Below are positions 1 through 64,000 of a stretch of 64,000 nt of DNA, one piece after another. Under the pieces are notes generated by a model. It made no database searches. It was not told the DNA's origin and worked only from the letters and a program-made list of their open reading frames with translations. Origin of the DNA: Cellulosimicrobium sp. Marseille-Q4280. GTDB lineage: Bacteria > Actinomycetota > Actinomycetes > Actinomycetales > Cellulomonadaceae. The DNA is taken from positions 496,001 through 560,000 of the forward strand of contig NZ_CALPBY010000002.1 of assembly GCF_943181405.1 (NCBI RefSeq), written 5' to 3'. Both the position numbers and the translations under genes were made by a program. The number at the start of each line of letters is the position of its first letter. The first letter of the stretch is position 1.

Positions 1-413
1 CCGTGCAGCACGAGGCGGGCGCCGAGGGCGCGCACCGCGTGGGCCTTGACGGGGTTCGGGTCCGTGGGCATGACGATCGTGCAGGGCGTGCCGGTGGACC
101 GCGCGGCGTAGGCGACCGCCTGCGCATGGTTTCCCGTGGAGAACGCGACGACGCCGCGGGCGCGTTCCTCAGGGGTGGTGCGCAGGAGGAGGTTGAGGGC
201 CCCGCGGACCTTGAACGCCCCGGTGGGCTGGAGGTTCTCGTGCTTGACGACGACGCGCGCGCCGGTCGCGGTGTCGAGGGGCTCGTAGGTCCGCACGGGC
301 GTGGGCTCGAGGTGGGCGGCGAGCGTGCGTCGCGCGTCGAGGACGTCGCGCACCGTGGGCGGGACGAGAGCAGAGGGCGCGGGGCTCGGCGGCGTGGCGG
401 GCGTGGCGGTCAT
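1..413 (-). CDS. Threonine ammonia-lyase-like PLP enzyme (3' end beyond window)
   Basis: The first about 137 residues of a fold-type II PLP enzyme are present; the gene runs off the left edge. The ATG at 413 opens a leader rich in Ala and Pro, then the typical N-terminal domain of threonine dehydratase/serine racemase. The PLP lysine lies in PTGAFKVRGA (about residues 64-73) and the phosphate/substrate-side motif in FSTGNHAQAV. Family members deaminate threonine or serine to 2-oxo acids, or act on 3-hydroxyaspartate; the missing C-terminus prevents choosing between a catabolic, a biosynthetic (IlvA) or a racemase-like enzyme. It is divergent from the LysR gene at 553, whose product is a natural candidate regulator. 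Confidence 0.85.
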   Translation of the reverse strand, partial: MTATPATPPSPAPSALVPPTVRDVLDARRTLAAHLEPTPVRTYEPLDTATGARVVVKHENLQPTGAFKVRGALNLLLRTTPEERARGVVAFSTGNHAQAVAYAARSTGTPCTIVMPTDPNPVKAHAVRALGARLVLH

Positions 414-467
414 GGTTCCACGGTGGCCCGGCGCGACGCATAGGTCCAATGCCGGAATTCGCTGCAT

Positions 468-486
468 CCATCGATGTCGTCGATGG
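468..486. promoter_or_regulatory. Inverted repeat in divergent promoter, candidate LysR operator
   Basis: CCATCGA and TCGATGG form a perfect 7-bp inverted repeat with a 5-bp spacer, inside the 139-bp gap between the divergent dehydratase-like gene and the LysR gene. Position and symmetry fit a LysR-type binding site. That this regulator binds here is inference. Confidence 0.4.
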
Positions 487-552
487 GTCGGTCTACGCTC
501 GTGCGGTAGGTGGGACGGCGCACGACGGGCACGAGGAGACGGGGATCGTGAC

Positions 553-1545
553 ATGGACCTGACGAGGCTGCGCGTGCTGGCCGCGGTGGCGCGCGAGGGG
601 TCGGTGACCGGTGCCGCGCGCGTGCTGCACTACGCGCAGCCGTCGGTGAGCCACCACCTGGCGCGCCTCGAGGCGGAGGTCGGGGTGCCGCTCGTGGAGC
701 GCGTCGGGCGGGGCATCCGGCTGACGGACGCAGGCCGCCTGCTGGCGGCGCGCGCCGAGGAGATCCTGGGCCGGGTCGGCGCGGCGCGCGAGGAGGTCGA
801 GGCGCTCGCCGGGCTCGCCGCCGGGCGCGTGCGGCTCGCGGCGTTCCCGTCGGCGCTCGCGACGCTCGTGCCCGACGTCGTCGCGCGCCTCGCCGTCGAC
901 CACCCCGGTCTGGTCGTGGGCCTGGTGGAGGCGGAGCCGCCCGAGGCGCTGGCGGCGCTGCGGCGCGGCGCGGTGGACGTGGCGCTGGTGTTCGAGCACG
1001 ACCGCTCGCCCGCGGACCTGGACGGGCTGGTGCCGGTGCCGGTGCTCGAGGAGGAGCTGTCGGTCGTGACGTCCGGGGCGCCGCCGGGCGGTGCGGGCAG
1101 CGTCGCGCCACGGGGCGACGTCCCGGGTGCGGGCGGTGTCGCGCGTGGCGACCCGACGGCCCCCTCCGACCTGACACGGTTCGCGGACGTGCCCTGGATC
1201 GCCGGCTGCGAGCGGTGCCGGGCCGACCTCGTGGGCCGCTGCGAGCGGGCGGGCTTCACGCCGCGCATCGCGTTCGAGACCGACGACTACGTCGCGGTCC
1301 AGTCGCTCGTCGCGGCGGGCGTGGGGGTCTCGGTGCTCCCGGAGCTGGCGCTGCGCGCCCACCGCGACCCGCGCGTCGTGACGCACGCGCTCCCCGGCGC
1401 GGCGCGGCGCGTGCTGGCGGTCACGTACGGGGACCGCCCACCGCCGGGGGCGCGCGCCGTCGTCGACGGCCTCGTGGCCGCGTCGGCGCCCCGACGACCG
1501 CGGGACCGCACCCCGTCGAGCACGGGGTCGTCCACCGGGTCCTGA
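553..1545 (+). CDS. LysR-family transcriptional regulator
   Basis: This is a 330-residue LysR-type regulator of normal family length. The N-terminal winged helix (about residues 1-60) reads DLTRLRVLAAVAREGSVTGA and continues through QPSVSHHLARLEAEVGVPLVE, the standard LysR recognition-helix region. A substrate-binding-protein-like effector domain follows, with the usual hydrophobic strand pattern around GRVRLAAFPSA and DVALVFEHD. The ATG at 553 is chosen because the LysR N-terminus aligns from its first residue; the open frame extends upstream but those residues are not LysR-like. It is divergent from the threonine dehydratase-like gene and may control it and itself. A Gly/Ala-rich insertion (about residues 175-205) is unusual but probably a loop. 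The effector is unknown. Confidence 0.9.
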   Translation: MDLTRLRVLAAVAREGSVTGAARVLHYAQPSVSHHLARLEAEVGVPLVERVGRGIRLTDAGRLLAARAEEILGRVGAAREEVEALAGLAAGRVRLAAFPSALATLVPDVVARLAVDHPGLVVGLVEAEPPEALAALRRGAVDVALVFEHDRSPADLDGLVPVPVLEEELSVVTSGAPPGGAGSVAPRGDVPGAGGVARGDPTAPSDLTRFADVPWIAGCERCRADLVGRCERAGFTPRIAFETDDYVAVQSLVAAGVGVSVLPELALRAHRDPRVVTHALPGAARRVLAVTYGDRPPPGARAVVDGLVAASAPRRPRDRTPSSTGSSTGS

Positions 1546-1607
1546 GGAGTGCGGTGCGCGACCCCGTGCTCGGCGGTCGGACGAGCGGTGGTCAGAGGAG
1601 CCGCGGT

Positions 1608-3509
1608 TCAGACGAGCGAGGCCCGCCACGCGGCGTCGAGCGCGGCGAAGCGTCCGCCCTGCGTCGCAACGAGCTCGGCGGGCGTCCCGTCCTCGACGAC
1701 GCGGCCGTCCGCCATGACCAGGACGCGGTCGGCGATCGCGACCGTCGACAGGCGGTGGGCGATGATGATCGCCGTCCGGTCGGCGAGGAGCGTCCGCAGT
1801 CCCTCCTGCACGAGCCGCTCCCCCGGCAGGTCGAGCGAGCTCGTCGCCTCGTCGAGCACGAGGACGGCCGGGTCGGCGAGGAAGGCGCGCGCGAACGACA
1901 GGAGCTGGCGCTGCCCGGCGGACACGCGTCCGCCGCGCTTGTTGACGTCGGTGTCGTAGCCGTCGGGCAGGCGCAGGACGAACTCGTGCGCACCCACCGC
2001 GCGCGCGGCGGCCTCTATCTCGGCCTGGGTCGCGTCCGGACGCCCGAGCGCGATGTTCTCGCGCACCGACCCGCTGAACAGGTACGCCTCCTGCGTGACC
2101 ATGACGACGGCGCGCCGCAGGTCGTGCGAGGACAGGTCGCGCACGTCGACGCCGTCGAGCCGCACCGTCCCGTCGGTGGCGTCGTAGAAGCGGGTCACGA
2201 GCTTCGCGAGGGTCGACTTGCCGGCACCCGTGGTCCCCACGAGCGCGACCGTCTGGCCCGCCGGGATCGTCAGGTCGAGGTCCGGCAGGACGGTCCGCCC
2301 GGCGCCGTAGCCGAACCGCACGTGCTCCAGACGCAGCTCGCCGCGCGCGGCAGGGAGCGGCACCGGGTGGCGGGGCTCGGCGACGGTCGGCTCCTCCTCG
2401 AGCAGACCCGAGATCTTCTCGAGCGCCGCCGACGCCGACTGGAACGAGTTGTAGAACATCCCGAGCTGTTGGATCGGGCCGAAGAACCGCTTCGTGTACA
2501 GCAGGACCGCGGCCAGCACGCCGACGTCCATCGCGCCGTCGAGCACGCGCCACCCGCCCACCGCGAGCGCCACGACGACCGTCACGTTGCCGATGACGAC
2601 GAGCCCGGGGTCGTAGCGGCCGTTGAGCCCGAACGACCGGGCGTTGGCCGCGCGGTAGTCCTCGGCGAGCTCGGCGTAGGCGCGCTGGTCGGCGGCCTCG
2701 CGCCGGAAGGCCTGGACGGCGCGGATCCCGGTCATGGTCTCCACGAAGTGCACGATGAGGCGCGCGGACGCGACGCGCGAGGCGCGGTAGAACCGCTGGG
2801 AGCGCTTCTGGAACCACCGCGTGAGCAGCGCGGCGGGCACGACGGCGACCGCGAGGACGAGGCCGCTGAGGGGGTCGAGCAGGAAGAGCCCGATCGCGGT
2901 GAAGGCCATGAACAGGACGCTCGACACGACACCGGTCAGGCCGCCGTCCAGCAGCTCGCGGAGCGCCTCGAGGTCGGACGTCTGGCGGGAGATGATCCGC
3001 CCGGACGTGTAGGACTCGTGGAACTCGAGGGACAGGCGCTGCGTCTGGCGGAACACGCGGCGACGCAGGTCGAGCAGGACGGCCTGCGCGATGCGGGCGG
3101 CGGCCCGCACGTAGGCGCCGATCGCGAGCCCGGCGGCGATCGCGGCGAGGACGTACACCGCGCCCACGACGACGAGCTGGGCGACGTCGCCGTCACGCAG
3201 CGCCGGGAGCGCGCGGTCGATGCCGACGGCGATGAGCGCGGGACCGGCGACCTGGCCGGCGGTGGCGACGACGACGAGGACGGCGGCGCCGGCGAGCGCT
3301 CCGCGGCGCGCGCGGAGCAGGTCCGCGAGGAGCGCGCGCGAGCGAGCGCTCACGGCGCGGCTGCGCGCCCGGTCGAGCTGGGAGTCCTCCTCGCCCGCGA
3401 CGCCGCGCGGTGACGGTGTCGTGGCGGCCGCCGATCCGTCCGGGCCCGCCGGGGCGGCCGCCACTGGACGGGTGGAGGTGTCGTGCCTGGTCCCGCGGCG
3501 CGCGCTCAT
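1608..3509 (-). CDS. ABC exporter half-transporter, TMD-NBD (subunit with catalytic Glu)
   Basis: This 633-residue protein has an N-terminal exporter membrane domain (about residues 60-340, six helices) and a nucleotide-binding domain (about 370-610). Walker A is GTTGAGKST, Walker B is [12 protein letters not shown] with the catalytic Glu, and the H-loop is IIIAHRLST. The signature motif is degenerate, VSAGQ rather than LSGGQ. The start at 3509 overlaps the stop of the upstream ABC gene by 4 bp (ATGA), so the two are translationally coupled. The partner has the complementary defects, as expected for a heterodimeric exporter (TM287/288, BmrCD or TAP type). The substrate, a lipid or drug, cannot be told from sequence. 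Confidence 0.93.
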
Positions 3510-5476
3510 GCGTCCTCCGTCCGTCCGGTGCCGGGTTCGTGCTCGTCGTCGTGGTCGCCGATGCCGTGCGCGGCGGCGTCGGACTCGAGGCTCGAGATGA
3601 CGTGCCGGTAGTGCGGGTCGTGGGCGAGCAGGTCGGCGTGCGTGCCGACCGCGGTGATGCGCCCGCCCTGGAGCACGGCGACGCGGTCGGCGAGCGCCAC
3701 GGTCGACGGGCGGTGCGCGACGACGAGGGTCGTGGTGCCTGCGAGGACCGTCCGCAGCCGTGTCTCGATGGCCTCCTCGGTGGCGACGTCGAGCGCCGAG
3801 AGGGGGTCGTCGAGGACGAGAACCCGCGGCCGGGCGGCGATGGCGCGCGCGAGCGCGAGGCGCTGGCGCTGGCCGCCGGACAGGCTCAGCCCCTCCTCCC
3901 CGATCGTCGTGCCGACGCCGTCGGGCAGGTCGTGCACGAACCCGGCCTGCGCGACGTCGAGCGCCTCGGCGAGCAGCGCGTCGCGCGCCGCGTCGTCGAG
4001 GTCGTCCGGCGCGCCGAGGAGCACGTTCTCGCGCACGGAGGCGGAGAACAACGTCGAGTCCTCGAACGCGACGGCGACGTGGGTGCGCAGCGTCGTGCGG
4101 GTCAGGTCGCGCACGTCGACGTCGTCGAGGCGCACGGACCCCTCGGAGACGTCGTACAGGCGCGGGACGAGCATCGCGAGGGTGCTCTTGCCCGAGCCGG
4201 TGAGCCCGACGAGCGCGGTCGTCGTCCCGGCCGGGAGGTCGAGGTCGACGTCGCGCAGGACGGGCTCGGCGGCGTCGTCGTACCGGAACGTCACGCCGCG
4301 CAGCGCGACGTCGCCGCGCGGGTCGCGCAGGTCGACCGGCGCGTCCGGGTCGGTGAGGTCGTTCGCGGTGTCGAGGACCTCGAAGTACCGGTCGACGGCG
4401 GTGCGGGCGTTCAGCGTCATCGACAGCGTCATGCCGAGGTCGACGACGGGCGTGTTGACGACGGCGGCGGTCGCGAAGAACGCGACGAGCGCGCCGACGC
4501 TGATCTGCCCGTCCGCCGCCTGGAGCACGCCGACGACGAGCGCGACGCCGAGCGTCAGCTCCGGGATCGCGGTGAGCGCCGCGGTGACGGTCGACTGCGT
4601 GGACGCCTTGGCCATCTCGGTGCGCCGCAGCCGGTCGGCCTGGTCGGTGAACGCGTCGAGAGCGTCCCGCCCGCGGCCGAACGCCTTGAGGACACGGATG
4701 CCGTGCACCGACTCCTCGACCGTGGTGGCGAGGTCGCCGGACTGGTCCTGGGACAGGCGCGAGATCGCGCGGTACCGGCGCGAGAAGCGGAACGCGAGGA
4801 TCGTCACGGGGACGGCGCCCGCGAGGTACACGAGACCGAGCACCCCGCCGGTCACGATGAGGATCGTGACCCCGACGAGGATCGTGGTCGCCGAGACCAC
4901 GAGGGTCGGCATGCCGAAGACCAGCCACCGGCGCAGGAGCCCGAGGTCGCTCATCGACCGCGACAGGAGCTGCCCGCCCGCCCACCGGTCGTGGAACGCG
5001 ACGGGCAGGTCCTGCAGGTGCCGGTACAGGGCCACGCGCATGCGCGCCTCGACGTGCGTGCCCGGCAGCATGACGAAGCTGCGCCGCGCGAGGATGAACG
5101 CGGCCTCCAGCAGCCCCAGGCCGGCCACGAGCGCGACCGCACCCGCGAGGGCGCCCGTGTCGTGCTCGCGCGCCCCGGCGGCGAGCGGCCCGTTGACGAC
5201 ATGCTCGAGAACCCGCGGGATCGCGAGCGCCGCGAGGCTCGCGCCGAGCGCGGAGAGCATCCCGCCCACGAGCCGCGGCAGCGCCGGGCGGACGAACGGG
5301 TACAGGCGCCGCAGCGACGCGACCGTCGACGCCGGACGGTCGGCCGCGGGAGCGCGGCGCGTCGGCCCTGGTGCAGGTCCGGTGCCGGGTCCGGCGACGT
5401 CGTGGAGACCGGGACCGGGCCCACGAGCCGACGTGGCGGAGGTCTGGGCGGCGGTGGGGCTGGACGGTGCGGGCAC
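3506..5476 (-). CDS. ABC exporter half-transporter, TMD-NBD (subunit with degenerate Walker B)
   Basis: This 656-residue exporter half-transporter is the first gene of a two-gene operon. An Ala/Gly/Pro-rich tail of about 45 residues precedes the membrane domain (about 60-350), which begins near [12 protein letters not shown]. The NBD (about 385-620) has Walker [10 protein letters not shown], a canonical [14 protein letters not shown] signature, and Walker [13 protein letters not shown], in which Asp replaces the catalytic Glu. Paired with its neighbour, this gives one consensus and one degenerate ATP site. No ATG is available at the N-terminus; I chose the GTG at 5476 because a GAGAGG sequence lies just upstream. 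The start is the least certain part. Confidence 0.88.
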
Positions 5477-5628
5477 GGGTCGGCAGCGACCTCTCGGAGC
5501 GCGGGGAAGGGATTCCCCACATCCTGCCACCGCCCGCCGACACCCCCGCCGGGGCGCCGACGCCGTCTCGGCTGCCGGACACACCGACCGGTTCGGCGTG
5601 CGCCGACCGCGTGCGGGCGTCGCCGTGC

Positions 5629-6516
5629 TCAGCGCGCGACCGCGACCTCCGGCGCCGCCAGGACGAGCAGCACGACGCACGCCGTCGCGACCGCCATCGA
5701 GAGGGCGAACGGTGCCCGGGACGACGGCCGCACGGCACCGACCACGCCCGCCGTGACCGCGGCGACGAGCGCGAGACCGCCCCCCGCCCACGCCGCGACG
5801 CCCGGCGGACCGGACGGCGCGAGGACCACGACGGCGACCGCCGCCCCCAGCAGGACGGGCGCGAGCACGCTCGCGGCGCGCCGACCGAGCCGGTGCGGCA
5901 GGCCGCGCACGCCCGTGGCGGCGTCGTCCTCGAGGTCCGGCAGCGTGTTCGCGACGTGCGCCCCCGTGCCGAGCAGCGCCGCGGCCGCGAGCGCCCAGGG
6001 CGCGGGAACGGCGTCGCCGGGCGCCGCGAGGACGACGAACACCGCGAGGAGCGCGAACGAGACCGCGTAGGGCACCCAGGACCAGGCCGTCGCCTTGAGG
6101 CCCGCGTTGTACGCCCACGCGCCGCCGACCGCGACGAGGTGCACGAGCCCGGGCACGAGCCCGGTGGCGAGGGAGAGGACGACGCAGGCCGCGAGGGCGG
6201 CGAGCGCGGCGGCGCGCAGCCCGGCGGGCGTGACGAGCCCCGCGACGACGGGCTTGCCGACGCGGCCCACCGCGAGGTCGCGGGGCGCGTCGATCCAGTC
6301 GTTCGACCATCCGACGGAGAGCTGCCCGCAGAGCACGGCGGCGGTGACGAGCGCCGTCGTCCCCGGGCCCGAGCCGATGCCGAGCGACAGCGCGCACGCG
6401 AGCGCGGTGACGAGCGCGGCGGGAGCGGCGTGCGCGCCGACGACGAGACCGCGCAGCGAGACCGCCCGCACGGCGGCGCCCGTGCGGGCGCCGCCCGGCC
6501 CGGTCGGGTGCGCCAT
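5629..6516 (-). CDS. UbiA-family prenyltransferase
   Basis: A 295-residue integral membrane protein with eight or nine hydrophobic helices. The first Asp-rich motif is NDxxDxxxD at residues 72-80 ([10 protein letters not shown]) and the second is near DLEDDAATG (about 195-205). These bind the Mg-diphosphate of an isoprenyl donor in UbiA enzymes. Family members attach prenyl chains to aromatic or quinone acceptors at the membrane. It faces the type III PKS operon across a 106-bp divergent gap, so the acceptor may be the polyketide phenol, but homologues such as MenA-like or ubiquinone-type enzymes act elsewhere. Length and motif spacing are normal. Confidence 0.9.
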
Positions 6517-6622
6517 GCGGGAACGCTAGCAGCGGGCGGTCCGACCCGACCCCTCGGGCCCGGTGCCCGCCTCGGCCCACGCTCGCCGCGCGAACCCGTG
6601 GCCCCGGTGGGACGATGCGGAC

Positions 6623-7789
6623 ATGTCGCGCGTCGCCGCGGTATGGACCGCGCTGCCGGACCGCCGCCACACCCAGTCCGAGATCTCCGACGTCATCGCC
6701 CCGCTCCTGACGGACGACCCCGTCCGCGCGGCGGCGGCGCGGCGCCTGCACGCCCACGCGGGCGTCGACACCCGGCACCTCGCGCTGCCGCTCGACGCGT
6801 ACGCGGGTCTGCGCACGTTCGGGGCCTCGAACGACGCGTTCCTCGACGTCGCCACGGACCTGGCGGCAGAGGCCGCGGCCCGTGCGCTCGAGGAGGCGGG
6901 GCTCGGAGCCCACGAGGTCGACCACGTGGTCGTCACGTCGGTCACGGGGATCGGCGCACCCTCGGTGGACGTGCTCGTCGCCGAGCGCCTGGGACTGCGC
7001 AGCGACGTGCGCCGCACGCCGTCCTTCGGGTGGGGGTGCGCGGGCGTGGCGGCGGGTCTCGCGCGCACGGACGACATCCTGCGCGGGCGCCCGCGCGACG
7101 TCGCGCTCCTGATCGCCGTCGAGCTGTGCTCGCTGACGCTGCAGCACGGCGACGACTCCACCGCGAACCTCGCGGCCTCCGGCCTGTTCGGCGACGGCGC
7201 GGCGGCGGTCGTGCTCGTCGGCGACGAGCACCGGCTCGCGCGTCCGCGGTTCGCCGCCGGGTACGCGGGCCGGCAGACGGACGCGCACCGCACCGCCCGC
7301 GTCCTCGACTCCCGCTCGACGCTGCACGCCGGCACGACCGGCGACCTCGGGTGGCGCGTGCGCGACACCGGGTTCCAGGTCGTGCTGTCCGCGCGCCTGC
7401 CCGAGCTCGTCGGGGCCCACCTCCTCGGGGACGTCAAGGCGCTGCTCGTCGAGCACGACCTGGAGCCCTCGCAGGTGCCGACGTGGATCGTGCACGCCGG
7501 CGGGCCCCGCATCCTCGACGCGGTGCGCGACACGCTCGGCCTCGACGAGCAGGACCTGCGCCACAGCCGGGCGAGCCTGCGCGAGGCCGGCAACCTGTCG
7601 TCCGCGTCGGTGCTGCACGTGCTCGACGCGACGCTCGCGGCCTCCACCGCGCCGGCGGGCTCCCCCGCCGTCCTCGTCGCGTTCGGCCCCGGGGTGAGCA
7701 CCGAGCTCGTGCTCCTGCGCCTGGACGGCCCGCCGCGTTCGGGACCGGTGCGGGCACGCGCCGCCGGGACGGGTCGGAGCTCCGCGTGA
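6623..7789 (+). CDS. Type III polyketide synthase (chalcone/alkylresorcinol synthase family)
   Basis: A 388-residue protein with the complete Cys-His-Asn triad of type III PKSs: Cys139 in [11 protein letters not shown], His291 in [10 protein letters not shown] and Asn324 in [11 protein letters not shown]. The C-terminal GFGPGxS-type loop appears as [14 protein letters not shown]. These enzymes extend an acyl-CoA starter with malonyl-CoA units and cyclise the product to pyrones, resorcinols or phloroglucinols. The downstream order (ICMT-like methyltransferase, then FAD monooxygenase) matches the srsABC organisation of Streptomyces griseus, so a long-chain alkylresorcinol or alkylpyrone is the best guess. 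The ATG at 6623 is preferred over an upstream in-frame ATG because the family N-terminus begins here. It overlaps the next gene by GTGA. Confidence 0.95.
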
Positions 7790-8337
7790 GCCTCGCCTGG
7801 TACGTCGCGCTCGTCGGCGCCACGGCCCTGGAGCGGCTCGCGGAGCTGGTCGTCTCGGCCCGCAACGCCCGCTGGTCGTTCGCGCGCGGCGGCTTCGAGA
7901 CCGGCCGCGGCCACTTTCCCGCGATGGTCGCGCTGCACACCGGCCTCCTCGTCGCGTGCGTCGCCGAGGCGTGGCTCGCCGACCGGCCGTTCCTGCCGTG
8001 GCTCGGGTGGCCCATGCTCGCTCTCGTCCTCGCGAGCCAGGGTCTGCGCTGGTGGTGCATCGCGACCCTCGGCCCGCGGTGGAACACGCGCGTCGTCGTC
8101 GTCCCGGGCCTGCCCCTCGTCGACAAGGGCCCCTACCGGTGGCTGCGGCACCCCAACTACGTCGCCGTCGTCGTCGAGGGCTTCGCGCTCCCGCTCGTGC
8201 ACACGTCCTGGGTCACCGCCCTCGTCTTCACGGTGCTCAACGCGGTCCTCCTCGCGCGGTTCCGCATCCCGGCCGAGGAGCGCGCCCTCGGCCTGCTGCC
8301 GCAGGCACCCGCGGGGCCCGGCCCGGCCCGGTCGTGA
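7786..8337 (+). CDS. Isoprenylcysteine carboxyl methyltransferase-like membrane methyltransferase
   Basis: A 183-residue membrane protein with about four hydrophobic segments and the ICMT/phospholipid methyltransferase signature near the C-terminus: GPYRWLRHPNYVAVVVEG (about 115-132), the SAM-binding and catalytic segment of the family. In the srs system the homologous SrsB O-methylates an alkylresorcinol after quinone formation; a similar phenol methylation is inferred here. The GTG start overlaps the PKS stop (GTGA), and its own stop overlaps the next start, so the three enzymes are made from one message. No protein prenylation pathway is needed to explain it. Confidence 0.88.
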   Translation: MSLAWYVALVGATALERLAELVVSARNARWSFARGGFETGRGHFPAMVALHTGLLVACVAEAWLADRPFLPWLGWPMLALVLASQGLRWWCIATLGPRWNTRVVVVPGLPLVDKGPYRWLRHPNYVAVVVEGFALPLVHTSWVTALVFTVLNAVLLARFRIPAEERALGLLPQAPAGPGPARS

Positions 8338-9494
8338 CCGAGCGCGTCGACGTCCTCGTCGTCGGCGGCGGCCCCGTCGGCCTCGCGGCCGCGGTGCACG
8401 CCCGCCGTGCCGGGCTGGGCGTCCTCGTCGTGGACCGCCGCGGAGCCGTCCTGGACGGCACGCTCGACAAGGCGTGCGGAGAGGGGCTGCTGCCGGGGGC
8501 GCTCGCCGCCGTGCGGGCCCTGGACGTCGACCCGGCAGGGCATCCCCTCGCCGGCATCAGCTACCGGACGCTCGACCGCCGCGGGTCCGTGCGCCACGCC
8601 GACCACCCGTTCGCCGCCGGACCGGGGCGCGGCGTACGGCGCACGACCCTGCACGCCGCGCTGCACGCACGGGCCGTCGCGCTCGGCGCGCAGGTCCGCC
8701 ACGCGACCGTGCGGGACCTGAGCCAGGACGACGACGGCGTCGACGTCACCCTCGCCGGGCCCGGCCCCGGGTCGGGCTCCCGGGACGGGCCCGAGCAGCT
8801 CCGCGCCCGGTACGTCCTCGGGTGCGACGGCCTGCACTCGACGGTGCGCCGGCTCGCGGGCCTCGAGGGTGCGCCCTACCGGTTCGCCGCCTCCCGCTAC
8901 GGCCTGCGGACGCACTACCGCGTCGCGCCCTGGACCGATCTCGTCGAGGTGCACTGGTCCGCCCGCACCGAGGCGTACGTCACGCCGGTCGCCCCCGACG
9001 TCGTCGGGGTCGCCGTCCTCGGGCCCCGCGCCACCGGCAGCGCGCACGGCGCGCGCAGCCCGCTCGGCACGGGCGACCGCACCGCGCCGGACGGCGCCGA
9101 CGCCCACGACCGGCTGCAGGCCTTCCCCGAGCTCGCCGAGCGGCTCGGCGACGCCCCGGTCGTGGGCCGGGTGCTCGGCGCCGGCCCCCTGCGCCGTCGG
9201 GCGCGACGCCGGACGGCCGGACGGGTGCGCCTCGTCGGCGACGCGTCCGGCTACGTCGACGCGCTGACCGGGGAGGGCGTGCGGGTGGGTCTCGCGCAGG
9301 CGGAGGTCGCCGTGCGCCACCTGGACGACGCCGACGCCTACGAGCGGGCCTGGGTGCGCGCCACGCGCGACTACCGCGTGCTGACCACCGGTCTGCTCGC
9401 GTGGGCCGCGAGCCCGGCGCGCGGCGCGATCGTCCCCGCCGCGAGCGCCGCGCCCTGGCTGTACGCCGCGGTCGTGGAGCGTCTTGCCCGCTGA
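8334..9494 (+). CDS. FAD-dependent monooxygenase (aromatic hydroxylase type)
   Basis: A 386-residue flavoprotein. The Rossmann motif is VLVVGGGPVGLAAAVHARRAG at the N-terminus, the DG-like motif is YVLGCDGLHSTVRRLAG (about 160-177), and the second FAD motif is GRVRLVGDASGYVDALTGEG near residue 300. This is the PHBH/geranylgeranyl-reductase-like group. In the srs cluster the equivalent enzyme hydroxylates and decarboxylates the resorcinolic product to a hydroquinone or quinone, which the methyltransferase can then modify. A GTG start overlaps the methyltransferase stop. A GD-rich loop of about 15 residues (around 140-155) is probably disordered. The substrate is inferred from context only. Confidence 0.9.
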   Translation: MTERVDVLVVGGGPVGLAAAVHARRAGLGVLVVDRRGAVLDGTLDKACGEGLLPGALAAVRALDVDPAGHPLAGISYRTLDRRGSVRHADHPFAAGPGRGVRRTTLHAALHARAVALGAQVRHATVRDLSQDDDGVDVTLAGPGPGSGSRDGPEQLRARYVLGCDGLHSTVRRLAGLEGAPYRFAASRYGLRTHYRVAPWTDLVEVHWSARTEAYVTPVAPDVVGVAVLGPRATGSAHGARSPLGTGDRTAPDGADAHDRLQAFPELAERLGDAPVVGRVLGAGPLRRRARRRTAGRVRLVGDASGYVDALTGEGVRVGLAQAEVAVRHLDDADAYERAWVRATRDYRVLTTGLLAWAASPARGAIVPAASAAPWLYAAVVERLAR

Positions 9495-9538
9495 GCCCAC
9501 GGGGTGCGTGCGACCGGACCCGCTCCCAGGCTGGACGG

Positions 9539-10402
9539 ATGACGTCGCCCGACCTGGACCCCCGCACGTCCGACCCGCGCACCGACTCGCGCGGCGACCC
9601 GGGCACCGTTCGCGAGCGGCCCGTCGCCCTCGTGACCGGCTCGGAGTCCGGGATCGGCCGCGCGACCGCCGTCGCGCTCGCCGAGGCGGGGTTCGACCTC
9701 GCCCTCACCTGGTACACCGAGGAGCACGACCCGCATCGCACGGAGCGCGAGGTGCGCGACGCCGGGGCGCGGGCCGTCCTGCGCCGGCTCGACGTCACGG
9801 ACCTGGACGGGATCGCCCCCGCGGTCGACGAGATCGTGGGCGAGACCGGTCGCCTCGACGCGCTCGTCAACGTCGCGGGGACGGGCACGTCGACGCTGCT
9901 CCTCGACCTCGACCTCGCGACGTGGCACCGCGTGATCCGCACCGACCTCGACGGCCCGTTCGTCCTCCTGCAGGCGGCCGCACGGCACATGATCGCGAGG
10001 GGTCGCGGCGGGCGGGTCGTCAACGTCACGAGCGTCCACGAGCGCGCGCCGCGCGTCGGCGCGGCGCCCTACTGCGCGGCGAAGGGCGGGCTCGGGCTGC
10101 TCACGCAGGTCGCCGCCCTTGAGCTCGCCGAGCACGGCATCACCGTGAACGCCGTGGCCCCTGGCGAGATCGCGACGCCGATGACCGGGCAGGAGGACGA
10201 GGACCCGCACGCCACGCACCGGCCCGGCGTGCCGCTCGGCCGGCCCGGCGACGCGCGCGAGGTCGCCGCTGTCGTCGCGTTCCTGTGCGGGCCGTCGGCG
10301 TCGTACGTCACCGGGGCGTCGTGGGCCGTCGACGGCGGGATGCTCACCATGGGCCCGATGGCCGGCTCGCACCTGGAGTCCGACGACTGGCGCCGCCCCT
10401 GA
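9539..10402 (+). CDS. SDR-family oxidoreductase
   Basis: A 287-residue classical short-chain dehydrogenase. The cofactor motif is TGSESGIGRA (about 34-43), the NAG-equivalent is NVAGTG, the catalytic Ser lies in NVTSVHERAP, and YCAAKGG carries the Tyr-x-x-x-Lys pair. The C-terminal AVNAVAPGEIATPMTG segment is typical. An about 25-residue Asp/Arg-rich N-terminal extension precedes the fold. The gene lies 44 bp downstream of the FAD monooxygenase on the same strand and could be a late gene of the polyketide operon or independent; a CAGGCT element 6 bp before the ATG resembles the leaderless promoters seen elsewhere here. The substrate is unknown. Confidence 0.9.
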   Translation: MTSPDLDPRTSDPRTDSRGDPGTVRERPVALVTGSESGIGRATAVALAEAGFDLALTWYTEEHDPHRTEREVRDAGARAVLRRLDVTDLDGIAPAVDEIVGETGRLDALVNVAGTGTSTLLLDLDLATWHRVIRTDLDGPFVLLQAAARHMIARGRGGRVVNVTSVHERAPRVGAAPYCAAKGGLGLLTQVAALELAEHGITVNAVAPGEIATPMTGQEDEDPHATHRPGVPLGRPGDAREVAAVVAFLCGPSASYVTGASWAVDGGMLTMGPMAGSHLESDDWRRP

Positions 10403-10517
10403 CCCGCCGCGAGCCGTCGCACGACGGCCCGGCCCGACCGACCCGGCCCGGCGACGCCGGCCGCCGCACCCGGCGCGACATGACACGAACCGCACCGACT
10501 CCCCGAGGAGACCACCC

Positions 10518-10772
10518 ATGACGCACAGCACCCCGGCCGACCCCGACCCCACGGACTCGACCGGCCGCTCCCCCGCCGCGGACTTCTCCGCGAGCGGTGA
10601 CGTGCAGCCCGGCGAGACCCCGCCCGCCGAGGACCAGGTGAGCGCACCGCAGGGTCACGAGGAGCACGGGCCGCACCGCGCGGTGCCGTGGGTCTGGATC
10701 GGCGTGATCGGCGGTGTCGCCGTGCTGACCGCGCTGTTCTTCGTCGGCTACGCCGCGGGTCTGCTCGACTGA
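10518..10772 (+). CDS. Small single-pass membrane protein
   Basis: An 84-residue protein with a hydrophilic Asp/Pro/Glu-rich N-terminal half (1-52) and one hydrophobic segment, VWIGVIGGVAVLTALFFVGY (about 58-77), near the C-terminus. A strong ribosome-binding site, GAGGAG, sits 8 bases before the ATG. I do not recognise a family with a known role. The topology suggests a cytosolic acidic tail anchored in the membrane. It stands alone between the SDR and an ACT-domain gene. Confidence 0.75.
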   Translation: MTHSTPADPDPTDSTGRSPAADFSASGDVQPGETPPAEDQVSAPQGHEEHGPHRAVPWVWIGVIGGVAVLTALFFVGYAAGLLD

Positions 10773-10822
10773 CGGGCCGTCCGTCGTCGCGGCCGTCTCC
10801 CGCGCGCGTGGGCGACGGCCGC

Positions 10823-10828
10823 TATCGT
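10823..10828 (+). promoter_or_regulatory. Candidate -10 element (TATCGT) of a leaderless transcript
   Basis: TATCGT fits the TAnnnT -10 consensus and ends 6 bases before the GTG at 10835. With no Shine-Dalgarno sequence present, transcription would start at or next to the start codon. Confidence 0.5.
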
Positions 10829-10834
10829 CCCGGC

Positions 10835-11197
10835 GTGCCCACCCTGCGACTGCGCGTCCTGCCCGACCGGTTCGTCCTCGCCCACGACCCCGGGGCGACG
10901 TTCCCCGAGGACGACGAGTGGGTCGCCCTCGTGCGCGCACCCGAAGGGTTGACGGTGCTGCGGCACGCGTCCCCCTGGGGCGGCGACGGCGAGCGCTGGG
11001 CCGGGTTCTACGCCGAGCCGCACGGGCTCGACGTGCCGGGCGTGCTCGCGTCCCTCCTCGGCCCGCTGGCCGACGCGTCGGTCCCGGTGTTCGTGGCCTC
11101 GACCTTCCACGCGGACCTCGTGCTCGTGCCGCAGGACCGCCTCGAGGGGGCGGTCGACGCGCTGCGTGACGCCGGGCACGCCGTCGCGGTGCCGTGA
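10835..11197 (+). CDS. ACT-domain protein (CASTOR/ACT_7-like)
   Basis: A 120-residue protein. The C-terminal half (about 65-118), with PVFVASTFHADLVLVPQDRL and a following helix-strand, resembles a small-molecule-binding ACT domain of the type in CASTOR-like bacterial proteins; the N-terminal half (LRVLPDRFVLAHDP) resembles the partner ACT-like half. Such proteins sense amino acids, but no ligand can be assigned. The GTG at 10835 follows a TATCGT element by 6 bases and has no ribosome-binding site, suggesting leaderless translation. The gene is convergent with the siderophore operon end, with a tandem repeat between them. Confidence 0.8.
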   Translation: MPTLRLRVLPDRFVLAHDPGATFPEDDEWVALVRAPEGLTVLRHASPWGGDGERWAGFYAEPHGLDVPGVLASLLGPLADASVPVFVASTFHADLVLVPQDRLEGAVDALRDAGHAVAVP

Positions 11198-11203
11198 CGC
11201 CTC

Positions 11204-11296
11204 CCGCCGGTCGTCACCACACCGCCGGTCACCACACCGCCGGTCGCCGCTCCGCCGGTCACCGCTCCGCCGGTCACCGCTCCGCCGGTCACCGCT
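11204..11296. repeat. 15-bp tandem repeat, six copies, between convergent genes
   Basis: The unit CCGCCGGTCACCGCT and close variants occur head to tail: one 18-bp copy from 11204, then five 15-bp copies from 11222 to 11296. The last copy contains the stop codon (11289-11291) of the leftward acyltransferase gene. The three copies from 11252 are identical. No hairpin potential is evident, so it is probably a slippage-prone minisatellite rather than a terminator. Confidence 0.9.
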
Positions 11297-11984
11297 CCGC
11301 GAGCGTCGTCGCGCGGTCCCGCGGCAGGAAGGCCAGGAGGGCGTCCTTGTCGCCCACCCGCACCGGCTCGCCGAGCTCGAAGCCGAGAGCGCGCATGCGG
11401 GCGTGCGCGCGGACGTTCGCGACGTCCGGCTCCACGACGACGCGGCGCGCCGCAGGGTCGGCGAACAGGAACTCGGCGAGCACGGCTGCCAGCACCGCCC
11501 ACAGGTCGGTGCCGCGCGGTCCCCGGTCGCCGAGGAAGAAGTGCACGCCGACGTCGCCGGGCAGCACGTCGTAGCACTCGCCGACCGGGTCGTGCTCGGG
11601 CTCGTACGTCTGCAGGAGCGCGACCGGCCGGTCGTCCCAGCGCACGAGGAACGCGTGGTGCGTGGGCAGCGACCCGACGTACGCGTACAGGTCCCGCAGC
11701 GCGTGCGGCGTGAGGTCGCCGAGCCCCCAGAAGCGCGCCCAGGGTCGCGTGACCCACGAGTGCAGCACGTCGAGGTCGGCGACGGGGTCGAGCACCCGCA
11801 CCGTGAGGCGGCCTGCCCCCGGCAGGTCCCGCTCCAGCAGCAGCTCGCCCGGCGCGCCCGTGGGCAGGCGCCCGGCGGCGGCTCCCGGCCTGGCGTCGGC
11901 GGCAGGTCTCCCGGTGGCGGGTCCCTGGGCGGTGGCGGGTTGCTGGGCGGTGACGCCTTCGGCGGTCGCGGTGGTCGCGGTCAT
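11289..11984 (-). CDS. Siderophore-type GNAT acyltransferase (IucB/MbtK-like), last gene of siderophore operon
   Basis: A 231-residue protein with an about 50-residue Ala/Thr/Pro-rich N-terminal tail, then an IucB/MbtK/DesC-type acyl-CoA acyltransferase domain (about 55-220). Family landmarks are DVLHSWVTRPWARFWGLGD, PGDVGVHFFLG and RRVVVEPDVANVRAHARMRALGF. Such enzymes acylate the N-hydroxyl amine of hydroxylysine or hydroxycadaverine. The siderophore operon already contains a similar domain fused to the synthetase, so this is a second, free-standing acyltransferase; in context it resembles genes called desH in some actinobacterial desferrioxamine loci. Its ATG overlaps the amidase stop (ATGA). 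Its donor may differ from the fused copy; that is inference. Confidence 0.88.
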   Translation of the reverse strand: MTATTATAEGVTAQQPATAQGPATGRPAADARPGAAAGRLPTGAPGELLLERDLPGAGRLTVRVLDPVADLDVLHSWVTRPWARFWGLGDLTPHALRDLYAYVGSLPTHHAFLVRWDDRPVALLQTYEPEHDPVGECYDVLPGDVGVHFFLGDRGPRGTDLWAVLAAVLAEFLFADPAARRVVVEPDVANVRAHARMRALGFELGEPVRVGDKDALLAFLPRDRATTLAER

Positions 11985-14284
11985 CGGGTCTCCTCGAGCT
12001 CGAGCAGGGTCCAGTCGGTGACGACCGGCACGGTCGTGGCGTCCGCCCACGCGGGGTGCTGGTCGGCGAAGTGCGGGGAGCGCGGGTCGCCGCTCGCGCC
12101 GAACGGCACGCCCCACCGGCTCGCGTCCCGGTCGGCGAGGTCCCACACCCACCGTGCGACCGAGCCGCGCACGCACACGTCCGTGACGCCCGGCGTGCTC
12201 GCGGTGCAGCGGACCGTGTCGGTGTCCCCCGACAGGGGCAGCGGCGCGACGCGCGGGGCGCCTGCGCCGGGGACGTCGAGCAGCACGTGCAGGCCGAGCA
12301 CGCGGTGGGTGTCTCCCCATGCCGGCGCCCCGGTGGGCTCGGGCGGCATCCCGGGGGGTTCGGCCGTCGTCCCGTCGCTCACGACGTCCTCGAGCGCCGC
12401 CCACGCCGCCGTGTGGCCGTCGATCCCGAGCCACGACGCGCCGAGCAGCATCGGCAGGGCGTCGGCGACCCGGGCGGTGATGGACGACCACGGCGCGAAG
12501 ATCTCGTCGAGACCGTGGGGTTCGTGCAGCGGCGCGAGCGCCGGGTGCGCCGCGACGCGTCGCACGAGGACGGACCGCCACGTCGCGTACAGGGCCGCGT
12601 CCGCGCTCCCCGCGTCCATGTGCCGGTCCCACCCGAGCAGGCGCGCCGCCGCGGCGCGCGTCGCCGTGCTCCGCCGCCCGTAGGCCGCGCCGTCCAGCCC
12701 TCCCACGCCTCCGTCGTCCAGCCACGCGAGGAGGGCGTCGGCGCTGCCGAGGGCGGTGTCGCCGTGCACGCGCGCCTGGTCCGCCGGCCCGAGCCGGTCG
12801 TCGGCCGCCTGCAGCAGCGCGCGGATCCGGCGCGCGCGGTGGGGTGGCGCGTAGGTGCGCCCGAGCGCGATCTCCTCCCGGTCGGGCCGTTCGTTCGCGT
12901 CGACCGCGACACCGTCGACCGTCACCGGGGCCGGCAGGTCGACCCACGGGCGGGTGCGGGCGGCGTCGGACCACGCCTCCAGCGGCAGCGCCCGCTCCCT
13001 CGGCGACCGGCGCGGAACGCGCCCCGCGGTGAGGCTCAGCACGGTGTCCCGGTCGGCGGCGAGGACGCGGTTCACCGGGTCCACCCAGCCGGCGAACGCG
13101 TCGGCGACGTCGCGCGCCGAGCGGGCGTGCAGCAGCCGCCGCCACGCGCGCACGCCGAGGTCGGCGTCCACCCGCGCGGCGAGCCGTACCGCGAACGTCC
13201 GTCCCTCGTCGCCCGGATCCGCCTCGCCCGCGTCCGGCCCACCGGTCACGACGACGCCGCGCGCCGTCTCCCACGTCTCGACCCGGTGCTCGACCGGGCC
13301 ACCGGCCGCGCGCACGCGGACCGTCGCGGTGACCGTGTCCACCGGTTCCGGCCCGTCCGGCCCGAGCGCCTCCACGTCGCCGTCCGTCGTGCGCCGCAGC
13401 CGTTCGGCCAGGACGTCGACGTGGTGCGCCGCAGCGTTCGTGATGCCCCACGCCGCGTCCCCGGCGTGCCCGAAGTGCAGCACGCCGGGCACCCCCGGGA
13501 ACGCGAGACCGACGACGTCGTACGCGGGGCACGCGAGCCGCACCTGCTGGTAGACGCCGGGCAGCTCGAGCAGGCGGTGCGGGTCGCCCACGAGCAGCGG
13601 CGCGCCGCTCGTCGTGCGCGACCCGGCGAGCGCCCAGGCGTTCGAGCCGGAGGACGGGCCGCCGTCGACGGCGAGCAGGTCCAGCACCCGGTCGACGGCG
13701 TGCGGGTCCCCGGGTGCCGCGGCGGCGGCGGAACGGCCGAGCGTGCGGGCGACGTGGTCGCGCCACAGCACGTGCGGGAACCCCGAGAAGAGCACGTGCG
13801 CGACGAGGAACACGCCGAGGGGCGCCCACGCGGGCCACGGCTCGTGGGGTGGCAGCTCGCCGCCGCCCGGCCACGCCGGGTCGGCGAGCGCGTGCATCTC
13901 GGGCACGTCGCGCCCGAGCGCGAGCCCCTCGTTCACGCCGGCCGTGTACGCGTCGAGCCACGCGCGGTCGTCGTCCGCGAGCGCCGCGTGGACGCGGCGG
14001 GCGGTGTCGGCGAGGCGCACCCGGTGGGCGAACCGGTCCCAGACCAGCCCCGCCTCGCCGAGACGCTCGGCGAGGCGGCCCTCCGCGCGCCACCGGTCCA
14101 CCTCGACCTGCCACCCGCGGTCGCGGGCGGTGACGTAGCCCTGGCCCCGCGCGAGCGCGAGCTCGTCGCCGGCCCGCACGTGCGGCACGCCCCACGCGTC
14201 GCGGAAGACCTCGAACGTGCCTGCCGCCGGCCACGGGCCCGGCACGCCGCCGTGGTCGGCGTCGAGGTCGCGGTCGGGTGCCAC
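11981..14284 (-). CDS. Penicillin-acylase family (N-terminal nucleophile) amidase in siderophore operon
   Basis: A 767-residue member of the penicillin amidase family. The autocatalytic junction and nucleophile lie in SSGSNAWALAGS, with Ser214 of the SNxW motif as the expected N-terminal nucleophile of the beta chain. Other family landmarks are PLLVGDPH, GVPGVLHFGH and WGITNAAAHHVD. There is no signal peptide, unlike secreted penicillin acylases, so it should act in the cytoplasm. The GTG start lies one base past the synthetase stop, and its stop overlaps the next start. Amidase genes in this position have been called desG and tied to acyl- or aryl-modified desferrioxamines; supplying or removing an acyl group is the likely role, but the substrate is not shown. 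Confidence 0.88.
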   Translation of the reverse strand: MAPDRDLDADHGGVPGPWPAAGTFEVFRDAWGVPHVRAGDELALARGQGYVTARDRGWQVEVDRWRAEGRLAERLGEAGLVWDRFAHRVRLADTARRVHAALADDDRAWLDAYTAGVNEGLALGRDVPEMHALADPAWPGGGELPPHEPWPAWAPLGVFLVAHVLFSGFPHVLWRDHVARTLGRSAAAAAPGDPHAVDRVLDLLAVDGGPSSGSNAWALAGSRTTSGAPLLVGDPHRLLELPGVYQQVRLACPAYDVVGLAFPGVPGVLHFGHAGDAAWGITNAAAHHVDVLAERLRRTTDGDVEALGPDGPEPVDTVTATVRVRAAGGPVEHRVETWETARGVVVTGGPDAGEADPGDEGRTFAVRLAARVDADLGVRAWRRLLHARSARDVADAFAGWVDPVNRVLAADRDTVLSLTAGRVPRRSPRERALPLEAWSDAARTRPWVDLPAPVTVDGVAVDANERPDREEIALGRTYAPPHRARRIRALLQAADDRLGPADQARVHGDTALGSADALLAWLDDGGVGGLDGAAYGRRSTATRAAAARLLGWDRHMDAGSADAALYATWRSVLVRRVAAHPALAPLHEPHGLDEIFAPWSSITARVADALPMLLGASWLGIDGHTAAWAALEDVVSDGTTAEPPGMPPEPTGAPAWGDTHRVLGLHVLLDVPGAGAPRVAPLPLSGDTDTVRCTASTPGVTDVCVRGSVARWVWDLADRDASRWGVPFGASGDPRSPHFADQHPAWADATTVPVVTDWTLLELEETR

Positions 14285-14285
14285 G

Positions 14286-16769
14286 TCAGCGCACCCGCGC
14301 GGCGGGGTTGGCGAGCGTGCCCGCGTAGAGGAGCGACGCGGACTGGTCGGCGAGGTCGACCATCTGCAGGGTGTTGCGCAGCTGGAGCCGGTTGAGGCAC
14401 GAGTGCGCGAACCGCTGGGCGCGCAGGTCGACGCCGGTCTCCAGGTCCGGGTGGTCGGCGCGGTGGTCGTCGAGGCACTCGCCGACGAGCGACCAGAACC
14501 GGTCCTCGCCGAGCACGCCGTCGCCGGCGAGGATCGCGGCGAGGTGGCGCAGCACGCCGTCGAACACGTCGGTGAAGATCGCGAGCGCCTTCTCGGCGTC
14601 GTCGACGACGGCGCGCACGCGCTCGACGCCGGGCGGCAGTGCGCGCTCGCCGAGCACGGCGACCTCCTCGCCGACGTCCTTCATGACCGCGCGCACCACC
14701 ACATGGTCGCGCACGACGAGGATGAGGTTCTCCCCGTGCGGCATGAACGCGAGGTCGTGCGCGAGGAGCGCGTGGGCGAGCGGGCGCAGGTAGGCGCGCA
14801 GGTACGACCGGACCCAGTCGGCCGGGTCGACGCCCGACGCGCGGACGAGGGCCGTGGCGTACGCGCCGCCGCGGGCGTCGCGGTGCAGCAGCGACGCCAT
14901 GGTCACGAGGCGCTCGCCCGGGGCCGTGCGCGGCACGGGACTCTCGCGCCACAGCGCGGCGAGCATCTTGCGGTGCGGGGACGGCGTCGTGGTGCGGTGG
15001 TAGACGTCGCCCGTGTACCCGACGGAGGCGAGCTCGCGCAGCACGGTGAAGCCGCTCCCGCCGAGCTCGGGGTCGCCCGCGACGAGGTCGGCGACCCAGT
15101 CGTTGATCGCGGGCGTCGCGCGCATGTAGGCGGGCGACAGCCCGCGCAGGAAGCCCATGTTCTGGATCGCGAGCGCGACCTTGACGTAGTGCCGCTCGGG
15201 CCGCGTGAGGTTGAACAGGGTGCGGATGGACTGCTGGGGCTGGTACTCGTCCGCGCCGAGGCCGACGGGTACGAGGTCACCGCGCGCGACGTCTGCCGCG
15301 AACGTGATCGGCACGCGGTGCTCCCACTGCCACGGGTGCACCGGCAGGTACAGGTAGTCGGCCGGGTCGAGACCCCGGGCGGCGAGGCGCCCGGCGAAGG
15401 CGGTGCGCTCGTCGGCGGTGAGCTCGGCGCCGTAGTGCGCGGCCTCGTCCAGCCCTGCGCCGAGCGCGAGGTGGGTGTGCTCCCGGCGCGCGGCGAGCCA
15501 GACGAGGCGCACGCGGCCGGCGTTCTCGGGCGCGTAGGCGCGGTACTCGGCGAGCCCGAAGCCGATGCGGCCGTTGTTGGCGACGAACGCGGGGTGGCCC
15601 TCCGTCATCGCCGCCTCGACCTCCTGGAACGACGCGTCGAGCAGGTCCGTCGCGCTCGGACCGCCGGCGGACTCGCTGCGCTCCAGCTTCGCCGTCGCGC
15701 TCGCGAGCGTCGAGGAGACCTCCTCGAGGTAGGTCGCGAGCAGGTCGTCGGGGATCCGCAGGTCCGGCTGGAGCTCGACGACGAGGTCGAGCACGTCGAC
15801 CGGTGCGTCGGTCGGGGTGGGCGAGGTGGCAGCGGGTACGCCGTCGTGCACCGTGCGGCGGATCGACGCCTCGTCGACCACCCAGTGCTCGAGCGCGTAC
15901 CGGCGGGCGGTGAAGCGGTACTCGACCGCGCCGCCCGCGACGGCGAGGACGTACTCCCCCGGCCCGTTCGGCGTGGCGGCCTCGCGCACGGTGCGCGGAG
16001 CGAGCAGCCGCTCGTGGGTCAGCTCGGCGATCGTCTTGGCCACGAGGTGGCGGTGCGCGCGGTCGGCGAGGTCGGGGCGCAGGTGCGGGGCGGGGTCGAC
16101 GCCGTCGCCGAGCGGGCTCGCGTCGAGGTCCGGCCGCGTGGCGACCGCGAGGTGCGCACGCTTGCCGGGCAGGTCGATCTCGCGCAGCACGCGGAACCCG
16201 GCGGCGGCGTTCTTCGCGCCGATCGCCGCGTTGCGCACGTCCGGCTCGACGACGACGCGCCGCGCGCCCCTGCCGTCCGGCGCGAGGCAGAACCGCACGA
16301 CGGCACCCATGACCGCGGACGTCAGGCCGTGCCGCACCGCGGCGGGGTCCGGCGGCGCGACGAGCAGGTGCATCCCGACGTCGCCCGGCTCGAGCAGCGC
16401 GGCGGCCTCCGGGACGTCTGCGAGGGTGACCCGCGCGGGGTCGTACGTCTCGACGAGGAACGCGGGCGTGCCGTCCACGCGGCCGAGCCACGCGTCCTGG
16501 TGCGGGTCCGCCGCGACGCCGTCGAGGTACTCGCGCACCCCGTCGACGTCGAGGTGGCCGAACTGCCAGAACGCCGAGCGCGGGTCGGCGAGCCAGCCCT
16601 GCACGAGCGCGGCGTCGCGCGTGGGGTCGACGGGCTCGATGCGCACGTCCGCGACACCCTCGCCGCAGCGCACCCGCACCGCGAAGGTGGTGGCGGTCGT
16701 CCCGGTGGATGCCACCGCAGTCGTCAGGTCAGCCGTCAGGTCGGTCGTCAGGTCGGTCGTCGCGGTCAT
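14286..16769 (-). CDS. desD: Fused GNAT acyltransferase-NIS siderophore synthetase (DesC-DesD fusion)
   Basis: An 827-residue two-domain protein. After a short Thr/Asp/Leu-repeat N-terminus, residues about 30-212 form an IucB/DesC-type acyltransferase (EPGDVGMHLLV; RRVVVEPDVRN). Residues about 235-820 form an IucA/IucC (NIS) synthetase with GHPAFVANNGRIGFG, YLPVHPWQWEHRVP, VALAIQNMGFLRGLSPAYM and PHGENLILVVRD. DesC acylates N-hydroxycadaverine and DesD adenylates succinyl-hydroxycadaverine and joins units into desferrioxamines; these steps are separate proteins in Streptomyces. The fusion would pass the acylated monomer straight to the synthetase. The ATG at 16769 overlaps the hydroxylase stop (ATGA). 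The fusion lies in one uninterrupted frame, so it is not an obvious frameshift product. Confidence 0.95.
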   Translation of the reverse strand: MTATTDLTTDLTADLTTAVASTGTTATTFAVRVRCGEGVADVRIEPVDPTRDAALVQGWLADPRSAFWQFGHLDVDGVREYLDGVAADPHQDAWLGRVDGTPAFLVETYDPARVTLADVPEAAALLEPGDVGMHLLVAPPDPAAVRHGLTSAVMGAVVRFCLAPDGRGARRVVVEPDVRNAAIGAKNAAAGFRVLREIDLPGKRAHLAVATRPDLDASPLGDGVDPAPHLRPDLADRAHRHLVAKTIAELTHERLLAPRTVREAATPNGPGEYVLAVAGGAVEYRFTARRYALEHWVVDEASIRRTVHDGVPAATSPTPTDAPVDVLDLVVELQPDLRIPDDLLATYLEEVSSTLASATAKLERSESAGGPSATDLLDASFQEVEAAMTEGHPAFVANNGRIGFGLAEYRAYAPENAGRVRLVWLAARREHTHLALGAGLDEAAHYGAELTADERTAFAGRLAARGLDPADYLYLPVHPWQWEHRVPITFAADVARGDLVPVGLGADEYQPQQSIRTLFNLTRPERHYVKVALAIQNMGFLRGLSPAYMRATPAINDWVADLVAGDPELGGSGFTVLRELASVGYTGDVYHRTTTPSPHRKMLAALWRESPVPRTAPGERLVTMASLLHRDARGGAYATALVRASGVDPADWVRSYLRAYLRPLAHALLAHDLAFMPHGENLILVVRDHVVVRAVMKDVGEEVAVLGERALPPGVERVRAVVDDAEKALAIFTDVFDGVLRHLAAILAGDGVLGEDRFWSLVGECLDDHRADHPDLETGVDLRAQRFAHSCLNRLQLRNTLQMVDLADQSASLLYAGTLANPAARVR

Positions 16770-18247
16770 CGGGACCCCTCTCTCGCCGCGGCCGTCACGT
16801 CGAGGGACGCACCGGGCGACGTCTCGACCGGGCGGGTGTGCTCGTCGTCGGGCAGGCCGAACTGCTGGAACGCGATGCGCTCCTCGACCGGGTACACCTC
16901 GCGCCCCGTGACGGTGCGCAGCACGACCGAGTTGCGCCACGCCGCGAAGCCGAGGTCGGGCGCCGTGAGGCCGTGGGTGTGCTCCTCGCCGTTGAGCACG
17001 TGCACGCGTCGCGCGGCGTCGACCGTGTAGTCGCGCGCGACGTCGAGGCGGCCGAGCTCGTCGAACCGCAGCCGGTCGCGCACGGGGTCGAGGAACGTCG
17101 GGACCGTGGCGGCGTAACCCGTCGCGACGACGAGCGCCCGCGTGCGGCGCTCGACCTCGCGACCGAGCTGCGCGTGGCGCAGCCGCAGGACGTACTCCCC
17201 CGAGCCGTCGGACCCGGACCCGGACCCGGGGACGGCGGCCGGCTCGTAGCGCGCGGCGACGACCTCGGTGTCGGTGAGGAGCGTCGTCGGGGCGGGTCGG
17301 TCGAGGCTCAGCCGGTAGAGCGCGTCGTAGATGTCGTCGACCAGGTCGCCGCTGATCCCCTTGTACAGCCCGCGCTGCTCGCGCCCGAGGAGCTGGCGCA
17401 GCTCCAGCGGCAGGGCGTGGAAGTGGTCGGTGTACTCCGGGGAGGTCATCTCGAGCGTCAGCTTCGTGTACTCCATGGGGAAGAAGCGCGGCGAGCGCGT
17501 CACCCAGTCGAGCCGGTAGCCACCGGGACCCGTCTCGCTCGCGCTGCCGACGCGGCCGTCCCCGTGCACGCCGTCGAGCAGGTCGCGGTAGATCTCCGCC
17601 GCCGACTGCCCGCTGCCCACGACCGTGACGGACCCGCTCGCGGCGAGCGCGTCGCGGTGCGGCACGTACTGCGCGCTGTGCACGAGCGGGCCGGCACCCG
17701 GGTGCTCCCCGGCGGCGACCTCCTCGGCGAGCAGCCGCAGCGCGGGTGGCAGCACGGGGCTCGTGCCGACCCCGAGGACCAGGTGCCGCCCACGGTGCTC
17801 CTCGACACCGGCGGCGGTGCCGTCGGGTCCGAGCACCTCGGCCCGGACGACGAACGCGTCGGACGCCTCGTCACGGGACACCTCGACGACGCGCCGGCCC
17901 CACCGCAGCGACGGCAGCTGCTGCGCGACCCAGCGGCAGTACGCGTCGTACTCGGCGCGCAGCGGGTAGAACGACTCCCGGACGTAGAACGGGTACAGCC
18001 GCCCGGTCGCCTTGAGGAACGCGAGGAACGAGTACGGCGAGGTCGGGTCCGCCATCGTCACGAGGTCGGCGAGGAACGGGACCTGGATCGTGGCGCCGTC
18101 GATCATCATGCCGGGGTGCCAGCGAAACTCCGGCGCCTGGTCGAGGAAGACGGCGTCGACGTCGGCGAGCGGCGCGGACAGCGCGGCGAGGCCGAGGTTG
18201 AACGGCCCGATCCCGACCCCGACGACGTCGTGCACGACGGCGGTCAC
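16766..18247 (-). CDS. desB: Lysine/cadaverine N-hydroxylase (DesB-type, IucD/SidA family)
   Basis: A 493-residue flavin N-hydroxylase. The FAD motif is VGVGIGPFNLGLAAL (residues 9-23), the substrate/flavin region has FLDQAPEFRWHPGM and VPFLADLVTMADPTSPYSFL, the NADPH motif is VVGSGQSAAEIYRDLL, and the C-terminal FATGY-like motif is VVATGYAATVP. The family adds a hydroxyl to the side amine of lysine, ornithine or cadaverine using NADPH and oxygen. After the PLP decarboxylase, cadaverine is the expected substrate. A GS-rich loop (GSGSGSDGSG) interrupts the C-terminal third. The GTG start overlaps the decarboxylase stop by GTGA. Confidence 0.95.
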   Translation of the reverse strand: MTAVVHDVVGVGIGPFNLGLAALSAPLADVDAVFLDQAPEFRWHPGMMIDGATIQVPFLADLVTMADPTSPYSFLAFLKATGRLYPFYVRESFYPLRAEYDAYCRWVAQQLPSLRWGRRVVEVSRDEASDAFVVRAEVLGPDGTAAGVEEHRGRHLVLGVGTSPVLPPALRLLAEEVAAGEHPGAGPLVHSAQYVPHRDALAASGSVTVVGSGQSAAEIYRDLLDGVHGDGRVGSASETGPGGYRLDWVTRSPRFFPMEYTKLTLEMTSPEYTDHFHALPLELRQLLGREQRGLYKGISGDLVDDIYDALYRLSLDRPAPTTLLTDTEVVAARYEPAAVPGSGSGSDGSGEYVLRLRHAQLGREVERRTRALVVATGYAATVPTFLDPVRDRLRFDELGRLDVARDYTVDAARRVHVLNGEEHTHGLTAPDLGFAAWRNSVVLRTVTGREVYPVEERIAFQQFGLPDDEHTRPVETSPGASLDVTAAAREGSR

Positions 18248-19827
18248 CGGGCCACCGCCGGGGCGTCGTCGGCGAGCAGCTCGTCGGTGTCGACGAGCGC
18301 CTGGGCGGTCGTGCGCACGAGGTCGAGCACGCGGCGCACGTCGTCGAGGGTGACGTCGGGGTTCAGGAGCGTGAGCTTGAGGCACGGCACGCCGTCGAGC
18401 ACGGTCTTGGCGACGAGCGCACGACCCGACTCGAACAGCACGCGCCGCACGAGCGGCACGAGCCGGTCCGCGTGCTCGCGCGCCAGCCCGGCGGGCTCGT
18501 AGCGGAACAGGACCGTGGACAGGTCGGTGCGCGCGACGACCCGCAGGTCCGGGTCGTCCGCGAGGTCCGCGTGCACCGCGGCCGCGAGGTCGCACACCGC
18601 GTCGACCATGCGCCCGATCCCGTCGGCGCCGAGCGCCCGCAGCGTCGCCCAGAGCTTCAGCGCGTCGAACCGGCGGGTCGTCTGCAGCGACTTGTCGACC
18701 TGGTTGGGCTCGGCGTTCTCGAGCGGGTTGAGGTAGTCGGCGTGGTGCGCGACGCGCGCGAGGTCCGCCGCGTCCCGCACGAGGAGCGCGCTCGCGGACA
18801 CCGGTTGGAAGAACGCCTTGTGGTAGTCCACCGTCATCGAGCGCGACCGCTCGATCCCGTCCAGGAGGTGGCGGCGCGTCGGGGACACGAGCAGCCCACA
18901 CCCGTACGCGGCGTCGACGTGCAGCCACGCGTCCGCGGCGTCGCACGCGTCGGCGACCGCCGCGAGCGGGTCGACGCAGCCGCGGTCGGTCGTCCCGGCG
19001 GTGGCCACGACGGCCATGACGACGTCGCCCGCCGCCAGCACGCGCGCCAGCGCCCCCGCGAGCGCCGCGGGGTCGAGGCGGCCGTCGGCGTCGGCGGCGA
19101 CCGTGACGACGGCGTCCTCCGCGAGGCCGAGCAGGAACGCCGAGCGGGCGACGCTGAAGTGGCTGGACGCGCTCGTGAGGACGCGCAGGCGCGGGAGCAC
19201 GTCGGAGCGGGTCGGTGCCCCGGGGGCGCGGCCGGTCGCGCCGCCGCGCGTCTCGCGCTCGACCGCGTGCTCGCGGGCGAGGAACAGCGCCTGCAGGTTG
19301 GACTGGGTGCCTCCGGAGGTGAACACGCCGTCGCCCGCGACGTACCCGATGCGCTCGGCGGTCCAGGCGACGAGGCGGCGCTCCATGAGCGTCGCGACGG
19401 TCGACTGGTCGTAGGTGTCGACCGACGTGTTGACCGCCGCGAGCATCGCCTCGGCTCCCACGGCCGGCAGCGCGACCGGGCAGTTGAGGTGCGCGGCGTA
19501 CGCCGGGTCGTGGAACCACACGGCGTGGGTCGCGTAGAGGTCGGCGGTCTCGCGCAGCGCGACGTCGGTGCCGACACCCGGCGCGTCGAGATCCACGGCG
19601 TCGACCAGTGCGGCGAGCTGGGCCCGCGACGCGCCGGACCACGGCTGGGAGACGGCCGCCACGCGGGCCGCGACGTCGTCGACGACGGCGTGCAGCGTGG
19701 TCGCGTAGGCGCCGGCGCTCGCCGTCGTGAGCAACGACGTGGCGGCGCGAGCGGGCGAGGGCGGCACGGCGCGCGCCGTGGTCGCGACGGACGCGGCCGG
19801 CGCGACGAGTGGTCGTGCTGAGGGCAT
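18244..19827 (-). CDS. desA: PLP-dependent lysine decarboxylase of siderophore pathway (DesA-type)
   Basis: A 527-residue group II PLP decarboxylase. Landmarks are FTSGGTQSNLQALFLAR (about 169-185), the PLP-binding Asp in HVDAAYGCG (303-311) and the Schiff-base Lys337 in VDYHKAFFQP. In desferrioxamine synthesis DesA converts lysine to cadaverine, the first step. The ATG at 19827 is chosen because GAGGAG lies 8 bases upstream; an in-frame start 48 bases earlier lacks one. It is the first gene of a five-gene operon in which every junction overlaps or nearly touches. An iron box lies 64 bp upstream, so expression should rise in iron limitation. Confidence 0.95.
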   Translation of the reverse strand: MPSARPLVAPAASVATTARAVPPSPARAATSLLTTASAGAYATTLHAVVDDVAARVAAVSQPWSGASRAQLAALVDAVDLDAPGVGTDVALRETADLYATHAVWFHDPAYAAHLNCPVALPAVGAEAMLAAVNTSVDTYDQSTVATLMERRLVAWTAERIGYVAGDGVFTSGGTQSNLQALFLAREHAVERETRGGATGRAPGAPTRSDVLPRLRVLTSASSHFSVARSAFLLGLAEDAVVTVAADADGRLDPAALAGALARVLAAGDVVMAVVATAGTTDRGCVDPLAAVADACDAADAWLHVDAAYGCGLLVSPTRRHLLDGIERSRSMTVDYHKAFFQPVSASALLVRDAADLARVAHHADYLNPLENAEPNQVDKSLQTTRRFDALKLWATLRALGADGIGRMVDAVCDLAAAVHADLADDPDLRVVARTDLSTVLFRYEPAGLAREHADRLVPLVRRVLFESGRALVAKTVLDGVPCLKLTLLNPDVTLDDVRRVLDLVRTTAQALVDTDELLADDAPAVAR

Positions 19828-19890
19828 GACGAAGCTCCTCGAGGCAGGGAGAAGGTCCGGGCGCACGCCGCGCACCGGTAAGTTCTGAGG

Positions 19891-19909
19891 TTTGGCTTGC
19901 CTAACCTAG
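19891..19909 (-). promoter_or_regulatory. DtxR/IdeR-type iron box upstream of siderophore operon
   Basis: On the minus strand the site reads CTAGGTTAGGCAAGCCAAA, matching 15 of 19 positions of the actinobacterial consensus TTAGGTTAGSCTAACCTAA. It lies 64-82 bp before the desA start, where a promoter is expected. Fe(II)-loaded DmdR/IdeR binding would repress the operon when iron is plentiful. Confidence 0.85.
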
Positions 19910-20043
19910 CGCACGCCACGAGGGCGTCAAGTGTGGTCTGCGCCACGCACGCCCGGGTGACCCGACGACCGCACCCGTGGACGTGCGGGGGCCCCGGGGA
20001 GAGGATGGCACTCGGCCCGTCCGGGGCCCTCCGAGGAGGCCGC

Positions 20044-21720
20044 GTGGAACCCGTCGCACCGACGTCTCGACCCGCCATCGTCACCGTCGACGACGACCCC
20101 GGGGTCTCGCGCGCCGTCGCGCGCGACCTGCGGCGGCGCTACGGCGACCGGTACCGGGTCGTGCGCGCCGAGTCGGGCGCCGACACGCTCGCGGCGCTGC
20201 GCGAGCTCGCGCTGCGTGGCGAGGACGTCGCCGTCATCCTCGCCGACCACCGCATGCCGCAGATGACGGGCGTCGAGCTGCTCGAGCAGGCGATGGACCT
20301 CTTCCCCGCTGCGCGTCGCGTCCTGCTCACCGCGTACGCGGACACCGACGCCGCGATCGAGGCGATCAACGTCGTCGACCTCGACTACTACCTCCTCAAG
20401 CCGTGGGACCCGCCCGAGGAGAAGCTCTACCCCGTCGTCGACGCCCAGCTCGAGGCCTGGCAGCGCACCGACCGGCGGCGTCCCGCCGAGGCGGTCGTCG
20501 TCGGGCACCGCTGGTCCGCGCGGTCGTCGCAGGTGCGCGAGTTCCTCGCGCGCAACCGGGTGCCCTACCGCTGGTACGCCTCGGACTCGGAGCAGGGGAC
20601 GCGGCTGCTGACCGCCGCCCAGGCCGACGCCACCTCCCTGCCGCTGGTCGTCACGCCCGACGGCGAGGCGCTCGTCGCGCCCGACGACGCGACGCTCGCC
20701 GAGCGCGTCGGCCTCGCGACCCGGCCCACCGAGGAGTTCTACGACCTCGTGGTCGTGGGGGGCGGTCCCGCGGGCCTCAGCGCGGCGCTCTACGGCGCGT
20801 CGGAGGGCCTGCGCACCGTGCTCGTCGAACGCACCGCCACGGGCGGGCAGGCCGGGCAGAGCTCGCGCATCGACAACTACCTCGGCTTTCCCGACGGCAT
20901 CTCCGGCGCCCAGCTCGCCGACCGCGCGCGACGCCAGGCGGTGCGGTTCGGGGCGGAGATCGTCACGACGCGCGACGCGATCGAGCTCGACGTCGCGGGC
21001 TCGGCCCGCAGCGTCCGCTTCCCCGATGGCACGTCGATCGACGCGCACACCGTCGTCCTCGCGTCGGGGGTGTCGTACCGGCTGCTCGACGGCCCCGGGC
21101 TCGGCGACCTCGTGGGGCGCGGGGTGTACTACGGGTCGGCGCTCACCGAGGCGGCCGCGTGCCACGACCAGGAGGTGTACGTCGTCGGCGGCGCCAACTC
21201 GGCGGGCCAGGCAGCGCTGTACCTGGCGCGCGAGGCGAAGCAGGTCACCCTCGTCGTGCGCGGCGACACCCTGTCCCGGTCCATGTCGGCGTACCTCGTC
21301 GAGCAGGTCGAGGCCCACCCCCGGCTGCGCGTCCTCACGCGGACCGAGGTCACGGCCGCCGTCGGCGACGACCACCTGGAGCACCTCGAGCTGCGCGACG
21401 TCGACACCGGCGCGACGAGCCGGGTCGACTGCGGGTGGGCGTTCGTCTTCATCGGCGCCGCGCCCCGCACCGACTGGCTCGACGGCGTGGTCGCGCGCGA
21501 CGACCGCGGGTACGTGCTCGCCGGCCCCGACCTCCCGCACGACGGACCCCTGCCCCCGGGCTGGCCGCTCGAGCGACCGCCCTACCACCTCGAGACGTCC
21601 GTCCCCGGCGTCTTCGCCGCGGGCGACGTCCGCGCCGAGTCCGCCAAGCGCGTCGCCTCCGCCGTGGGCGAGGGCGCGATGGCGGTCATGCTCGTCCACC
21701 GCTACCTCGAACAGCTCTGA
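20044..21720 (+). CDS. Receiver domain-thioredoxin-reductase-like flavoprotein
   Basis: A 558-residue fusion. Residues about 10-130 are a response-regulator receiver: acidic pocket DDD 16-18, phosphoacceptor Asp68 in ILADHRMPQMTG, the Thr of LLTAYAD and the Lys of YLLKPWDPP. A middle region (about 150-220, VVGHRWSARSSQVREFLARN) resembles a thioredoxin/glutaredoxin-like fold. Residues about 235-558 are a thioredoxin-reductase fold with VVVGGGPAGLSAALYG, VVGGANSAGQAALYLA and VFAAGDVR. The redox CxxC of thioredoxin reductases is absent; the aligned segment reads YYGSALTEAAACHD. The GTG at 20044 follows GAGGAGG; an ATG at 20005 is an alternative. The sensor kinase 18 bp downstream is the obvious phosphodonor. 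Confidence 0.88.
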   Translation: MEPVAPTSRPAIVTVDDDPGVSRAVARDLRRRYGDRYRVVRAESGADTLAALRELALRGEDVAVILADHRMPQMTGVELLEQAMDLFPAARRVLLTAYADTDAAIEAINVVDLDYYLLKPWDPPEEKLYPVVDAQLEAWQRTDRRRPAEAVVVGHRWSARSSQVREFLARNRVPYRWYASDSEQGTRLLTAAQADATSLPLVVTPDGEALVAPDDATLAERVGLATRPTEEFYDLVVVGGGPAGLSAALYGASEGLRTVLVERTATGGQAGQSSRIDNYLGFPDGISGAQLADRARRQAVRFGAEIVTTRDAIELDVAGSARSVRFPDGTSIDAHTVVLASGVSYRLLDGPGLGDLVGRGVYYGSALTEAAACHDQEVYVVGGANSAGQAALYLAREAKQVTLVVRGDTLSRSMSAYLVEQVEAHPRLRVLTRTEVTAAVGDDHLEHLELRDVDTGATSRVDCGWAFVFIGAAPRTDWLDGVVARDDRGYVLAGPDLPHDGPLPPGWPLERPPYHLETSVPGVFAAGDVRAESAKRVASAVGEGAMAVMLVHRYLEQL

Positions 21721-21738
21721 CCCACCGGAGGTGACGCC

Positions 21739-23265
21739 ATGACCGGCACCCAGGACGACGCCCGGCCGAGCACCGGGACCGGCGACGCCACGGTCCCCGG
21801 CACGAGCGGCTGGCTGCCGTGCGACGTCGACGAGCTGCGCGCCACGTTCCTCTTCGAGCACCTCACCGACGACCAGCTCGCGTGGCTGTGCCGCACCGGG
21901 CACGTCGAGCACGCCGAGCCGGGCTGGCTGTGCCGCGAGGGCGAGCCCGCCGAGCGGTTCTTCGTCCTGCTCGACGGCGGCGTCGCGCTGTTCCGGCGCG
22001 TCGGCACCGACGACGTCGAGATCAACCGCACCCGGCAGGTCGGCGTCTACATGGGCGCGTGGAACGCCTACCTCGGCGACCGCCTGCCCCAGACGTACCT
22101 GCACAGCGTGCGCGTGCTCGAGCCGTCGCGGTTCTTCGTGCTCTCCGCGCCGGACTTCGCCAAGCTCATGACCGAGTGGTTCCCCATGGCGGTGCACCTG
22201 CTCGAGGGCGTGTTCTGGGGCACGCGCGACGCGCAGCAGCTCGTCGGGCAGCGCGAGCGCCTCCTCGCGCTCGGCTCCCTCTCGGCCGGGCTGACCCACG
22301 AGCTGAACAACCCGGCCGCAGCGGCCGTGCGCGCCACCGGCACGCTCCGCGAGCGCGTAAGCGCCATGCGCCACAAGCTCGCACTCATCGCCGACGGCCC
22401 CTACGACCGCGCGACGCTCGCCGTCCTCATCCGCCTCCAGGAGGAGGCGCTCGAGCGGTACGCCGACGCGCGGGAGGCGGACGTCGTCGGTGCGCTGGAG
22501 ACCTCCGACCTCGAGGACCGGCTCACGGACTGGCTCGACGACCACGGGATGCCCGAGGGCTGGCGGGTCGCCCCCGCGCTGGTGCAGGCCGGCATCGACG
22601 AGCCGTGGCTCGACCGGGCCGCCGAGCGCATCGACGCCGGCGCGCTCACCGGCGCGGTGAGCTGGCTCGCCTACACCATCGAGACCGAGCAGCTCATGGC
22701 CGAGATCGAGGACGCCACCGTGCGCATCTCCTCGCTCGTCGGTGCCGCGCGCCAGTACTCCCAGCTCGACCGCGCCCCGTTCCGCCCCGTCGACCTGCAC
22801 GAGCTCATCGACTCCACGATCGTCATGCTCGACCGCGCGCTCGCCGGGATCTCCGTCGTGCGCCGCTACGACCCGGAGCTGCCCGCCGTGCCGGTGTTCG
22901 CCGCGGAGCTCAACCAGGTCTGGACGAACCTCGTGGAGAACGCGGCCCAGGCGATGGGCGCGTCGTCGGACGGGCGGACGCAGGGCGAGGGCACGCTCAC
23001 CGTGACGACGCGCCGTACCGAGGACGCCGCAGAGATCGAGATCGCCGACACCGGGACGGGCATCCCCGCGGACGTCCTGCCCCGCATCTTCGAGCCGTTC
23101 TTCACGACGAAGCCCGTCGGCCAGGGCACGGGGCTCGGCCTCGACATCTCGTGGCGCATCGTCGTGAACAAGCACCACGGCGACCTGTCGGTGACGTCCC
23201 GGCCGGGCGACACGCGCTTCGTCGTCCGGCTGCCCCTGACACCCGCGCCCGCCGCGGGCGACTGA
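21739..23265 (+). CDS. Cyclic-nucleotide-binding-domain histidine kinase
   Basis: A 508-residue soluble kinase. Residues about 35-155 form a cNMP-binding-like beta-roll (FLFEHLTDDQLAWL, REGEPAERFFVLLDGG). His187 in LSAGLTHELNNPAA is the phosphoacceptor in an H-box, followed by a helical stretch. The ATPase domain (about 380-500) has the N-box NQVWTNLVENAAQAM, the G1 box IADTGTGIP, the F-box EPFFTTK and the G2 box GTGLGLDIS. There are no membrane segments. The tandem with the receiver-flavoprotein gene, under one ribosome-binding site spacing (GGAGGTGACGCC), implies a cognate pair that couples a ligand or redox cue to the flavoprotein. Whether it binds cAMP is unknown. Confidence 0.9.
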   Translation: MTGTQDDARPSTGTGDATVPGTSGWLPCDVDELRATFLFEHLTDDQLAWLCRTGHVEHAEPGWLCREGEPAERFFVLLDGGVALFRRVGTDDVEINRTRQVGVYMGAWNAYLGDRLPQTYLHSVRVLEPSRFFVLSAPDFAKLMTEWFPMAVHLLEGVFWGTRDAQQLVGQRERLLALGSLSAGLTHELNNPAAAAVRATGTLRERVSAMRHKLALIADGPYDRATLAVLIRLQEEALERYADAREADVVGALETSDLEDRLTDWLDDHGMPEGWRVAPALVQAGIDEPWLDRAAERIDAGALTGAVSWLAYTIETEQLMAEIEDATVRISSLVGAARQYSQLDRAPFRPVDLHELIDSTIVMLDRALAGISVVRRYDPELPAVPVFAAELNQVWTNLVENAAQAMGASSDGRTQGEGTLTVTTRRTEDAAEIEIADTGTGIPADVLPRIFEPFFTTKPVGQGTGLGLDISWRIVVNKHHGDLSVTSRPGDTRFVVRLPLTPAPAAGD

Positions 23266-23299
23266 GACCCGTCCGGCAGCGGTCCTGCGGCGGAGGCGG

Positions 23300-24139
23300 T
23301 CAGCGCACGGACACGAGCCAGCGGTGCAGCTCCGTCGCCAGCTCGACCGGCGCGTCGAGATGGACCAGGTGCCCGGCGCCGGGGACGAGCGCGAGGGTCG
23401 CCCCCGGGATCGCCGACCGTAGGCGGTGCGCCCGGTCGACCGGGATCCAGGTGTCCTCCTCGCCCCACACGACGTGCGTCGGTGCGCCGACCTGCCCGAG
23501 CAGCGGCTCGAGCTCGGCCGTGTGCCGCTCGTCGGCCTGGGCGACCTGCCGGTAGAACGCCGCGCGGCCCTCGTCGCCCAGCCACGGCTCCACGAGCGTC
23601 GCGAGGTCGTCGTCGCGCAGCCCGCGGTGGCTCGCACCGCGCACGTACGCCTCGACCGCGCCCCGGTGGACGGCGGGCGGCAGCCGCTCGAGGACGTCGG
23701 CGTGCTCGGCGACGAGCCGGAAGAACGGCGACCCCCACGGGCGCAGGGCCACGACGTCGACGAGGCACAGCGAGGACACCGGCACCTGGTGCACGAGGTG
23801 CGCCCGCAGCGCCACCGCGCCCCCGACGTCGTGGGCCAGCACGTGGGGCGCCTGCGCCCCGGCACGCCTGGCGTCGAGCCCCCACTGCGCCAGCAGGTCG
23901 GCGAACAGCTCGCCCTGGGTCGCGAGGTCGACCGCGTGCTCCGGCTCCTTCGAGGACCGCCCGAAGCCGGGCATGTCCCAGACGTGCACGGTGAACTCGG
24001 CCGCGAGCGCCCGGGCGAACGGCGCCCACAGCGCAGAGGACCACGGCGTCCCGTGGCACAGCACGAGCGGCGGACCGCTGCCCTCGCGCGCCCAGGCGAC
24101 CTCGCGCCCTCGCCACGTCGTGCGCTCCGTGAGCTCCAC
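23300..24139 (-). CDS. Alpha/beta hydrolase with Asp nucleophile (epoxide hydrolase/dehalogenase type)
   Basis: A 279-residue alpha/beta hydrolase. The oxyanion motif is LCHGTPWSS, the nucleophile elbow is LAHDVGGAVAL with Asp in place of Ser, the acid lies near WGEEDTWIP and the catalytic His in GAGHLVHLD. Asp at the elbow is characteristic of epoxide hydrolases and haloalkane or fluoroacetate dehalogenases. The GTG at 24139 is preferred; GAGGAGAGG lies upstream, but a GTG at 24169 in the same frame is possible. It is convergent with the sensor kinase gene and divergent from the leader/HNH transcript. The substrate is not predictable. Confidence 0.87.
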   Translation of the reverse strand: MELTERTTWRGREVAWAREGSGPPLVLCHGTPWSSALWAPFARALAAEFTVHVWDMPGFGRSSKEPEHAVDLATQGELFADLLAQWGLDARRAGAQAPHVLAHDVGGAVALRAHLVHQVPVSSLCLVDVVALRPWGSPFFRLVAEHADVLERLPPAVHRGAVEAYVRGASHRGLRDDDLATLVEPWLGDEGRAAFYRQVAQADERHTAELEPLLGQVGAPTHVVWGEEDTWIPVDRAHRLRSAIPGATLALVPGAGHLVHLDAPVELATELHRWLVSVR

Positions 24140-24247
24140 CGCTGTCGCCGTCCTCTCCTCGTCCCGCACCTGTGTCCCGCGCCCGCCGACCCGCGGCGGC
24201 ACGACCACGCTAGCCTCCGTCCTGCAGCGACAGGCGCGCGTAAACCG

Positions 24248-24276
24248 TGGACGTGGGGCCCTGGCGGGCATAGCCT
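24248..24276 (+). promoter_or_regulatory. Candidate promoter of the leader-HNH transcript
   Basis: TGGACG (24248-24253) and TAGCCT (24271-24276) are separated by 17 bp and resemble -35 and -10 hexamers of a housekeeping promoter. The predicted start near 24283 gives a leader of about 200 nucleotides before the HNH gene. Confidence 0.4.
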
Positions 24277-24343
24277 GCTTTTCGTCCGGTCGAGACCGCC
24301 CGGACGCTCGACCGTGACGACCGACGAGAGGCTGGTGGACCGC

Positions 24344-24394
24344 ATGACGTACCCGTGGACCACCGACCTGTCCCGAAGGGCGCTCCTCAGGTAG
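24344..24394 (+). CDS. Leader peptide upstream of HNH nuclease gene
   Basis: This short reading frame encodes MTYPWTTDLSRRALLR (16 residues) and ends with TAG. It has a GAGAGG sequence about 14 bases upstream. It lies wholly in the leader of the HNH gene. Its last two codons and stop form the left arm of a strong hairpin (24388-24415), a layout seen in ribosome-controlled attenuators. The peptide has one Trp and a run of Arg and Leu codons but no obvious single-amino-acid sensor run. Translation is inferred from position and the overlap with the hairpin. Confidence 0.5.
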   Translation: MTYPWTTDLSRRALLR

Positions 24395-24449
24395 ACGACC
24401 TCTGTCGTCGACCTGCTGAGCCGTCCCGGGGCACCGTTCTGGGGCGGCT
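24388..24449 (+). promoter_or_regulatory. Two tandem hairpins in the HNH leader, candidate attenuator
   Basis: Hairpin 1 pairs CAGGT (24388-24392) and GACGAC (24394-24399) with GTCGTC (24404-24409) and ACCTG (24411-24415), with a 4-base loop and one internal A-G mismatch. Hairpin 2 pairs AGCCGTCCC (24419-24427) with GGGGCGGCT (24441-24449). A second GTCGTC at 24453-24458 could pair with GACGAC instead. No U-run follows hairpin 2, which is common for terminators in high-GC actinobacteria. Confidence 0.5.
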
Positions 24450-24488
24450 CTCGTCGTCCCGGCCAGGAACGAGACAGGAGACGCGACC

Positions 24489-24962
24489 ATGAGCGAGGTG
24501 GTCATCTACAACCTCGGCGGCAGCCAGGTGCTCGGCCGCGTCTCGCTGCGGCACGCGATCCGCATGCTGCACCGGCGCGTCGCCGAGGTCCTCGAGGTGG
24601 TCGAGGGCGAGACGTTCGGGCCGTACCAGCGGCCCCGCTCCGTCGAGCTCGTGCGGTACGTCCACGCACGATGGGTCTACGACCGCCAGGGCCGGGTCCC
24701 ATACTCGCGTGCGGCCCTGCTGCGACGTGACCGGTACCGGTGCGCCTACTGCGGCGGGACCGCCACCACGATGGACCACGTCGTGCCCCGCTGCCAGGGC
24801 GGGACGACGACGTGGCTCAACGCCGTCGCGGCGTGCGAGCCGTGCAACGCGGTCAAGGGCGGGCGCACGCCCGACGAGGCGGGGATGAGACTCCTCAGAC
24901 CCGCGTTCGAGCCCACGTTCCGCGACATCTACCCGACGGCACCGGCGCCGCGCCCGCGCTGA
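24489..24962 (+). CDS. HNH endonuclease family protein
   Basis: A 157-residue protein. The C-terminal half is an HNH nuclease fold: CAYCGG (about 84-89) and CEPCN (about 118-122) bind structural zinc, and MDHVVPRCQGG (about 94-104) gives the catalytic His. The N-terminal about 75 residues (VIYNLGGSQVLGRVSLRHAIRMLHRRVAEV) are shared by a common actinobacterial family of single-copy HNH proteins not linked to phage or restriction genes. AGGAG lies 9 bases before the ATG. About 130 bases of structured leader with a leader peptide precede it. Biological role unknown; repair, recombination or a stress function are possible. Confidence 0.88.
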   Translation: MSEVVIYNLGGSQVLGRVSLRHAIRMLHRRVAEVLEVVEGETFGPYQRPRSVELVRYVHARWVYDRQGRVPYSRAALLRRDRYRCAYCGGTATTMDHVVPRCQGGTTTWLNAVAACEPCNAVKGGRTPDEAGMRLLRPAFEPTFRDIYPTAPAPRPR

Positions 24963-25159
24963 CGGCGTCGTCGGGTCCCGAGCGGCTCGGTCGGTGGCGG
25001 TGACACCGGCCGAGCCTTTCCCGTGCACGCTGCTGCGGGCGGACGCGTGCACGACGTCCGGACCGCGGCGGTGCGCCCTCTCCCCAGGTAGGGCGCCGAC
25101 CGTCACGACGCCCGGACGGGTCCCCGACCTCGCGTCGGGGCGACGTGAGGGAGGCCGCG

Positions 25160-26299
25160 ATGCCGGTCCGGGTCGGTGCGTACAACGTGGAGAACCTGTT
25201 CGAGCGGCCGCGCGCGATGCACGGCCCGATGAGCGGGGGCGGGAACGAGGTCCTCGCGGCGCACGCCCGCGTCAACGCGCTGCTCGGCGAGGAGGACTAC
25301 ACCGACGCCGTGCGCGCCGAGGTCCTGGAGCACCTGGAGACGCTGGGCCTGCTCCGGTCCGACGGCGCGGAGCTCGCCGTCCTGCGCCAGGTCCGGGGAC
25401 GCCTCCTGCGCCGCACCGGCTCGCTCGCCGCGGGGACGGCGCGGACCGAGGTCGTCGCGACGGGCCGCGGCGACTGGATCGGGTGGGTCGACCTCGTCAA
25501 GGAGCGGGTCGACGAGCTCGCCACGGCGCACGCGGCGCGCGTCATCGCCGACGTGGACGCGGACGTCCTCGCCGTCGTCGAGGCCGAGAGCCGCATCGCG
25601 CTCAAGCACTTCACGGACGCGGGCGTCGTCACGCGCACCGGCAGGCCGCTGTACCCGCACGTCATGCTCATCGACGGCAACGACGACCGCGGCATCGACG
25701 TCGGGCTCCTCACGACGCGCCGCCTCGGCATCGGGGGCATCCGCTCGCACGTCGACGACCGCGACTCGAGCGGGCGGGTCGTCTTCGGGCGCGACTGCCC
25801 CGAGTACGTCGTCCAGCTCCCGTCCGGTGCGACGATCACGGTCCTCGTCAACCACTTCAAGTCCAAGGGCTACGGCGTCCAGGCGGTGAGCGACGCCACC
25901 CGGCGCCGGCAGGCCCGGCACGTGGCCGAGATCTACCGGCGGCTGCGCGCGAGCGGGCAGCAGAACGTCGTCGTCGCGGGCGACCTCAACGACACCCCCG
26001 ACAGCGCCCCGCTGCGGCCGCTGCTCGAGGGGACGGACCTGCGCGACGTCAGCACGCACCCGACGTTCGCCGGGGACGAGCGGCCCGGGACCTACGGCAA
26101 CGGGACCGCGAGCCAGAAGATCGACTACGTGCTGCTCTCCCCCGCGCTGTTCGAGCGCACGGTGGGCGGATCGGTCTTCCGCCAGGGCGTCTGGGGCGGG
26201 CGCAACGGCACCCTGTTCCCCCACTACGACACGATGACGTCGCCGGTGCACGCGGCGTCCGACCACGCGGCGCTCTACGCGGACCTCGACGTCGCCTGA
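25160..26299 (+). CDS. Endonuclease/exonuclease/phosphatase family protein
   Basis: A 379-residue protein of the EEP (DNase I/exonuclease III-like) superfamily. Order of motifs: RVGAYNVENLF at the N-terminus, LAVVEAES (metal-binding Glu), VNHFKSKGYG, VAGDLNDTPDSAPL and the C-terminal ASDHAALYADL with the catalytic Asp-His. An insertion between the first two motifs (about 30-115) lengthens the protein compared with exonuclease III. No signal peptide, so it is cytosolic. The ATG at 25160 follows GGGAGG; an upstream in-frame GTG has no site. The gene stands alone after a 197-bp gap in which I see nothing else. Substrate, nucleic acid or phosphoester, is undecided. Confidence 0.88.
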   Translation: MPVRVGAYNVENLFERPRAMHGPMSGGGNEVLAAHARVNALLGEEDYTDAVRAEVLEHLETLGLLRSDGAELAVLRQVRGRLLRRTGSLAAGTARTEVVATGRGDWIGWVDLVKERVDELATAHAARVIADVDADVLAVVEAESRIALKHFTDAGVVTRTGRPLYPHVMLIDGNDDRGIDVGLLTTRRLGIGGIRSHVDDRDSSGRVVFGRDCPEYVVQLPSGATITVLVNHFKSKGYGVQAVSDATRRRQARHVAEIYRRLRASGQQNVVVAGDLNDTPDSAPLRPLLEGTDLRDVSTHPTFAGDERPGTYGNGTASQKIDYVLLSPALFERTVGGSVFRQGVWGGRNGTLFPHYDTMTSPVHAASDHAALYADLDVA

Positions 26300-26359
26300 C
26301 CCGGCTCCGGCCCCGGCCCCGGCCCCGGGGTGACGGTGCCGGGTGCCCGACCATCGCCG

Positions 26360-27418
26360 TCAGCCGTCCTCCTCGACCCGCTCGCCGACGGTGTGGACGA
26401 CCACGACCTCGGGCTGCCAGGGGACGAGCGCGTCGACGTCGGACTGGAGCGTGTCGACGGGCGGGAGCTCGTTCGGCGTCCGCACGGCGACGACGAGCTC
26501 CTGGCCCTGCCACGTGACGCCCTCGACGACCGCTGCGGGGTCGTCGGCGAGCCACTCCTGCGCGGCGGCGCGGGTCTGGCCCGCCCACAGCTCCGCGAGC
26601 GCCGCCTGCACGGTGTTCGCGACCATCGGGACGGCGACGACGACGAGCGCGACGCCTGCGACCAGGTAGGCCCGGCGCACGCGCCGCGGGCCGTGGACGA
26701 CCGCGCGCGCCTCGGACGCCTCGGCCGCGTACCCCGCGCCGGTGAAGACGACGGTCGCGGCGATGACGAGCGCGACCGCGTTCGACGTGAAGAGCAGCAG
26801 CGCGCCCGCGGCGAGCGACGGCGCTCCGGCACCGAGGCACACGCCCACGACGCCGAGCGGCGGGACGAGCGAGATGGCGATGGCGATGCCGGGCAGCACG
26901 TCGCCGAGGTCGCGGCGGGCGAGCGCGATGGCGCCCGCGAAGCCGGTCGCGAACGCCGCGACGAGCTCGGGAAGGCCGGGTGACGTCCGGCCGGTCACCT
27001 GGGAGTTCGCGAGGACGTGCGCCGTGTCCGGGAGCACGAGCGCCACGAGCCAGCCGAGCACGACCACCGTCGCGAGCCCGAGGACGACCGTCAGGACGGA
27101 GCGGGCGACGAGCCGGCCCTTCGCCGTGACGATCCCGAGCCCGACGCCGAGGATCGGGGTCGACAGCGGCGCGATGATCATGGCGCCGATGACCGTCGCC
27201 GTGGAGTCGGTGATGACACCGGCGACCGCGATGATCCCGGACAGGACGAGCATCACCCAGAACGCCGAGGTCTTGGCCCGCGCGTCGCCTGCCTCGAGGT
27301 CGAGCCGGTCGGCGAGCTCGTCGAGGGGCCGCCGCTGCGCGGGCGGCACGAGCGCGCTGAGGAACGACGCGCGCCGCGCGGGAGCGGGGACCTGTTCGGG
27401 GCCGGCCTTCGACGTCAT
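26360..27418 (-). CDS. DUF389-family membrane protein
   Basis: A 352-residue multi-pass protein. After a hydrophilic N-terminus (about 45 residues) come six or seven hydrophobic helices, including SGIIAVAGVITDSTATVIGAMI and the family hallmark IIAPLSTPILGVGLGIV; the helix GIAIAISLVPPLGVVGVCLG is also typical. A soluble C-terminal tail of about 100 residues ends in VEEDG. DUF389 proteins are widespread, of unproven function. The gene stands alone, with GGCCCC-rich DNA between it and the convergent nuclease gene. Nothing in the context suggests a substrate. Confidence 0.88.
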   Translation of the reverse strand: MTSKAGPEQVPAPARRASFLSALVPPAQRRPLDELADRLDLEAGDARAKTSAFWVMLVLSGIIAVAGVITDSTATVIGAMIIAPLSTPILGVGLGIVTAKGRLVARSVLTVVLGLATVVVLGWLVALVLPDTAHVLANSQVTGRTSPGLPELVAAFATGFAGAIALARRDLGDVLPGIAIAISLVPPLGVVGVCLGAGAPSLAAGALLLFTSNAVALVIAATVVFTGAGYAAEASEARAVVHGPRRVRRAYLVAGVALVVVAVPMVANTVQAALAELWAGQTRAAAQEWLADDPAAVVEGVTWQGQELVVAVRTPNELPPVDTLQSDVDALVPWQPEVVVVHTVGERVEEDG

Positions 27419-27509
27419 GCTGCCTCCGTGGTGCGGGCCCGTCCGCCGGGCGCCCCGGCGGGCCCGTGCCCGCCGCGACGCCAGTATGGACCGACGTCGG
27501 CCGCGGAGC

Positions 27510-28268
27510 TCAGACCGGCACGCCCGTCCCTGCCGCGAGCGCCGCGACGGGGTCGTGCGACAGCTCGGCCACGCCGATCCCCGTCTCGCGGCTCAGCGCG
27601 CGCAGGAGCCCGGCGCGGGTCGCGTAGCCGGCGGCGTGGGCGGCCGCGTCGAGCTGCGACCCGCCGCGCAGGCGGGCGATCGCGACGTTGAGCCGCGACC
27701 GCGTGCGCCAGCGCCCGAACGCCAGTCCCGTCTCCTCGACGAAGAGCCGCTGCACGTGGCGCGTGCTCGTGCGCCGGCGCGCGGCGAGCTCGTCGAGGGT
27801 CGCCTCGGTGCCGGGCGCCTCGGCCGCGACGGCGCGCGCCACGGGGTGCTGGGGCGGCGTGAGCGCGAAGTAGTCGGTGCCGAGACCCCGCAGCACGTCC
27901 TCGAGGGCAGCGCGGAAAGGGGCCACCTGCTCGGGCGAGGTGGGACCGGCGCACAGCGCGGCCGTGAGCAGCGAGGTGATGGCCGGCACGACGCCCAGCC
28001 GCCGGGCGCGCTGCCCGGGCTCGACGCCCGGCGACAGGATCGGGCCGAGCGCCATCGCGCCGTCGGGCAGGCGCATCGAGTGCGGCACGCCCGGCGCGAG
28101 CCACAGGCTCTCGTGGGTGCGCAGGGTGAGAGGGGCGCCGTCGACGACGAGCTCGGCGGTGCCGGTGACGACGTGGACGAGGTGCGGCTCGTCGTGGGTG
28201 TGGGTGCCGTGGCCGAGGAACCGGATCGAGTTCTCGGGCACGACGGCGCTCAGGGCCGTCGGTGTCAT
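27510..28268 (-). CDS. AraC-family regulator with N-terminal cupin
   Basis: A 252-residue regulator. The N-terminal cupin (about 10-85) shows THTHDEPHLVHVVTGTAELVVDG and LWLAPGVPHSM. The C-terminal AraC DNA-binding domain (about 155-245) has ATLDELAARRRTSTRHVQRLF and AAHAAGYATRAGLLRALSRETG, both helix-turn-helix units. GGAGAGGAG lies just upstream of the ATG. It is divergent from the siderophore-binding lipoprotein gene, with an iron box in the 178-bp gap. It could activate the uptake genes on sensing the siderophore, as AlcR-type AraC proteins do, but the cupin type is also common in unrelated pathways. Confidence 0.9.
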   Translation of the reverse strand: MTPTALSAVVPENSIRFLGHGTHTHDEPHLVHVVTGTAELVVDGAPLTLRTHESLWLAPGVPHSMRLPDGAMALGPILSPGVEPGQRARRLGVVPAITSLLTAALCAGPTSPEQVAPFRAALEDVLRGLGTDYFALTPPQHPVARAVAAEAPGTEATLDELAARRRTSTRHVQRLFVEETGLAFGRWRTRSRLNVAIARLRGGSQLDAAAHAAGYATRAGLLRALSRETGIGVAELSHDPVAALAAGTGVPV

Positions 28269-28369
28269 GGTGCTCCTCTCCCCGGTGCCGCCCGGGTGGC
28301 TCCCGCGGCGCGTCCGGTGTCAGGTCCGGGACCGGAGATGTCGCCTCCGGGGACGTTCGCGGCGTCAGG

Positions 28370-28388
28370 TGTGGTTAGCCTAACCTCG
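28370..28388 (+). promoter_or_regulatory. DtxR/IdeR-type iron box upstream of siderophore uptake genes
   Basis: TGTGGTTAGCCTAACCTCG matches 15 of 19 positions of TTAGGTTAGSCTAACCTAA, with a perfect GGTTAGCCTAACC core palindrome. It lies 58 bp before the start of the binding-protein gene and 100 bp from the divergent AraC gene, so both could be iron-repressed. Confidence 0.88.
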
Positions 28389-28446
28389 TGAGGCGTGCCG
28401 CCGGACGCGGCCCTCGCATCCCGACTCCCGAGTGTGAGGTCTCTCC

Positions 28447-29472
28447 ATGCTGCCCCTGCGTCGTGCCACCCTCCGCGCCGCCGCGCTGACCACCGCCGCC
28501 GTGCTCGCGCTCGGCGCGTGCTCCACGAGCACCGACCCCGGTGCCACGGCGACCGATGACGCGGCCCCCGACACGTCGACCTCCGAGGCCGCGGACCGCG
28601 TCGTGGTGACCGACCAGGGCGAGGTGACCGTCCCCGCGGACCCGCAGCGCGTCGTCGTGCTCAACCATGCCCTCGCCGGGTACCTGTACACCCTCGACGT
28701 GCCCGTGCTCGCGACGGTCCCCGAGGTCACGGACGACCCCGATCCGGCGTTCTCCCCGTTCTGGGCCGAGGAGGCCGAGGTGGACGGCACCGAGCTCATG
28801 GACTGGAGCGCGGACGGGTACAACCTCGAGGCGATCCTCGCGCTCGAGCCCGACCTCATCGTGGGCGGCGGGTGGGGCTTCCCCCTCAAGCAGGCGACCG
28901 ACGTCTACGACGGCCTGAGCCAGATCGCCCCCACGGTCCTCGTGTCCGGGTCGTTCACCACGTGGCAGGAGCAGCTCGAGTTCCTCGCCGACGACGTGTT
29001 CGCCCAGGCGGACACCGCCGACGAGCTCGTCTCCGGGTACGACGAGCGCCTCGCCGAGGTGCGCGACGCGATCACCGTGCCCGACGGCCCGACGGCCTTC
29101 CTCGCGCGGACGTCGGAGGGGACGACGTACGCGCTCATCGAGGGCGAGGCACTGCCCAGCACGTTCGAGGACCTCGGCTTCGAGATCGACACGGTCCAGG
29201 AGCGCACGGGCGCCGAGCCGTACACGGCGGGCGGCGACATGTTCGAGGTCTCCGCGGAGCAGGTCGGCTCGGTGTTCACCGCTCCGACCGTGTTCGTCAT
29301 CGGGTTCAACGGCGCGACGGCCGACGTCGCGACGCTCTCCGAGGACCCGGTGTTCGCCGGGCTGCCGTCCTTCCAGGCCGGGCAGGCGCACGACCTGCCG
29401 ACGTGGACGATCCGCGGCGACTACCACGAGGCGACGGCCCTGCTCGACGTCGTCGAGGACCAGTTCTCCTGA
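28447..29472 (+). CDS. Iron-siderophore ABC transporter substrate-binding lipoprotein
   Basis: A 341-residue exported lipoprotein. The signal peptide ends in the lipobox LALGAC with Cys25 as the lipidation site, followed by a Thr/Asp-rich linker. The binding domain (about 50-340) is of the FhuD/FecB type: RVVVLNHALAGYLYTLDVPVLA, NLEAILALEPDLIVGGG, YDGLSQIAPTVLV. It would capture the ferric siderophore outside the membrane. No permease or ATPase genes are beside it, so it must work with a transporter encoded elsewhere. The iron box upstream implies control by iron. The stop overlaps the start of the SIP-fusion gene (TGATG). Corresponds in context to DesE of Streptomyces. Confidence 0.93.
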   Translation: MLPLRRATLRAAALTTAAVLALGACSTSTDPGATATDDAAPDTSTSEAADRVVVTDQGEVTVPADPQRVVVLNHALAGYLYTLDVPVLATVPEVTDDPDPAFSPFWAEEAEVDGTELMDWSADGYNLEAILALEPDLIVGGGWGFPLKQATDVYDGLSQIAPTVLVSGSFTTWQEQLEFLADDVFAQADTADELVSGYDERLAEVRDAITVPDGPTAFLARTSEGTTYALIEGEALPSTFEDLGFEIDTVQERTGAEPYTAGGDMFEVSAEQVGSVFTAPTVFVIGFNGATADVATLSEDPVFAGLPSFQAGQAHDLPTWTIRGDYHEATALLDVVEDQFS

Positions 29473-31316
29473 TGGCCCAGCACCGCCTGCGCACCCACCC
29501 GCTCGTCCTGCGTCATGTCGAGGTCGCGCGCGTCGTCGACGTGACGCCGCGCATGCGGCGCCTCACCCTCGCGGGCCCCGAGCTCGGCGCGTTCGAGCGC
29601 GACGGCCTGCCGATGCCCGCGTTCGCGGCGCCCGGTTTCGACGACCACGTGAAGCTGGTCTTCGCCGCCGACGGGGACGTCGAGGCCGCGCTGCCGGTCC
29701 AGCGTGCGCACGGCATCGACTGGCTCCCCTCGTCGCAGCGCCAGGGCCGCGACTACACGCCCCGCCGGGTCGACCCGGTCGCGGGCGAGCTCGACCTCGA
29801 CGTCGTGCTGCACGGCGACGGCCCGGCGGCCGCGTGGGCCGCCGGAGCCGTACCGGGCTCGGACGTGTGGTTCGTCGGGCCCAAGGCGTCGACCGTGTGG
29901 CCCGACGACGTCGTGTGGGCGCTGCTCGCGGGCGACGAGACGGCGCTGCCGGCGATCGGCCGCTTCCTCGACGAGCGCCCGGTCGACGTGCCCGTGCAGG
30001 TCGTGGTCCACGTCGCGGACGGGTGCGCCCGGCAGGAGCTCGCGCTGCGCCCCGGCGACACGGTCCGCTGGGTCGTCGCACCGGAGGGCGACCGGACGGT
30101 GCTCGACGACGCCGTCCGCGCGCTCGACTGGTGGCCAGGGCAGGCGTACGCGTGGGCCGCGGCGGAGAGCCGCGCGCTGCTGCCCGTGCGCCGGCATCTC
30201 GTGCGCGAGCGCGGGCTCGACCGGTCGCACGTGGACGTCACCGGCTACTGGCACCTCGAGCCGGCCGCCGCCGACGTCGCCCATGCCATGCCGACCGAGC
30301 AGGACGGCACCACCGCCGCGACACCGGCCGGCGGTGGCGCCGCGGCACCGGCAGCGGCCGCGCCGGCTGGCGTCCCCTCCCCCGTGCCGTGGCTCGCGAC
30401 GCGCGCGGCCCTGCAGCTCGGGCTGCTCGACGCGCTCGGCACGGGCCCGCGCGACGTCGACGACCTCGCGGGCGCGCTCTCCGTGCCGCCGGGGACCGTC
30501 GAGACCCTCGCGGGCGTCCTGGTCGGCGTCGGGATCGTGGACGTCGACGGGTCGACCCTGCGGCTCGGCGACGCCGGCGTGGAGCTCCTCGACGACGAGC
30601 ACGAGCGCGAGGAGTACGACGGCCACGAGGCCGACCTCGTCCTCGCGCTCGCCGGGCTCGCCCGTGCGCAGCGCGCCGGCGTGCCCGCGTGGCAGCAGGT
30701 GCGGGGACGCACCCTGCGGTCCGAGGTGGAGCGCGACGTGGAGCGCGCCGCGGAGCTCGTCGAGCACGCCGACGTCCTCGCGTACGTCCTCACCGGTCTC
30801 GCGTCGTGGCCCGTGTGGGAGGGCGCGACGAACGTCGCCGTCGGGGGCCCGGGAGCGGTGGTCGTCGCCGAGCGGCTCGGCGACGTCCCGGGCGTCGAGT
30901 CGGTGACCGTGGTCGAGGAGACCGTCCCGCTCGCCGCCCTGCGCGACGCCGCGGGCGGCGACCAGGACGCGTCGTCGTGGGCCTTCGCCACGGTGTGGCC
31001 GGGCGTCGACGTGGCCGTCAGCGCGCTGGGCGCGGGGCACCGCACCGACGCCGAGCTCGTCTCGCTGCTGACGACGCTGCGGGCGGCCGCTCCCCACGTG
31101 GTCCTGGTCGAGGACTTCGCACCCGACGGGCTCAGCCCGCACGCCGCCGAGCACGCCCTGCTGTCGCTGGCCGCCACCGGCGCGCCGCCGCGCACGCCGG
31201 ACGACGTCGCCCGCCTCGCGGAGCGCGCCGGGTGGCGCGTCGCCCGCCACGAGCCGCTCGGGTGGGGCGTGGAGGTGGTCGAGCTCGTCGTCACGGACGC
31301 GCAGGCGGGACACTAG
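29472..31316 (+). CDS. Siderophore-interacting FAD reductase fused to O-methyltransferase-like domain
   Basis: A 614-residue fusion. Residues about 10-270 are a siderophore-interacting protein (ViuB/SIP): RDYTPRRVDPVAGELDLDVV for flavin binding, FVGPKAS, AVRALDWWPGQAYAWAAAES and VTGYWHLE. This module reduces ferric siderophore to release iron. After an Ala/Pro linker (about 275-305), residues about 308-610 resemble O-methyltransferases: a dimerisation winged helix (ATRAALQLGLLDALGTGPRDV), a SAM-like domain whose glycine loop is altered to VGGPGAVV, and the C-terminal RTPDDVARLAERAGWRVARHEPL. A separate methylation role is not shown. It follows the binding protein with TGATG overlap. Confidence 0.9.
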   Translation: MAQHRLRTHPLVLRHVEVARVVDVTPRMRRLTLAGPELGAFERDGLPMPAFAAPGFDDHVKLVFAADGDVEAALPVQRAHGIDWLPSSQRQGRDYTPRRVDPVAGELDLDVVLHGDGPAAAWAAGAVPGSDVWFVGPKASTVWPDDVVWALLAGDETALPAIGRFLDERPVDVPVQVVVHVADGCARQELALRPGDTVRWVVAPEGDRTVLDDAVRALDWWPGQAYAWAAAESRALLPVRRHLVRERGLDRSHVDVTGYWHLEPAAADVAHAMPTEQDGTTAATPAGGGAAAPAAAAPAGVPSPVPWLATRAALQLGLLDALGTGPRDVDDLAGALSVPPGTVETLAGVLVGVGIVDVDGSTLRLGDAGVELLDDEHEREEYDGHEADLVLALAGLARAQRAGVPAWQQVRGRTLRSEVERDVERAAELVEHADVLAYVLTGLASWPVWEGATNVAVGGPGAVVVAERLGDVPGVESVTVVEETVPLAALRDAAGGDQDASSWAFATVWPGVDVAVSALGAGHRTDAELVSLLTTLRAAAPHVVLVEDFAPDGLSPHAAEHALLSLAATGAPPRTPDDVARLAERAGWRVARHEPLGWGVEVVELVVTDAQAGH

Positions 31317-31320
31317 GCCC

Positions 31321-31662
31321 ATGACGCCGACCGAGTTCTTGCTCTCCAGGATCGCCGAGGACGTGGCCGCGGCGCGAGCCGTCGGGCCGGACGACGGCAA
31401 GGCCGGCGAGGACGGCGAGGCGGGGCCTGCCCGGCATCGGGCGCGCTGGAGCCCGGCCCGGGTGCTGGCCGAGTGCGACGCGAAGCGGCGCATCGTCGAG
31501 CTCGCGCACGAGGCCACCGGCTACGACATGACCGTCGACCTGGAGCGTGACAGCAGCGCCCGCGCCCAGAGCGGGGTCTCGTTCGTCGGCGACCGGATCC
31601 TCAAGGAGCTCGCCACCGTCTACGCCGACCACCCGGACTACGACGAGTCCTGGCGGCCCTGA
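31321..31662 (+). CDS. DUF6221-like small protein
   Basis: A 113-residue protein. It begins MTPTEFLLSRIAEDVAAAR and ends in LKELATVYADHPDYDESWRP, the conserved features of a small actinobacterial family (DUF6221) often found near phage or accessory genes, of unknown function. A Lys/Glu/Gly-rich loop sits at about 34-44. It starts 4 bases after the SIP-fusion stop, so it is probably co-transcribed with the iron genes, although no functional link is evident. Confidence 0.8.
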   Translation: MTPTEFLLSRIAEDVAAARAVGPDDGKAGEDGEAGPARHRARWSPARVLAECDAKRRIVELAHEATGYDMTVDLERDSSARAQSGVSFVGDRILKELATVYADHPDYDESWRP

Positions 31663-31707
31663 CCGCCCGGACCGCCGGAACCGCTGCCACGCCCCGGCCG
31701 CCAGGGG

Positions 31708-32757
31708 CTACGGAGCCGCCACCGCGTCGAGCGCCTCCAGGCTCGCCGTGACGATCTGCGCCTGGGCGTCGGCGCGGCTGGTCCCCGGGACGCCGTCGCC
31801 CGGCTGCTCCCCGTAGTCGGCGAAGAACGCGTGGACCCCGCCGGGCACCTCGACGAAGCGCGTGCCCGGCGGCAGGTCGGCGCGCGAGGCCTGGATCTTG
31901 TCCGGCGTCGAGAGCCCGTCCCGAGATCCCCAGACCGAGGTGACCAGCAGGTCCGTCCCGCTGATGTCCTTGCTGGGGTACGAGCCGTGCAGCAGCAGGC
32001 CGTCGACCTCGTCCTCGTGGTCCGCTGCGAACGACGACGCCACGACGCCACCGAGCGAATGACCGCCGACGGCCCACCGGTCGACGCCGCCGAACGCGTC
32101 CATCGCGGCAGCCGACTGCGCGGGCGACGTGAACGCGATGCCGAGGGGCTCCTTGAGCGAGACGACCAGGTAACCGGCCTCGGCGAGCGGCCGCAGGACC
32201 GCCGCCGTGGCCCGCGCGTCGACGCGAGCGCCGGGCGAGTAGACGAGGCCCGTCGTCGGGTCCCCGTCGCGCGGCACGAACGCGTACCACCCCGCCTCCT
32301 CGCGGACCTCGACGGCGTCGTCGCTCTCGAGCGCCGCGAGGGCCGGTGCCGTCGCGACGAAGGGCCGCAGCCACACCACCGCCGCCGCGAGGACGACGAG
32401 GGCCGCGAACCCGAGCCCGGCGACGGTCGCGCGCAGCACCCGGCGGCGCCGGCCGTCCCCGTGGCGCCGGTCGGTCGGCGTGCGCCGAGCGGCGAGGACC
32501 GTCGCGATGCCCAGGGCGAGCCCCGCGACGGCGCTCAGCGCGAGCAGCGCGGCGAGCGACCAGTGCTGGTGCGGGACGGCGTCGCCCGTCGTCGCCAGCA
32601 CCCAGGCGGGCGCTGCGAGCAGCGCGAGCGCCAGCACGAGACGCAGGGCCGTGCGCACCCGCGCGGCGCCACGAGCGCGAGGGTCCCTCGCCGGGCCGGC
32701 GGGGCCGGCAGGGCCGGCAGGGCCGTCGTCGTCGTCACGCTGCACTGCCACATCCAT
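31708..32757 (-). CDS. Membrane-anchored alpha/beta hydrolase
   Basis: A 349-residue protein. The N-terminal Gly-Pro-Ala repeat tail (about 12-26) is followed by three hydrophobic segments (about 37-57, 66-88, 108-128) and then a serine hydrolase domain (about 145-345). The nucleophile elbow is VGGHSLGGVVASS, the acid region SVWGSRDGLSTP, and the His lies in PGGVHAFFADYG. This is the alpha/beta hydrolase group seen as membrane proteins in actinobacteria, acting outside the membrane on esters or peptides. The ATG at 32757 is the only in-frame start at the N-terminus. Convergent with the DUF6221-like gene. Confidence 0.85.
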   Translation of the reverse strand: MDVAVQRDDDDGPAGPAGPAGPARDPRARGAARVRTALRLVLALALLAAPAWVLATTGDAVPHQHWSLAALLALSAVAGLALGIATVLAARRTPTDRRHGDGRRRRVLRATVAGLGFAALVVLAAAVVWLRPFVATAPALAALESDDAVEVREEAGWYAFVPRDGDPTTGLVYSPGARVDARATAAVLRPLAEAGYLVVSLKEPLGIAFTSPAQSAAAMDAFGGVDRWAVGGHSLGGVVASSFAADHEDEVDGLLLHGSYPSKDISGTDLLVTSVWGSRDGLSTPDKIQASRADLPPGTRFVEVPGGVHAFFADYGEQPGDGVPGTSRADAQAQIVTASLEALDAVAAP

Positions 32758-32912
32758 CTCGCTCCTCCGCTCGGCCCGACGACGGCGGGCCGAGGGGCCC
32801 GGTCACGCTAGCAGCCGCACGACGCACCGTCGCCCGGCCCTGACGCGGCGCCGGCCGACGCGGTCGCGCCGTCCCGCCGCGCGCCCGACGATGGTGTCGG
32901 AGCGGGAGGGAC

Positions 32913-33683
32913 ATGGGCTGGTACACGGAGCACGTGGTCGACGCCGGGCGTGCGCCCGCGCTGTTCGCGCTGGTCGGGTTCGTCGTGACGTTCGTCGTCG
33001 TCCGGTCCGTCACCCGCAGGATCCGGGCGCGGCAGTCCTCGGAGGCAGATCGTCCGCCCGGGAGGCGGTCGCTGATCAGGGACGTCTCGATCGGCGGCGT
33101 GCACGTGCACCACCAGGTCTGGGGCATCCTGCTCGTCCTGCTCACGGGGATGCTCGAGTTCCGCTACTCCCCCGGCCACCCGTGGTCCGAGGTCCTCGCG
33201 CTGCTCTTCGGAGCCGGCGCGGCGCTCGCCCTCGACGAGTTCGCGCTCTGGCTGTACCTCGACGACGTGTACTGGGCCGAGCAGGGCCAGCGGTCGATCG
33301 AGGCGATCCTCGTCGGGGGCGCGATCGGCGGCGCCCTGCTGTTCTCCGCGTCCCCGATCGGGGTCACGTCGGACGGCGCGGCGAGCGGCCGGGTCGCGTA
33401 CGTCGTCACGGTCGTCGTGCACCTGTGCCTCGCGCTCGTGTGCATCCTCAAGGGCAAGCTCGCGACGGGCCTGATCGGGATCGTCGTGCCGCTCGTCGCG
33501 TTCGTCGGTGCCGTCCGGCTCGCCAAGCCGTCGTCGTACTGGGCCCGACGCCGGTACGCGCGGCACCCGCGGCGGCTCGAACGCTCGGACGCCCGGTTCG
33601 GGCCCGCGTACCGGGCGCGCCAGGAGCGGCTGCGCACCGTCCTGGGTGGGAGACCGTCCGCGGATCCCGGGGCCGAGCCGTGA
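32913..33683 (+). CDS. Conserved integral membrane protein, function unknown
   Basis: A 256-residue protein with five or six hydrophobic helices (about 13-32, 65-82, 90-110, 130-147, 158-180, 185-203) and a basic C-terminal tail of about 50 residues. Conserved-looking features are the His-rich VHVHHQVWG loop and EFALWLYLDDVYW, which could bind metal or act catalytically. GGGAGG lies 5 bases before the ATG. I do not recognise a characterised family. It stands alone between divergently and co-oriented small genes. Confidence 0.8.
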   Translation: MGWYTEHVVDAGRAPALFALVGFVVTFVVVRSVTRRIRARQSSEADRPPGRRSLIRDVSIGGVHVHHQVWGILLVLLTGMLEFRYSPGHPWSEVLALLFGAGAALALDEFALWLYLDDVYWAEQGQRSIEAILVGGAIGGALLFSASPIGVTSDGAASGRVAYVVTVVVHLCLALVCILKGKLATGLIGIVVPLVAFVGAVRLAKPSSYWARRRYARHPRRLERSDARFGPAYRARQERLRTVLGGRPSADPGAEP

Positions 33684-33803
33684 GCCGGTCGTGAGCAGCC
33701 CGCACGACGCCCTGGGCTCCGGCCCTCGGCAGGGCTACCGTGGGAGGTGGTCACCCGTCGCGGTGCACCGCGACGACGGCCACGGGGTGGAGAGGGGCGC
33801 GTC

Positions 33804-33947
33804 ATGAAGGACTTGCGATGCCTCGTCGGGATGCACCGATGGCTTCGCCGGCAGGTGGAGGACTCGCAGTACTTCACGTGCGCGCGGTGCGGCAAGGAGC
33901 GCAACGCCACGCCCGCCGGCCCGATGGGCCGGGGGTTCGGTGGCTGA
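33804..33947 (+). CDS. Small zinc-ribbon-like protein
   Basis: A 47-residue protein starting MKDLRCLVGMHRWLRRQVE. A Cys near the N-terminus, His-Arg-Trp and the CARCGK pair near residue 27 suggest a small zinc-binding fold shared by short actinobacterial proteins of unknown role. GGAGAGGGG lies upstream of the ATG. Upstream in-frame ATG codons give an Arg-rich, non-conserved extension, so the shorter form is preferred. Confidence 0.7.
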   Translation: MKDLRCLVGMHRWLRRQVEDSQYFTCARCGKERNATPAGPMGRGFGG

Positions 33948-33959
33948 CGTCGCCGACGC

Positions 33960-34541
33960 TCAGAGCATCCGGCGCAGCAACCGGTCGCGGTCCACGACCT
34001 GGTGCTTGAGCACGAGGCCGACGTGCAGGGCGAGCGCGACGAAGAACACGACGTGGCTCGCGACGTGCAACCACAGCAGGTCGTCGTCGACGAGCAGCAG
34101 CGTGATCCCCGTGGCGGGCATGACGAGCAGCGCCGCGTACAACGTCACCTCCGTGCCGTGCGCCAGCCTGCGCTCGACCGCGCTGAGGCCGGGCGCCCAG
34201 GGCGGCAGCGGCGTCAGACGCCGCCACAGCAGCCGGACCACCGTGAGGACGAGGATCGTCAGTCCGAGCGCGACGTGCACGCCGAGCAGCCCGTCGAGGT
34301 CGCCGTCGACCAGCTCCGCGAGCCCGCCGTCGTCGTCGTCGCGGTCGTCGCCACCGCGACCGCGTCCACGGCCCGACCCCTCGCCGCGACCACGCCCGCG
34401 GCCTCTTCCCCCGCCGTCGTCGCCGTCGTCGTCGAGGAGGTACCCGACGACGAGCTGCGCGACGAGCGCCGCGACGGTGGCCCAGTGCAGGGTCTTCGTC
34501 ACGACGCCGTAGCCGTCCGCGTCGTTGCGCAGTCTCACCAC
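33960..34541 (-). CDS. Cytochrome b561-family membrane protein with Arg-Gly-rich insertion
   Basis: A 193-residue four-helix membrane cytochrome b. Helix 1 has KTLHWATVAALVAQLVVGYLL (His19), helix 2 VHVALGLTILVLTVVR (His89), helix 3 EVTLYAALLVMPATGITLLLV, and helix 4 LHVASHVVFFVALALHVG with two further His. These His residues are the expected haem ligands for quinol-linked electron transfer or superoxide oxidation (CybB type). Residues about 37-73, between helices 1 and 2, are a run of Asp, Gly and Arg that is foreign to the family. No ATG and no clear ribosome-binding site exist; the tandem GTG codons at 34541/34538 are the likely start. Confidence 0.82.
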   Translation of the reverse strand: MVRLRNDADGYGVVTKTLHWATVAALVAQLVVGYLLDDDGDDGGGRGRGRGRGEGSGRGRGRGGDDRDDDDGGLAELVDGDLDGLLGVHVALGLTILVLTVVRLLWRRLTPLPPWAPGLSAVERRLAHGTEVTLYAALLVMPATGITLLLVDDDLLWLHVASHVVFFVALALHVGLVLKHQVVDRDRLLRRML

Positions 34542-34664
34542 GGCATCATCGCGCGTCGGGGGCAGGTGCGCGCACGACGCGTCGCGTGCGGTGCCGATGA
34601 TTTCCGGCGGTGCACGGGGTCGTGAGGTCGTCAGGATCCCTGCCACCCGCTTCCGGAGGCCTTC

Positions 34665-34955
34665 ATGCCGTTCGACCCCGTCGCCCTCGACCACACGTTC
34701 ACCGCGCCGATCGGCGTGGACGTCAAGGGCGACACCTGGCCCTGCGTGGAGGTGCCGGGCGCGCGCGAGCTGCTGGGCACCGGGCGGTCGGTGCGCGTCG
34801 ACGCGAGCGTCGACGGCGTCGCGCTCCCGAACGTGGGTCTCATGCCGACGGGCAGCGGCGGGCTCATGCTGTCGCTGAGCGCGAAGGTCCGCAAGAGGCT
34901 CGGCAAGGACGTCGGCGACACCGTCACCGTGCACCTCGAGCGTCGGCTGAGCTGA
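34665..34955 (+). CDS. DUF1905-family protein
   Basis: A 96-residue protein of the DUF1905 small beta-barrel family. GVDVKGDTWPCVEVPGARELLGTG and the C-terminal KVRKRLGKDVGDTVTVHLERR are conserved family segments. The function of the family is unknown; homologues occur fused to YdeI-type domains. GGAGG lies upstream of the ATG. It stands alone, downstream of a divergent cytochrome b gene. Confidence 0.88.
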   Translation: MPFDPVALDHTFTAPIGVDVKGDTWPCVEVPGARELLGTGRSVRVDASVDGVALPNVGLMPTGSGGLMLSLSAKVRKRLGKDVGDTVTVHLERRLS

Positions 34956-35058
34956 CGCCGGTCGGCTCAGCGGGACGCCTGCGCGCGCAGCGCCGGGGCG
35001 TGTCGGGGGCCACACGGCGGCGCCCCGCCTCCCGGTCCGGCACGACCGGACGGCGGAC

Positions 35059-35064
35059 TAGGCT
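35059..35064 (+). promoter_or_regulatory. Candidate -10 element (TAGGCT) of a leaderless transcript
   Basis: TAGGCT fits TAnnnT and ends 6 bases before the GTG at 35071, which lacks any ribosome-binding site. Confidence 0.5.
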
Positions 35065-35070
35065 CGTCGG

Positions 35071-35517
35071 GTGGCTACCTTCTCCGCCGTGACCCGCCAG
35101 CACATCCTCTCCGCGATCGCCGAGTACGACGACCGCGGGGCCGAGAACTTCCTCGGCGTCTACGGGTTCACGCCGTCGGTGCGCGAGACCTTCGACCACG
35201 AGGACCGGACGTACGACTCGAAGGCGGTCCTCGGCGTCGCGCACAAGAACGCGACCGGCCGGGCGGCGACGGCCGAGGAGCTCGACGGCGGCAGGATCGA
35301 CGCGACGACGATCCTGCGCAAGCACGGCTTCGAGGCGTACGGCCCCGCTGCCCCGACGCCGCCTCCTGTGCAGCGTGCCCGACGCGCTCCGTCGAGCACG
35401 CCGCGGGCACGCACGACCACGCCCCGCCGCGCCGCGGAGCCCGAGAGGCCCGCGCCCATCTGCCCCACGTGCTTCATGACGCTCCCTGCGACCGGCATCT
35501 GCGACAGCTGCGGCTGA
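35071..35517 (+). CDS. ScoMcrA-like N-terminal head-domain protein with C-terminal zinc ribbon
   Basis: A 148-residue protein. Residues about 5-92 ([51 protein letters not shown]) match the head domain found at the N-terminus of the type IV restriction enzyme ScoMcrA. A Pro/Arg/Thr-rich linker (about 94-128) leads to a C-terminal CPTC...CDSCG zinc ribbon. No SRA, HNH or other nuclease domain is present, so it is not a restriction enzyme by itself. The GTG start at 35071 follows a TAGGCT element by 6 bases, suggesting a leaderless message. Confidence 0.8.
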
Positions 35518-36043
35518 GCCTTCCCGCGCACGAGGAGAGGTGTGGTGTAGTCTGGGAGTCGCGCTCGGGTCGCGGGACATGCTCCTGCGACGTCCTGCGT
35601 TCCTCAGCTCCGACGCGAGGACGTGCGCGCCGAGCAGCAGAAGCTGCCACCGACGATCTCCGCCCACCACTGAGCGCGGAGCGAGAGCAGAGAACATCAC
35701 CACCTCCACCCTTGTACACCCCACGACTGCTTCTGCCGTCGTGGGCACCGCCCGACCCCAGCCCGTGCTGAGCCGCGTCGACGACGACCTGTGGGTCGCC
35801 ACGTCCGACGGCGAGTACGCCGGCATGGTCACCCGGCTCCCCGACGGATTCCAGGTGCACGACCGCTACACGCGGCCGACGACCGTGGTGACCGCGCTCG
35901 AGCAGGCGACCAGACACCTCGCGGCACCGACCGCGAGCCCGGCCGGATCGTCCCGATCCCGCCTCCACACCCGTCAGCGCCCCACAAGGCGTGACAAGCG
36001 GACCCACGTTCGTGGGACGCACGTTTCAACGAGAGAAGACATC
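35518..36043 (+). other. 526-bp leader of cspA with a stop-free, coding-like frame
   Basis: No separately terminated gene is evident here. A frame without stops runs from about 35540 into cspA in phase. Its middle part (about 35741-35925) has strong G/C third positions and a protein-like sequence ([20 protein letters not shown]), whereas the last 100 bases look untranslated. CCCACG/CGTGGG at 36003-36016 forms a small hairpin 28 bases before the cspA ATG. Long structured leaders are usual for cold-shock genes; a small unannotated protein, possibly frameshifted, is the alternative. Confidence 0.5.
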
Positions 36044-36247
36044 ATGGCTACTGGCACCGTGAAGTGGTTCAACGCCGAGAAGGGCTTCGGCTTCATCGCC
36101 CCCTCGGACGGCACCGCCGACGTGTTCGCCCACTACAGCGAGATCGCGGCCACCGGCTTCCGCTCGCTCGAGGAGAACCAGAGCGTCTCGTTCGACGTCA
36201 CCCAGGGCCCCAAGGGCCCCCAGGCGACGAACATCCAGCCTCTGTGA
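36044..36247 (+). CDS. cspA: Cold-shock protein (CspA family)
   Basis: A 67-residue single cold-shock domain. RNP1 is KGFGFIA (residues 14-20) and RNP2 is VFAHYSEI (27-34), the RNA/DNA-binding aromatic surface. These proteins melt RNA structure and act as chaperones for transcripts. GAGAGAAG lies upstream of the ATG, and a 12-bp-stem terminator lies 43 bases after the stop. Its frame is open upstream without a stop, so an N-terminally extended form is formally possible. Length and start match the family exactly. Confidence 0.97.
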
Positions 36248-36290
36248 CACCCGGGCCCTCGTCGCCCACGGCGTCGAGGGTCTGACCGAC

Positions 36291-36317
36291 GAAGGGCCGC
36301 GCAGCGCGCGGCCCTTC
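36291..36317 (+). terminator. Strong hairpin terminator after cspA
   Basis: GAAGGGCCGCGC and GCGCGGCCCTTC form a perfect 12-bp stem with a 3-base loop, 43 bases after the cspA stop and 60 bases before the next gene. No T-run follows, as is common in high-GC actinobacteria. Confidence 0.85.
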
Positions 36318-36377
36318 TGCGTCCCCCGAGACGTCCCCGCTTGACCCTGACGCGACGTCAGGCTCCAGGGTGGTCGC

Positions 36378-36884
36378 ATGACCGACACCTACCCTGCCTT
36401 CGACATCAGCCCCGTGCCCGAGCCGTCCGAGGACGCCACGGCTCCGGAGCACTTCCGCGGCATCTACGGCATGCCCCAGTTCGTCACCGTGCCGACGGCG
36501 GACCTCGCAGCGTCCGTCGACTTCTGGACCCGCGGTCTCGGCTTCTTCGAGCTGTTCGCGGTCCCGGACCAGATCGTCCACCTGCGCCGCTGGGCGTTCC
36601 AGGACGTCCTGCTCGTCCCGGGCACGCCGCCCGCCGAGGCGCCCGCGCTCACCGTGAGCTTCTCGTGCGTGCTCGGCCAGGTCGACGCGATCGCCACCAC
36701 GTGCGAGGGGCTCCGCCCCGGCTCGGTCACCGGACCGCGCGCGATGCCGTGGAACTCGGTCGAGGTCGAGGTCCGCACACCCGAGAACGCCCGGGTGATC
36801 ATGACGGCCGCGAAGCCGCTCGAGCCCGAGAGCGCCGAGGCCCGGTTCCTGCGCGACATCGGCATCGAGGCGCCGGACCGGTGA
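36378..36884 (+). CDS. VOC-family (glyoxalase/bleomycin-resistance fold) protein
   Basis: A 168-residue protein. After an about 30-residue N-terminal tail, the VOC fold starts at MPQFVTVPTADLAASVDFWTRGLGFFELF, the usual beta-alpha opening, and ends in VEVRTPENARVIMTAAKPL. Family members are metalloenzymes or drug-binding resistance proteins. It lies 20 bp before a MerR/TipA-like regulator on the same strand, so the pair may be an operon responding to a small molecule. No metal ligand set can be assigned with certainty. Confidence 0.88.
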   Translation: MTDTYPAFDISPVPEPSEDATAPEHFRGIYGMPQFVTVPTADLAASVDFWTRGLGFFELFAVPDQIVHLRRWAFQDVLLVPGTPPAEAPALTVSFSCVLGQVDAIATTCEGLRPGSVTGPRAMPWNSVEVEVRTPENARVIMTAAKPLEPESAEARFLRDIGIEAPDR

Positions 36885-36904
36885 GCCCTGCGACACTGGG
36901 CGGC

Positions 36905-37810
36905 ATGACGTCCGACGCCGCGGCGACCCGCCGCCACGACGAGACCGGCGACGGCCGCACCGTCGGCGAGGTGGCCGCGGCGGTCGGCGTCACCGTCCGG
37001 ACGCTCCACCACTGGGACGCCGTGGGCCTCGCCCGTCCGTCGGCGCGCACGTCGGCCGGGTACCGGCTCTACACCGGGCCCGACGTCGCGCGCCTGCGCC
37101 GCGTCGTGGCGTACCGCGAGCTGGGGGTGTCCCTCGAGCACATCCCGGGCCTCCTCGACGCCCCCGCGGACGACGCGGTCGCGACCCTGCGGCGCGAGCG
37201 CACGCTCCTGGGCGAGCGCATCGCCGCGCTGCAGCGGACCGCCGCGGCGCTCGACCGGCTCGTCGACGCGCGCGAGCGCGGTCTGCTGCTCTCCCCCGCC
37301 GAGCAGGTCGCGATCTTCGGCGAGAGCTGGCAGCCGTCCTGGGCACGCGAGGCGCGCGAGCGCTGGGGAGAGACCGCGCAGTGGGCGCAGTACGCCGAGC
37401 GCTCCGCGGACCGCACGCCCGACGACTGGCGGCGCGTCGCCGCCGAGGTCGCGTCCCTCGACGAGGCCCTCGCCGCCGCGTGCCGCGACGGTGTCCCGCC
37501 GGGCAGCGAGCGTGCGCACGTGCTGGCGGAGCGGCACCGGGCGTCGATCGGGACGTACTTCGACTGCTCGCACGCCATGCACGTCTGCCTCGGGCGCACC
37601 TACACCGACGACCCGGGGTTCAGGGCGCACTACGACGCGCTCGCGCCGGGGCTGGCGGCGTGGCTGCGCGCGGCCGTCGAGGACAACGCCCGGGAGCACG
37701 GCGTCGACCCCGCGACGGCGAGCTGGCCCGGGTCGCACGCGCCGAGCGAGATCAGCGCTGATGACGGTGACACGCATCATCGGGCGCCCGGCGGCTCTCC
37801 CTCTCCCTAG
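36905..37810 (+). CDS. MerR-family regulator with TipAS-like C-terminal domain
   Basis: A 301-residue regulator. Residues about 19-88 form the MerR winged helix (RTVGEVAAAVGVTVRTLHHWDAVGL; SAGYRLYTGPDVARLRRV) followed by the dimer helix (about 90-125). The C-terminal part (about 160-275) has the TipAS pattern, WGETAQWAQY and YFDCSHAMHVCLGRTYTDDPGFRAHYD. TipAS domains bind thiopeptide antibiotics and other ligands and lead to activation of resistance genes. An about 30-residue charged tail follows. The VOC gene upstream is a likely target. The ATG at 36905 is the only sensible start. Confidence 0.92.
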   Translation: MTSDAAATRRHDETGDGRTVGEVAAAVGVTVRTLHHWDAVGLARPSARTSAGYRLYTGPDVARLRRVVAYRELGVSLEHIPGLLDAPADDAVATLRRERTLLGERIAALQRTAAALDRLVDARERGLLLSPAEQVAIFGESWQPSWAREARERWGETAQWAQYAERSADRTPDDWRRVAAEVASLDEALAAACRDGVPPGSERAHVLAERHRASIGTYFDCSHAMHVCLGRTYTDDPGFRAHYDALAPGLAAWLRAAVEDNAREHGVDPATASWPGSHAPSEISADDGDTHHRAPGGSPSP

Positions 37811-37874
37811 GAGCACACAGCCCCGCCCGCGCGGAGAACGACCTCGGCGCGGTTCTCCGGAGAAGGAGACGGTC

Positions 37875-39212
37875 ATGGTCGAGAAGAAGGCTCCGGCAGG
37901 CGGACGGTCCGGCGGCGCGAAGAGCCGGCGCACGACGGCGGGCAGATCGCCGGGCGTCGGGGAGCACCTGTCCTGCGAGCAGGCGGCCGGACCGGTCGGC
38001 GGTACCGCGCTCATCGACGGCTACGGCTTCGCGTCGATGCCGGTGGTGTGGGCCGAGGTCGACGGGCTCGCGGTCGTCGAGGGCGACATCGTCATCGGCA
38101 CCGTCGAGGAGGCGAGGGCGCGGGACATCGCGACGCTGACGTCGGACGAGGACACCGACGTCGCGCACGCCGTGGGGATCAGCGGGGCCCAGTTCCGCTG
38201 GCCGAACGGCGTCGTCCCGTTCGAGATCGACGGCGCGCTCACCAACCCGTCGCGCGTGCACAACGCGATCGCGCACTGGCACGCCAAGACCCCGCTGCGT
38301 CTCGTCCCGCGCAACGGCGAGGGCGACTTCGTCCGGTTCGTGGGCGGTGGCGGCTGCAGCTCGGCCGTCGGGCGCCGCGGCGGGCGGCAGGACATCACGC
38401 TCGGCCCCGGCTGCACGGTGGGCAACACGATCCACGAGATCGCGCACGCCGTGGGCCTGTGGCACGAGCAGTCGCGCGAGGACCGCGACGCGTTCGTCCA
38501 GATCAACTTCGCGAACATCGAGGACGGCAAGGCGCACAACTTCAATCAGCACATCAGCGACGGCGACGACCTCGGCGGCTACGACTTCGGCTCGATCATG
38601 CACTACCCGACGACGGCCTTCTCCAAGAACGGTCAGCCGACGATCGTGCCCCTCGCCACCGTCCCGGCGGGGACCGTCATCGGGCAGCGCACGTCGCTCT
38701 CGGCGGGCGACCTCGCGGGCCTCAAGGTCATGTACCCCGGGCTGTCGTGGCCCAAGCCGGTCTTCAAGGACGTCATCAAGGAGCCGATCGGCGACGTCGG
38801 CGAGATCGCGACGATCAAGGAACCGCTCAAGGACGTCAAGGAGCCGTTCAAGGAGATCGTCAAGGAGCCGCGCGACGAGGTGGTCAAGCCGCTGCGCGAC
38901 GTGCTCAAGCCGGTGCGCGACCCCGGCCCGACGATCCGTGAGGTGGTCGAGCCGATCCGCCCCGAGCTCCCGGTCGTCAACCCGGCGCTCGGCAGGTCGC
39001 TCCCGTTCGTGCTCGGCCGCGACAGCGACTTCGTGAGCCGCTACCAGGCGGCGGTCGCGCAGCAGTCGGGCGTGGCGCAGGACGCGGGCGCGGGCACGAC
39101 GTCGGCCGCCGACCTCGCGGTCGTGCTCGCCGAGGTCGTCACGGCGCTCGACGCCGTCCGCGCCTCGGTCGCGGCCCTGGCCGAGCAGGCCGCGGCCGAG
39201 GCCGGGCTCTGA
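37875..39212 (+). CDS. Astacin-family (M12A) metallopeptidase with Lys-Glu-Pro repeat tail
   Basis: A 445-residue protein. The zinc site is HEIAHAVGLWHEQSRED (H187, E188, H191, H197), the full astacin signature, and the Met-turn is SIMHYP (240-245). The catalytic domain spans about 105-290. There is no signal peptide: the N-terminus is MVEKKAPAGGRSGG, unlike typical secreted astacins. Residues about 294-366 form a tail with KEP at 302, 315, 322 and 330 and KP at 338 and 345, each followed by Asp/Glu/Leu. A helical Ala/Val-rich segment (about 405-445) ends the protein. An ATP-grasp gene follows after 12 bp and a YbaY-like gene after that; AGAAGGAG precedes the ATG. Confidence 0.93.
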   Translation: MVEKKAPAGGRSGGAKSRRTTAGRSPGVGEHLSCEQAAGPVGGTALIDGYGFASMPVVWAEVDGLAVVEGDIVIGTVEEARARDIATLTSDEDTDVAHAVGISGAQFRWPNGVVPFEIDGALTNPSRVHNAIAHWHAKTPLRLVPRNGEGDFVRFVGGGGCSSAVGRRGGRQDITLGPGCTVGNTIHEIAHAVGLWHEQSREDRDAFVQINFANIEDGKAHNFNQHISDGDDLGGYDFGSIMHYPTTAFSKNGQPTIVPLATVPAGTVIGQRTSLSAGDLAGLKVMYPGLSWPKPVFKDVIKEPIGDVGEIATIKEPLKDVKEPFKEIVKEPRDEVVKPLRDVLKPVRDPGPTIREVVEPIRPELPVVNPALGRSLPFVLGRDSDFVSRYQAAVAQQSGVAQDAGAGTTSAADLAVVLAEVVTALDAVRASVAALAEQAAAEAGL

Positions 39213-39224
39213 GGGGCACGGACG

Positions 39225-40199
39225 ATGATCCTCGTCGTCAGCTTCCCCGACGACGACCACACGGCCGTCGTGGTCGAGCGCCTGCGGGCGCTCGGCCACG
39301 AGGTCGTCGTGCTCGACACGTCGACCCTGGGAACCACGGGCTCGCTCGAGCTCGCGTACGGGACCGGCGCACCCGCCGCGATGCGGCTCGTCGCCGCGGA
39401 CGGTGAGGGCGACCGGCGCGAGCACGACCTGCGGGAGGCGACGACGGGCTGGTGGCGGCGTCTGCGCGGCACGCCGCCGGACCCGTCGATCACCGACCCG
39501 GCGGCCGCGGGCTTCGCGAGCAGCGAACTCGCCGAGGTGTTCGAGGGCGTCGTCGCGTCGCTGCCGCTCCGCTGGGTCAACGACCCGCGGTCCGACGCCG
39601 ACGCGCACCACAAGCCGTGGCAGTGGGCCGTCGCCGCGGACCTCGGTCTCGCGCTCCCGCGCACGGTCGTCACGCGCGACCCGGCGCAGGCGCACGAGTT
39701 CGTGGCCGCCATGGGACCGGGCCGCGTCGTGACCAAGGCGTTCATCGCGCGTCTCGACGCGTGGCGCGAGACGCACGTGCTGGACGCCGAGGACGTCGAG
39801 CGGCTCGACCAGGTGCGGTTCGCCCCGACGATCCTCCAGGAGTACGTCCCGGGCGTGGACCTGCGCGTCACGATGGTCGACGGCGAGGCGTTCACCACCG
39901 AGATCGACGCGACGGCGACGAGCCTGCCGAGCGACATGCGCATGGTGCTCGACGAGGCGACGGTCCGGCCCGCCACGCTGCCCGCCGCCGTGCTCGCGCA
40001 GGTGCGGGCGCTCATGGACCGGCTCGGGCTGGTCTACGGGGCGGTCGACCTGCGGCGGACGCCCTCGGGCGAGCACGTGTTCTTCGAGGTCAACCCCGCC
40101 GGGCTCTGGCTGTTCTGCGAGCACCTGACAGGACTGCCGATCACGGACGCCGTCGTCGAGGCGCTCGCGTCCCGGGACCGTGTCAGAGTGGTCGCATGA
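39225..40199 (+). CDS. ATP-grasp ligase (MvdC/MvdD-like peptide maturase group)
   Basis: A 324-residue ATP-grasp protein. The N-terminal domain (about 1-110) starts MILVVSFPDDDHTAVVVERL. The ATP-binding part has VVTKAFIARLD, TILQEYVPGVDLRVTMVDGEAF and the terminal metal-binding strand HVFFEVNPAGLWLFCEHLTGLPI. The last motif and the overall order resemble ATP-grasp enzymes that form omega-ester or amide bonds in graspetide (microviridin-type) peptides. It sits 12 bp after the astacin gene and overlaps the next gene by ATGA, so the three form one unit. No short precursor peptide is visible nearby; the repeat tail of the astacin is a possible substrate (inference). Confidence 0.9.
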   Translation: MILVVSFPDDDHTAVVVERLRALGHEVVVLDTSTLGTTGSLELAYGTGAPAAMRLVAADGEGDRREHDLREATTGWWRRLRGTPPDPSITDPAAAGFASSELAEVFEGVVASLPLRWVNDPRSDADAHHKPWQWAVAADLGLALPRTVVTRDPAQAHEFVAAMGPGRVVTKAFIARLDAWRETHVLDAEDVERLDQVRFAPTILQEYVPGVDLRVTMVDGEAFTTEIDATATSLPSDMRMVLDEATVRPATLPAAVLAQVRALMDRLGLVYGAVDLRRTPSGEHVFFEVNPAGLWLFCEHLTGLPITDAVVEALASRDRVRVVA

Positions 40200-40534
40200 C
40201 CACCCTGTTCGGCACGGTCGCGCTCCCCGGCGACTCCCCCGCCGGCGCCGCGACCGTCCGCGTCTCCGTCGAGGACACCACGCTCCAGGACGTCGCGGCG
40301 GTGCGCCTCGCCGAGGCGGTGCTGCCCGGCGTCGACCTCTCCCCCGGCGGTCGGCTGCCGTTCGCGATCGACGTCGACACCGTGCCGCCGGGCGCCACGG
40401 TGCGCGTGCACGTCGACCTGGCGGGCGACGGCGACGTCGCGAGCGGCGACCTGCTGACCGTCCAGGCGGTTCCCGTGGACGTGCTCGGACCGTCGTGGGA
40501 CGCGGCCGGCGAGGTCCCGGTCCGCACGGTCTGA
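40196..40534 (+). CDS. YbaY-like beta-sandwich protein
   Basis: A 112-residue protein resembling the YbaY (type III secretion pilotin-like) domain: LFGTVALPGDSPAGAATVRVSVEDTTLQDVAAVRLAE near the start and PFAIDVDTVPPGATVRVHVDL in the middle. E. coli YbaY is a lipoprotein, but this copy has no signal peptide or lipobox. The ATG overlaps the ATP-grasp stop (ATGA). In this operon it may be a binding partner or a carrier of the modified product. Function unknown. Confidence 0.85.
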   Translation: MTTLFGTVALPGDSPAGAATVRVSVEDTTLQDVAAVRLAEAVLPGVDLSPGGRLPFAIDVDTVPPGATVRVHVDLAGDGDVASGDLLTVQAVPVDVLGPSWDAAGEVPVRTV

Positions 40535-40642
40535 CCGTGCCCGGCCGGTCGGGACCGGCACGCCGTCCGAGGTCCTGCGAGCACACGGGTGATATGTGAC
40601 GCTGTCACACCACACCGTCCCCCCGTCCGCGAAGAGGTCTGC

Positions 40643-41221
40643 ATGTCGCGCACCGCCACCGACCGCCGGGCCTTCACCCCGGCGGACGTCGTGCGCGTCG
40701 CGGCCCTCGTGAGCCTCGTGGTGGGCACGCTCACGCTCGGTGGCATCGCGGGAGCGCTGTTCCTCCTCGTGCTCGGCGGCGTCTCGGTGCCGCGTGCGCT
40801 CGACCTGCCCGCTCCGCTCGACGTCGCGTACGGGGCGTCCTTGATCTTCGCGGCGTGGGCGTCCCAGCTCGAGTGGTACGACGCCGTGGACTGGCTCGAT
40901 CTCGCCGTGCACCTGGTCTGCACGGGACTCATCGCGGCCGTCGCGTACCTCGCGCTGGTCCGCTGGGAGCTGCTGCCGGGCACCGTGGCCACGCCCCCGG
41001 CGCGCGCGTCCGCGGGCGTCGTCGTGGTGACGGCGGGGCTCGGCGCGATCGCGGCGATCCTCTGGGAGGTCGGCGAGTGGGCCGGCCACACCTACCTCGA
41101 CGAGGGCATCGGCGTCGGGTACGACGACACGGTGACGGACCTCGCCGCGGGGCTCCTCGGTGCGCTGATCGCCGGTCTGGTCCTCGCCCGTCGCGAGCGC
41201 CGGCCCGAGGTGCGGTCGTGA
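40643..41221 (+). CDS. Multi-pass membrane protein (DUF2238/YjdF-like)
   Basis: A 192-residue membrane protein with about five hydrophobic segments (14-45, 58-72, 85-108, 120-140, 165-185). AAILWEVGEWAGHTYLDEGIG followed by GYDDTVTDLAAGLLGAL resembles the end of the DUF2238/YjdF family. The ATG at 40643 has GAAGAGG upstream; an earlier in-frame ATG gives a poor N-terminus. Its stop overlaps the start of a glycosyltransferase gene (GTGA), suggesting a shared role in envelope or lipid glycan metabolism, otherwise unknown. Confidence 0.82.
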   Translation: MSRTATDRRAFTPADVVRVAALVSLVVGTLTLGGIAGALFLLVLGGVSVPRALDLPAPLDVAYGASLIFAAWASQLEWYDAVDWLDLAVHLVCTGLIAAVAYLALVRWELLPGTVATPPARASAGVVVVTAGLGAIAAILWEVGEWAGHTYLDEGIGVGYDDTVTDLAAGLLGALIAGLVLARRERRPEVRS

Positions 41222-41988
41222 CGCCCGCCGGCGTGCCGACGGTCTCGGTGGTCGTGCCGGTGCGCGACGACGCCGCGGCGCTCGACCACCTCCTGTCCCT
41301 CCTCGCGCGCCAGACGGTCGCGCCGCTCGAGGTCGTGGTCGTCGACAACGCCTCGTCGGACGACTCGGCCGCCGTCGCGCACCGGTGGGGCGCGGTCGTC
41401 GTGCACGAGCCGCGCGTCGGCATCCCGGCCGCCGCCGCGGCCGGCTACGACACCGCCAAGGGCGACGTCATCGGTCGCCTCGACGCGGACTCGCGGCCCG
41501 ACGCGCGCTGGGTGCAGACCGTCGTCGAGCGCATGGCCGCCGACCCGACGCTCGACGCGATGACCGGGACCGGACGCTTCCACGACCTCCCCGTCGGCGT
41601 GCGGACCGTCGCGTCGGTCGGCTATCTCGGCGCCTACTACCTCTTCACCCACCTCGCGCTCGGGCACACCACGCTCTGGGGCTCGTGCATGGCCGTGCGC
41701 GGCAGCACGTGGGAGGAGGTCCGCGAGCGCGTCGTCCGGGAGGACGCCGAGGTGCACGACGACCTCGACCTCGCGTTCCGGCTCGGCCCGCGCCGTCGGA
41801 CGCGTCTCGTGCGGTCCTGGCGGGTGGGCGTCTCCGCGAGGTCGCTGCGCGGTCGGGGCCAGCGCCGCCGCCGGATGGACCGCGCGTGGAACACCCTGCG
41901 GCTCAACTGGGAGGTGTCGCCGCCGTGGGAGCGCTGGCGCGACCGGTGGGCACCGCGCCCAGCGGCGAGCGGGCGAGACCGCTCCTAG
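41218..41988 (+). CDS. Family 2 glycosyltransferase
   Basis: A 256-residue GT-A glycosyltransferase. The nucleotide-sugar domain starts PTVSVVVPVRDDAAALDHLL; VVDNASSDDS follows, and the DxD motif is RLDADSRPD (about 86-94). The acceptor half has WGSCMAVRGSTW and the ED-type base in VREDAEVHDDLDLAFRLG. A basic Arg-rich C-terminus (about 205-256) may sit on the membrane. No membrane helices. It is translationally coupled to the preceding membrane protein. Sugar and acceptor unknown. Confidence 0.9.
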   Translation: MTPAGVPTVSVVVPVRDDAAALDHLLSLLARQTVAPLEVVVVDNASSDDSAAVAHRWGAVVVHEPRVGIPAAAAAGYDTAKGDVIGRLDADSRPDARWVQTVVERMAADPTLDAMTGTGRFHDLPVGVRTVASVGYLGAYYLFTHLALGHTTLWGSCMAVRGSTWEEVRERVVREDAEVHDDLDLAFRLGPRRRTRLVRSWRVGVSARSLRGRGQRRRRMDRAWNTLRLNWEVSPPWERWRDRWAPRPAASGRDRS

Positions 41989-42024
41989 CGTGGGTCTCCC
42001 TGCCACCCACCGGAACGGTCCCCC

Positions 42025-43218
42025 ATGAGCTCACCCCGCGCGCACGACGTGCTCGTCCTCGGCGGCGGCAACGCCGGCCTGTCCCTCGCCGGTCGCGTGC
42101 GGCGCGACGGCTGCCCTGACGTCGCGGTCGTCGAGCCGAAGGACGTGCACCGGTACCGGCCCCTGCTCTCGTACGTCGCGTCCGGCATGGCGACGCTCGA
42201 CGACCTCAGCCGGCCGCAGGACGACGTCGTGCCCAACGGCGTGCGGCGGTACCCGAGTCCGGTCGTGTCCGTCGACGCCGAGCGCTCCGTCGTGCGCCTC
42301 GCCGACGGGACCGAGCTCGGGTACGGCGACCTCGCGGTGTGCCCGGGGTCGGAGGTCGACTGGGACGCGGTGCCCGGCTCCGAGGAGGCCGTGGGGACGC
42401 CGTCCGCGTCGACGAGCTACCTGCCGGAGCTCGCGGCGAAGACCTGGGACATGCTCTCCGCGCTGACCTCCGGGCGCGCGCTCTTCGCGATCGCGTCGCG
42501 GCACGTGCCGTGCTTCCCCGTGGGGCTCAAGCCGCTGTTCGTCGCCGCCGACCACTGGCGGCGCACGGGCGTGCTCGACGCGATCGACGTCGAGCTCGTC
42601 GTCGAGTCACCGCGGCTCGTCGACGACCCGCGTGCCGAGCGCGAGCTGCTCGCCGCCGCCCAGGACTACGGCGTGCGGATCCGGACGAGCACGACCGTCG
42701 AGTCCGTCGACGCCACCGACCGCACCGCGCGCCTGCGCACGCCCCACGGCGTGGACACGACCCACTACGACGTCCTCTACCTCGCGCCACCGCACCGGGC
42801 GCCGGGCTGGATCGCCGAGAGCGGGCTCGCGACCGCGGCGAGCGACGGCTTCGTCGACGTCGACCCGGCCACGCTGCAGCACCGCAGCTACCCGCGCGTC
42901 TGGGGGCTCGGCGACGCCGCCGCGGTCGACGCGATGCCGTCGGGCGGTGCCCTGCGACGCCAGGTCCCGGTGGTGGCCCGCAACATCCAGGCGCGCCGCA
43001 AGGGCACCTCGATGAGCCGCTACGACGGCTACTCCGTCGCGCCCGTGACGACGTCGCGCAGCGAGCTGCTGCTCGCCGAGTTCGACCGCGAGCGCCGACC
43101 GGAGCCGACGACCCGGCTCGTCGACCTCGCCCGACCGCGCCGCAGCCTCCTGCTGTTCGACCGGTACCTGCAGCCACCGATCTACTGGCGCCGGCTGCTC
43201 CAGGGCAAGGTCTCCTGA
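42025..43218 (+). CDS. FAD-dependent NAD(P)/sulfide:quinone oxidoreductase-like protein
   Basis: A 397-residue type II NADH dehydrogenase/SQR-family flavoprotein. N-terminal FAD motif is VLVLGGGNAGLSLAGRVRR; YRPLLSYVASG is the SQR/NDH-2 signature after the first strand; VWGLGDAAAVDAMPSGGALRRQVPVVARNI is the C-terminal FAD and quinone-side region. Only one clearly placed catalytic-type Cys is seen (HVPCFPVGLKP), so sulfide oxidation with a Cys pair is not proved. The last 37 bp overlap the convergent DUF4334 gene. It may pass electrons from a soluble donor to membrane quinone. Confidence 0.9.
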   Translation: MSSPRAHDVLVLGGGNAGLSLAGRVRRDGCPDVAVVEPKDVHRYRPLLSYVASGMATLDDLSRPQDDVVPNGVRRYPSPVVSVDAERSVVRLADGTELGYGDLAVCPGSEVDWDAVPGSEEAVGTPSASTSYLPELAAKTWDMLSALTSGRALFAIASRHVPCFPVGLKPLFVAADHWRRTGVLDAIDVELVVESPRLVDDPRAERELLAAAQDYGVRIRTSTTVESVDATDRTARLRTPHGVDTTHYDVLYLAPPHRAPGWIAESGLATAASDGFVDVDPATLQHRSYPRVWGLGDAAAVDAMPSGGALRRQVPVVARNIQARRKGTSMSRYDGYSVAPVTTSRSELLLAEFDRERRPEPTTRLVDLARPRRSLLLFDRYLQPPIYWRRLLQGKVS

Positions 43219-43808
43219 CGTCGCGCGCCGACCCGGCGCAGGACGAAGAAGAAGGGCCGCGCCAGGCCGCGCGCGTCCATGAGGCCGAGCAGGGTGTCGT
43301 CGTCGACGGCGCGCAGCACGTCGTGGACAGGCAGCGCGTCGTAGACCATCGTCGTCGTGACGACGCCGCGGTGCTCCACGCGGCGCAGGCGCGCCCGCGG
43401 CCGACGGGTCCGCACGAGCGGCAGCACCGTCCGGACGGCGCGCGCGACGGGTGGACGGCGCAGGAGGCCGGCGCACCGCAGGACGAGCGGCAGCGGCGCG
43501 TACGCCGGGTCGACGTCGATCACGCCTTCGCGGCGGTGCGCGAAGAGCAGCGGGTGCGCGGCGTCCGGGCCGTCGAACCGCTTGCCGTACCACCCGAGCG
43601 CCTCCAGGAGGCCGTCGAGCGGGTGACCGGTCGGGATGCCGGACCCGTGCCACGTGCCGAGCACGTCGTCGACGTCGACCGCAGGCAGCGAGTCGTGGAA
43701 CGCGAGCGCCGCGGTGGTCGTCGTCCCGCGCTCGAGGTCCGCGAGCGCCGCCCGGCGCTGCGCCGGTACGGGCGTGCCCGTGGACCCACCTTGCTCCGCT
43801 GCCTCCAC
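43182..43808 (-). CDS. GXWXG/DUF4334-domain protein
   Basis: A 208-residue protein. The GXWXG domain lies at about 42-95 (VLGTWHGSGIPTGHPLDGLLEALGWYGKRF) and the DUF4334 domain at about 145-200 (RGVVTTTMVYDALPVHDVLRAVDD; GLMDARGLARPFFFVLRR). Function unknown; members are common in actinobacteria. The GTG at 43808 has GTGAGGATG upstream, and earlier residues are Arg-rich and unlike the family. It overlaps the convergent SQR-like gene by 37 bp and is divergent from an alpha/beta hydrolase gene. Confidence 0.88.
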   Translation of the reverse strand: MEAAEQGGSTGTPVPAQRRAALADLERGTTTTAALAFHDSLPAVDVDDVLGTWHGSGIPTGHPLDGLLEALGWYGKRFDGPDAAHPLLFAHRREGVIDVDPAYAPLPLVLRCAGLLRRPPVARAVRTVLPLVRTRRPRARLRRVEHRGVVTTTMVYDALPVHDVLRAVDDDTLLGLMDARGLARPFFFVLRRVGARRQETLPWSSRRQ

Positions 43809-43922
43809 CCGTGCATCCTCACCGACCGCCGCCCGCCCCGCGCGACGGCGGGCCGGGGTGCTCCGCCGGCCGGGACGACGGGAGCGATTGCCCGTGCCGC
43901 GGGGCGCACGCACGCTGGAGCG

Positions 43923-44771
43923 ATGACGTCGCCCCGACTGGCCGCGCTGCGCCGTGGTCGGCTCACGTTCCACGTCCACGACTCCGGCCCGGAGGACGGC
44001 GAGCCGGTGGTGCTCCTGCACGGGTTCCCCGAGGACTCGTCGAGCTGGGACCGCGTCGCGCCGCTCCTGCACGACGCCGGGCTGCGCACCGTCGCGCTCG
44101 ACCAGCGGGGCTACTCCCCCGGCGCGCGACCGCGCGAGCGCGCGGCCTACCGGCTGGACTTCCTCGTCGCCGACGTGCTCGCGGTGCTCGACGCGACCGG
44201 TCCCGCCCACGTCGTCGGGCACGACTGGGGCGGCAACGTCGCGTGGGCGCTCGGTGCGTGGGCGCCGGAGCGCGTGCGGAGCCTCACCGTGCTGTCCACG
44301 CCGCACCCGCGGGCGCTGTCCCGCTCGCTCGTGCGCTCCGACCAGGCTCTGCGCTCGCTGTGCGTGGGCTTCTTCCAGCTCCCCGCGCTGCCCGAGGCGG
44401 TGCTCTCCCGGTCGATGCCGTCGCTGCTCGAGCGGTCGGGGCTGCCCGCCGACGACGCCGCGCGCTACGCGGAGCGCCTGAGCCAGCCGGACGCGTTGCG
44501 GGCAGCGCTGAACTGGTACCGGGCGCTGCCCCTCGCGCGGCGGAGCGTCGGACCCGTGCGCGTCCCGACGACCTACATGTGGGGTTCGCAGGACGGCGCG
44601 CTCGGTCGGCACGCCGCCGAGGGCACGGAGGCGGACGTGCTCGCGAGCTACCGGTTCGTCGAGCTCGACTCCGGTCACTGGCTGCCCGAGACCGTCCCCA
44701 CCGAGGTCGCGGACGCGGTGACCACACCGCCGGGCGCTCACCGCACGACGGGCGCCGGCTCGGCGGCCTGA
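43923..44771 (+). CDS. Alpha/beta hydrolase with Asp nucleophile (epoxide hydrolase-like)
   Basis: A 282-residue alpha/beta hydrolase. Landmarks are VVLLHGFPEDSSSWDRV, LDQRGYSPGARP and the nucleophile elbow VVGHDWGGNVAWALG, where Asp replaces Ser as in epoxide hydrolases and haloalkane dehalogenases. The acid lies near TYMWGSQDGALG and the His in LDSGHWLPET. The ATG at 43923 fits the family N-terminus. The last 34 bp overlap the convergent MFS transporter gene. Substrate unknown. Confidence 0.9.
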   Translation: MTSPRLAALRRGRLTFHVHDSGPEDGEPVVLLHGFPEDSSSWDRVAPLLHDAGLRTVALDQRGYSPGARPRERAAYRLDFLVADVLAVLDATGPAHVVGHDWGGNVAWALGAWAPERVRSLTVLSTPHPRALSRSLVRSDQALRSLCVGFFQLPALPEAVLSRSMPSLLERSGLPADDAARYAERLSQPDALRAALNWYRALPLARRSVGPVRVPTTYMWGSQDGALGRHAAEGTEADVLASYRFVELDSGHWLPETVPTEVADAVTTPPGAHRTTGAGSAA

Positions 44772-46219
44772 CCCGCGCCGTCGGGCGCGGCGGCCGACGC
44801 GCGGATCCTCCGGCGTGGTGCCCCCATGACCACCGCGGCGAGCCCGAAGGCCGCGACCGAGACCCAGAGGGCGGCGTGGAAGGCGTCGAGCCCCGCCTCC
44901 GCGCCGGTGCGGTCGCCGAGCGCGAGGACGCTGACCGCCGTCGCCGCGGAGATGCCGACGGCGGCGCCGAGCTGGTAGGCCGTGTTGAGCACGCCGCCCG
45001 CCACGCCCTGCTCCTCGTCGCCGACGCCCGTGGTCGCGGCGATGGCGAGCGGTCCGTAGACGAGGGCGAACGCCACGCCCAGGAGCACCATCGAGGGCAC
45101 CATCACGGCGTACGTCCAGTCGAGACCGGACCCGAGGAACCACGCCGCGGCGACGGCCCCGGCCAGGAGTCCCACGACGATCACGCGCGGCACGCCGAAC
45201 CGGGCGACGAGGCGCGGCGTGAGCGCGGGCGCCAGCACGACGTCGAGCGCCATGAGCAGCATCGCGAGACCGGTCTGCAGCGGCGTCCAGCCGCGCAGCT
45301 CCTGCAGGTAGAGCGTGAGGAGCACCTGGAAGCCGTAGAACCCGCTCGCGAAGAGGACGGCCGCGACGTTCGCCCGGACGAGCTCGGTCGAGCGGAAGAG
45401 CCGCAAGGGCAGGAGCGGGTGCTCGACCCGGCGTTGCCGCGCGACGAACGCGGCGAGCAGCCCGGCACCGCCGACGAGGGCCGCGAGCGTCCACGGCACG
45501 CCCTCGCCCGGGTGCTCGAGGCGCACGATCCCGACGGCGAGCAGCACCATCGCCCCGGTCGCGAGGACGGCGCCGAGGACGTCCAGCGTGCCGCGACCGG
45601 GCGTCGGGGTGTCCCGGCGGATCGTCGCGACCGCCAGCGCGAGGAGCACGACGGCGAGCAGGACGGGGGCGAAGAACACCCAGCGCCAGTGGATCGCGGC
45701 GAGCAGCCCGCCGACCACGAGCCCGAGCGAGAACCCCGCCGCCCCGGCCGCCCCGTAGACGACGAGCGCCCGGTTGCGACGCGGCCCCTCCGCGAACGAC
45801 GTCGTGATGAGCGACATGCCGGCGGGCGTGAGGAACCCGGCCGCGATGCCCGTGACGAAGCGGGACACGAGGAGCATCCAGCCGTCGGTCGCGAGGCCGC
45901 CCAGCCCGGAGAACAGGAGGAAGACGACGAGCCACAGCACGAACATGCGACGCCGGCCGAAGAGGTCGGCCGCACGGCCGCCCAGCAGCATGAAGCCCCC
46001 GTACCCGACGACGTAGGCGGTGACGACGCCGCCGAGCTCCCCCGTGGCCAGGCCGAGGTCCGCGCGGATGCCGGGCAGCGCGACCGACAGCATCGCGATG
46101 TCGCTGCCCTCGAGGAAGATCGCGCCGCACAGCACCAGCAGCAGTCCCCAGTCGCGCAGCGCGAAGCGCGCCTCGGGTCCCGTGCCCGTTCGGGTCGTAC
46201 CGGTCGTCGGCTCGGTCAT
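44738..46219 (-). CDS. MFS drug exporter (DHA2/EmrB-QacA type)
   Basis: A 493-residue transporter with about 14 hydrophobic helices. Early motif LEGSDIAMLSVALPGIRADL, motif A-like GGRAADLFGRRRMF and motif C-like AAGAAGFSLGLVVGGLLA place it among proton-driven multidrug exporters. The C-terminal tail is Ala/Arg-rich and cytosolic. It is divergent from an HxlR-type regulator, with repeated GATACC half-sites between, so drug- or redox-induced expression is likely. Its 3' end overlaps the convergent hydrolase gene by 34 bp. The substrate is not predictable. Confidence 0.93.
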   Translation of the reverse strand: MTEPTTGTTRTGTGPEARFALRDWGLLLVLCGAIFLEGSDIAMLSVALPGIRADLGLATGELGGVVTAYVVGYGGFMLLGGRAADLFGRRRMFVLWLVVFLLFSGLGGLATDGWMLLVSRFVTGIAAGFLTPAGMSLITTSFAEGPRRNRALVVYGAAGAAGFSLGLVVGGLLAAIHWRWVFFAPVLLAVVLLALAVATIRRDTPTPGRGTLDVLGAVLATGAMVLLAVGIVRLEHPGEGVPWTLAALVGGAGLLAAFVARQRRVEHPLLPLRLFRSTELVRANVAAVLFASGFYGFQVLLTLYLQELRGWTPLQTGLAMLLMALDVVLAPALTPRLVARFGVPRVIVVGLLAGAVAAAWFLGSGLDWTYAVMVPSMVLLGVAFALVYGPLAIAATTGVGDEEQGVAGGVLNTAYQLGAAVGISAATAVSVLALGDRTGAEAGLDAFHAALWVSVAAFGLAAVVMGAPRRRIRASAAAPDGAGQAAEPAPVVR

Positions 46220-46266
46220 GACGTCCCCTCTCGTGGCGATCGTGCGCGTGCCGCTCGATGCTTCTC

Positions 46267-46388
46267 GATACCGTTCGGCACCGCTCGACAGATACCCGGT
46301 TACCTCTTGATACCGACCCCATCGTGGGACAGGATCAGGAAGCATGGAAGACGGCACATCCGACGCACCTGGTATCACCACGGATACC
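46267..46388. promoter_or_regulatory. Cluster of GATACC half-sites, candidate HxlR operators
   Basis: GATACC occurs at 46267, 46291, 46309 and 46383, and its complement GGTATC at 46371. The pair at 46371-46388 is a perfect 6-bp inverted repeat with a 6-bp spacer, inside the start of the regulator gene. The others lie in the MFS/HxlR divergent promoter. This density fits autoregulation by HxlR. Confidence 0.55.
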
Positions 46389-46808
46389 GCGCCCGCGCGG
46401 CGCTCCCCGACCCGGTGGGAGTCCGACGTCGACGTGTGGCAGTGGGACGCCCGCGAGGACTGCGAGGTCCGCCAGATCCTCGACCGCATCGCCGACAAGT
46501 GGTCGCTCCTCGCGATCGCGATGCTCGACCGCCGGGTCATGCGCTTCACCGAGCTCAAGCGCGAGATCGACGGCATCAGCCAGCGCATGCTGTCGCGCAC
46601 GCTGCGCCAGCTCGAGCGCGACGGCATCGTCGAGCGCACCGTCTACCCCACCGTCCCGCCGCGCGTCGACTACGCGCTCACGGAGATGGGCCGGTCGCTC
46701 CACGCGACGACCAAGGCCCTCGTCGTGTGGACCGAGGCGCACCAGGAGCGCATCGCCGCGGCCCGCAGCACCTACGACGAGCGGGAGGCCGAGCTGCGCG
46801 ACCTCTAG
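46344..46808 (+). CDS. HxlR-family transcriptional regulator
   Basis: A 154-residue protein with an N-terminal tail of about 30 residues and an HxlR winged helix (about 40-130): REDCEVRQILDRIADKWSLLAIAML, RFTELKREIDGISQRMLSRTLRQLERDGIVER and PRVDYALTEMGRSL. A Cys at the domain N-terminus (DCEVR) is at the position used for thiol or aldehyde sensing in HypR- and YodB-like relatives. It is divergent from the MFS gene and probably represses it and itself. Operator-like GATACC sites lie between and inside the start. Confidence 0.93.
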   Translation: MEDGTSDAPGITTDTAPARRSPTRWESDVDVWQWDAREDCEVRQILDRIADKWSLLAIAMLDRRVMRFTELKREIDGISQRMLSRTLRQLERDGIVERTVYPTVPPRVDYALTEMGRSLHATTKALVVWTEAHQERIAAARSTYDEREAELRDL

Positions 46809-46836
46809 GCGTGTCCCCCGGGCATCTCCCGGTGCG

Positions 46837-46842
46837 TAGACT
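46837..46842 (+). promoter_or_regulatory. Candidate -10 element (TAGACT) of a leaderless transcript
   Basis: TAGACT fits TAnnnT and ends 6 bases before the ATG at 46849, with no ribosome-binding site between. Confidence 0.5.
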
Positions 46843-46848
46843 CGCGCG

Positions 46849-47214
46849 ATGAGTCTTCTTGCTGCTGAGCACGCTCTCCAAGCCGCCCAGCGTGCCGGCG
46901 ACGTCGACGCGCTGGACGCGTTGCTGCATCCTCGTTGCGTCGGCGCCGGCCCGGACGGGTCCGTCTTCTCCAAGGAGGACGACCTGGAGAGCTACCGCTC
47001 AGGCGTGCTGCAGGTCACCCGCCTCGAGGAGGAGTCGCTCGACGTCCAGGAGGACGGCTCGAGCGGAGTCACGAGGCTGGTCGCCGCCGTGGACGCGATC
47101 CAGGCCGGCACCGCGGTCTCCGCGCGGTTGGTGTACACGCGCCTCTGGGTGCGTGCCGATGCGGGCTGGCTGGTTCTGGCAGCCACGCTCGTCCCAGCCG
47201 CTGAACCGGCCTGA
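46849..47214 (+). CDS. SnoaL/NTF2-like (DUF4440) protein
   Basis: A 121-residue NTF2-like protein. The helix-loop start LLAAEHALQAAQRAGDVDALDALLHP and the later strands VSARLVYTRLWVRADAGWLVLAATLVP are typical of DUF4440 proteins, a cone-shaped fold used as a binding or enzyme domain. Codon third positions are less biased than in the neighbours, suggesting a recent arrival. TAGACT lies 6 bases before the ATG, implying a leaderless message. Function unknown. Confidence 0.85.
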   Translation: MSLLAAEHALQAAQRAGDVDALDALLHPRCVGAGPDGSVFSKEDDLESYRSGVLQVTRLEEESLDVQEDGSSGVTRLVAAVDAIQAGTAVSARLVYTRLWVRADAGWLVLAATLVPAAEPA

Positions 47215-47402
47215 CGCGGCTCGCGTCGGACGATGGCAGGGCGTCGACGAGCATCTCGGTACGGACCGACCTCGGCTCGACGGGCGTCGTGGAGATGCCG
47301 TAGGGCGCGTCGTCGAGCTGCCGCGACCGCATCCCACGCAGGAGGTCGACGCTCCACCGTGCGCTCGCCGACCACCAGCCGATCGCGCCCCCGACCGACG
47401 CG
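47215..47402 (-). pseudogene. Remnant of an SDR-family oxidoreductase gene
   Basis: The minus strand encodes an SDR-like fragment without a start: SVGGAIGWWSASARW resembles the catalytic Ser/Tyr region, and APYGISTTPVEPRSVRTEML resembles the C-terminal PG-motif strand. The cofactor motif and the whole N-terminal half are missing, as is the Tyr-x-x-x-Lys pair. It lies between a DUF4440 gene and an alpha/beta hydrolase gene. Confidence 0.6.
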
Positions 47403-48206
47403 TCAGCCGGCGAAGAAGGAGCTGAGGACGGGGGCGAGGACGGCCGGGTCAGCCACGTGCCCCTCGACCCCGAAGGTCTCCCGCCGGGCGTTGGTCAGCA
47501 CGGCTGCGGCAGCGTCGGCTGCCGCACCGAAGAAGTCGGCGGGAAGCCCGGCCATCTGCGCGTCGACCGCGATGCCGGTCGTCAGGAGCACCGGCTGCCG
47601 CACCATCGCAAGACGGTCGACGGGCGGCGGGCCGTCACCGAGACATGCCGCGTCGTAGCGCAGCGTCGGTGCGAGCGCACGCAGCGCGGGCCACACCGGG
47701 GAGGCCTCTGCGCCCGCGACGTCCTGCTCGGAGGATCCGGCCAGCTGCATGAACAGCCGGAGCGCCTGATCGCGGTCGCCGGCGTCGAGCACGGCGTCGA
47801 GCTCGAGCCTGTACGCCTGCCACGCGGAGACCATCGCATCGCCCACCTGGTACGGCACCTCGTGGACGGCGATCCGGTCGACAGGGAGTCCCGCGGCGGC
47901 CGCCTCGAACGCGAGCGCCCCTCCGGTCGACGCTCCGAAGAGGTGCGCTCGCCCTCCGGCGGCGTCGATCACCGCCGCCAGGTCGTCGACCTCCCGCTCC
48001 ACGGCGTAGGGCTGTCCGTCGTCGCTGTCGCCGCGACCACGGCGCCGGTAGTTCACGACGGCGAAGCTGCTGGCCAGGTGATCGCCAAGGGCGCGGTTCT
48101 CCGTGCCGTCGTCCAGGCCGCCACCGATGAGCACCAGCGCGGGCCCCTCGTCGCCGAGCCGGTCGTACCCGATCGACGTGCCGTCGGCTGAGCACACATG
48201 CGGCAT
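47403..48206 (-). CDS. Alpha/beta hydrolase (Ser nucleophile)
   Basis: A 267-residue alpha/beta hydrolase. It begins MPHVCSADGTSIGYDRLGD, then LVLIGGGLDD, the nucleophile elbow LFGASTGGALAFEAA (Ser), and a C-terminal His in GVEGHVADPAVL. The canonical HG oxyanion motif is altered to GGGLDD. It resembles small actinobacterial hydrolases lacking a known substrate. The ATG at 48206 follows GGGAG by 6 bases; an in-frame GTG upstream lacks a site. It abuts the SDR remnant on the same strand. Confidence 0.87.
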   Translation of the reverse strand: MPHVCSADGTSIGYDRLGDEGPALVLIGGGLDDGTENRALGDHLASSFAVVNYRRRGRGDSDDGQPYAVEREVDDLAAVIDAAGGRAHLFGASTGGALAFEAAAAGLPVDRIAVHEVPYQVGDAMVSAWQAYRLELDAVLDAGDRDQALRLFMQLAGSSEQDVAGAEASPVWPALRALAPTLRYDAACLGDGPPPVDRLAMVRQPVLLTTGIAVDAQMAGLPADFFGAAADAAAAVLTNARRETFGVEGHVADPAVLAPVLSSFFAG

Positions 48207-48234
48207 CGCAAGCTCCCTGGGTCGGACGGACTCC

Positions 48235-48420
48235 TCAAGCAGGGTAGACAGCACGACCGAGACCGACCACTCCGGCGTCCCTCCTCATCGGGCCTTGCCG
48301 TGGCCCGAACTGATCGCGCAGCAGGTTCCGCCACGAGATCCCGGCCCGGTATCGGTCGGCGATGCCCGCCGTCCGGCTCCGCTCCGAGCCGGGAGACATG
48401 CCCTCGACCTCAGCGGCCAT
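48235..48420 (-). CDS. Possible small protein downstream of phosphotransferase gene
   Basis: A 61-residue open frame starting MAAEVEGMSPGSERSRTAG, basic and with no recognised motif. Its ATG overlaps the end of the phosphotransferase gene by 11 bases on the same strand. Third positions are only moderately G/C-biased, and no family is recognised. It may be chance; without it this 200-bp stretch holds nothing I can identify. Confidence 0.25.
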   Translation of the reverse strand: MAAEVEGMSPGSERSRTAGIADRYRAGISWRNLLRDQFGPRQGPMRRDAGVVGLGRAVYPA

Positions 48421-49294
48421 GAGGTCGCCTCGACGAGCGCTCGTCGGCCGCGGTTCGGGACGGGCGCGACGTGCCCGGGAAGACGTGCTCGACGGCGCGC
48501 CCGGCGTTCGCCAGGTACGCCGCCCTGGCCTTGGGGTCCTCGAGCGCGTACTCGACGTCCTCGAGCCACGTGCAGCGCGCGTGGAACCAGAGGCGGCGCT
48601 CGTCGTCGGGGTCGAGCGGACCGTCGAGCCGCTCGGCGACGCGGAACGCCGTCCCCGGCCCGAGGTCGCGCAGGATGCGGCCGGTGTCGCGAGCGGGCTC
48701 CGCCCGGGCCGTGTCGGTCCAGTCGATGACGCCGGTCACGCCACCGTGCGCGTCCACGAGGACGTGCTCGGCGCCGAGGTCGTTGTGCTGCGCGACCGTC
48801 CGGGTCGCCGTCGGCGGTGGTGACTCGTCGAGGAACGCGGCCACCGCGGCCGCCCACGCCGGCGGCAGGGCCGCCCGGACGGCGTCGAACGACCGCGCGG
48901 CGTCCCGGTGCCACTCCTCGGTCGACGGGTGGTCGAGGGGCAGGTCGAGGCGCGGGGCGACGCGCCGCAGCGTCGACAGCACGTCCACGAGGGCGTCCTC
49001 GACCCCGCCGCTCGCCCGGCGGGGCCGTCGCAGGAGGGGCTCACCCGCGAGCCGCCGGTAGACGAGGATCCCGAGCTCGGGCTCGTGCGCGACGGGAACC
49101 GGGGTGGGCACCGCCGTGGCGCCGGCGAGCGCGTGCAGCAGCGCGACCTCGCGTGCCACCGCGGCCACGTCGTCCGACCGACGCACGATGTGGTCCGCGA
49201 CGGCGCACGTGGTGTTCTCCGTTCCGCGGGCGACGGTTCGCACCGCGGCATCGACCGGCCACAGCCGGTGCCGCACGCCGATCTCGGCGATCAT
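48410..49294 (-). CDS. Aminoglycoside phosphotransferase-family (APH) kinase
   Basis: A 294-residue protein of the APH/choline kinase fold. RTVAQHNDLGAEHVLVD carries the catalytic loop (HxDxxxxN-like, with His-Asn-Asp) and VTGVIDWTDTARAEPARD the metal-binding Asp. PELGILVYRRLAGEPLL lies in the N-lobe hinge. Family members phosphorylate antibiotics, homoserine, fructosamine or other small metabolites; no substrate is evident. The Asn in place of the usual Gly after the first His (QHNDLG) is common. GAGGAG lies 6 bases before the ATG; an in-frame GTG at 49327 is an alternative. Confidence 0.88.
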   Translation of the reverse strand: MIAEIGVRHRLWPVDAAVRTVARGTENTTCAVADHIVRRSDDVAAVAREVALLHALAGATAVPTPVPVAHEPELGILVYRRLAGEPLLRRPRRASGGVEDALVDVLSTLRRVAPRLDLPLDHPSTEEWHRDAARSFDAVRAALPPAWAAAVAAFLDESPPPTATRTVAQHNDLGAEHVLVDAHGGVTGVIDWTDTARAEPARDTGRILRDLGPGTAFRVAERLDGPLDPDDERRLWFHARCTWLEDVEYALEDPKARAAYLANAGRAVEHVFPGTSRPSRTAADERSSRRPHGR

Positions 49295-49331
49295 CGCGTG
49301 CTCCTCGGCGTCCTGCTCCCTCGACACCCGC

Positions 49332-49901
49332 TCATCCTCCCGCGCGCCGCATGAACCAGCAGCGCACGCCGAGCACGTCCGACTCCCCGACGACGTCGTA
49401 GCCGAACCGGCGGTAGAAGCCGACGGCCTCCGGCCGGTCCGTCTCGAGGTAGCCGACGGCGCGCGACGCGTCGAGCGAGCGTGCGTGGCGCGCCAGCAGC
49501 ACGCCGCCGATGCCTCGGCCCCGCAGGTGCCGGTCCACGGACACCGGCCCAAGATGGACGTGCGGCTCGGCCGGATCGTGCCGGGCCCACTCCCCCGTCC
49601 AGGCCACCAGGCCTGCGGCGACCCTCGGCCCCTCACGCGCCGCCGCGGCGAGCAGCCGCAGCCGCGTGCCGGACGACGGCCGGCACCTGCCCGGCGGCGC
49701 CGACGCCGCGACCCCCACGAGTGTCCCGTCGTGCTCGACGACGTCGACGTGCAGGCGAGGGCTCGCCACGAGGACACGCATCAGCCGGGCGTGCGCGCGG
49801 GCGGCGGCGGCCTCCACGGTCCCGTAGACGACCTGGTGCAGGGGGTTGTCGACCATCCCTCGCCCGAGGAGCGCCGCGACGTCGTCGATCATCGCGTTCA
49901 T
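49332..49901 (-). CDS. GNAT-family N-acetyltransferase
   Basis: A 189-residue GNAT. VSVDRHLRGRGIGGVLLARHA (about 122-142) is the acetyl-CoA motif A, with Arg/Gly-rich RGRGIGG; FYRRFGYDVVGESDVLG is motif B. The N-terminal strand pair is normal. It is translationally coupled to the upstream DUF1772-like membrane gene (ATGA overlap). Substrate unknown. Confidence 0.88.
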   Translation of the reverse strand: MNAMIDDVAALLGRGMVDNPLHQVVYGTVEAAAARAHARLMRVLVASPRLHVDVVEHDGTLVGVAASAPPGRCRPSSGTRLRLLAAAAREGPRVAAGLVAWTGEWARHDPAEPHVHLGPVSVDRHLRGRGIGGVLLARHARSLDASRAVGYLETDRPEAVGFYRRFGYDVVGESDVLGVRCWFMRRAGG

Positions 49902-50512
49902 CGGCCGGTCGCGAGGGCCGGTCCGCTGAGGAGCCGCGCGCGGTACATCCGCAGGTACGCGACGAACGCCCCCACGGCGGCGAGCACGCTGAACCCCATG
50001 CGGGACCGCCAGTGCCACGTCTCGAACTCGCGGGCTACCTGGGCCAGGTACTCGGGCGGGTGCACCGCGAGTCCCTCGACGAACATGATCTCGTTGCGCG
50101 GCCAGAAGTAGAGGATGGACGCGACACCCTCGCCGACGGCCATCGCGAGGCTCAGCAGCAGCCACCACCGCGCCTCACGCTGGCGCCAGCACAGCAGCAG
50201 CGCCGCGACGACGAGGGTCCACGAGAGGAACCCGAGCGGCGGGAAGACGTCGGACGGGCCGCTCACGGCGAGGAACTCCATCGCCAGCTCGAGCGACGCG
50301 GGCGGGTCGCTGAAGATGTTCGGGTAGATCATGAACGTCTCGAGCACCACGGCGCCGAGCAGGATCATGGCGACCCAGGCGTAGGCCAGCGCGACGACCC
50401 GGGCGGCCGTCCACCAGCGGCCGTGGGTCCATCCGGTTCTCGTCGGCCTGCCGGCGACGTCCGTCGTCGGTGCGGGCCGGTCCTCTGTCGCGCGGTGTCG
50501 GTTCTCTGTCAT
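49898..50512 (-). CDS. DUF1772-like four-helix membrane protein
   Basis: A 204-residue protein with four hydrophobic helices (about 37-62, 88-108, 113-135, 170-187). VVLETFMIYPNIFSDPPASLELAMEFLAVSGPSD resembles the first periplasmic segment of DUF1772 (anthrone-oxygenase-like) proteins. The N-terminal 30 residues are charged and cytosolic. First gene of a two-gene operon with the GNAT gene. Function unknown; anthrone oxygenase activity is not implied. Confidence 0.78.
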   Translation of the reverse strand: MTENRHRATEDRPAPTTDVAGRPTRTGWTHGRWWTAARVVALAYAWVAMILLGAVVLETFMIYPNIFSDPPASLELAMEFLAVSGPSDVFPPLGFLSWTLVVAALLLCWRQREARWWLLLSLAMAVGEGVASILYFWPRNEIMFVEGLAVHPPEYLAQVAREFETWHWRSRMGFSVLAAVGAFVAYLRMYRARLLSGPALATGR

Positions 50513-50669
50513 GGCAGCGACGCTAGGAAGCCGGCCGGTCTGCCGCGTCGGCCCGTTGTCGACGGGTTGGTCGACGTCGCACGACGCCGCGGGTCGCCCG
50601 TCGTCGACACGCCGTCTCCACGGGCGGCGACGGCCGACCCGCCCTCACCCGCGAGCAAGAGAGCCCCTA

Positions 50670-50692
50670 TCGAACAGGTGTTCGACTACGAT
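50670..50692 (+). promoter_or_regulatory. LexA/SOS box with adjoining -10 element
   Basis: TCGAACAGGTGTTCGA (50670-50685) matches the mycobacterial-type consensus TCGAAC-N4-GTTCGA at every position. TACGAT (50687-50692) follows at once and fits a -10 box, with the ATG of the downstream gene 6 bases further. LexA bound here would cover the promoter. Confidence 0.88.
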
Positions 50693-50698
50693 CAGCGG

Positions 50699-50989
50699 AT
50701 GGGTACGCGTCGAGGACCGCACGGCGGCAGGCCGTCGGGCATCGAGAACGTGCCGCTGCGCGACAGCGCCGACGAGGCGCCTGCGCTCGCGCGCCGCGAC
50801 GCCGCGATCGTGCGGCCCGACGAGGGCATCCCGGTCCGCGCCTGGATCACGCAGCGCCAGTCGGGCGAGTCGCACGTCGACGGGGAGGCGATCGCGTGGG
50901 CAGGGCGCCAGGTGAACGTCCGGTATGTCGACCGGCACGGACGGGAGGGCTGGGCGTGGCTGTGGGCCGACGCCGTCGAGCGCCGGTGA
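50699..50989 (+). CDS. Small LexA-regulated protein of unknown function
   Basis: A 96-residue soluble protein. The N-terminal half (MGTRRGPHGGRPSGIENV, then ALARRDAAIVRPDEGIPVRAW) is basic. The C-terminal half (WITQRQSGESHVDGEAIAWAGRQ, NVRYVDRHGREGWAWLWADAV) looks like a small beta-barrel rich in Trp and Arg, as nucleic-acid-binding folds often are. I recognise no characterised family. A perfect SOS box and -10 element sit directly upstream, so it should be induced by DNA damage from a leaderless message. It stands apart from the neighbouring genes, with DUF1772/GNAT genes divergent. Confidence 0.82.
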   Translation: MGTRRGPHGGRPSGIENVPLRDSADEAPALARRDAAIVRPDEGIPVRAWITQRQSGESHVDGEAIAWAGRQVNVRYVDRHGREGWAWLWADAVERR

Positions 50990-51129
50990 ACGCCGAACCG
51001 GTGTCCGGACCCGGCGCGGGTGAAGTGCTCCTGTCCCGGTCGCCCTGGTCCCCCAGCAGCCCTACGGTCGCGGTAGTCGGGCGGGCGTCGACGGGGCGCC
51101 GGCCGCACACGCGGACGAAGGGCACTGCG

Positions 51130-52578
51130 ATGACCGAGCGCGCCGAGGACCTGCAGGAGGATCCGCTCGCCGCGGTCCTCGCCGCCGTCAGCACGCCGTC
51201 CCCCCTGGACACGCCGCTCGGACGGTTCGAGCTCGTGGACGGGGTCCCGACGCCGGAGTCGGTCGACCGCCTCTACGCGTCGCTCGACCTCGTCCGGGGC
51301 ATCGAGGCGTACCTCGCCACGATCCCGGGCGCGTCGCTGGTCGCGATGCGGAACGGCTTCCGCAGCCTCGGCCTGGTGCGGTCGCAGCAGATCGGCTACA
51401 CCGAGCCCCGGGCCGACTCGCACGGCATCTTCCTCACCGCGAACACCGAGACGACGTACGGGACGTTCTTCTTCGACCTCCGCGAGACGGGACCGTTCGT
51501 CATCGAACCGCCGAAGCAGTCCTTGTGCGTCGTGGACGACTTCTGGTTCCGGTACGTGGCCGACATGGGCATCGCCGGGCCGGACCGCGGCGAGGGCGGG
51601 CGGTACCTGTTCCTCCCGCCGGGCCACGACGGCGACGTCCCGGACGGGTACTTCGTCTACCGCACGCCGACGTTCACCAACTGGGTCGTGCTGCGCGCGC
51701 TGGGCGGCGTGCCGGCGATGAAGGAGACGCGCGTCTACCCGCTCGCCGACGCGGCCGAGCCCCCGTCGACGGAGTTCGTGAACATCGCGGGGGCCCGCGT
51801 CAACACCGTCCACGCCAACGACGCGTCCTTCTTCGACGAGGTCGCCGAGATCGTCGCGGAGGAGCCGCCGGGCTCGCTCGACCCCGAGCGCGCCGGCCTG
51901 CTGCGTGCACTCGGGATCCGGCACGACCGGCCGTTCGCGCCGAGCGAGGAGCTCCGCGCGACGCTCGAGACCGCCGCACGCACGGCCGCGGCGATGAGCC
52001 GCGCGCTGGTGTACTCCCCGCGCGACCCCGAGGCGCCGGTCGCTCCCGGGTCGAGCTGGCTCAACGGGTTCCTCGGCGGCTCGTACGAGTTCCTCGCCGA
52101 CGGCGCGCGCCTGCTCGACGCCCGGACCCAGTTCCACTTCCTCGCGACGGTCGTCACGCCGGCGATGGCGCACGCCCAGGTGGGCGCCGGCTCCGCGTAC
52201 GCGTACACCGCCCACGACGCGCACGGGAAGGTCCTCGACGGCGCGCGCACGTACCGGCTCGTGCTGCCACCTAACCCGCCGGCGAAGAACTTCTGGGCCG
52301 TCGACGTCTACGACACCCAGACCCGGTCGCTCCTGCAGACCGCCGACCCGTACCCGAGCGTCATGAGCCTCACCGGCACGGTCGCGACGGAGGACGACGG
52401 GAGCATCGTCCTGTGGTTCGGACCGGAGCCGCCCGCGGGGCGCGAGCAGAACTGGGTCGAGACCGTGCCCGGGAAGTCGTGGTTCCCCCTGCTGCGCCTG
52501 TACGGGCCGCTCGAGCCCTGGTTCGAGAAGTCGTGGCTCCCCGGGGACCTGGAGCCGGTCGAGGGCCCCGCCGTCTGA
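51130..52578 (+). CDS. DUF1254/DUF1214-domain protein
   Basis: A 482-residue protein of the DUF1254 family. The N-terminal DUF1254 part (about 35-180) has DTPLGRFELVDGVPTPESVDRLYASLDLVRGIEAYL and TANTETTYGTFFFDLRETGPFVIE. The C-terminal DUF1214 part (about 360-480) has TYRLVLPPNPPAKNFWAVDVYD and PGKSWFPLLRLYGPLEPWFEKSWLPGDLEPV. No signal peptide. The family function is unknown. It lies between the LexA-regulated gene and a convergent transporter gene, with a shared hairpin over its stop. Confidence 0.93.
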   Translation: MTERAEDLQEDPLAAVLAAVSTPSPLDTPLGRFELVDGVPTPESVDRLYASLDLVRGIEAYLATIPGASLVAMRNGFRSLGLVRSQQIGYTEPRADSHGIFLTANTETTYGTFFFDLRETGPFVIEPPKQSLCVVDDFWFRYVADMGIAGPDRGEGGRYLFLPPGHDGDVPDGYFVYRTPTFTNWVVLRALGGVPAMKETRVYPLADAAEPPSTEFVNIAGARVNTVHANDASFFDEVAEIVAEEPPGSLDPERAGLLRALGIRHDRPFAPSEELRATLETAARTAAAMSRALVYSPRDPEAPVAPGSSWLNGFLGGSYEFLADGARLLDARTQFHFLATVVTPAMAHAQVGAGSAYAYTAHDAHGKVLDGARTYRLVLPPNPPAKNFWAVDVYDTQTRSLLQTADPYPSVMSLTGTVATEDDGSIVLWFGPEPPAGREQNWVETVPGKSWFPLLRLYGPLEPWFEKSWLPGDLEPVEGPAV

Positions 52579-52592
52579 CCCGGCCCTCGATC
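52557..52592. terminator. Bidirectional hairpin at convergent gene ends
   Basis: TCGAGGGCC (52559-52567) and GGCCCTCGA (52582-52590) form a 9-bp stem, extended by two outer pairs, with a 14-base loop. The loop holds the DUF1254 stop and the right arm touches the stop of the AI-2E gene, so it can serve both directions. Confidence 0.6.
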
Positions 52593-53808
52593 AGCCGGTC
52601 TCCACCGTCTCGCGTCGCTTCTGCCGCGCGAAGCGGGCGGGCAGGTCCGGGCCGTCCCACACCTGGATCGCGCGCCAGATCGACGCGGCGATGGGGACGG
52701 CCAGCACGGCTCCGGTGAGCCCGGCGAGCACCGTCCCGGCGGTCAGCGCGATGAGGATGACCAGCGGGTGCAGGCGCAGCGTCCGGCCCATGACGACCGG
52801 CTGCAGCAGGTCGCCCTCGAGCTGGTTGACCGCGATGACGATCGCCACCACGATGAGCGCCTCGACCGGCCCCACGGCCACGAGCGCGACCAGCGCGCAG
52901 AGGACGCCGGCGAGCGTCGCGCCGACGAGCGGGATGAAGGCGAGCAGGAACACGAGCACCGAGAGCGGGAGGACGAGCGGGACGCCGACGATGGCAAGGC
53001 CGATCCCGATCGCGACCGCGTCGACGAGCGCGACGATCGCCGTCCCGCGGATGTAGCCGCCGAGCGTGCGGACCGTCGAGTCGCCGATCCGCTGGCCGCG
53101 CTCGTACCGCGCGCCCTGGAACGGCCGGAGGAGGAACTCCCAGATCTGCGGGCCGTCCTTGAGGAAGAAGAACAGCACGACGATCATCACGAAGAACCCG
53201 GCCACGAAGTCGACCGTCTGGGAGACGCCCGCGAGCGCACCGGCACCCACGGCGTCGGACTGCAGCAGACCGACCACGGAGTCCCGCACCGACTGGAGCT
53301 GCTCCTCGGTGATGTCGAACGGCAGGTTCTGGATGTAGACCTGCAGCTCGTCGAAGCCGTCGATCGCCTGGTCACGCAGCTCGGGCCACTGGTCCACGAC
53401 GGCGACGACGATCAGCCACACGACCCCGGCGAGGACGGCGACGAGAGCGATGAGAGCGATGACCGTCGCGAGGAACGACGGCAGCCCTTTGCGACGCAGG
53501 AAGACCACGAGCGGCGAGATCGCCGCGGCGAGCACCAGCGCGATGAGCACCGGGATCACGATGAGCGTCAACCGCGTCACCGCGAAGACGGCGACGGCGA
53601 CGAGCGCGAGGATCGCCAGCACCTGCAGCGACCGCGTCCCGGCGCGACCGACGCCGTCGGCCCACAGCTGCGACGCGCCCCGCAACGGCGGGACCGGCTC
53701 GGGTCGCGCGCTCGCCGGTTCGTCGTCGACGGGCTCCCGGACGACGACCGCCCTGCCCTCCGCGCGCTGATCCTCGCGCTCTCGCGTCCGACGTCTGCCC
53801 AGAGCCAT
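52591..53808 (-). CDS. AI-2E-family (TqsA/PerM) transporter
   Basis: A 405-residue membrane protein with seven or eight hydrophobic helices. It shows the early SLQVLAILALVAVAVFAVTRL, the central FFVMIVVLFFFLKDGPQIW, the re-entrant loop region FLLAFIPLVGATLAG, and NQLEGDLLQPVVMGRTLRLHPLVILIAL, all typical of the AI-2E family. Members may export autoinducer-2 or ions; the substrate here is unknown. The ATG at 53808 has GAGAGGG upstream, and an earlier GTG in frame is less likely. A charged N-terminal tail of about 60 residues precedes the membrane part. Confidence 0.92.
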   Translation of the reverse strand: MALGRRRTREREDQRAEGRAVVVREPVDDEPASARPEPVPPLRGASQLWADGVGRAGTRSLQVLAILALVAVAVFAVTRLTLIVIPVLIALVLAAAISPLVVFLRRKGLPSFLATVIALIALVAVLAGVVWLIVVAVVDQWPELRDQAIDGFDELQVYIQNLPFDITEEQLQSVRDSVVGLLQSDAVGAGALAGVSQTVDFVAGFFVMIVVLFFFLKDGPQIWEFLLRPFQGARYERGQRIGDSTVRTLGGYIRGTAIVALVDAVAIGIGLAIVGVPLVLPLSVLVFLLAFIPLVGATLAGVLCALVALVAVGPVEALIVVAIVIAVNQLEGDLLQPVVMGRTLRLHPLVILIALTAGTVLAGLTGAVLAVPIAASIWRAIQVWDGPDLPARFARQKRRETVETG

Positions 53809-53871
53809 GCCGATTCCCTCTCGTCGCACGTGTCGCGGGCAACAGTGCCACGGCCTCGGGTTGTCCGCTGC

Positions 53872-54894
53872 TCAGAGGCGGCGTGCCGGAAAGCCGGGAC
53901 CTGTCAGGTCGTCGCCACCCGCGATCGCTGTCGCGGCGTGACGGACGGCATCGTCGAGGGACCGCACCTCTCGCGCCAGATCCCCTTCCTCGGCCCACGC
54001 CTCCAGCGCCGCGAGCAGCTCGTACTCGTCGTCGAGCGCGACAAGCAGTCGCAGCGTGGATGCCTCGTCATCCGGAGCCACGTCGCGAAGCCGCCGCCAT
54101 GCCCACGCGGTGAAGGATCGTGGCTCGGCCGACCCCGTGACGATCCGGCGCGCCTGGCCGTGGAGCTCCGTGCGCAGGAGATGCGCCCGAGTGAGCGCGG
54201 GCAGCCCGAGCTCGGTCATGGTCGTCTCGATCAGTGCGTCGACCTCGGGCCAGTGCTCGTCACCGTGCAGCCCCGCGAGCTCACGCAGCGAGAGAGTGTC
54301 CACCCCGAGGACGAGCGCATCGGTCGCCGATGCCGTCAGGCGGTCACGGTCACGGTCGATGCCGTGCAGCCACAGCCCCCCGGCGACCACCAGCTCGTCC
54401 GTCATCGCCCGAGCGGCGTCCTGGTCGACGCCGACGAGCGGCCACCAGTGCCGGTCGCCGAGGTATTCGCCCGCCTCCGACGACTCGAACCACGTGCCGT
54501 CCACCCGTGGGCGCGGGCCGCCGAGGACGCGGTGCACGGCGAAGTGCGCGACCGGCGACGGCCACGCGTACGCGGTTCCGTCTGGCACGGTGTTGCGCAC
54601 GTAGCCCACCGGCGTCGTCTCGTGGGGCCGCCCGAGCACCGTGCGGACGAGGCCGTCGAGCGCCCCGCCGGCCCCCTGGTCACCGACGGTCTGGGTAGGC
54701 AGGTCCCAGCCCGGTCGGCCACCGGTGCGGGGGACGCAGAAGACGCGGCCCGCCTCGTCGCGGATCAGGAGGCGGACGAGGGCCGTCGGCTCCGGCACCG
54801 GCTCGTTCTCGTCCAGAAGGACGACGTCGGCGCGGCCACCCGGCGGCAGCCAGTGCGCTCCTGGCAGCGAGCACAGCGTCAGCACGGTCGTCAC
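53872..54894 (-). CDS. NUDIX-like protein with helical C-terminal domain
   Basis: A 340-residue protein. Residues about 35-160 resemble a NUDIX fold (TALVRLLIRDEAGRVFCVPRTGGRPGWDLPTQTVG), but the NUDIX box GX5EX7REUXEEXGU is degraded: GDQGAGGALDGLVRTVLG lacks the metal-binding Glu cluster. The C-terminal 160 residues are helical (LRELAGLHGDEHWPEVDALIETTM; AWRRLRDVAPDDEAST) without a recognised family. The GTG start at 54894 is the only plausible one. Catalysis is doubtful; a ligand-binding role is possible. Confidence 0.7.
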   Translation of the reverse strand: MTTVLTLCSLPGAHWLPPGGRADVVLLDENEPVPEPTALVRLLIRDEAGRVFCVPRTGGRPGWDLPTQTVGDQGAGGALDGLVRTVLGRPHETTPVGYVRNTVPDGTAYAWPSPVAHFAVHRVLGGPRPRVDGTWFESSEAGEYLGDRHWWPLVGVDQDAARAMTDELVVAGGLWLHGIDRDRDRLTASATDALVLGVDTLSLRELAGLHGDEHWPEVDALIETTMTELGLPALTRAHLLRTELHGQARRIVTGSAEPRSFTAWAWRRLRDVAPDDEASTLRLLVALDDEYELLAALEAWAEEGDLAREVRSLDDAVRHAATAIAGGDDLTGPGFPARRL

Positions 54895-54979
54895 CGTACC
54901 GCGGAGGACGGACAGCCCGTGCGTGGCCCCGCCTCGCTGTCCGCGTCGAATGGGCGTGCACCTGCACGGTGCGACTCCC

Positions 54980-54985
54980 TAGAGT
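54980..54985 (+). promoter_or_regulatory. Candidate -10 element (TAGAGT) of a leaderless transcript
   Basis: TAGAGT fits TAnnnT and ends 7 bases before the ATG at 54993. Confidence 0.45.
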
Positions 54986-54992
54986 GCGAGGC

Positions 54993-55370
54993 ATGGCATC
55001 TCGCATCAGTGAGCTGGTCCTCGACTGCGCCGACCCCGAGCTGCTCGCGCGGTTCTGGTGCGACGTCCTCGAGTACGTCGAGCTCGACCGGGACGACGAC
55101 GGCATCGAGATCGGCCCGCCGGACGCCGGGTTCGGCGGCCCGCAGCCCACCCTCATCCTGAGCCGGAGCACCGACCCGCGGCGCGGCAAGCTGCCCCTGC
55201 ACATCGACGTCAACCCCGTCGACCGCGACCAGGACGCCGAGCTGGAGCGGCTGCTCGCGCTGGGTGCGCGTCCGGCCGACGTCGGCCAGACCGGTGACGA
55301 GTCGTGGCACGTGCTGGCCGACCCGGAGGGCAACGAGTTCTGCCTGCTGCGCAAGCGGCTCGACCCGTGA
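54993..55370 (+). CDS. VOC-family protein (glyoxalase-like domain)
   Basis: A 125-residue single VOC domain: ISELVLDCADPELLARFWCDVLEYVE at the start, KLPLHIDVNPVDRDQDAELERLLALGARP in the middle and WHVLADPEGNEFCLLRK at the end. This glyoxalase-like group is abundant in actinobacteria and mostly uncharacterised. It is divergent from the NUDIX-like gene. TAGAGT 7 bases before the ATG suggests a leaderless message. Confidence 0.9.
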   Translation: MASRISELVLDCADPELLARFWCDVLEYVELDRDDDGIEIGPPDAGFGGPQPTLILSRSTDPRRGKLPLHIDVNPVDRDQDAELERLLALGARPADVGQTGDESWHVLADPEGNEFCLLRKRLDP

Positions 55371-55433
55371 CCGGTGCGGATCCCGGCTGTCGCGCGCCGC
55401 GCAGGCCGGAGCGGCGATGCGACGTCCTTCCCG

Positions 55434-55670
55434 TCACCTCATGACGTACGGGCGAGCGGTGCCGATGATCGCCGGCGAGACGGCTCCACCCGTCAGCCGG
55501 CCTCCGTCCGCGATGCAGGACGGGGCCGTCCGCAGCACCGCCCCGCCACCCGACGGTGGTGCGTCACCGGCGTACGCCGCCCCGGAGAGGGCCGTCGCCG
55601 TCACGAGTACCGAAGCGGCGCACCAGACGGCTGCCTGACGTCGCGCACGTGACCAGATCGCGGAGCTCAT
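55434..55670 (-). CDS. Small secreted protein
   Basis: A 78-residue protein with a signal peptide: basic MSSAIWSRARRQ, hydrophobic AVWCAASVLVTATALSGAA and a possible cleavage site at AYA-GD. The mature part is about 45 residues, Gly/Pro-rich with one Cys, and unrecognised. GGGGAAGAG lies just before the ATG. It fills the gap between the VOC gene and the LuxR regulator gene and is divergent from the latter. Confidence 0.55.
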   Translation of the reverse strand: MSSAIWSRARRQAAVWCAASVLVTATALSGAAYAGDAPPSGGGAVLRTAPSCIADGGRLTGGAVSPAIIGTARPYVMR

Positions 55671-55859
55671 CGCTCTTCCCCGTTCCAGGAGTGGCGCCGG
55701 AGGGTCCGGCGCGTGTGCTCCCAGCGTCGGGCGCGGTCGACGGCCGGGGCCATACGACGTTCGTCGTATCCGCGGCCGTCGACCACGGTGGGAGTCGTCT
55801 CGGCCTTCCCCCGGGGCCCCGACGGTCCTATGGTCGAAGGACCGGACCTGGGAGGTGCG

Positions 55860-56666
55860 ATGTCACGCTCCGCTCCGTCGAGCACCGACATCCTCGTGCT
55901 GCGCGACATCCTGGACCTCGCGCAGTCGGCTCGGCACGCGCCGAGCACGACGGTGGTGTCCGAGATCCTCCGCCGTCTCGAGCAGCTGCTCGACAGCGAC
56001 GGCGTCGCCTTCCACGCGATGGACGCCCGGGACTTCTCGTACCAGCACATGCAGGGCGTGGAGGCCGGTGAGGAGTACGTGCTCGCCCGCGCCGACCTGA
56101 CGTCCGACGACCTGCAGGACGGTACAGAGGTGCTGCAGGACCACTGGTGGGTGAGCCCGTGCAGCCTCATCGAGCGCACCGGGGGGCCCGTGGCCACCAG
56201 CCTCCGATCCTGGTATGGCGAGCGCCGCTGGTCCGAGCATCCCGTGCACCGGGAGTACCTCGACTGTGCCGACGAGCTGATCTTCGGCATTCCGCATGGC
56301 GGGGCGAGGTCGCTGCGCATCCTTGCGCCCCGAGAGTCGGGCTCTGCGTTCGGCGAGCGAGAGCTGACGATCTGCCGGCTCCTCCTGCCCCACCTTCGCG
56401 ACGTCCTCACCGCGGTCGTCGCGCCGGCCGACGCACCGGCACAGGCGCTCACCGATCGGCAGCGGGAGATCCTGCACCTCGTCCAGAACGGTATGTCCAA
56501 CGACCAGGTCGGCGCGGCGCTCGGCATCTCGTCGACGACGGTCCGCACGCACCTCGAGCACGTCTTCGAACGCCTCGGCGTGGCGAGCCGCACCGCGGCC
56601 GTCGCCGCGGCGTTCGGGTCCGCACCCGGCAGCCCTGTCGCACCCCCGAGGGTCGGGGCCGGCTGA
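55860..56666 (+). CDS. LuxR-family transcriptional regulator
   Basis: A 268-residue regulator. The C-terminal helix-turn-helix (about 198-258) reads LTDRQREILHLVQNGMSNDQVGAALGISSTTVRTHLEHVFERLGV, a full LuxR/NarL-type domain. The N-terminal about 190 residues have no recognised receiver or autoinducer domain but resemble a GAF-like sensor (VSEILRRLEQLLDSDGVAFHAMDA). GGGAGG lies 4 bases before the ATG at 55860. Its stop forms a palindrome (TGACCGGTCA) with that of the convergent gene. Target unknown. Confidence 0.9.
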   Translation: MSRSAPSSTDILVLRDILDLAQSARHAPSTTVVSEILRRLEQLLDSDGVAFHAMDARDFSYQHMQGVEAGEEYVLARADLTSDDLQDGTEVLQDHWWVSPCSLIERTGGPVATSLRSWYGERRWSEHPVHREYLDCADELIFGIPHGGARSLRILAPRESGSAFGERELTICRLLLPHLRDVLTAVVAPADAPAQALTDRQREILHLVQNGMSNDQVGAALGISSTTVRTHLEHVFERLGVASRTAAVAAAFGSAPGSPVAPPRVGAG

Positions 56667-56670
56667 CCGG

Positions 56671-57348
56671 TCAGTCGTCGCCGTCGAACAGCCCGCCGTC
56701 GAGCAGCCAGTGGTAGCGCAGGCGCAGCGCGCGTTCGGTGCTCGCGAGCAGGGTGGCGACGATGAGCGCGACGTTGACGGCCCCCGAGAGGTGGATCGGG
56801 GACGTGAACGTGCCGATGTTCTCCGCGACGGGCGGGATCTGCGAGATCTGCTCCACGATCTGCGGGACGCCGAGCACCAGGGCGACCACGAGCACGGCCC
56901 AGGTGACGAACCCGATCGTCCGGCTCACCCCCGGGTGCCGGTGCTCGAGCCGTGCGCGACGGCCCTCGCCCGAGGCCGGGTCCGGCGCGAGCTGTCGTGC
57001 GGGGCCGCCGTCGTCCGGGACGTAGTGGCACCGCCTCAGCCCGTAGCCGCTGGTGACCACCTCGACGGTCCCGCCCGTGACCGGGAACTCCGCCGGGAGC
57101 TTGGATGTCGCCTGGTGGCGGCCGTCCCGGTAGAGCCGGGCCCGCACCTCGCCGTCGTCGGAGTCGCCCCAGAGCCGGACGTCGACGGACCAGGTCTCGG
57201 GTCGCCCGTCCTCGCCGGTGAGCCGGAGATGGAACACCGTGCGCGAGAACAGCTGCCACCACCGGAATCGCGGCAGGGAGTGCCCGTCACCGGGCTTGAG
57301 GCGCCGTGCGGCGCGCTGGCGCTTCCAGTTCGAGAACACCCACGGCAC
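56671..57348 (-). CDS. Hypothetical membrane protein
   Basis: A 225-residue protein. The N-terminal half (about 1-135) is soluble and beta-rich (FHLRLTGEDGRPETWSVDVRLWGDSDDGEVRARLYRDG), followed by two hydrophobic helices (about 144-166, 183-203) and a short tail. I do not recognise a family. The GTG at 57348 is the only start near the conserved-looking N-terminus. Convergent with the LuxR-type gene. Confidence 0.7.
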   Translation of the reverse strand: MPWVFSNWKRQRAARRLKPGDGHSLPRFRWWQLFSRTVFHLRLTGEDGRPETWSVDVRLWGDSDDGEVRARLYRDGRHQATSKLPAEFPVTGGTVEVVTSGYGLRRCHYVPDDGGPARQLAPDPASGEGRRARLEHRHPGVSRTIGFVTWAVLVVALVLGVPQIVEQISQIPPVAENIGTFTSPIHLSGAVNVALIVATLLASTERALRLRYHWLLDGGLFDGDD

Positions 57349-57408
57349 CGTAGCAAGCCGCGCCGAGATGTGCCGTTCGTCCCCGCCTCGGGCGCACGGC
57401 CGTGCCGG

Positions 57409-57981
57409 TCAGCGCTCCCTCTCGACCCGGTAGCGCTGGAGGACGACGTTCGACGCGAACGTCCGTGCCTCGACGAGGCGGAGGTCGACGTGGCGCTCGT
57501 CCTGCGGGAAGTAGGGGATGCCGCCGCCGACCAGCACCGGGTGGACCATCGCCCGGTACTCGTCGATCAGGTCCAGCGCGGCAGCCTCCGCGGCGAGTGC
57601 CGCACCGCCGATCGCGATCTCGCCCTCCCCCGGTTCCGCACGGAGCCGTGCGACCTCCTCGGCCAGGCCACCAGCAGCCAACCGGGTGTTGGTGCCCTCC
57701 ACAGCAGTCAGCGTGGTGGAGAACACGACCTTCGGGAGCGCCTTCCAGAGCGCGGCCCACGTGCGTTCCGCGTCGCCGAGCGACGGGTCCTCCTCGGCGG
57801 TCTCCCAGTACAGCATCGCCTCGTACAGACGACGCCCGAGCAGGTGGGCCCCGACGCCGCGGAGCTCGTCCATGAAGTGCTGGAACACCCCCTCGTCGGG
57901 TTCGCTCCAGTCGAACCGTCCGTCAGGGCCGGCGACGAAGCCGTCCGCCGAGACGCCCATCGAGTAGGTCACGTCGCGCAT
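57409..57981 (-). CDS. Dihydrofolate reductase-family (RibD C-terminal-like) protein
   Basis: A 190-residue reductase. VTYSMGVSADGFVAGPDGRFDW at the start, HLLGRRLYEAMLYWE and EIAIGGAALAAEAAALDLIDEYRAMVHPVLVGGGIPYFP are conserved features of the RibD/DHFR-like group (DfrA-like proteins common in actinobacteria). It probably reduces an unknown substrate with NAD(P)H. The XRE regulator gene lies 64 bp upstream on the same strand. Confidence 0.9.
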   Translation of the reverse strand: MRDVTYSMGVSADGFVAGPDGRFDWSEPDEGVFQHFMDELRGVGAHLLGRRLYEAMLYWETAEEDPSLGDAERTWAALWKALPKVVFSTTLTAVEGTNTRLAAGGLAEEVARLRAEPGEGEIAIGGAALAAEAAALDLIDEYRAMVHPVLVGGGIPYFPQDERHVDLRLVEARTFASNVVLQRYRVERER

Positions 57982-58045
57982 CGCTCATCTCCTTCGATCA
58001 CGGGTACGACCCCCAGACCTGCGGCGCCGGCAGAACTCGTCGGTC

Positions 58046-58918
58046 TCACCGACCTGCATGACGCGTCTCCCGTGGCTCGACGGCGAGGTCCTGGGTGCCG
58101 AGCACGCCGAGCAGCCGGATCTTCTCGGCCGACTCGGTGCCGGGCGCCGCCGTGAGGACGAGCAGGGCCTGGAGCTGGTCCTCGGTGAGGAGCACCTGGC
58201 AGTCGACCTCGATCTCCCCCACCTCCGGGTGCACGATCACCTTGTGGTCGGTGAAGCGCCGGGCGACCTCCTGCCGCGCCCACAGCTCGACGAACTCCGG
58301 GCTCGTCCGCTCGAGCACCGTGACGAGGTCGCCCGCGCCCGACGCCGGCCCAAGAGTCCCGAGCGCGGCCCGCAGGCTCGCGACGAGCGCCCTGCCCTGC
58401 CGCGACCGGTCGTCCTCCGGGTAGACGGCGCGCGCCGTCTCCGGATGGGCGAACCAGCGGTAGATCTCGCTGCGCTCCCACCCGGTGTACGCGGTGGCGT
58501 CGCCGTAGAGGGCGCGTGCGAGGTCGTTCTGCACCAGGGTCCGCCCGAGCGGGTCGAGGATGAGCGCCGGGGTGTCGGAGAGGCGGTCGAGCACGCGCTG
58601 GAGCGCCGGGGCGACGTGGCCCATGTCGACCGTGCGGTCCGGGACGCCGTGGCCGGCGACGCGGTAGAGGTAGTCGCGCTCGTCGTCGGTCAGGCGCAGC
58701 GCGCGGGCGATCGACGCGAGGATCTGCGTGCTCGGCTGCGGCCCGCGCTGCTGCTCCAGGCGCGTGTAGTAGTCGGTGGACATGAGCGCGAGCTGCGCCA
58801 CCTCCTCGCGGCGCAGTCCCGGTGCCCGACGCCGCAGCCCAGGTCCCAGCCCGACGTCGCCCGGCTGCAGGGCCTCGCGGTGGCGGCGGAGGAAGTCGGC
58901 GAGCGCGGCACGGTCCAT
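58046..58918 (-). CDS. XRE-family regulator with MmyB-like ligand domain
   Basis: A 290-residue regulator. The N-terminal helix-turn-helix (about 10-75) is of the XRE type, with GLRRRAPGLRREEVAQLALMSTDYYTRLEQQRG, a common pattern in actinobacterial MmyB-type regulators. The C-terminal 200 residues (about 90-285) match the MmyB ligand-binding fold (PALILDPLGRTLVQNDLARALYGD). Such regulators control neighbouring SDR or oxidoreductase genes; the divergent SDR is the obvious target, with the dihydrofolate reductase-like gene just downstream. The ATG at 58918 is chosen over an upstream ATG. Confidence 0.92.
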   Translation of the reverse strand: MDRAALADFLRRHREALQPGDVGLGPGLRRRAPGLRREEVAQLALMSTDYYTRLEQQRGPQPSTQILASIARALRLTDDERDYLYRVAGHGVPDRTVDMGHVAPALQRVLDRLSDTPALILDPLGRTLVQNDLARALYGDATAYTGWERSEIYRWFAHPETARAVYPEDDRSRQGRALVASLRAALGTLGPASGAGDLVTVLERTSPEFVELWARQEVARRFTDHKVIVHPEVGEIEVDCQVLLTEDQLQALLVLTAAPGTESAEKIRLLGVLGTQDLAVEPRETRHAGR

Positions 58919-59019
58919 GGGTCCCATCGTGGTCGGCGGCCCCGCGCTGTGCCAGGGATCGCCGGTCCCCCGTTCGCCCGTCTCTGCCACGGTCGGCGGG
59001 ACGCGCCGAGGATCGGGTC

Positions 59020-59784
59020 ATGGACATCACGAACAGCACCGTCTTCATCCCCGGCGCCACGAGCGGCATCGGCCTCGCGCTCGCCGTCGCGCTCCACGGG
59101 CAGGGCAGCACCGTCGTGGTCGGCGGACGACGCACCGAGCTGCTCGAGCAGATCGCCGCCGAGCACCCCGGCATCGACTCCGTGCGCATCGACACGACCG
59201 ACCCCGAGAGCATCGAGTCCGCCGCCAAGGAGGTGCTCGAGCGCCACCCCGACCTCGACACGCTCGTCGCCATGGCCGGCATCATGCGCGTCGAGGACTG
59301 GCACCACCCCGAAGGGTTCCTCGCGACGGCCGAGGAGACGTTCACGACGAACGTGCTCGGCCCGGTCCGCCTCGTCGGGGCGTTCGTCGAGCACCTGCAG
59401 ACCCGTCCGCACGCGACGATCGTCACCGTGTCCTCCGGCCTCGCGTTCGCCCCGCTCCAGGCGACCCCGAGCTACGACGCCTCCAAGGCCGCGATCCACA
59501 TGCTCAGCGAGGCGCTGCGCCTGCAGCTCGCCGACACGAGCGTCCGCGTGACCGAGCTCGTGCCGCCGTCGGTCGCGACCGACCTCCTGCCGGGTCAGCG
59601 CGAGAGCTCGTTCGCCATGCCGCTGGACGAGTTCGTCAACGAGGTGATCGACCTGCTGCGGACCCGGCCGGACGCCCACGAGATCCTCGTCGAGCGCGTG
59701 AAGTTCCTCCGACACGGCGAGGCGCGCGGCGACTACGCCGACGTCGTGCGCACCCTCAACGCGGCCGACCCGCACGGACGCTGA
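59020..59784 (+). CDS. SDR-family oxidoreductase (DltE-like)
   Basis: A 254-residue classical SDR. The cofactor motif is IPGATSGIGLALAVALHGQG, the NAG-equivalent MAGIMRVEDW, the catalytic Ser in VTVSSGLAFAP and YDASKAAIHML with the Tyr-x-x-x-Lys pair. It resembles DltE-type oxidoreductases. It faces the XRE/MmyB regulator gene, which probably controls it. Substrate unknown. Confidence 0.92.
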   Translation: MDITNSTVFIPGATSGIGLALAVALHGQGSTVVVGGRRTELLEQIAAEHPGIDSVRIDTTDPESIESAAKEVLERHPDLDTLVAMAGIMRVEDWHHPEGFLATAEETFTTNVLGPVRLVGAFVEHLQTRPHATIVTVSSGLAFAPLQATPSYDASKAAIHMLSEALRLQLADTSVRVTELVPPSVATDLLPGQRESSFAMPLDEFVNEVIDLLRTRPDAHEILVERVKFLRHGEARGDYADVVRTLNAADPHGR

Positions 59785-59868
59785 GCCGGCGAGAAGACGG
59801 GAGCCGGACTCGACGTTCGGCCACATGGCCGAAGCGCCGGCGTGCCCGGTCGATCCACGATCGACCCC

Positions 59869-60591
59869 ATGGACACCGCACACGACGTCGCCCGCACCGC
59901 TCCGAGCGCTCCCCGCCGCGCCCGGCGCGGGTCGTCCCGCACGGAATGGCTCGTCGCGGCCGGGCTCATCACCCTCGCCCTCGTCCCGTCGCTCGCTGGC
60001 GGCGTGCGCCTCGGCGAGATCGCCTCGGGCGCACCCGAGACGCCCGCCAACGCGCGCTTCCTGCAGGTGCCGCTCCCCGTCGTCCTGCACATCGTCGCCG
60101 CGGTGGTCTACGCGGTCGTCGGGGCGTTCCAGCTCCTGCCGGGCCTGCGACGACGCCACCTCGCGTGGCACCGCATCGCCGGGCGCTACGTCCTCGTGCC
60201 GGCCGGGCTGGTCGTCGCGGCATCGGGACTATGGATGACGGCGAACTACGACGTGCCCCCGATCGACGACGGGCCGCTCACCGTGTCGCGCTACCTCGTC
60301 GGGCTGGCGATGCTCGTGTTCCTCGTGCTCGGGGTGCGGGCGATCCTGCGGCGCGACGTCCTCGCGCACGGGGCCTGGATGATCCGCGCGTACGCCCTGG
60401 CGCTGGGCGCGGGCACTCAGGTGCTCACGTCCGCGCCGTTCGTGGTGCTGTTCGGCGAGCCCGACGCCTTCTGGCGCACCGTGCAGATGGACGCCGGGTG
60501 GCTGATCAACATCGCGGTCGCCGAGTGGTTCATCGCGCGCCGCCGGGCCACCGCCCGTCGCCGGCCGCGCCGCGCCGTGCCCGCCGCCTGA
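59869..60591 (+). CDS. DUF2306-family membrane protein
   Basis: A 240-residue protein with seven hydrophobic helices. It has HIVAAVVYAVVGAFQLLPGLRRRHLAWHRIAGRYVLVPAGLV and LAHGAWMIRAYALALGAGTQVLT, typical of DUF2306 membrane proteins of unknown role, with His pairs (HLAWHRIAGR) that may bind metal or haem. The ATG at 59869 is preferred over an upstream frame-mate at 59842. A sensor kinase gene follows after 23 bp. Confidence 0.88.
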   Translation: MDTAHDVARTAPSAPRRARRGSSRTEWLVAAGLITLALVPSLAGGVRLGEIASGAPETPANARFLQVPLPVVLHIVAAVVYAVVGAFQLLPGLRRRHLAWHRIAGRYVLVPAGLVVAASGLWMTANYDVPPIDDGPLTVSRYLVGLAMLVFLVLGVRAILRRDVLAHGAWMIRAYALALGAGTQVLTSAPFVVLFGEPDAFWRTVQMDAGWLINIAVAEWFIARRRATARRRPRRAVPAA

Positions 60592-60614
60592 CCGCGGGCG
60601 CTAGCATGCCGAGC

Positions 60615-61742
60615 GTGCGACGCCGGCTGCGGGACCTCCTCGGACGTCCGGCGGCGCCCGGTGACCGCGGACCGAGGGCACGGGACGCCGTGCTCGTCGT
60701 CGTCCTGGTCGGCGTGGCGGTCCTGGAGAGCGTCCTGCGCCCCGATCTCGCGTGGCCCCTGGCGGCGACGCTCGTCGCGATCGCCGTCGTGGCGCCCCTG
60801 CCGTGGCGGCGCAGCCGCCCGCTGCTCGTCGTCGCGCTCACGACCCTCGTCGGCGCCGGGTTCCAGGTCGCCCAGGCGGCCGTCGGCACCGGGCCCGACG
60901 GGCTCGCGACGATGCTCGCCGTCCTTCTCGCGCCGTACGCCCTGTTCCGCTGGGGTTCGGGCCGCGACCGGGTGCTCGGCGGTGCCGTCCTGGCGGGCAG
61001 TCTGGTCGTCACCGTCGCGCTCGGCGGCGAGGGCGTCCAGGGTGCGGTCGCGGGGGTCGCGCTCGTCGGTGGCGCGTGCCTCGTGGGGGCGTTCCGGCGT
61101 GAGCGGGTCGCGGCGCGCACGAGCCAGCTCGACGCGGTCCGTGCCGCGGAGCGGGAGTCGCTCGCCCGCGATCTGCACGACACGGTCGCGCACCACGTCT
61201 CCGCCATCGCGATCCGCGCGCAGGTGGCGGCGACGGACCCCGACGACACCTCCCGGGTCTCCGAGTCGCTGGACGTCATCGAGCGCGAGGCGCAGGCCGT
61301 GCTCACCGACATGCGCTCGCTCGTCCGCCAGCTCCGCGCGCCGGCCGGTCTCGAGCCGTCGCCCGGCCTGGCGCAGCTGGCGTCCCTCGCCGACCCCGGC
61401 CCGCCCACCGTGAGGGTGCGCCTCGACGACACCGCGACCCCGCCCGACATCGTCGCGTCCAGCCTCTTCCGCATCGCGCAGGAGGCTGTCACCAACGCGC
61501 GGCGGCATGCCCGGGGCGCCACCACTATCGACGTGATTCTGACCCTGACCGCCGACGCCGACGCGGTGGAGCTCGTCGTCCACGACGACGGTGCGGGCGT
61601 CCGCAGCCCGTCCGGGACAGGGCACGGGCTGCAGGGGATCTCCGAACGCGCGGCACTCCTCGGCGGCGAGGTCATGGTGGGCCCCGATCCCGACGGCGGG
61701 TGGACGGTCCGCGCCCGGCTCCCACAGGGGCACGACGCATGA
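60615..61742 (+). CDS. NarL-type sensor histidine kinase
   Basis: A 375-residue membrane kinase. Hydrophobic segments (about residues 23-140, four or five helices) precede the HisKA_3 domain: ERESLARDLHDTVAHHVSAI carries the phosphoacceptor His. The ATPase domain (about 275-375) has FRIAQEAVTNARRHA, VVHDDGAGV and GHGLQGISERAALLGG. The ATG at 60606 lies inside a TAGCAT -10-like element; the GTG at 60615 is 7 bases after it, so leaderless initiation there is preferred. Its stop overlaps the regulator start (ATGA). Confidence 0.9.
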   Translation: MRRRLRDLLGRPAAPGDRGPRARDAVLVVVLVGVAVLESVLRPDLAWPLAATLVAIAVVAPLPWRRSRPLLVVALTTLVGAGFQVAQAAVGTGPDGLATMLAVLLAPYALFRWGSGRDRVLGGAVLAGSLVVTVALGGEGVQGAVAGVALVGGACLVGAFRRERVAARTSQLDAVRAAERESLARDLHDTVAHHVSAIAIRAQVAATDPDDTSRVSESLDVIEREAQAVLTDMRSLVRQLRAPAGLEPSPGLAQLASLADPGPPTVRVRLDDTATPPDIVASSLFRIAQEAVTNARRHARGATTIDVILTLTADADAVELVVHDDGAGVRSPSGTGHGLQGISERAALLGGEVMVGPDPDGGWTVRARLPQGHDA

Positions 61743-62389
61743 TCCGCGTCCTCGTCGCGGACGACCAGGAACCGGTGCGCACCGGTCTGCGGATGCTGCT
61801 CGACGCGCAGCCGGGGATCGAGGTGGTCGGCGAGGCCTCCGATGGTGCAGCCGCGGTGGAGCTCGCGCGGGAGGTGCGGCCCGACGTCGCGCTGCTCGAC
61901 ATCCGGATGCCTCGCCTCGACGGCATCGAGGCGACCGCGCTGCTCGCCGGCCCGGACGTCCCCGACCCGCTCGCCGTCGTCGTCATCACCACGTTCGACC
62001 TCGACGAGTACGTCTACGGCGCGCTGCGTGCCGGTGCGAAGGGGTTCCTGCTCAAGGGCGCGAGCCCTCACCTGATCGCCGAGGCGCTGCACGCCGCCGC
62101 GAGCGGCGACGCGCTGATCTCCCCGCGCATCACGACACGGCTGCTGGCCGAGTTCGCGCGCCCGTCGCGGCGCCCCCGTCAGCCCGTGGCACCGCTGAGC
62201 GAGCGCGAGGAGCAGGTGCTCGCGCTGCTCGCGGCCGGCCTGACCAACGACGAGATCGGCGCCCGCCTCTACCTCTCGCGCGGCACGATCAAGACCCACG
62301 TCGGCGGCATCCTCACCAAGCTCGGGGTGCGCAACCGCGTCGAGGCGGCGATGTGGGCCTACGAGTCGGGCCGTCACCCGCGTGAGTAG
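61739..62389 (+). CDS. NarL/FixJ-family response regulator
   Basis: A 216-residue response regulator. Receiver domain (about 1-120): acidic pocket ADD (7-9), phosphoacceptor Asp54 in VALLDIRMPRLDG, Thr in VVITTFD and Lys in FLLKGASP. The LuxR-type helix-turn-helix (about 152-212) reads LSEREEQVLALLAAGLTNDEIGARLYLSRGTIKTHVGGI. The start overlaps the kinase stop, so the two form a standard two-component pair. Target genes unknown. A large inverted repeat follows as terminator. Confidence 0.95.
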   Translation: MIRVLVADDQEPVRTGLRMLLDAQPGIEVVGEASDGAAAVELAREVRPDVALLDIRMPRLDGIEATALLAGPDVPDPLAVVVITTFDLDEYVYGALRAGAKGFLLKGASPHLIAEALHAAASGDALISPRITTRLLAEFARPSRRPRQPVAPLSEREEQVLALLAAGLTNDEIGARLYLSRGTIKTHVGGILTKLGVRNRVEAAMWAYESGRHPRE

Positions 62390-62459
62390 TCTGCTCGGAC
62401 CCGAGCACGGTCCGACGACGACCGTGGACACCGAGGCAGCCGCGCTCTGACCCCTGCGC

Positions 62460-62502
62460 CCGGTCGGGGTCGGCGGGTCCTGGACCCACCGACCCCGACC
62501 GG
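62460..62502. terminator. Long inverted repeat between convergent genes
   Basis: Two 21-base arms (62460-62480 and 62482-62502) are complementary except for one mismatch, with a 1-base centre so that the tip of the stem forms the loop. It lies between the response regulator and the convergent GH76 gene, and its length suits bidirectional termination. Confidence 0.85.
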
Positions 62503-62513
62503 CGCGTGCGGCG

Positions 62514-64000
62514 TCAGCAGGTCCGCGCGGGGTAGCTCACCTCCTGCGTCGTGCGCTGGCCACCGCCGGACGGCACCGCCGTGACGGTGACGCTGCCCGC
62601 CTCGACGGTCTTCGCGCGAGCGGAGAACGACTGGTAGCCGTTCTTGCCCGCGGCGACCCCGGAGAAGGTCTTCGTGCCGAACGGTGTCGTGACGCCGACG
62701 TCGAGCGTTCCGGTGCCGACGTTCGTCGCCCGCACTGCGACGTAGGCCGTCCCGGCGACGCAACGGGTTTGCACGTCCACGCGGACCTCCGGAGCCTGCG
62801 GCGTCGCGGCGATCAGCGCGCTCAACGCGCTGGCCTGGGCTCGCCAGTCGAAGACGTTCGGGTGCTCGGCGGACTCGCCGCCGGCCCAGCGCACACCGAG
62901 CCGGTCGCCCGCGGCCCGGTCCTGCGACCAGATGGTCGCGGCCTGCCGGTCCACGAACTGCTGGTACTCCGCGGAGCCCGTCGTGTCGTTGAGGTCCATG
63001 AAGTACCGCATGAACACGCCCTTGAACTGCTTGCCGTTGTCGTCGCACGTGCGGTCGAGCGCGTCGCAGCTCTCGGTCAGCACGCCGTCGACGACGAGCG
63101 CGTCCGAGGCCAGGGCCGCGTCCGCGAGCCGCTGGGCGGTCTCGAGGGGCTCCGCGTCACCGGTCGCACGGTGGAGCTCCAGGCCTGCGCCGATGGCGAG
63201 GCCCTGGTTGTAGCTCCACACGGTGCCCCCGTTGTTGCGGCAGTCCGCCGTGAGGCCGTCGTTGACGAGGCCGTCGGCGTTGATCATGCCGCTCGCGGTG
63301 AGCCAGTCCCACGCGGTCTGCGAGCGCTCGAGCCACGTCGTGTCCCCGTCGATGCGGTTGTGGAGCTCGGCCGCGAGCCGGACGTAGAGGCCGTTCGTCA
63401 CGGCGTTCTTGTACGTCCGCTCCGCGTCCCACCACACCCCGCCGTCGCACGTGGACTCGTCCCAGTAGCCGTGGACGTAGTCGCCGATGACGACGGCCAT
63501 GTCGAGGTACTTCTCGTCGCCCGTGAGGTCGTAGGCCGCGATCCACGCCAGCCCCCACCACGCGGAGTCGTCGATCGCGCGGCTCGTGAAGTTCCCGAGC
63601 AGCTCGTCGCCCGACATCTCGCCCGCCGGGAACGGCGCCTTGTTGCGCTCGAACGTGCGGTCCATCTGCTCGAGGTAGCTCAGGTCGCCCGTGCGGCTCA
63701 TGTAGTCGACGACCGTGTGCGTCGCGACGGCGGAGTTCCACCAGCTCGACGGCCACCACGCCTTCTCGGGGTCGTAGTCGCTCATGAGCGTGCTCGCCGC
63801 GCTCGCGGCGCGCTGCGCCGCGGGCGGGTTCTCGACGAGCGCGGTCACGAGCGGCAGCAGCACCTCGCGCGCGTGGTCGCTCACCTCGGCCGGAGCGGCG
63901 TCGGCGACGGTGCTGCGCAGGGTGGCGAGCGTCGCGGCCAGCGCGTCGGCGTGTGCGCCGTCGAGCTGCTCCTGGGCGGTGCCGACCAGGTCGAGGAGCG
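62514..64000 (-). CDS. GH76 alpha-1,6-mannanase with C-terminal beta-sandwich domain (5' end beyond window)
   Basis: About 494 residues of a glycoside hydrolase family 76 enzyme; the start lies beyond the right edge. The (alpha/alpha)6 catalytic domain has the adjacent Asp pair in SRAIDDSAWWGLAWIAAYDLTG, and WWPSSWWNSAVATHTVVDYM, WWDAERTYKNAVTNGLYVRLAA and NGGTVWSYNQGLAIGAGLEL are typical of the family. GH76 enzymes cut alpha-1,6-mannan of fungal cell walls. A C-terminal domain of about 95 residues (VRVDVQTRCVAGTAYVAVRATN ... VSYPARTC) with terminal Cys pairs is a beta-sandwich module common in secreted actinobacterial hydrolases. The signal peptide should lie beyond the edge. The reading frame is open to the window end. 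Confidence 0.93.
   Translation of the reverse strand, partial: LLDLVGTAQEQLDGAHADALAATLATLRSTVADAAPAEVSDHAREVLLPLVTALVENPPAAQRAASAASTLMSDYDPEKAWWPSSWWNSAVATHTVVDYMSRTGDLSYLEQMDRTFERNKAPFPAGEMSGDELLGNFTSRAIDDSAWWGLAWIAAYDLTGDEKYLDMAVVIGDYVHGYWDESTCDGGVWWDAERTYKNAVTNGLYVRLAAELHNRIDGDTTWLERSQTAWDWLTASGMINADGLVNDGLTADCRNNGGTVWSYNQGLAIGAGLELHRATGDAEPLETAQRLADAALASDALVVDGVLTESCDALDRTCDDNGKQFKGVFMRYFMDLNDTTGSAEYQQFVDRQAATIWSQDRAAGDRLGVRWAGGESAEHPNVFDWRAQASALSALIAATPQAPEVRVDVQTRCVAGTAYVAVRATNVGTGTLDVGVTTPFGTKTFSGVAAGKNGYQSFSARAKTVEAGSVTVTAVPSGGGQRTTQEVSYPARTC

Follow-up and report, generated by a model that had tools for sequence, protein, structure and literature searches.

A repeat tail on an actinobacterial astacin is very probably the substrate of a neighboring graspetide-type ATP-grasp ligase

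Introduction

What does an ATP-grasp ligase of the graspetide type act on if no short precursor peptide is visible beside it? The question is raised by three genes in a 64,000-nucleotide stretch of the genome of Cellulosimicrobium sp. Marseille-Q4280 (contig NZ_CALPBY010000002.1, positions 496,001 to 560,000; hereafter the window), which encode an astacin protease with a C-terminal repeat tail, an ATP-grasp ligase, and a YscW/YbaY-like protein. A first-pass annotation of the window suggested that the tail is itself what the ligase modifies. Similar loci have been described before: the passages of Makarova et al. 2022 (PMC8939145) that bear on them report ATP-grasp genes, accompanied by peptidases of unrelated families and by a YscW homologue, for which no precursor was found, and propose that other proteins are cut by the peptidases to free peptides. 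From that paper's text, we infer that the window's locus belongs to its branch 7.

Results

The three proteins of the locus

As read from the open reading frames, the three genes form an operon (Table 1) and are as tightly linked as the first-pass annotation had it: 12 bp separate the astacin gene from the ATP-grasp gene, which overlaps the third gene by ATGA at 40196-40199.

Table 1. Features of the locus, in window coordinates
Feature	Position	Strand	Basis
Astacin (M12A) metalloprotease, 445 aa, with C-terminal repeat tail	37875..39212	+	PF01400, zinc motif and Met-turn
EGDI, prosegment residues 69-72	38079..38090	+	conserved in 12/12 astacins with tails (counted set)
Zinc-binding motif HEIAHAVGLWHE, residues 187-198	38433..38468	+	sequence
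Putative multi-ring core: the repeat tail, residues 290-376	38742..39002	+	10 Lys, all with an acid at +4 or +5
PFVLG, residues 377-381, candidate recognition motif that follows the core	39003..39017	+	conservation in tailed proteases
Lys-free Ala/Gln-rich C-terminal end, residues 382-445	39018..39209	+	Lys count after the motif
ATP-grasp ligase, graspetide-synthetase type, 324 aa	39225..40199	+	profile and solved-structure matches, kept residues
YscW/YbaY-like protein, pilotin fold, 112 aa	40196..40534	+	PF09619 below cut-off, AlphaFold fold

The first protein is clearly an astacin (Pfam E = 1.6e-48), and both the zinc motif (HExxHxxGxxHE) and the Met-turn (SIMHY) of the M12A peptidases are intact. 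The only NCBIfam model that it matches is the one for LegP-type bacterial astacins (NF045530), at 288.6 bits against an equivalog cut-off of 300. This match spans residues 44-288 only, with the tail outside it, and the window differs from that type in being from an actinobacterium. The section of PMC9848320 on animal astacins describes a signal peptide and a latency motif, FXGDI. The EGDI in the prosegment of the window's astacin resembles this motif. The lack of a signal peptide, which had been noted from the sequence, is borne out by hydropathy: the 15-residue mean peaks at 1.09 within the first 60 amino acids. The AlphaFold model of the whole astacin with its tail was unusable (pLDDT 38).

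For the second protein, the best NCBIfam model is TIGR04187 (GRASP_SAV_5884; 209.7 bits, curated cut-off 350), and the next are MvdC and MvdD. Although all of the matched models fall below their own cut-offs, this ranking agrees with the MvdC/MvdD type that the first-pass annotation had assigned. The positions that we take to be catalytic are conserved across 42 aligned ATP-grasp proteins: K171, R214, R239, and D275 are kept in all of them; K130, D237, E288, and N290 are kept in 41, the exception being a protein that we call L096; and E206 is also kept in 41, with a different exception. So, below the model cut-offs, this is a ligase of the MvdC/MvdD/PsnB type with conserved ATP-grasp residues. 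It might instead add free amino acids to the side chains or the C-terminus of the tail, as RimK-like enzymes would, without making rings. RimK-type ligases are indeed distant relatives (TIGR00768, 3.5e-06; 5zct, 3.5e-08), but the best full-length structure matches are all graspetide-type ligases (5ig8, 1e-62; 5ig9, 4.1e-59; AMdnB, 7m4s, 6.9e-57; CdnC, 7mgv, 2.1e-48), and added residues would not need the spacing between lysines and acids that we describe below. We give this alternative next to no credence.

Tails accompany the ATP-grasp gene on four kinds of protease

The relatives of the ligase form a single group of 42 proteins in a midpoint-rooted tree (support 100/98). Forty of them directly follow a protease and one is at a contig end. 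The remaining one, L096, has no adjoining protease, and K130, D237, E288, and N290 are all changed in it. The partner proteases come from four unrelated families (astacin, M43, trypsin-like, and subtilisin), which have in common only the design of the tail, a PF motif, and a short C-terminal end. Thus, the tail is present on the astacin as first described, but astacins are just one of its settings. Four group members from other lineages were found after this reading had been set down. Three of these (L101, L105, and L111) fit it, and one of the three brought a new protease family; the fourth is L096.

To count loci, we began with the 42 that scored above 335 bits and omitted L015, which has no protease and branches elsewhere on the tree, outside the group, as well as L007, which is at a contig end. 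In all 40 remaining loci, the protease has a repeat tail, then P-F-[V/A]-[L/Q] or a near variant, and then a short end. Retention of the ATP-grasp gene with loss of the tail, which the first-pass annotation had named as evidence against its own proposal, was seen in 0 of these 40.

Related proteases without the ATP-grasp gene do not have the tail. Within the window's astacin family (n = 16), it is present in 13 of 13 proteins from ATP-grasp loci and in none of the other 3. More broadly, our controls were proteases with no ATP-grasp gene in the stretch that was read, plasmid relatives among them, and 0 of 15 (9 astacins, all complete, and 6 of the M43 family) have the tail. Because the proteins share descent, we place no weight on a combined Fisher test of these counts. 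The plasmid relatives were used because a search for M43 proteases without ATP-grasp around Roseovarius gave a match in only 1 of 139 genomes, which was the Roseovarius locus itself. We examined 6 of the 9 plasmid M43 records (1 was already in the set) and 6 of the 17 plasmid astacin records. For the trypsin-like family, 221 genomes contained no control without ATP-grasp: 20 of 20 full-length proteins adjoin the gene, and one more is cut by a contig end. An astacin from our phylum sample (G685) has repeats of a different kind and, past the catalytic part, no tail of this design; it is not among the 15 because it runs off its contig. In one scan of viral contigs, no relative was confirmed.

These comparisons bear on the published view that the peptidase acts in trans, by cutting other proteins (PMC8939145) or by trimming a separate graspetide, in which case its own tail would be incidental. 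The relevant part of Carter et al. 2026 (PMC13097080) makes a similar remark about groups with neighboring proteases, including group 32, and maturation peptidases are frequent in graspetide loci. However, the feature that all of the loci share is the tail rather than a protease fold, related proteases that lack the ATP-grasp gene also lack the tail, and a Phh-type motif lies within the protease itself. Furthermore, the distance from the protease to the ATP-grasp gene is in most loci -4 to 126 bp, so that a short separate precursor gene would find no room between the two. Overall, we think it unlikely that these peptidases act only on other proteins.

A spacing rule in the tails

In the window's tail, KEP occurs at residues 302, 315, 322, and 330 and KP at 294, 338, and 345; the first-pass annotation had these positions right except that it did not list 294. 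All 10 lysines of the tail have Asp or Glu at +4 or +5, as compared to a mean of 3.2 and a maximum of 9 in 500 shuffles. Across the Lys-type tails, the same is true of 279 of 281 lysines, as against 9 of 106 elsewhere in these proteins, although these 281 represent far fewer independent events because the repeat units within a tail are copies and the loci are related. By our grouping, there are five Lys-type tails and three Thr-type tails.

In the Thr-type tails, 295 of 413 threonines have an acid at +4 or +5 (outside the tails, 101 of 564), and the other 118 do not. In the tails of the trypsin-like group, the spacing from Thr to Asp peaks at +5 (z = +35.8). In the Burkholderia tail just 7 of 14 threonines have the acid, and in the Roseovarius tails the repeat period blurs +5 (109/122) with +1 (99/122). 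The precursor region of a graspetide is expected to have Lys, Thr, or Ser acceptors and Asp or Glu donors at regular spacing, and by sequence the tails fit this. For a Glu donor at +5 from Lys, we found no precedent in the papers that we consulted.

Low-complexity tails of K, D, E, and P are frequent on enzymes. So the tail could be an ordinary charged, proline-rich linker or binding segment, which forms salt bridges or contacts the cell wall while the ATP-grasp ligase targets something else. But salt bridging would allow arginine, and only 6 of 66 arginines in the Lys-type tails have an acid at +4 or +5. Also, the Lys-type tails are 12-28% proline, which together with the difference between Lys and Arg disfavors a salt-bridged helix; lysine is replaced by threonine in other tails; and the presence of the tail tracks the ATP-grasp gene. 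An ordinary linker seems to us very improbable.

A conserved motif after the repeats

Across relatives, the best-conserved part of the C-terminal region is the PFVLG that follows the repeats. For residue counts we used 38 of the 40 proteases, without L070, whose tail is interrupted by a frame break, and L044/L077, which are one locus with an irregular N-terminus (its tail and motif were seen by eye). In these tailed proteases of four families, the proline is kept in 38 of 38 and the phenylalanine in 37 of 38. After the motif, the 17 Lys-type proteins have no lysine in 1112 residues. The motif is absent from the first-pass description of the tail.

According to the section of PMC8939145 on motifs, known graspetide motifs include PFFARFL and Phhx(1,2)h, and about half of the known precursors carry a motif. 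By sequence, PFVLG is of the Phhx(1,2)h or RPF type. Usually, a graspetide is made from a short precursor of its own in which the motif lies on the N-terminal side of the core, although this does not define the class. The window's locus departs from that plan: the motif stands after the tail, and the proposed precursor is the 445-residue protease.

The YscW/YbaY-like protein goes with the astacin

The third protein scores 18 against PF09619 (YscW; cut-off 22.6), but the pilotin fold of the YscW/YbaY family is present in its AlphaFold model. It begins with MTTLFGTVALPGD and contains no cysteine. In this it differs from the pilotins of type II and type III secretion (PDB 5wec and 2yjl, which we take to be AspS and ExsB), as it has neither a signal peptide nor a cysteine for lipid attachment.

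The gene adjoins 16 of 16 astacins of the window's family, including the 3 that have no ATP-grasp gene and no tail. It is found in 1 of 6 plasmid astacin stretches. We saw none near the G685 astacin, whose contig is cut short, and none beside the non-astacin tailed proteases in the flanks that were read. It had been suggested that this protein might bind or carry the modified product; because its gene occurs beside astacins that lack both the ligase and the tail, that role is unlikely. Its gene distribution pairs it with the astacin and not with the ATP-grasp ligase.

Discussion

The gene order, the group-wide link, the spacing rule, the motif, and the controls are all observed by sequence comparison. 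Because the tail is present throughout the group, follows a spacing rule, and is missing from the controls, it is very probably the substrate of the ATP-grasp ligase, as was first proposed, which would make it a protease-borne graspetide whose recognition motif follows the core. Taking the locus as a whole, we are quite confident that the best explanation is one protein with two roles, as a latent protease and as the precursor of a graspetide, whose tail would be closed into rings by the ligase. The cytosolic ligase would bind PFVLG near the C-terminus of the astacin, activate Asp and Glu side chains of the tail using ATP, and join each to the lysine four or five residues earlier, to give a row of up to ten side-chain lactams. 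In the sister systems, threonine with Asp at +5 would give lactones instead, and the protease would be of the M43, trypsin-like, or subtilisin type. The motif and the core would be in the opposite order to that of ordinary graspetides. The YscW/YbaY-like protein would serve the astacin domain, perhaps as a chaperone or an inhibitor. The ringed tail may remain attached to the protease and serve, for instance, as a binding part or as a rod that resists proteolysis, or it may be cut free.

A broader idea is modular tailoring: one family of ATP-grasp ligases would put chains of lactam or lactone rings in the C-terminal tails of unrelated, leaderless, latent proteases that carry a natural follower (the motif behind the core), and the tails would be retained on the active enzymes and do their work in place. 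We hold this view tentatively, at a little under an even chance.

How does this compare to known systems? The rings, which define the graspetides, are predicted from sequence, so we describe the system as one that would work like a graspetide rather than as a full member of the class. It has the same ligase family, chemistry class, and motif of proline plus hydrophobics as microviridin, plesiocin, and other graspetides, but these have a short precursor with an N-terminal leader and a released peptide, and several are protease inhibitors. As described in the relevant part of Carter et al. 2026 (PMC13097080), corallotides come closer: CorA is a large repeat precursor, and CorB, which is annotated as TIGR04187, links Lys and Asp (i to i+4) in KxxxD repeats by an isopeptide bond, as seen by NMR. 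However, that precursor is separate and has no protease, an oxygenase hydroxylates it, and the system is reported, in that part of the text, only from Corallococcus. For fuscimiditide, the corresponding passage of Johnson et al. 2026 (PMC13003496) states that the synthetase accepts a leader that was moved to the C-terminus and that the key segment is RPFG. There too the recognition element, with RPF, comes after the core, but the order was engineered, whereas here it would be natural and the precursor would be an enzyme.

As for branch 7, its description in PMC8939145 likewise places a graspetide-class ATP-grasp gene beside several peptidase families and a YscW-like gene; the differences are that we propose the tail of the peptidase as the precursor and that we find the YscW-like gene only with the astacins. 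The first-pass annotation called this an unusual, self-contained system. The tail is indeed the likely substrate, but such loci were already described in that text, without a precursor. In open-licence PMC text, we found no paper that names such tails in its title or at the start of its abstract.

The tail is a concrete candidate for the missing precursor of these published peptidase/ATP-grasp loci (as described in PMC8939145). If so, a graspetide would here carry its recognition motif behind the core in nature, where the case reported in the cited part of PMC13003496 was engineered. Genome mining that is aimed at short precursors would overlook loci of this kind. The stapling of protein tails by these ligases could be guided by the spacing rules (for Lys, Asp/Glu at +4/+5; for Thr, Asp at +5). 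If our explanation is true, ring-closing chemistry reaches from small peptides to large enzymes; and if modular tailoring holds as well, graspetide chemistry would be applied to enzymes instead of to the production of free peptides.

The astacin and its neighbors

The three genes are laid out as the first-pass annotation described, and it was also right about the signal peptide: hydropathy gave none for the astacin. The zinc motif and the Met-turn are intact, and EGDI in the prosegment resembles the FXGDI motif reported for animal astacins (PMC9848320). This genome has one match to the ATP-grasp and one astacin. A gene that looks by eye like a MerR-type regulator lies upstream, with a gap of 64 bp to the astacin's start.

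Features of the locus in the window
Feature	Position	Remark
Putative MerR-type regulator gene	36905-37810	astacin's strand
Astacin gene	37875-39212	445 aa
ATP-grasp gene	39225-40199	
YscW/YbaY-like gene	40196-40534	
Repeat tail	astacin residues 290-376	
PFVLG	astacin residues 377-381	after the repeat tail
Lys-free, Ala/Gln-rich end	astacin residues 382-445	

In NCBIfam, the best hits of the ATP-grasp are to TIGR04187, MvdC, and MvdD, all below the model cut-offs. A profile of its family matches ligases of solved structure in the PDB: 5ig8 (1e-62) and 5ig9 (4.1e-59), both from microviridin biosynthesis, AMdnB (7m4s, 6.9e-57), CdnC (7mgv, 2.1e-48), and 7drm (1.1e-31), from plesiocin biosynthesis.

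Four families of tailed proteases

We gathered relatives of the ATP-grasp from named genomes (17 loci), 221 genomes of the source organism's family, 394 genomes around Roseovarius, 396 genomes of the phylum, and plasmids (five hits fetched). Above 335 bits there were 42 distinct proteins, and a protease directly precedes the ATP-grasp in 40 of these loci. The other two are L015, which lacks a protease and which the tree places outside the main group, and L007, which is at a contig end. The loci with an astacin come from the window's relatives, Oerskovia, Agromyces, and Cellulomonas, and those with a trypsin-like protease (PF13365) from relatives within the family. M43 proteases take this place in Roseovarius relatives, in L105 from a further lineage of the phylum, and in L111 from Burkholderia stagnalis, whereas L101 has a subtilisin. 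All 40 proteases have a repeat tail and then P-[FL]-[VAI]-[LQI], 49-87 residues from the end (judged by eye in L070, with a frame break inside the tail, and in L044/L077, with an irregular N-terminus). Arg precedes this PF motif, as we call it, in 19 of 38 cases. Catalytic motifs are intact in all 38 proteases that we counted (by eye for the subtilisin), and all six M43 proteases keep CGT[ME], a motif similar to the Cys-Gly latency switch described for pappalysins (PMC6949598).

The break in L070 interrupts the tail of an astacin, 5' of the ATP-grasp, and could be a sequencing error or real. Also, a family of ~110-aa proteins (GEWVxxxEE..PPSRG..GGW..YEI..RLxLxR) adjoins M43 proteases with or without an ATP-grasp: its gene is upstream in L011-L014, L105, and L111, and downstream of tail-less M43 proteases in L163-L165. 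Three members that we scanned had no convincing match in Pfam.

In a midpoint-rooted tree of 68 ATP-grasps, 42 group together (support 100/98). Their partners are 20 trypsin-like proteases, 14 astacins (with L007 placed here by assumption), 6 M43 proteases, and 1 subtilisin; the remaining member is L096. Four members of the group were found after our reading was fixed, and three of them (L101, L105, and L111) fit it. The fourth is L096, with no protease within the 3 kb that was read on each side. L096/L106, from genome G840, is apparently a decaying copy: K130, D237, E288, and N290 are changed in it and kept in the other 41 members.

Different genes precede the more distant ATP-grasps (below 300 bits). 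L015 (above 335 bits) and L047/L080, also outside the group, have two small genes before the ATP-grasp; the product of the first looks like a folded domain that ends in a short stretch with much Thr and Asp (and Cys in L015). On a plasmid of Croceicoccus marinus (L115), the preceding gene encodes several repeats with a Thr/Glu/Asp-Asp-Asp pattern and, from its sequence, looks like a multi-core precursor for a distant graspetide ligase.

Related proteases without the ATP-grasp

Astacins are present in 16 of the 221 genomes of the family. All 13 in ATP-grasp loci have the tail (one locus is apparently split over two contigs and one is frame-broken), versus none of the 3 elsewhere (Fisher p = 0.0018, uncorrected for relatedness). 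An astacin from genome G685, where we saw no such tail, runs off its contig and was left out of this count. The tail is present in 6 of 6 M43 proteases that adjoin the ATP-grasp. Six plasmid astacins and six plasmid M43 relatives (47-60% identity over the matched part) have neither a tail nor an ATP-grasp in the stretch that was read. Full-length trypsin-like proteases of this type adjoin the ATP-grasp in 20 of 20 cases across the 221 genomes. Some plasmid stretches without an ATP-grasp (L161, L165, and L169) carry several peptidase genes (M43, M28, S8, M4, and M12A).

A spacing rule within the tails

In the Lys-type tails of 17 proteins, 279 of 281 lysines have Asp or Glu at +4 or +5, versus 6 of 66 arginines in these tails and 9 of 106 lysines elsewhere in the same proteins, although the tail counts overstate independence because repeats within a tail are copies. 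The rule holds for 63/64 lysines in the window's type (10/10 in the window's own tail), 75/75 in the Cellulomonas type, and 9/9, 121/122, and 11/11 in the others. After the motif, these proteins have no Lys in 1112 residues. In the Thr-type tails of 21 proteins, 295 of 413 threonines have an acid at +4 or +5, as compared to 101 of 564 elsewhere in these proteins. The trypsin-like group (19 proteins) has a sharp peak at +5 (250/384, z = +35.8). The Burkholderia tail obeys the rule weakly (7/14 threonines), and in the Roseovarius tails, spacings of +1 and +5 are poorly separable. By our grouping, five Lys-type and three Thr-type tails with unlike units share the same spacing rule.

What the ATP-grasp may do

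The simplest reading of these sequences is that the ATP-grasp would bind the PF motif of the protease and would form a series of rings in the tail, joining Lys to Asp/Glu or Thr to Asp. Published experiments provide precedents that support these steps. CorB, which is annotated as TIGR04187, is reported to make Lys-Asp isopeptides in KxxxD repeats (PMC13097080). ThfB is described as active, at about half the rate, with its leader moved behind the core, and RPFG is the key segment (PMC13003496); it also closes rings on whole fluorescent proteins (PMC12291112).

The loci are already known (Makarova et al. 2022), and the assignment of the protease tail as the substrate appears to be new within the literature that we searched, where no title or abstract names protease tails as substrates. 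In the account of Makarova et al. (PMC8939145), ATP-grasp branches 7 and 8 occur with unrelated peptidases, branch 7 often has a YscW homologue, and the precursors of both branches could not be predicted; in their proposal, the peptidases would excise peptides from other proteins. We take our group to belong to branch 7, judging from the description in their text. Carter et al. 2026 (PMC13097080) describe groups with neighboring proteases, including group 32 with diverse families, as having possible maturation or resistance genes.

The product may have one of several roles. It could be retained on the enzyme as a protease-proof rod or a binding part, it could be a segment that inhibits its own protease, or it could be a peptide that the protease itself releases. 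That four protease families are interchangeable fits a dependence of the tail on a protease as well as a dependence of the proteases on the tail.
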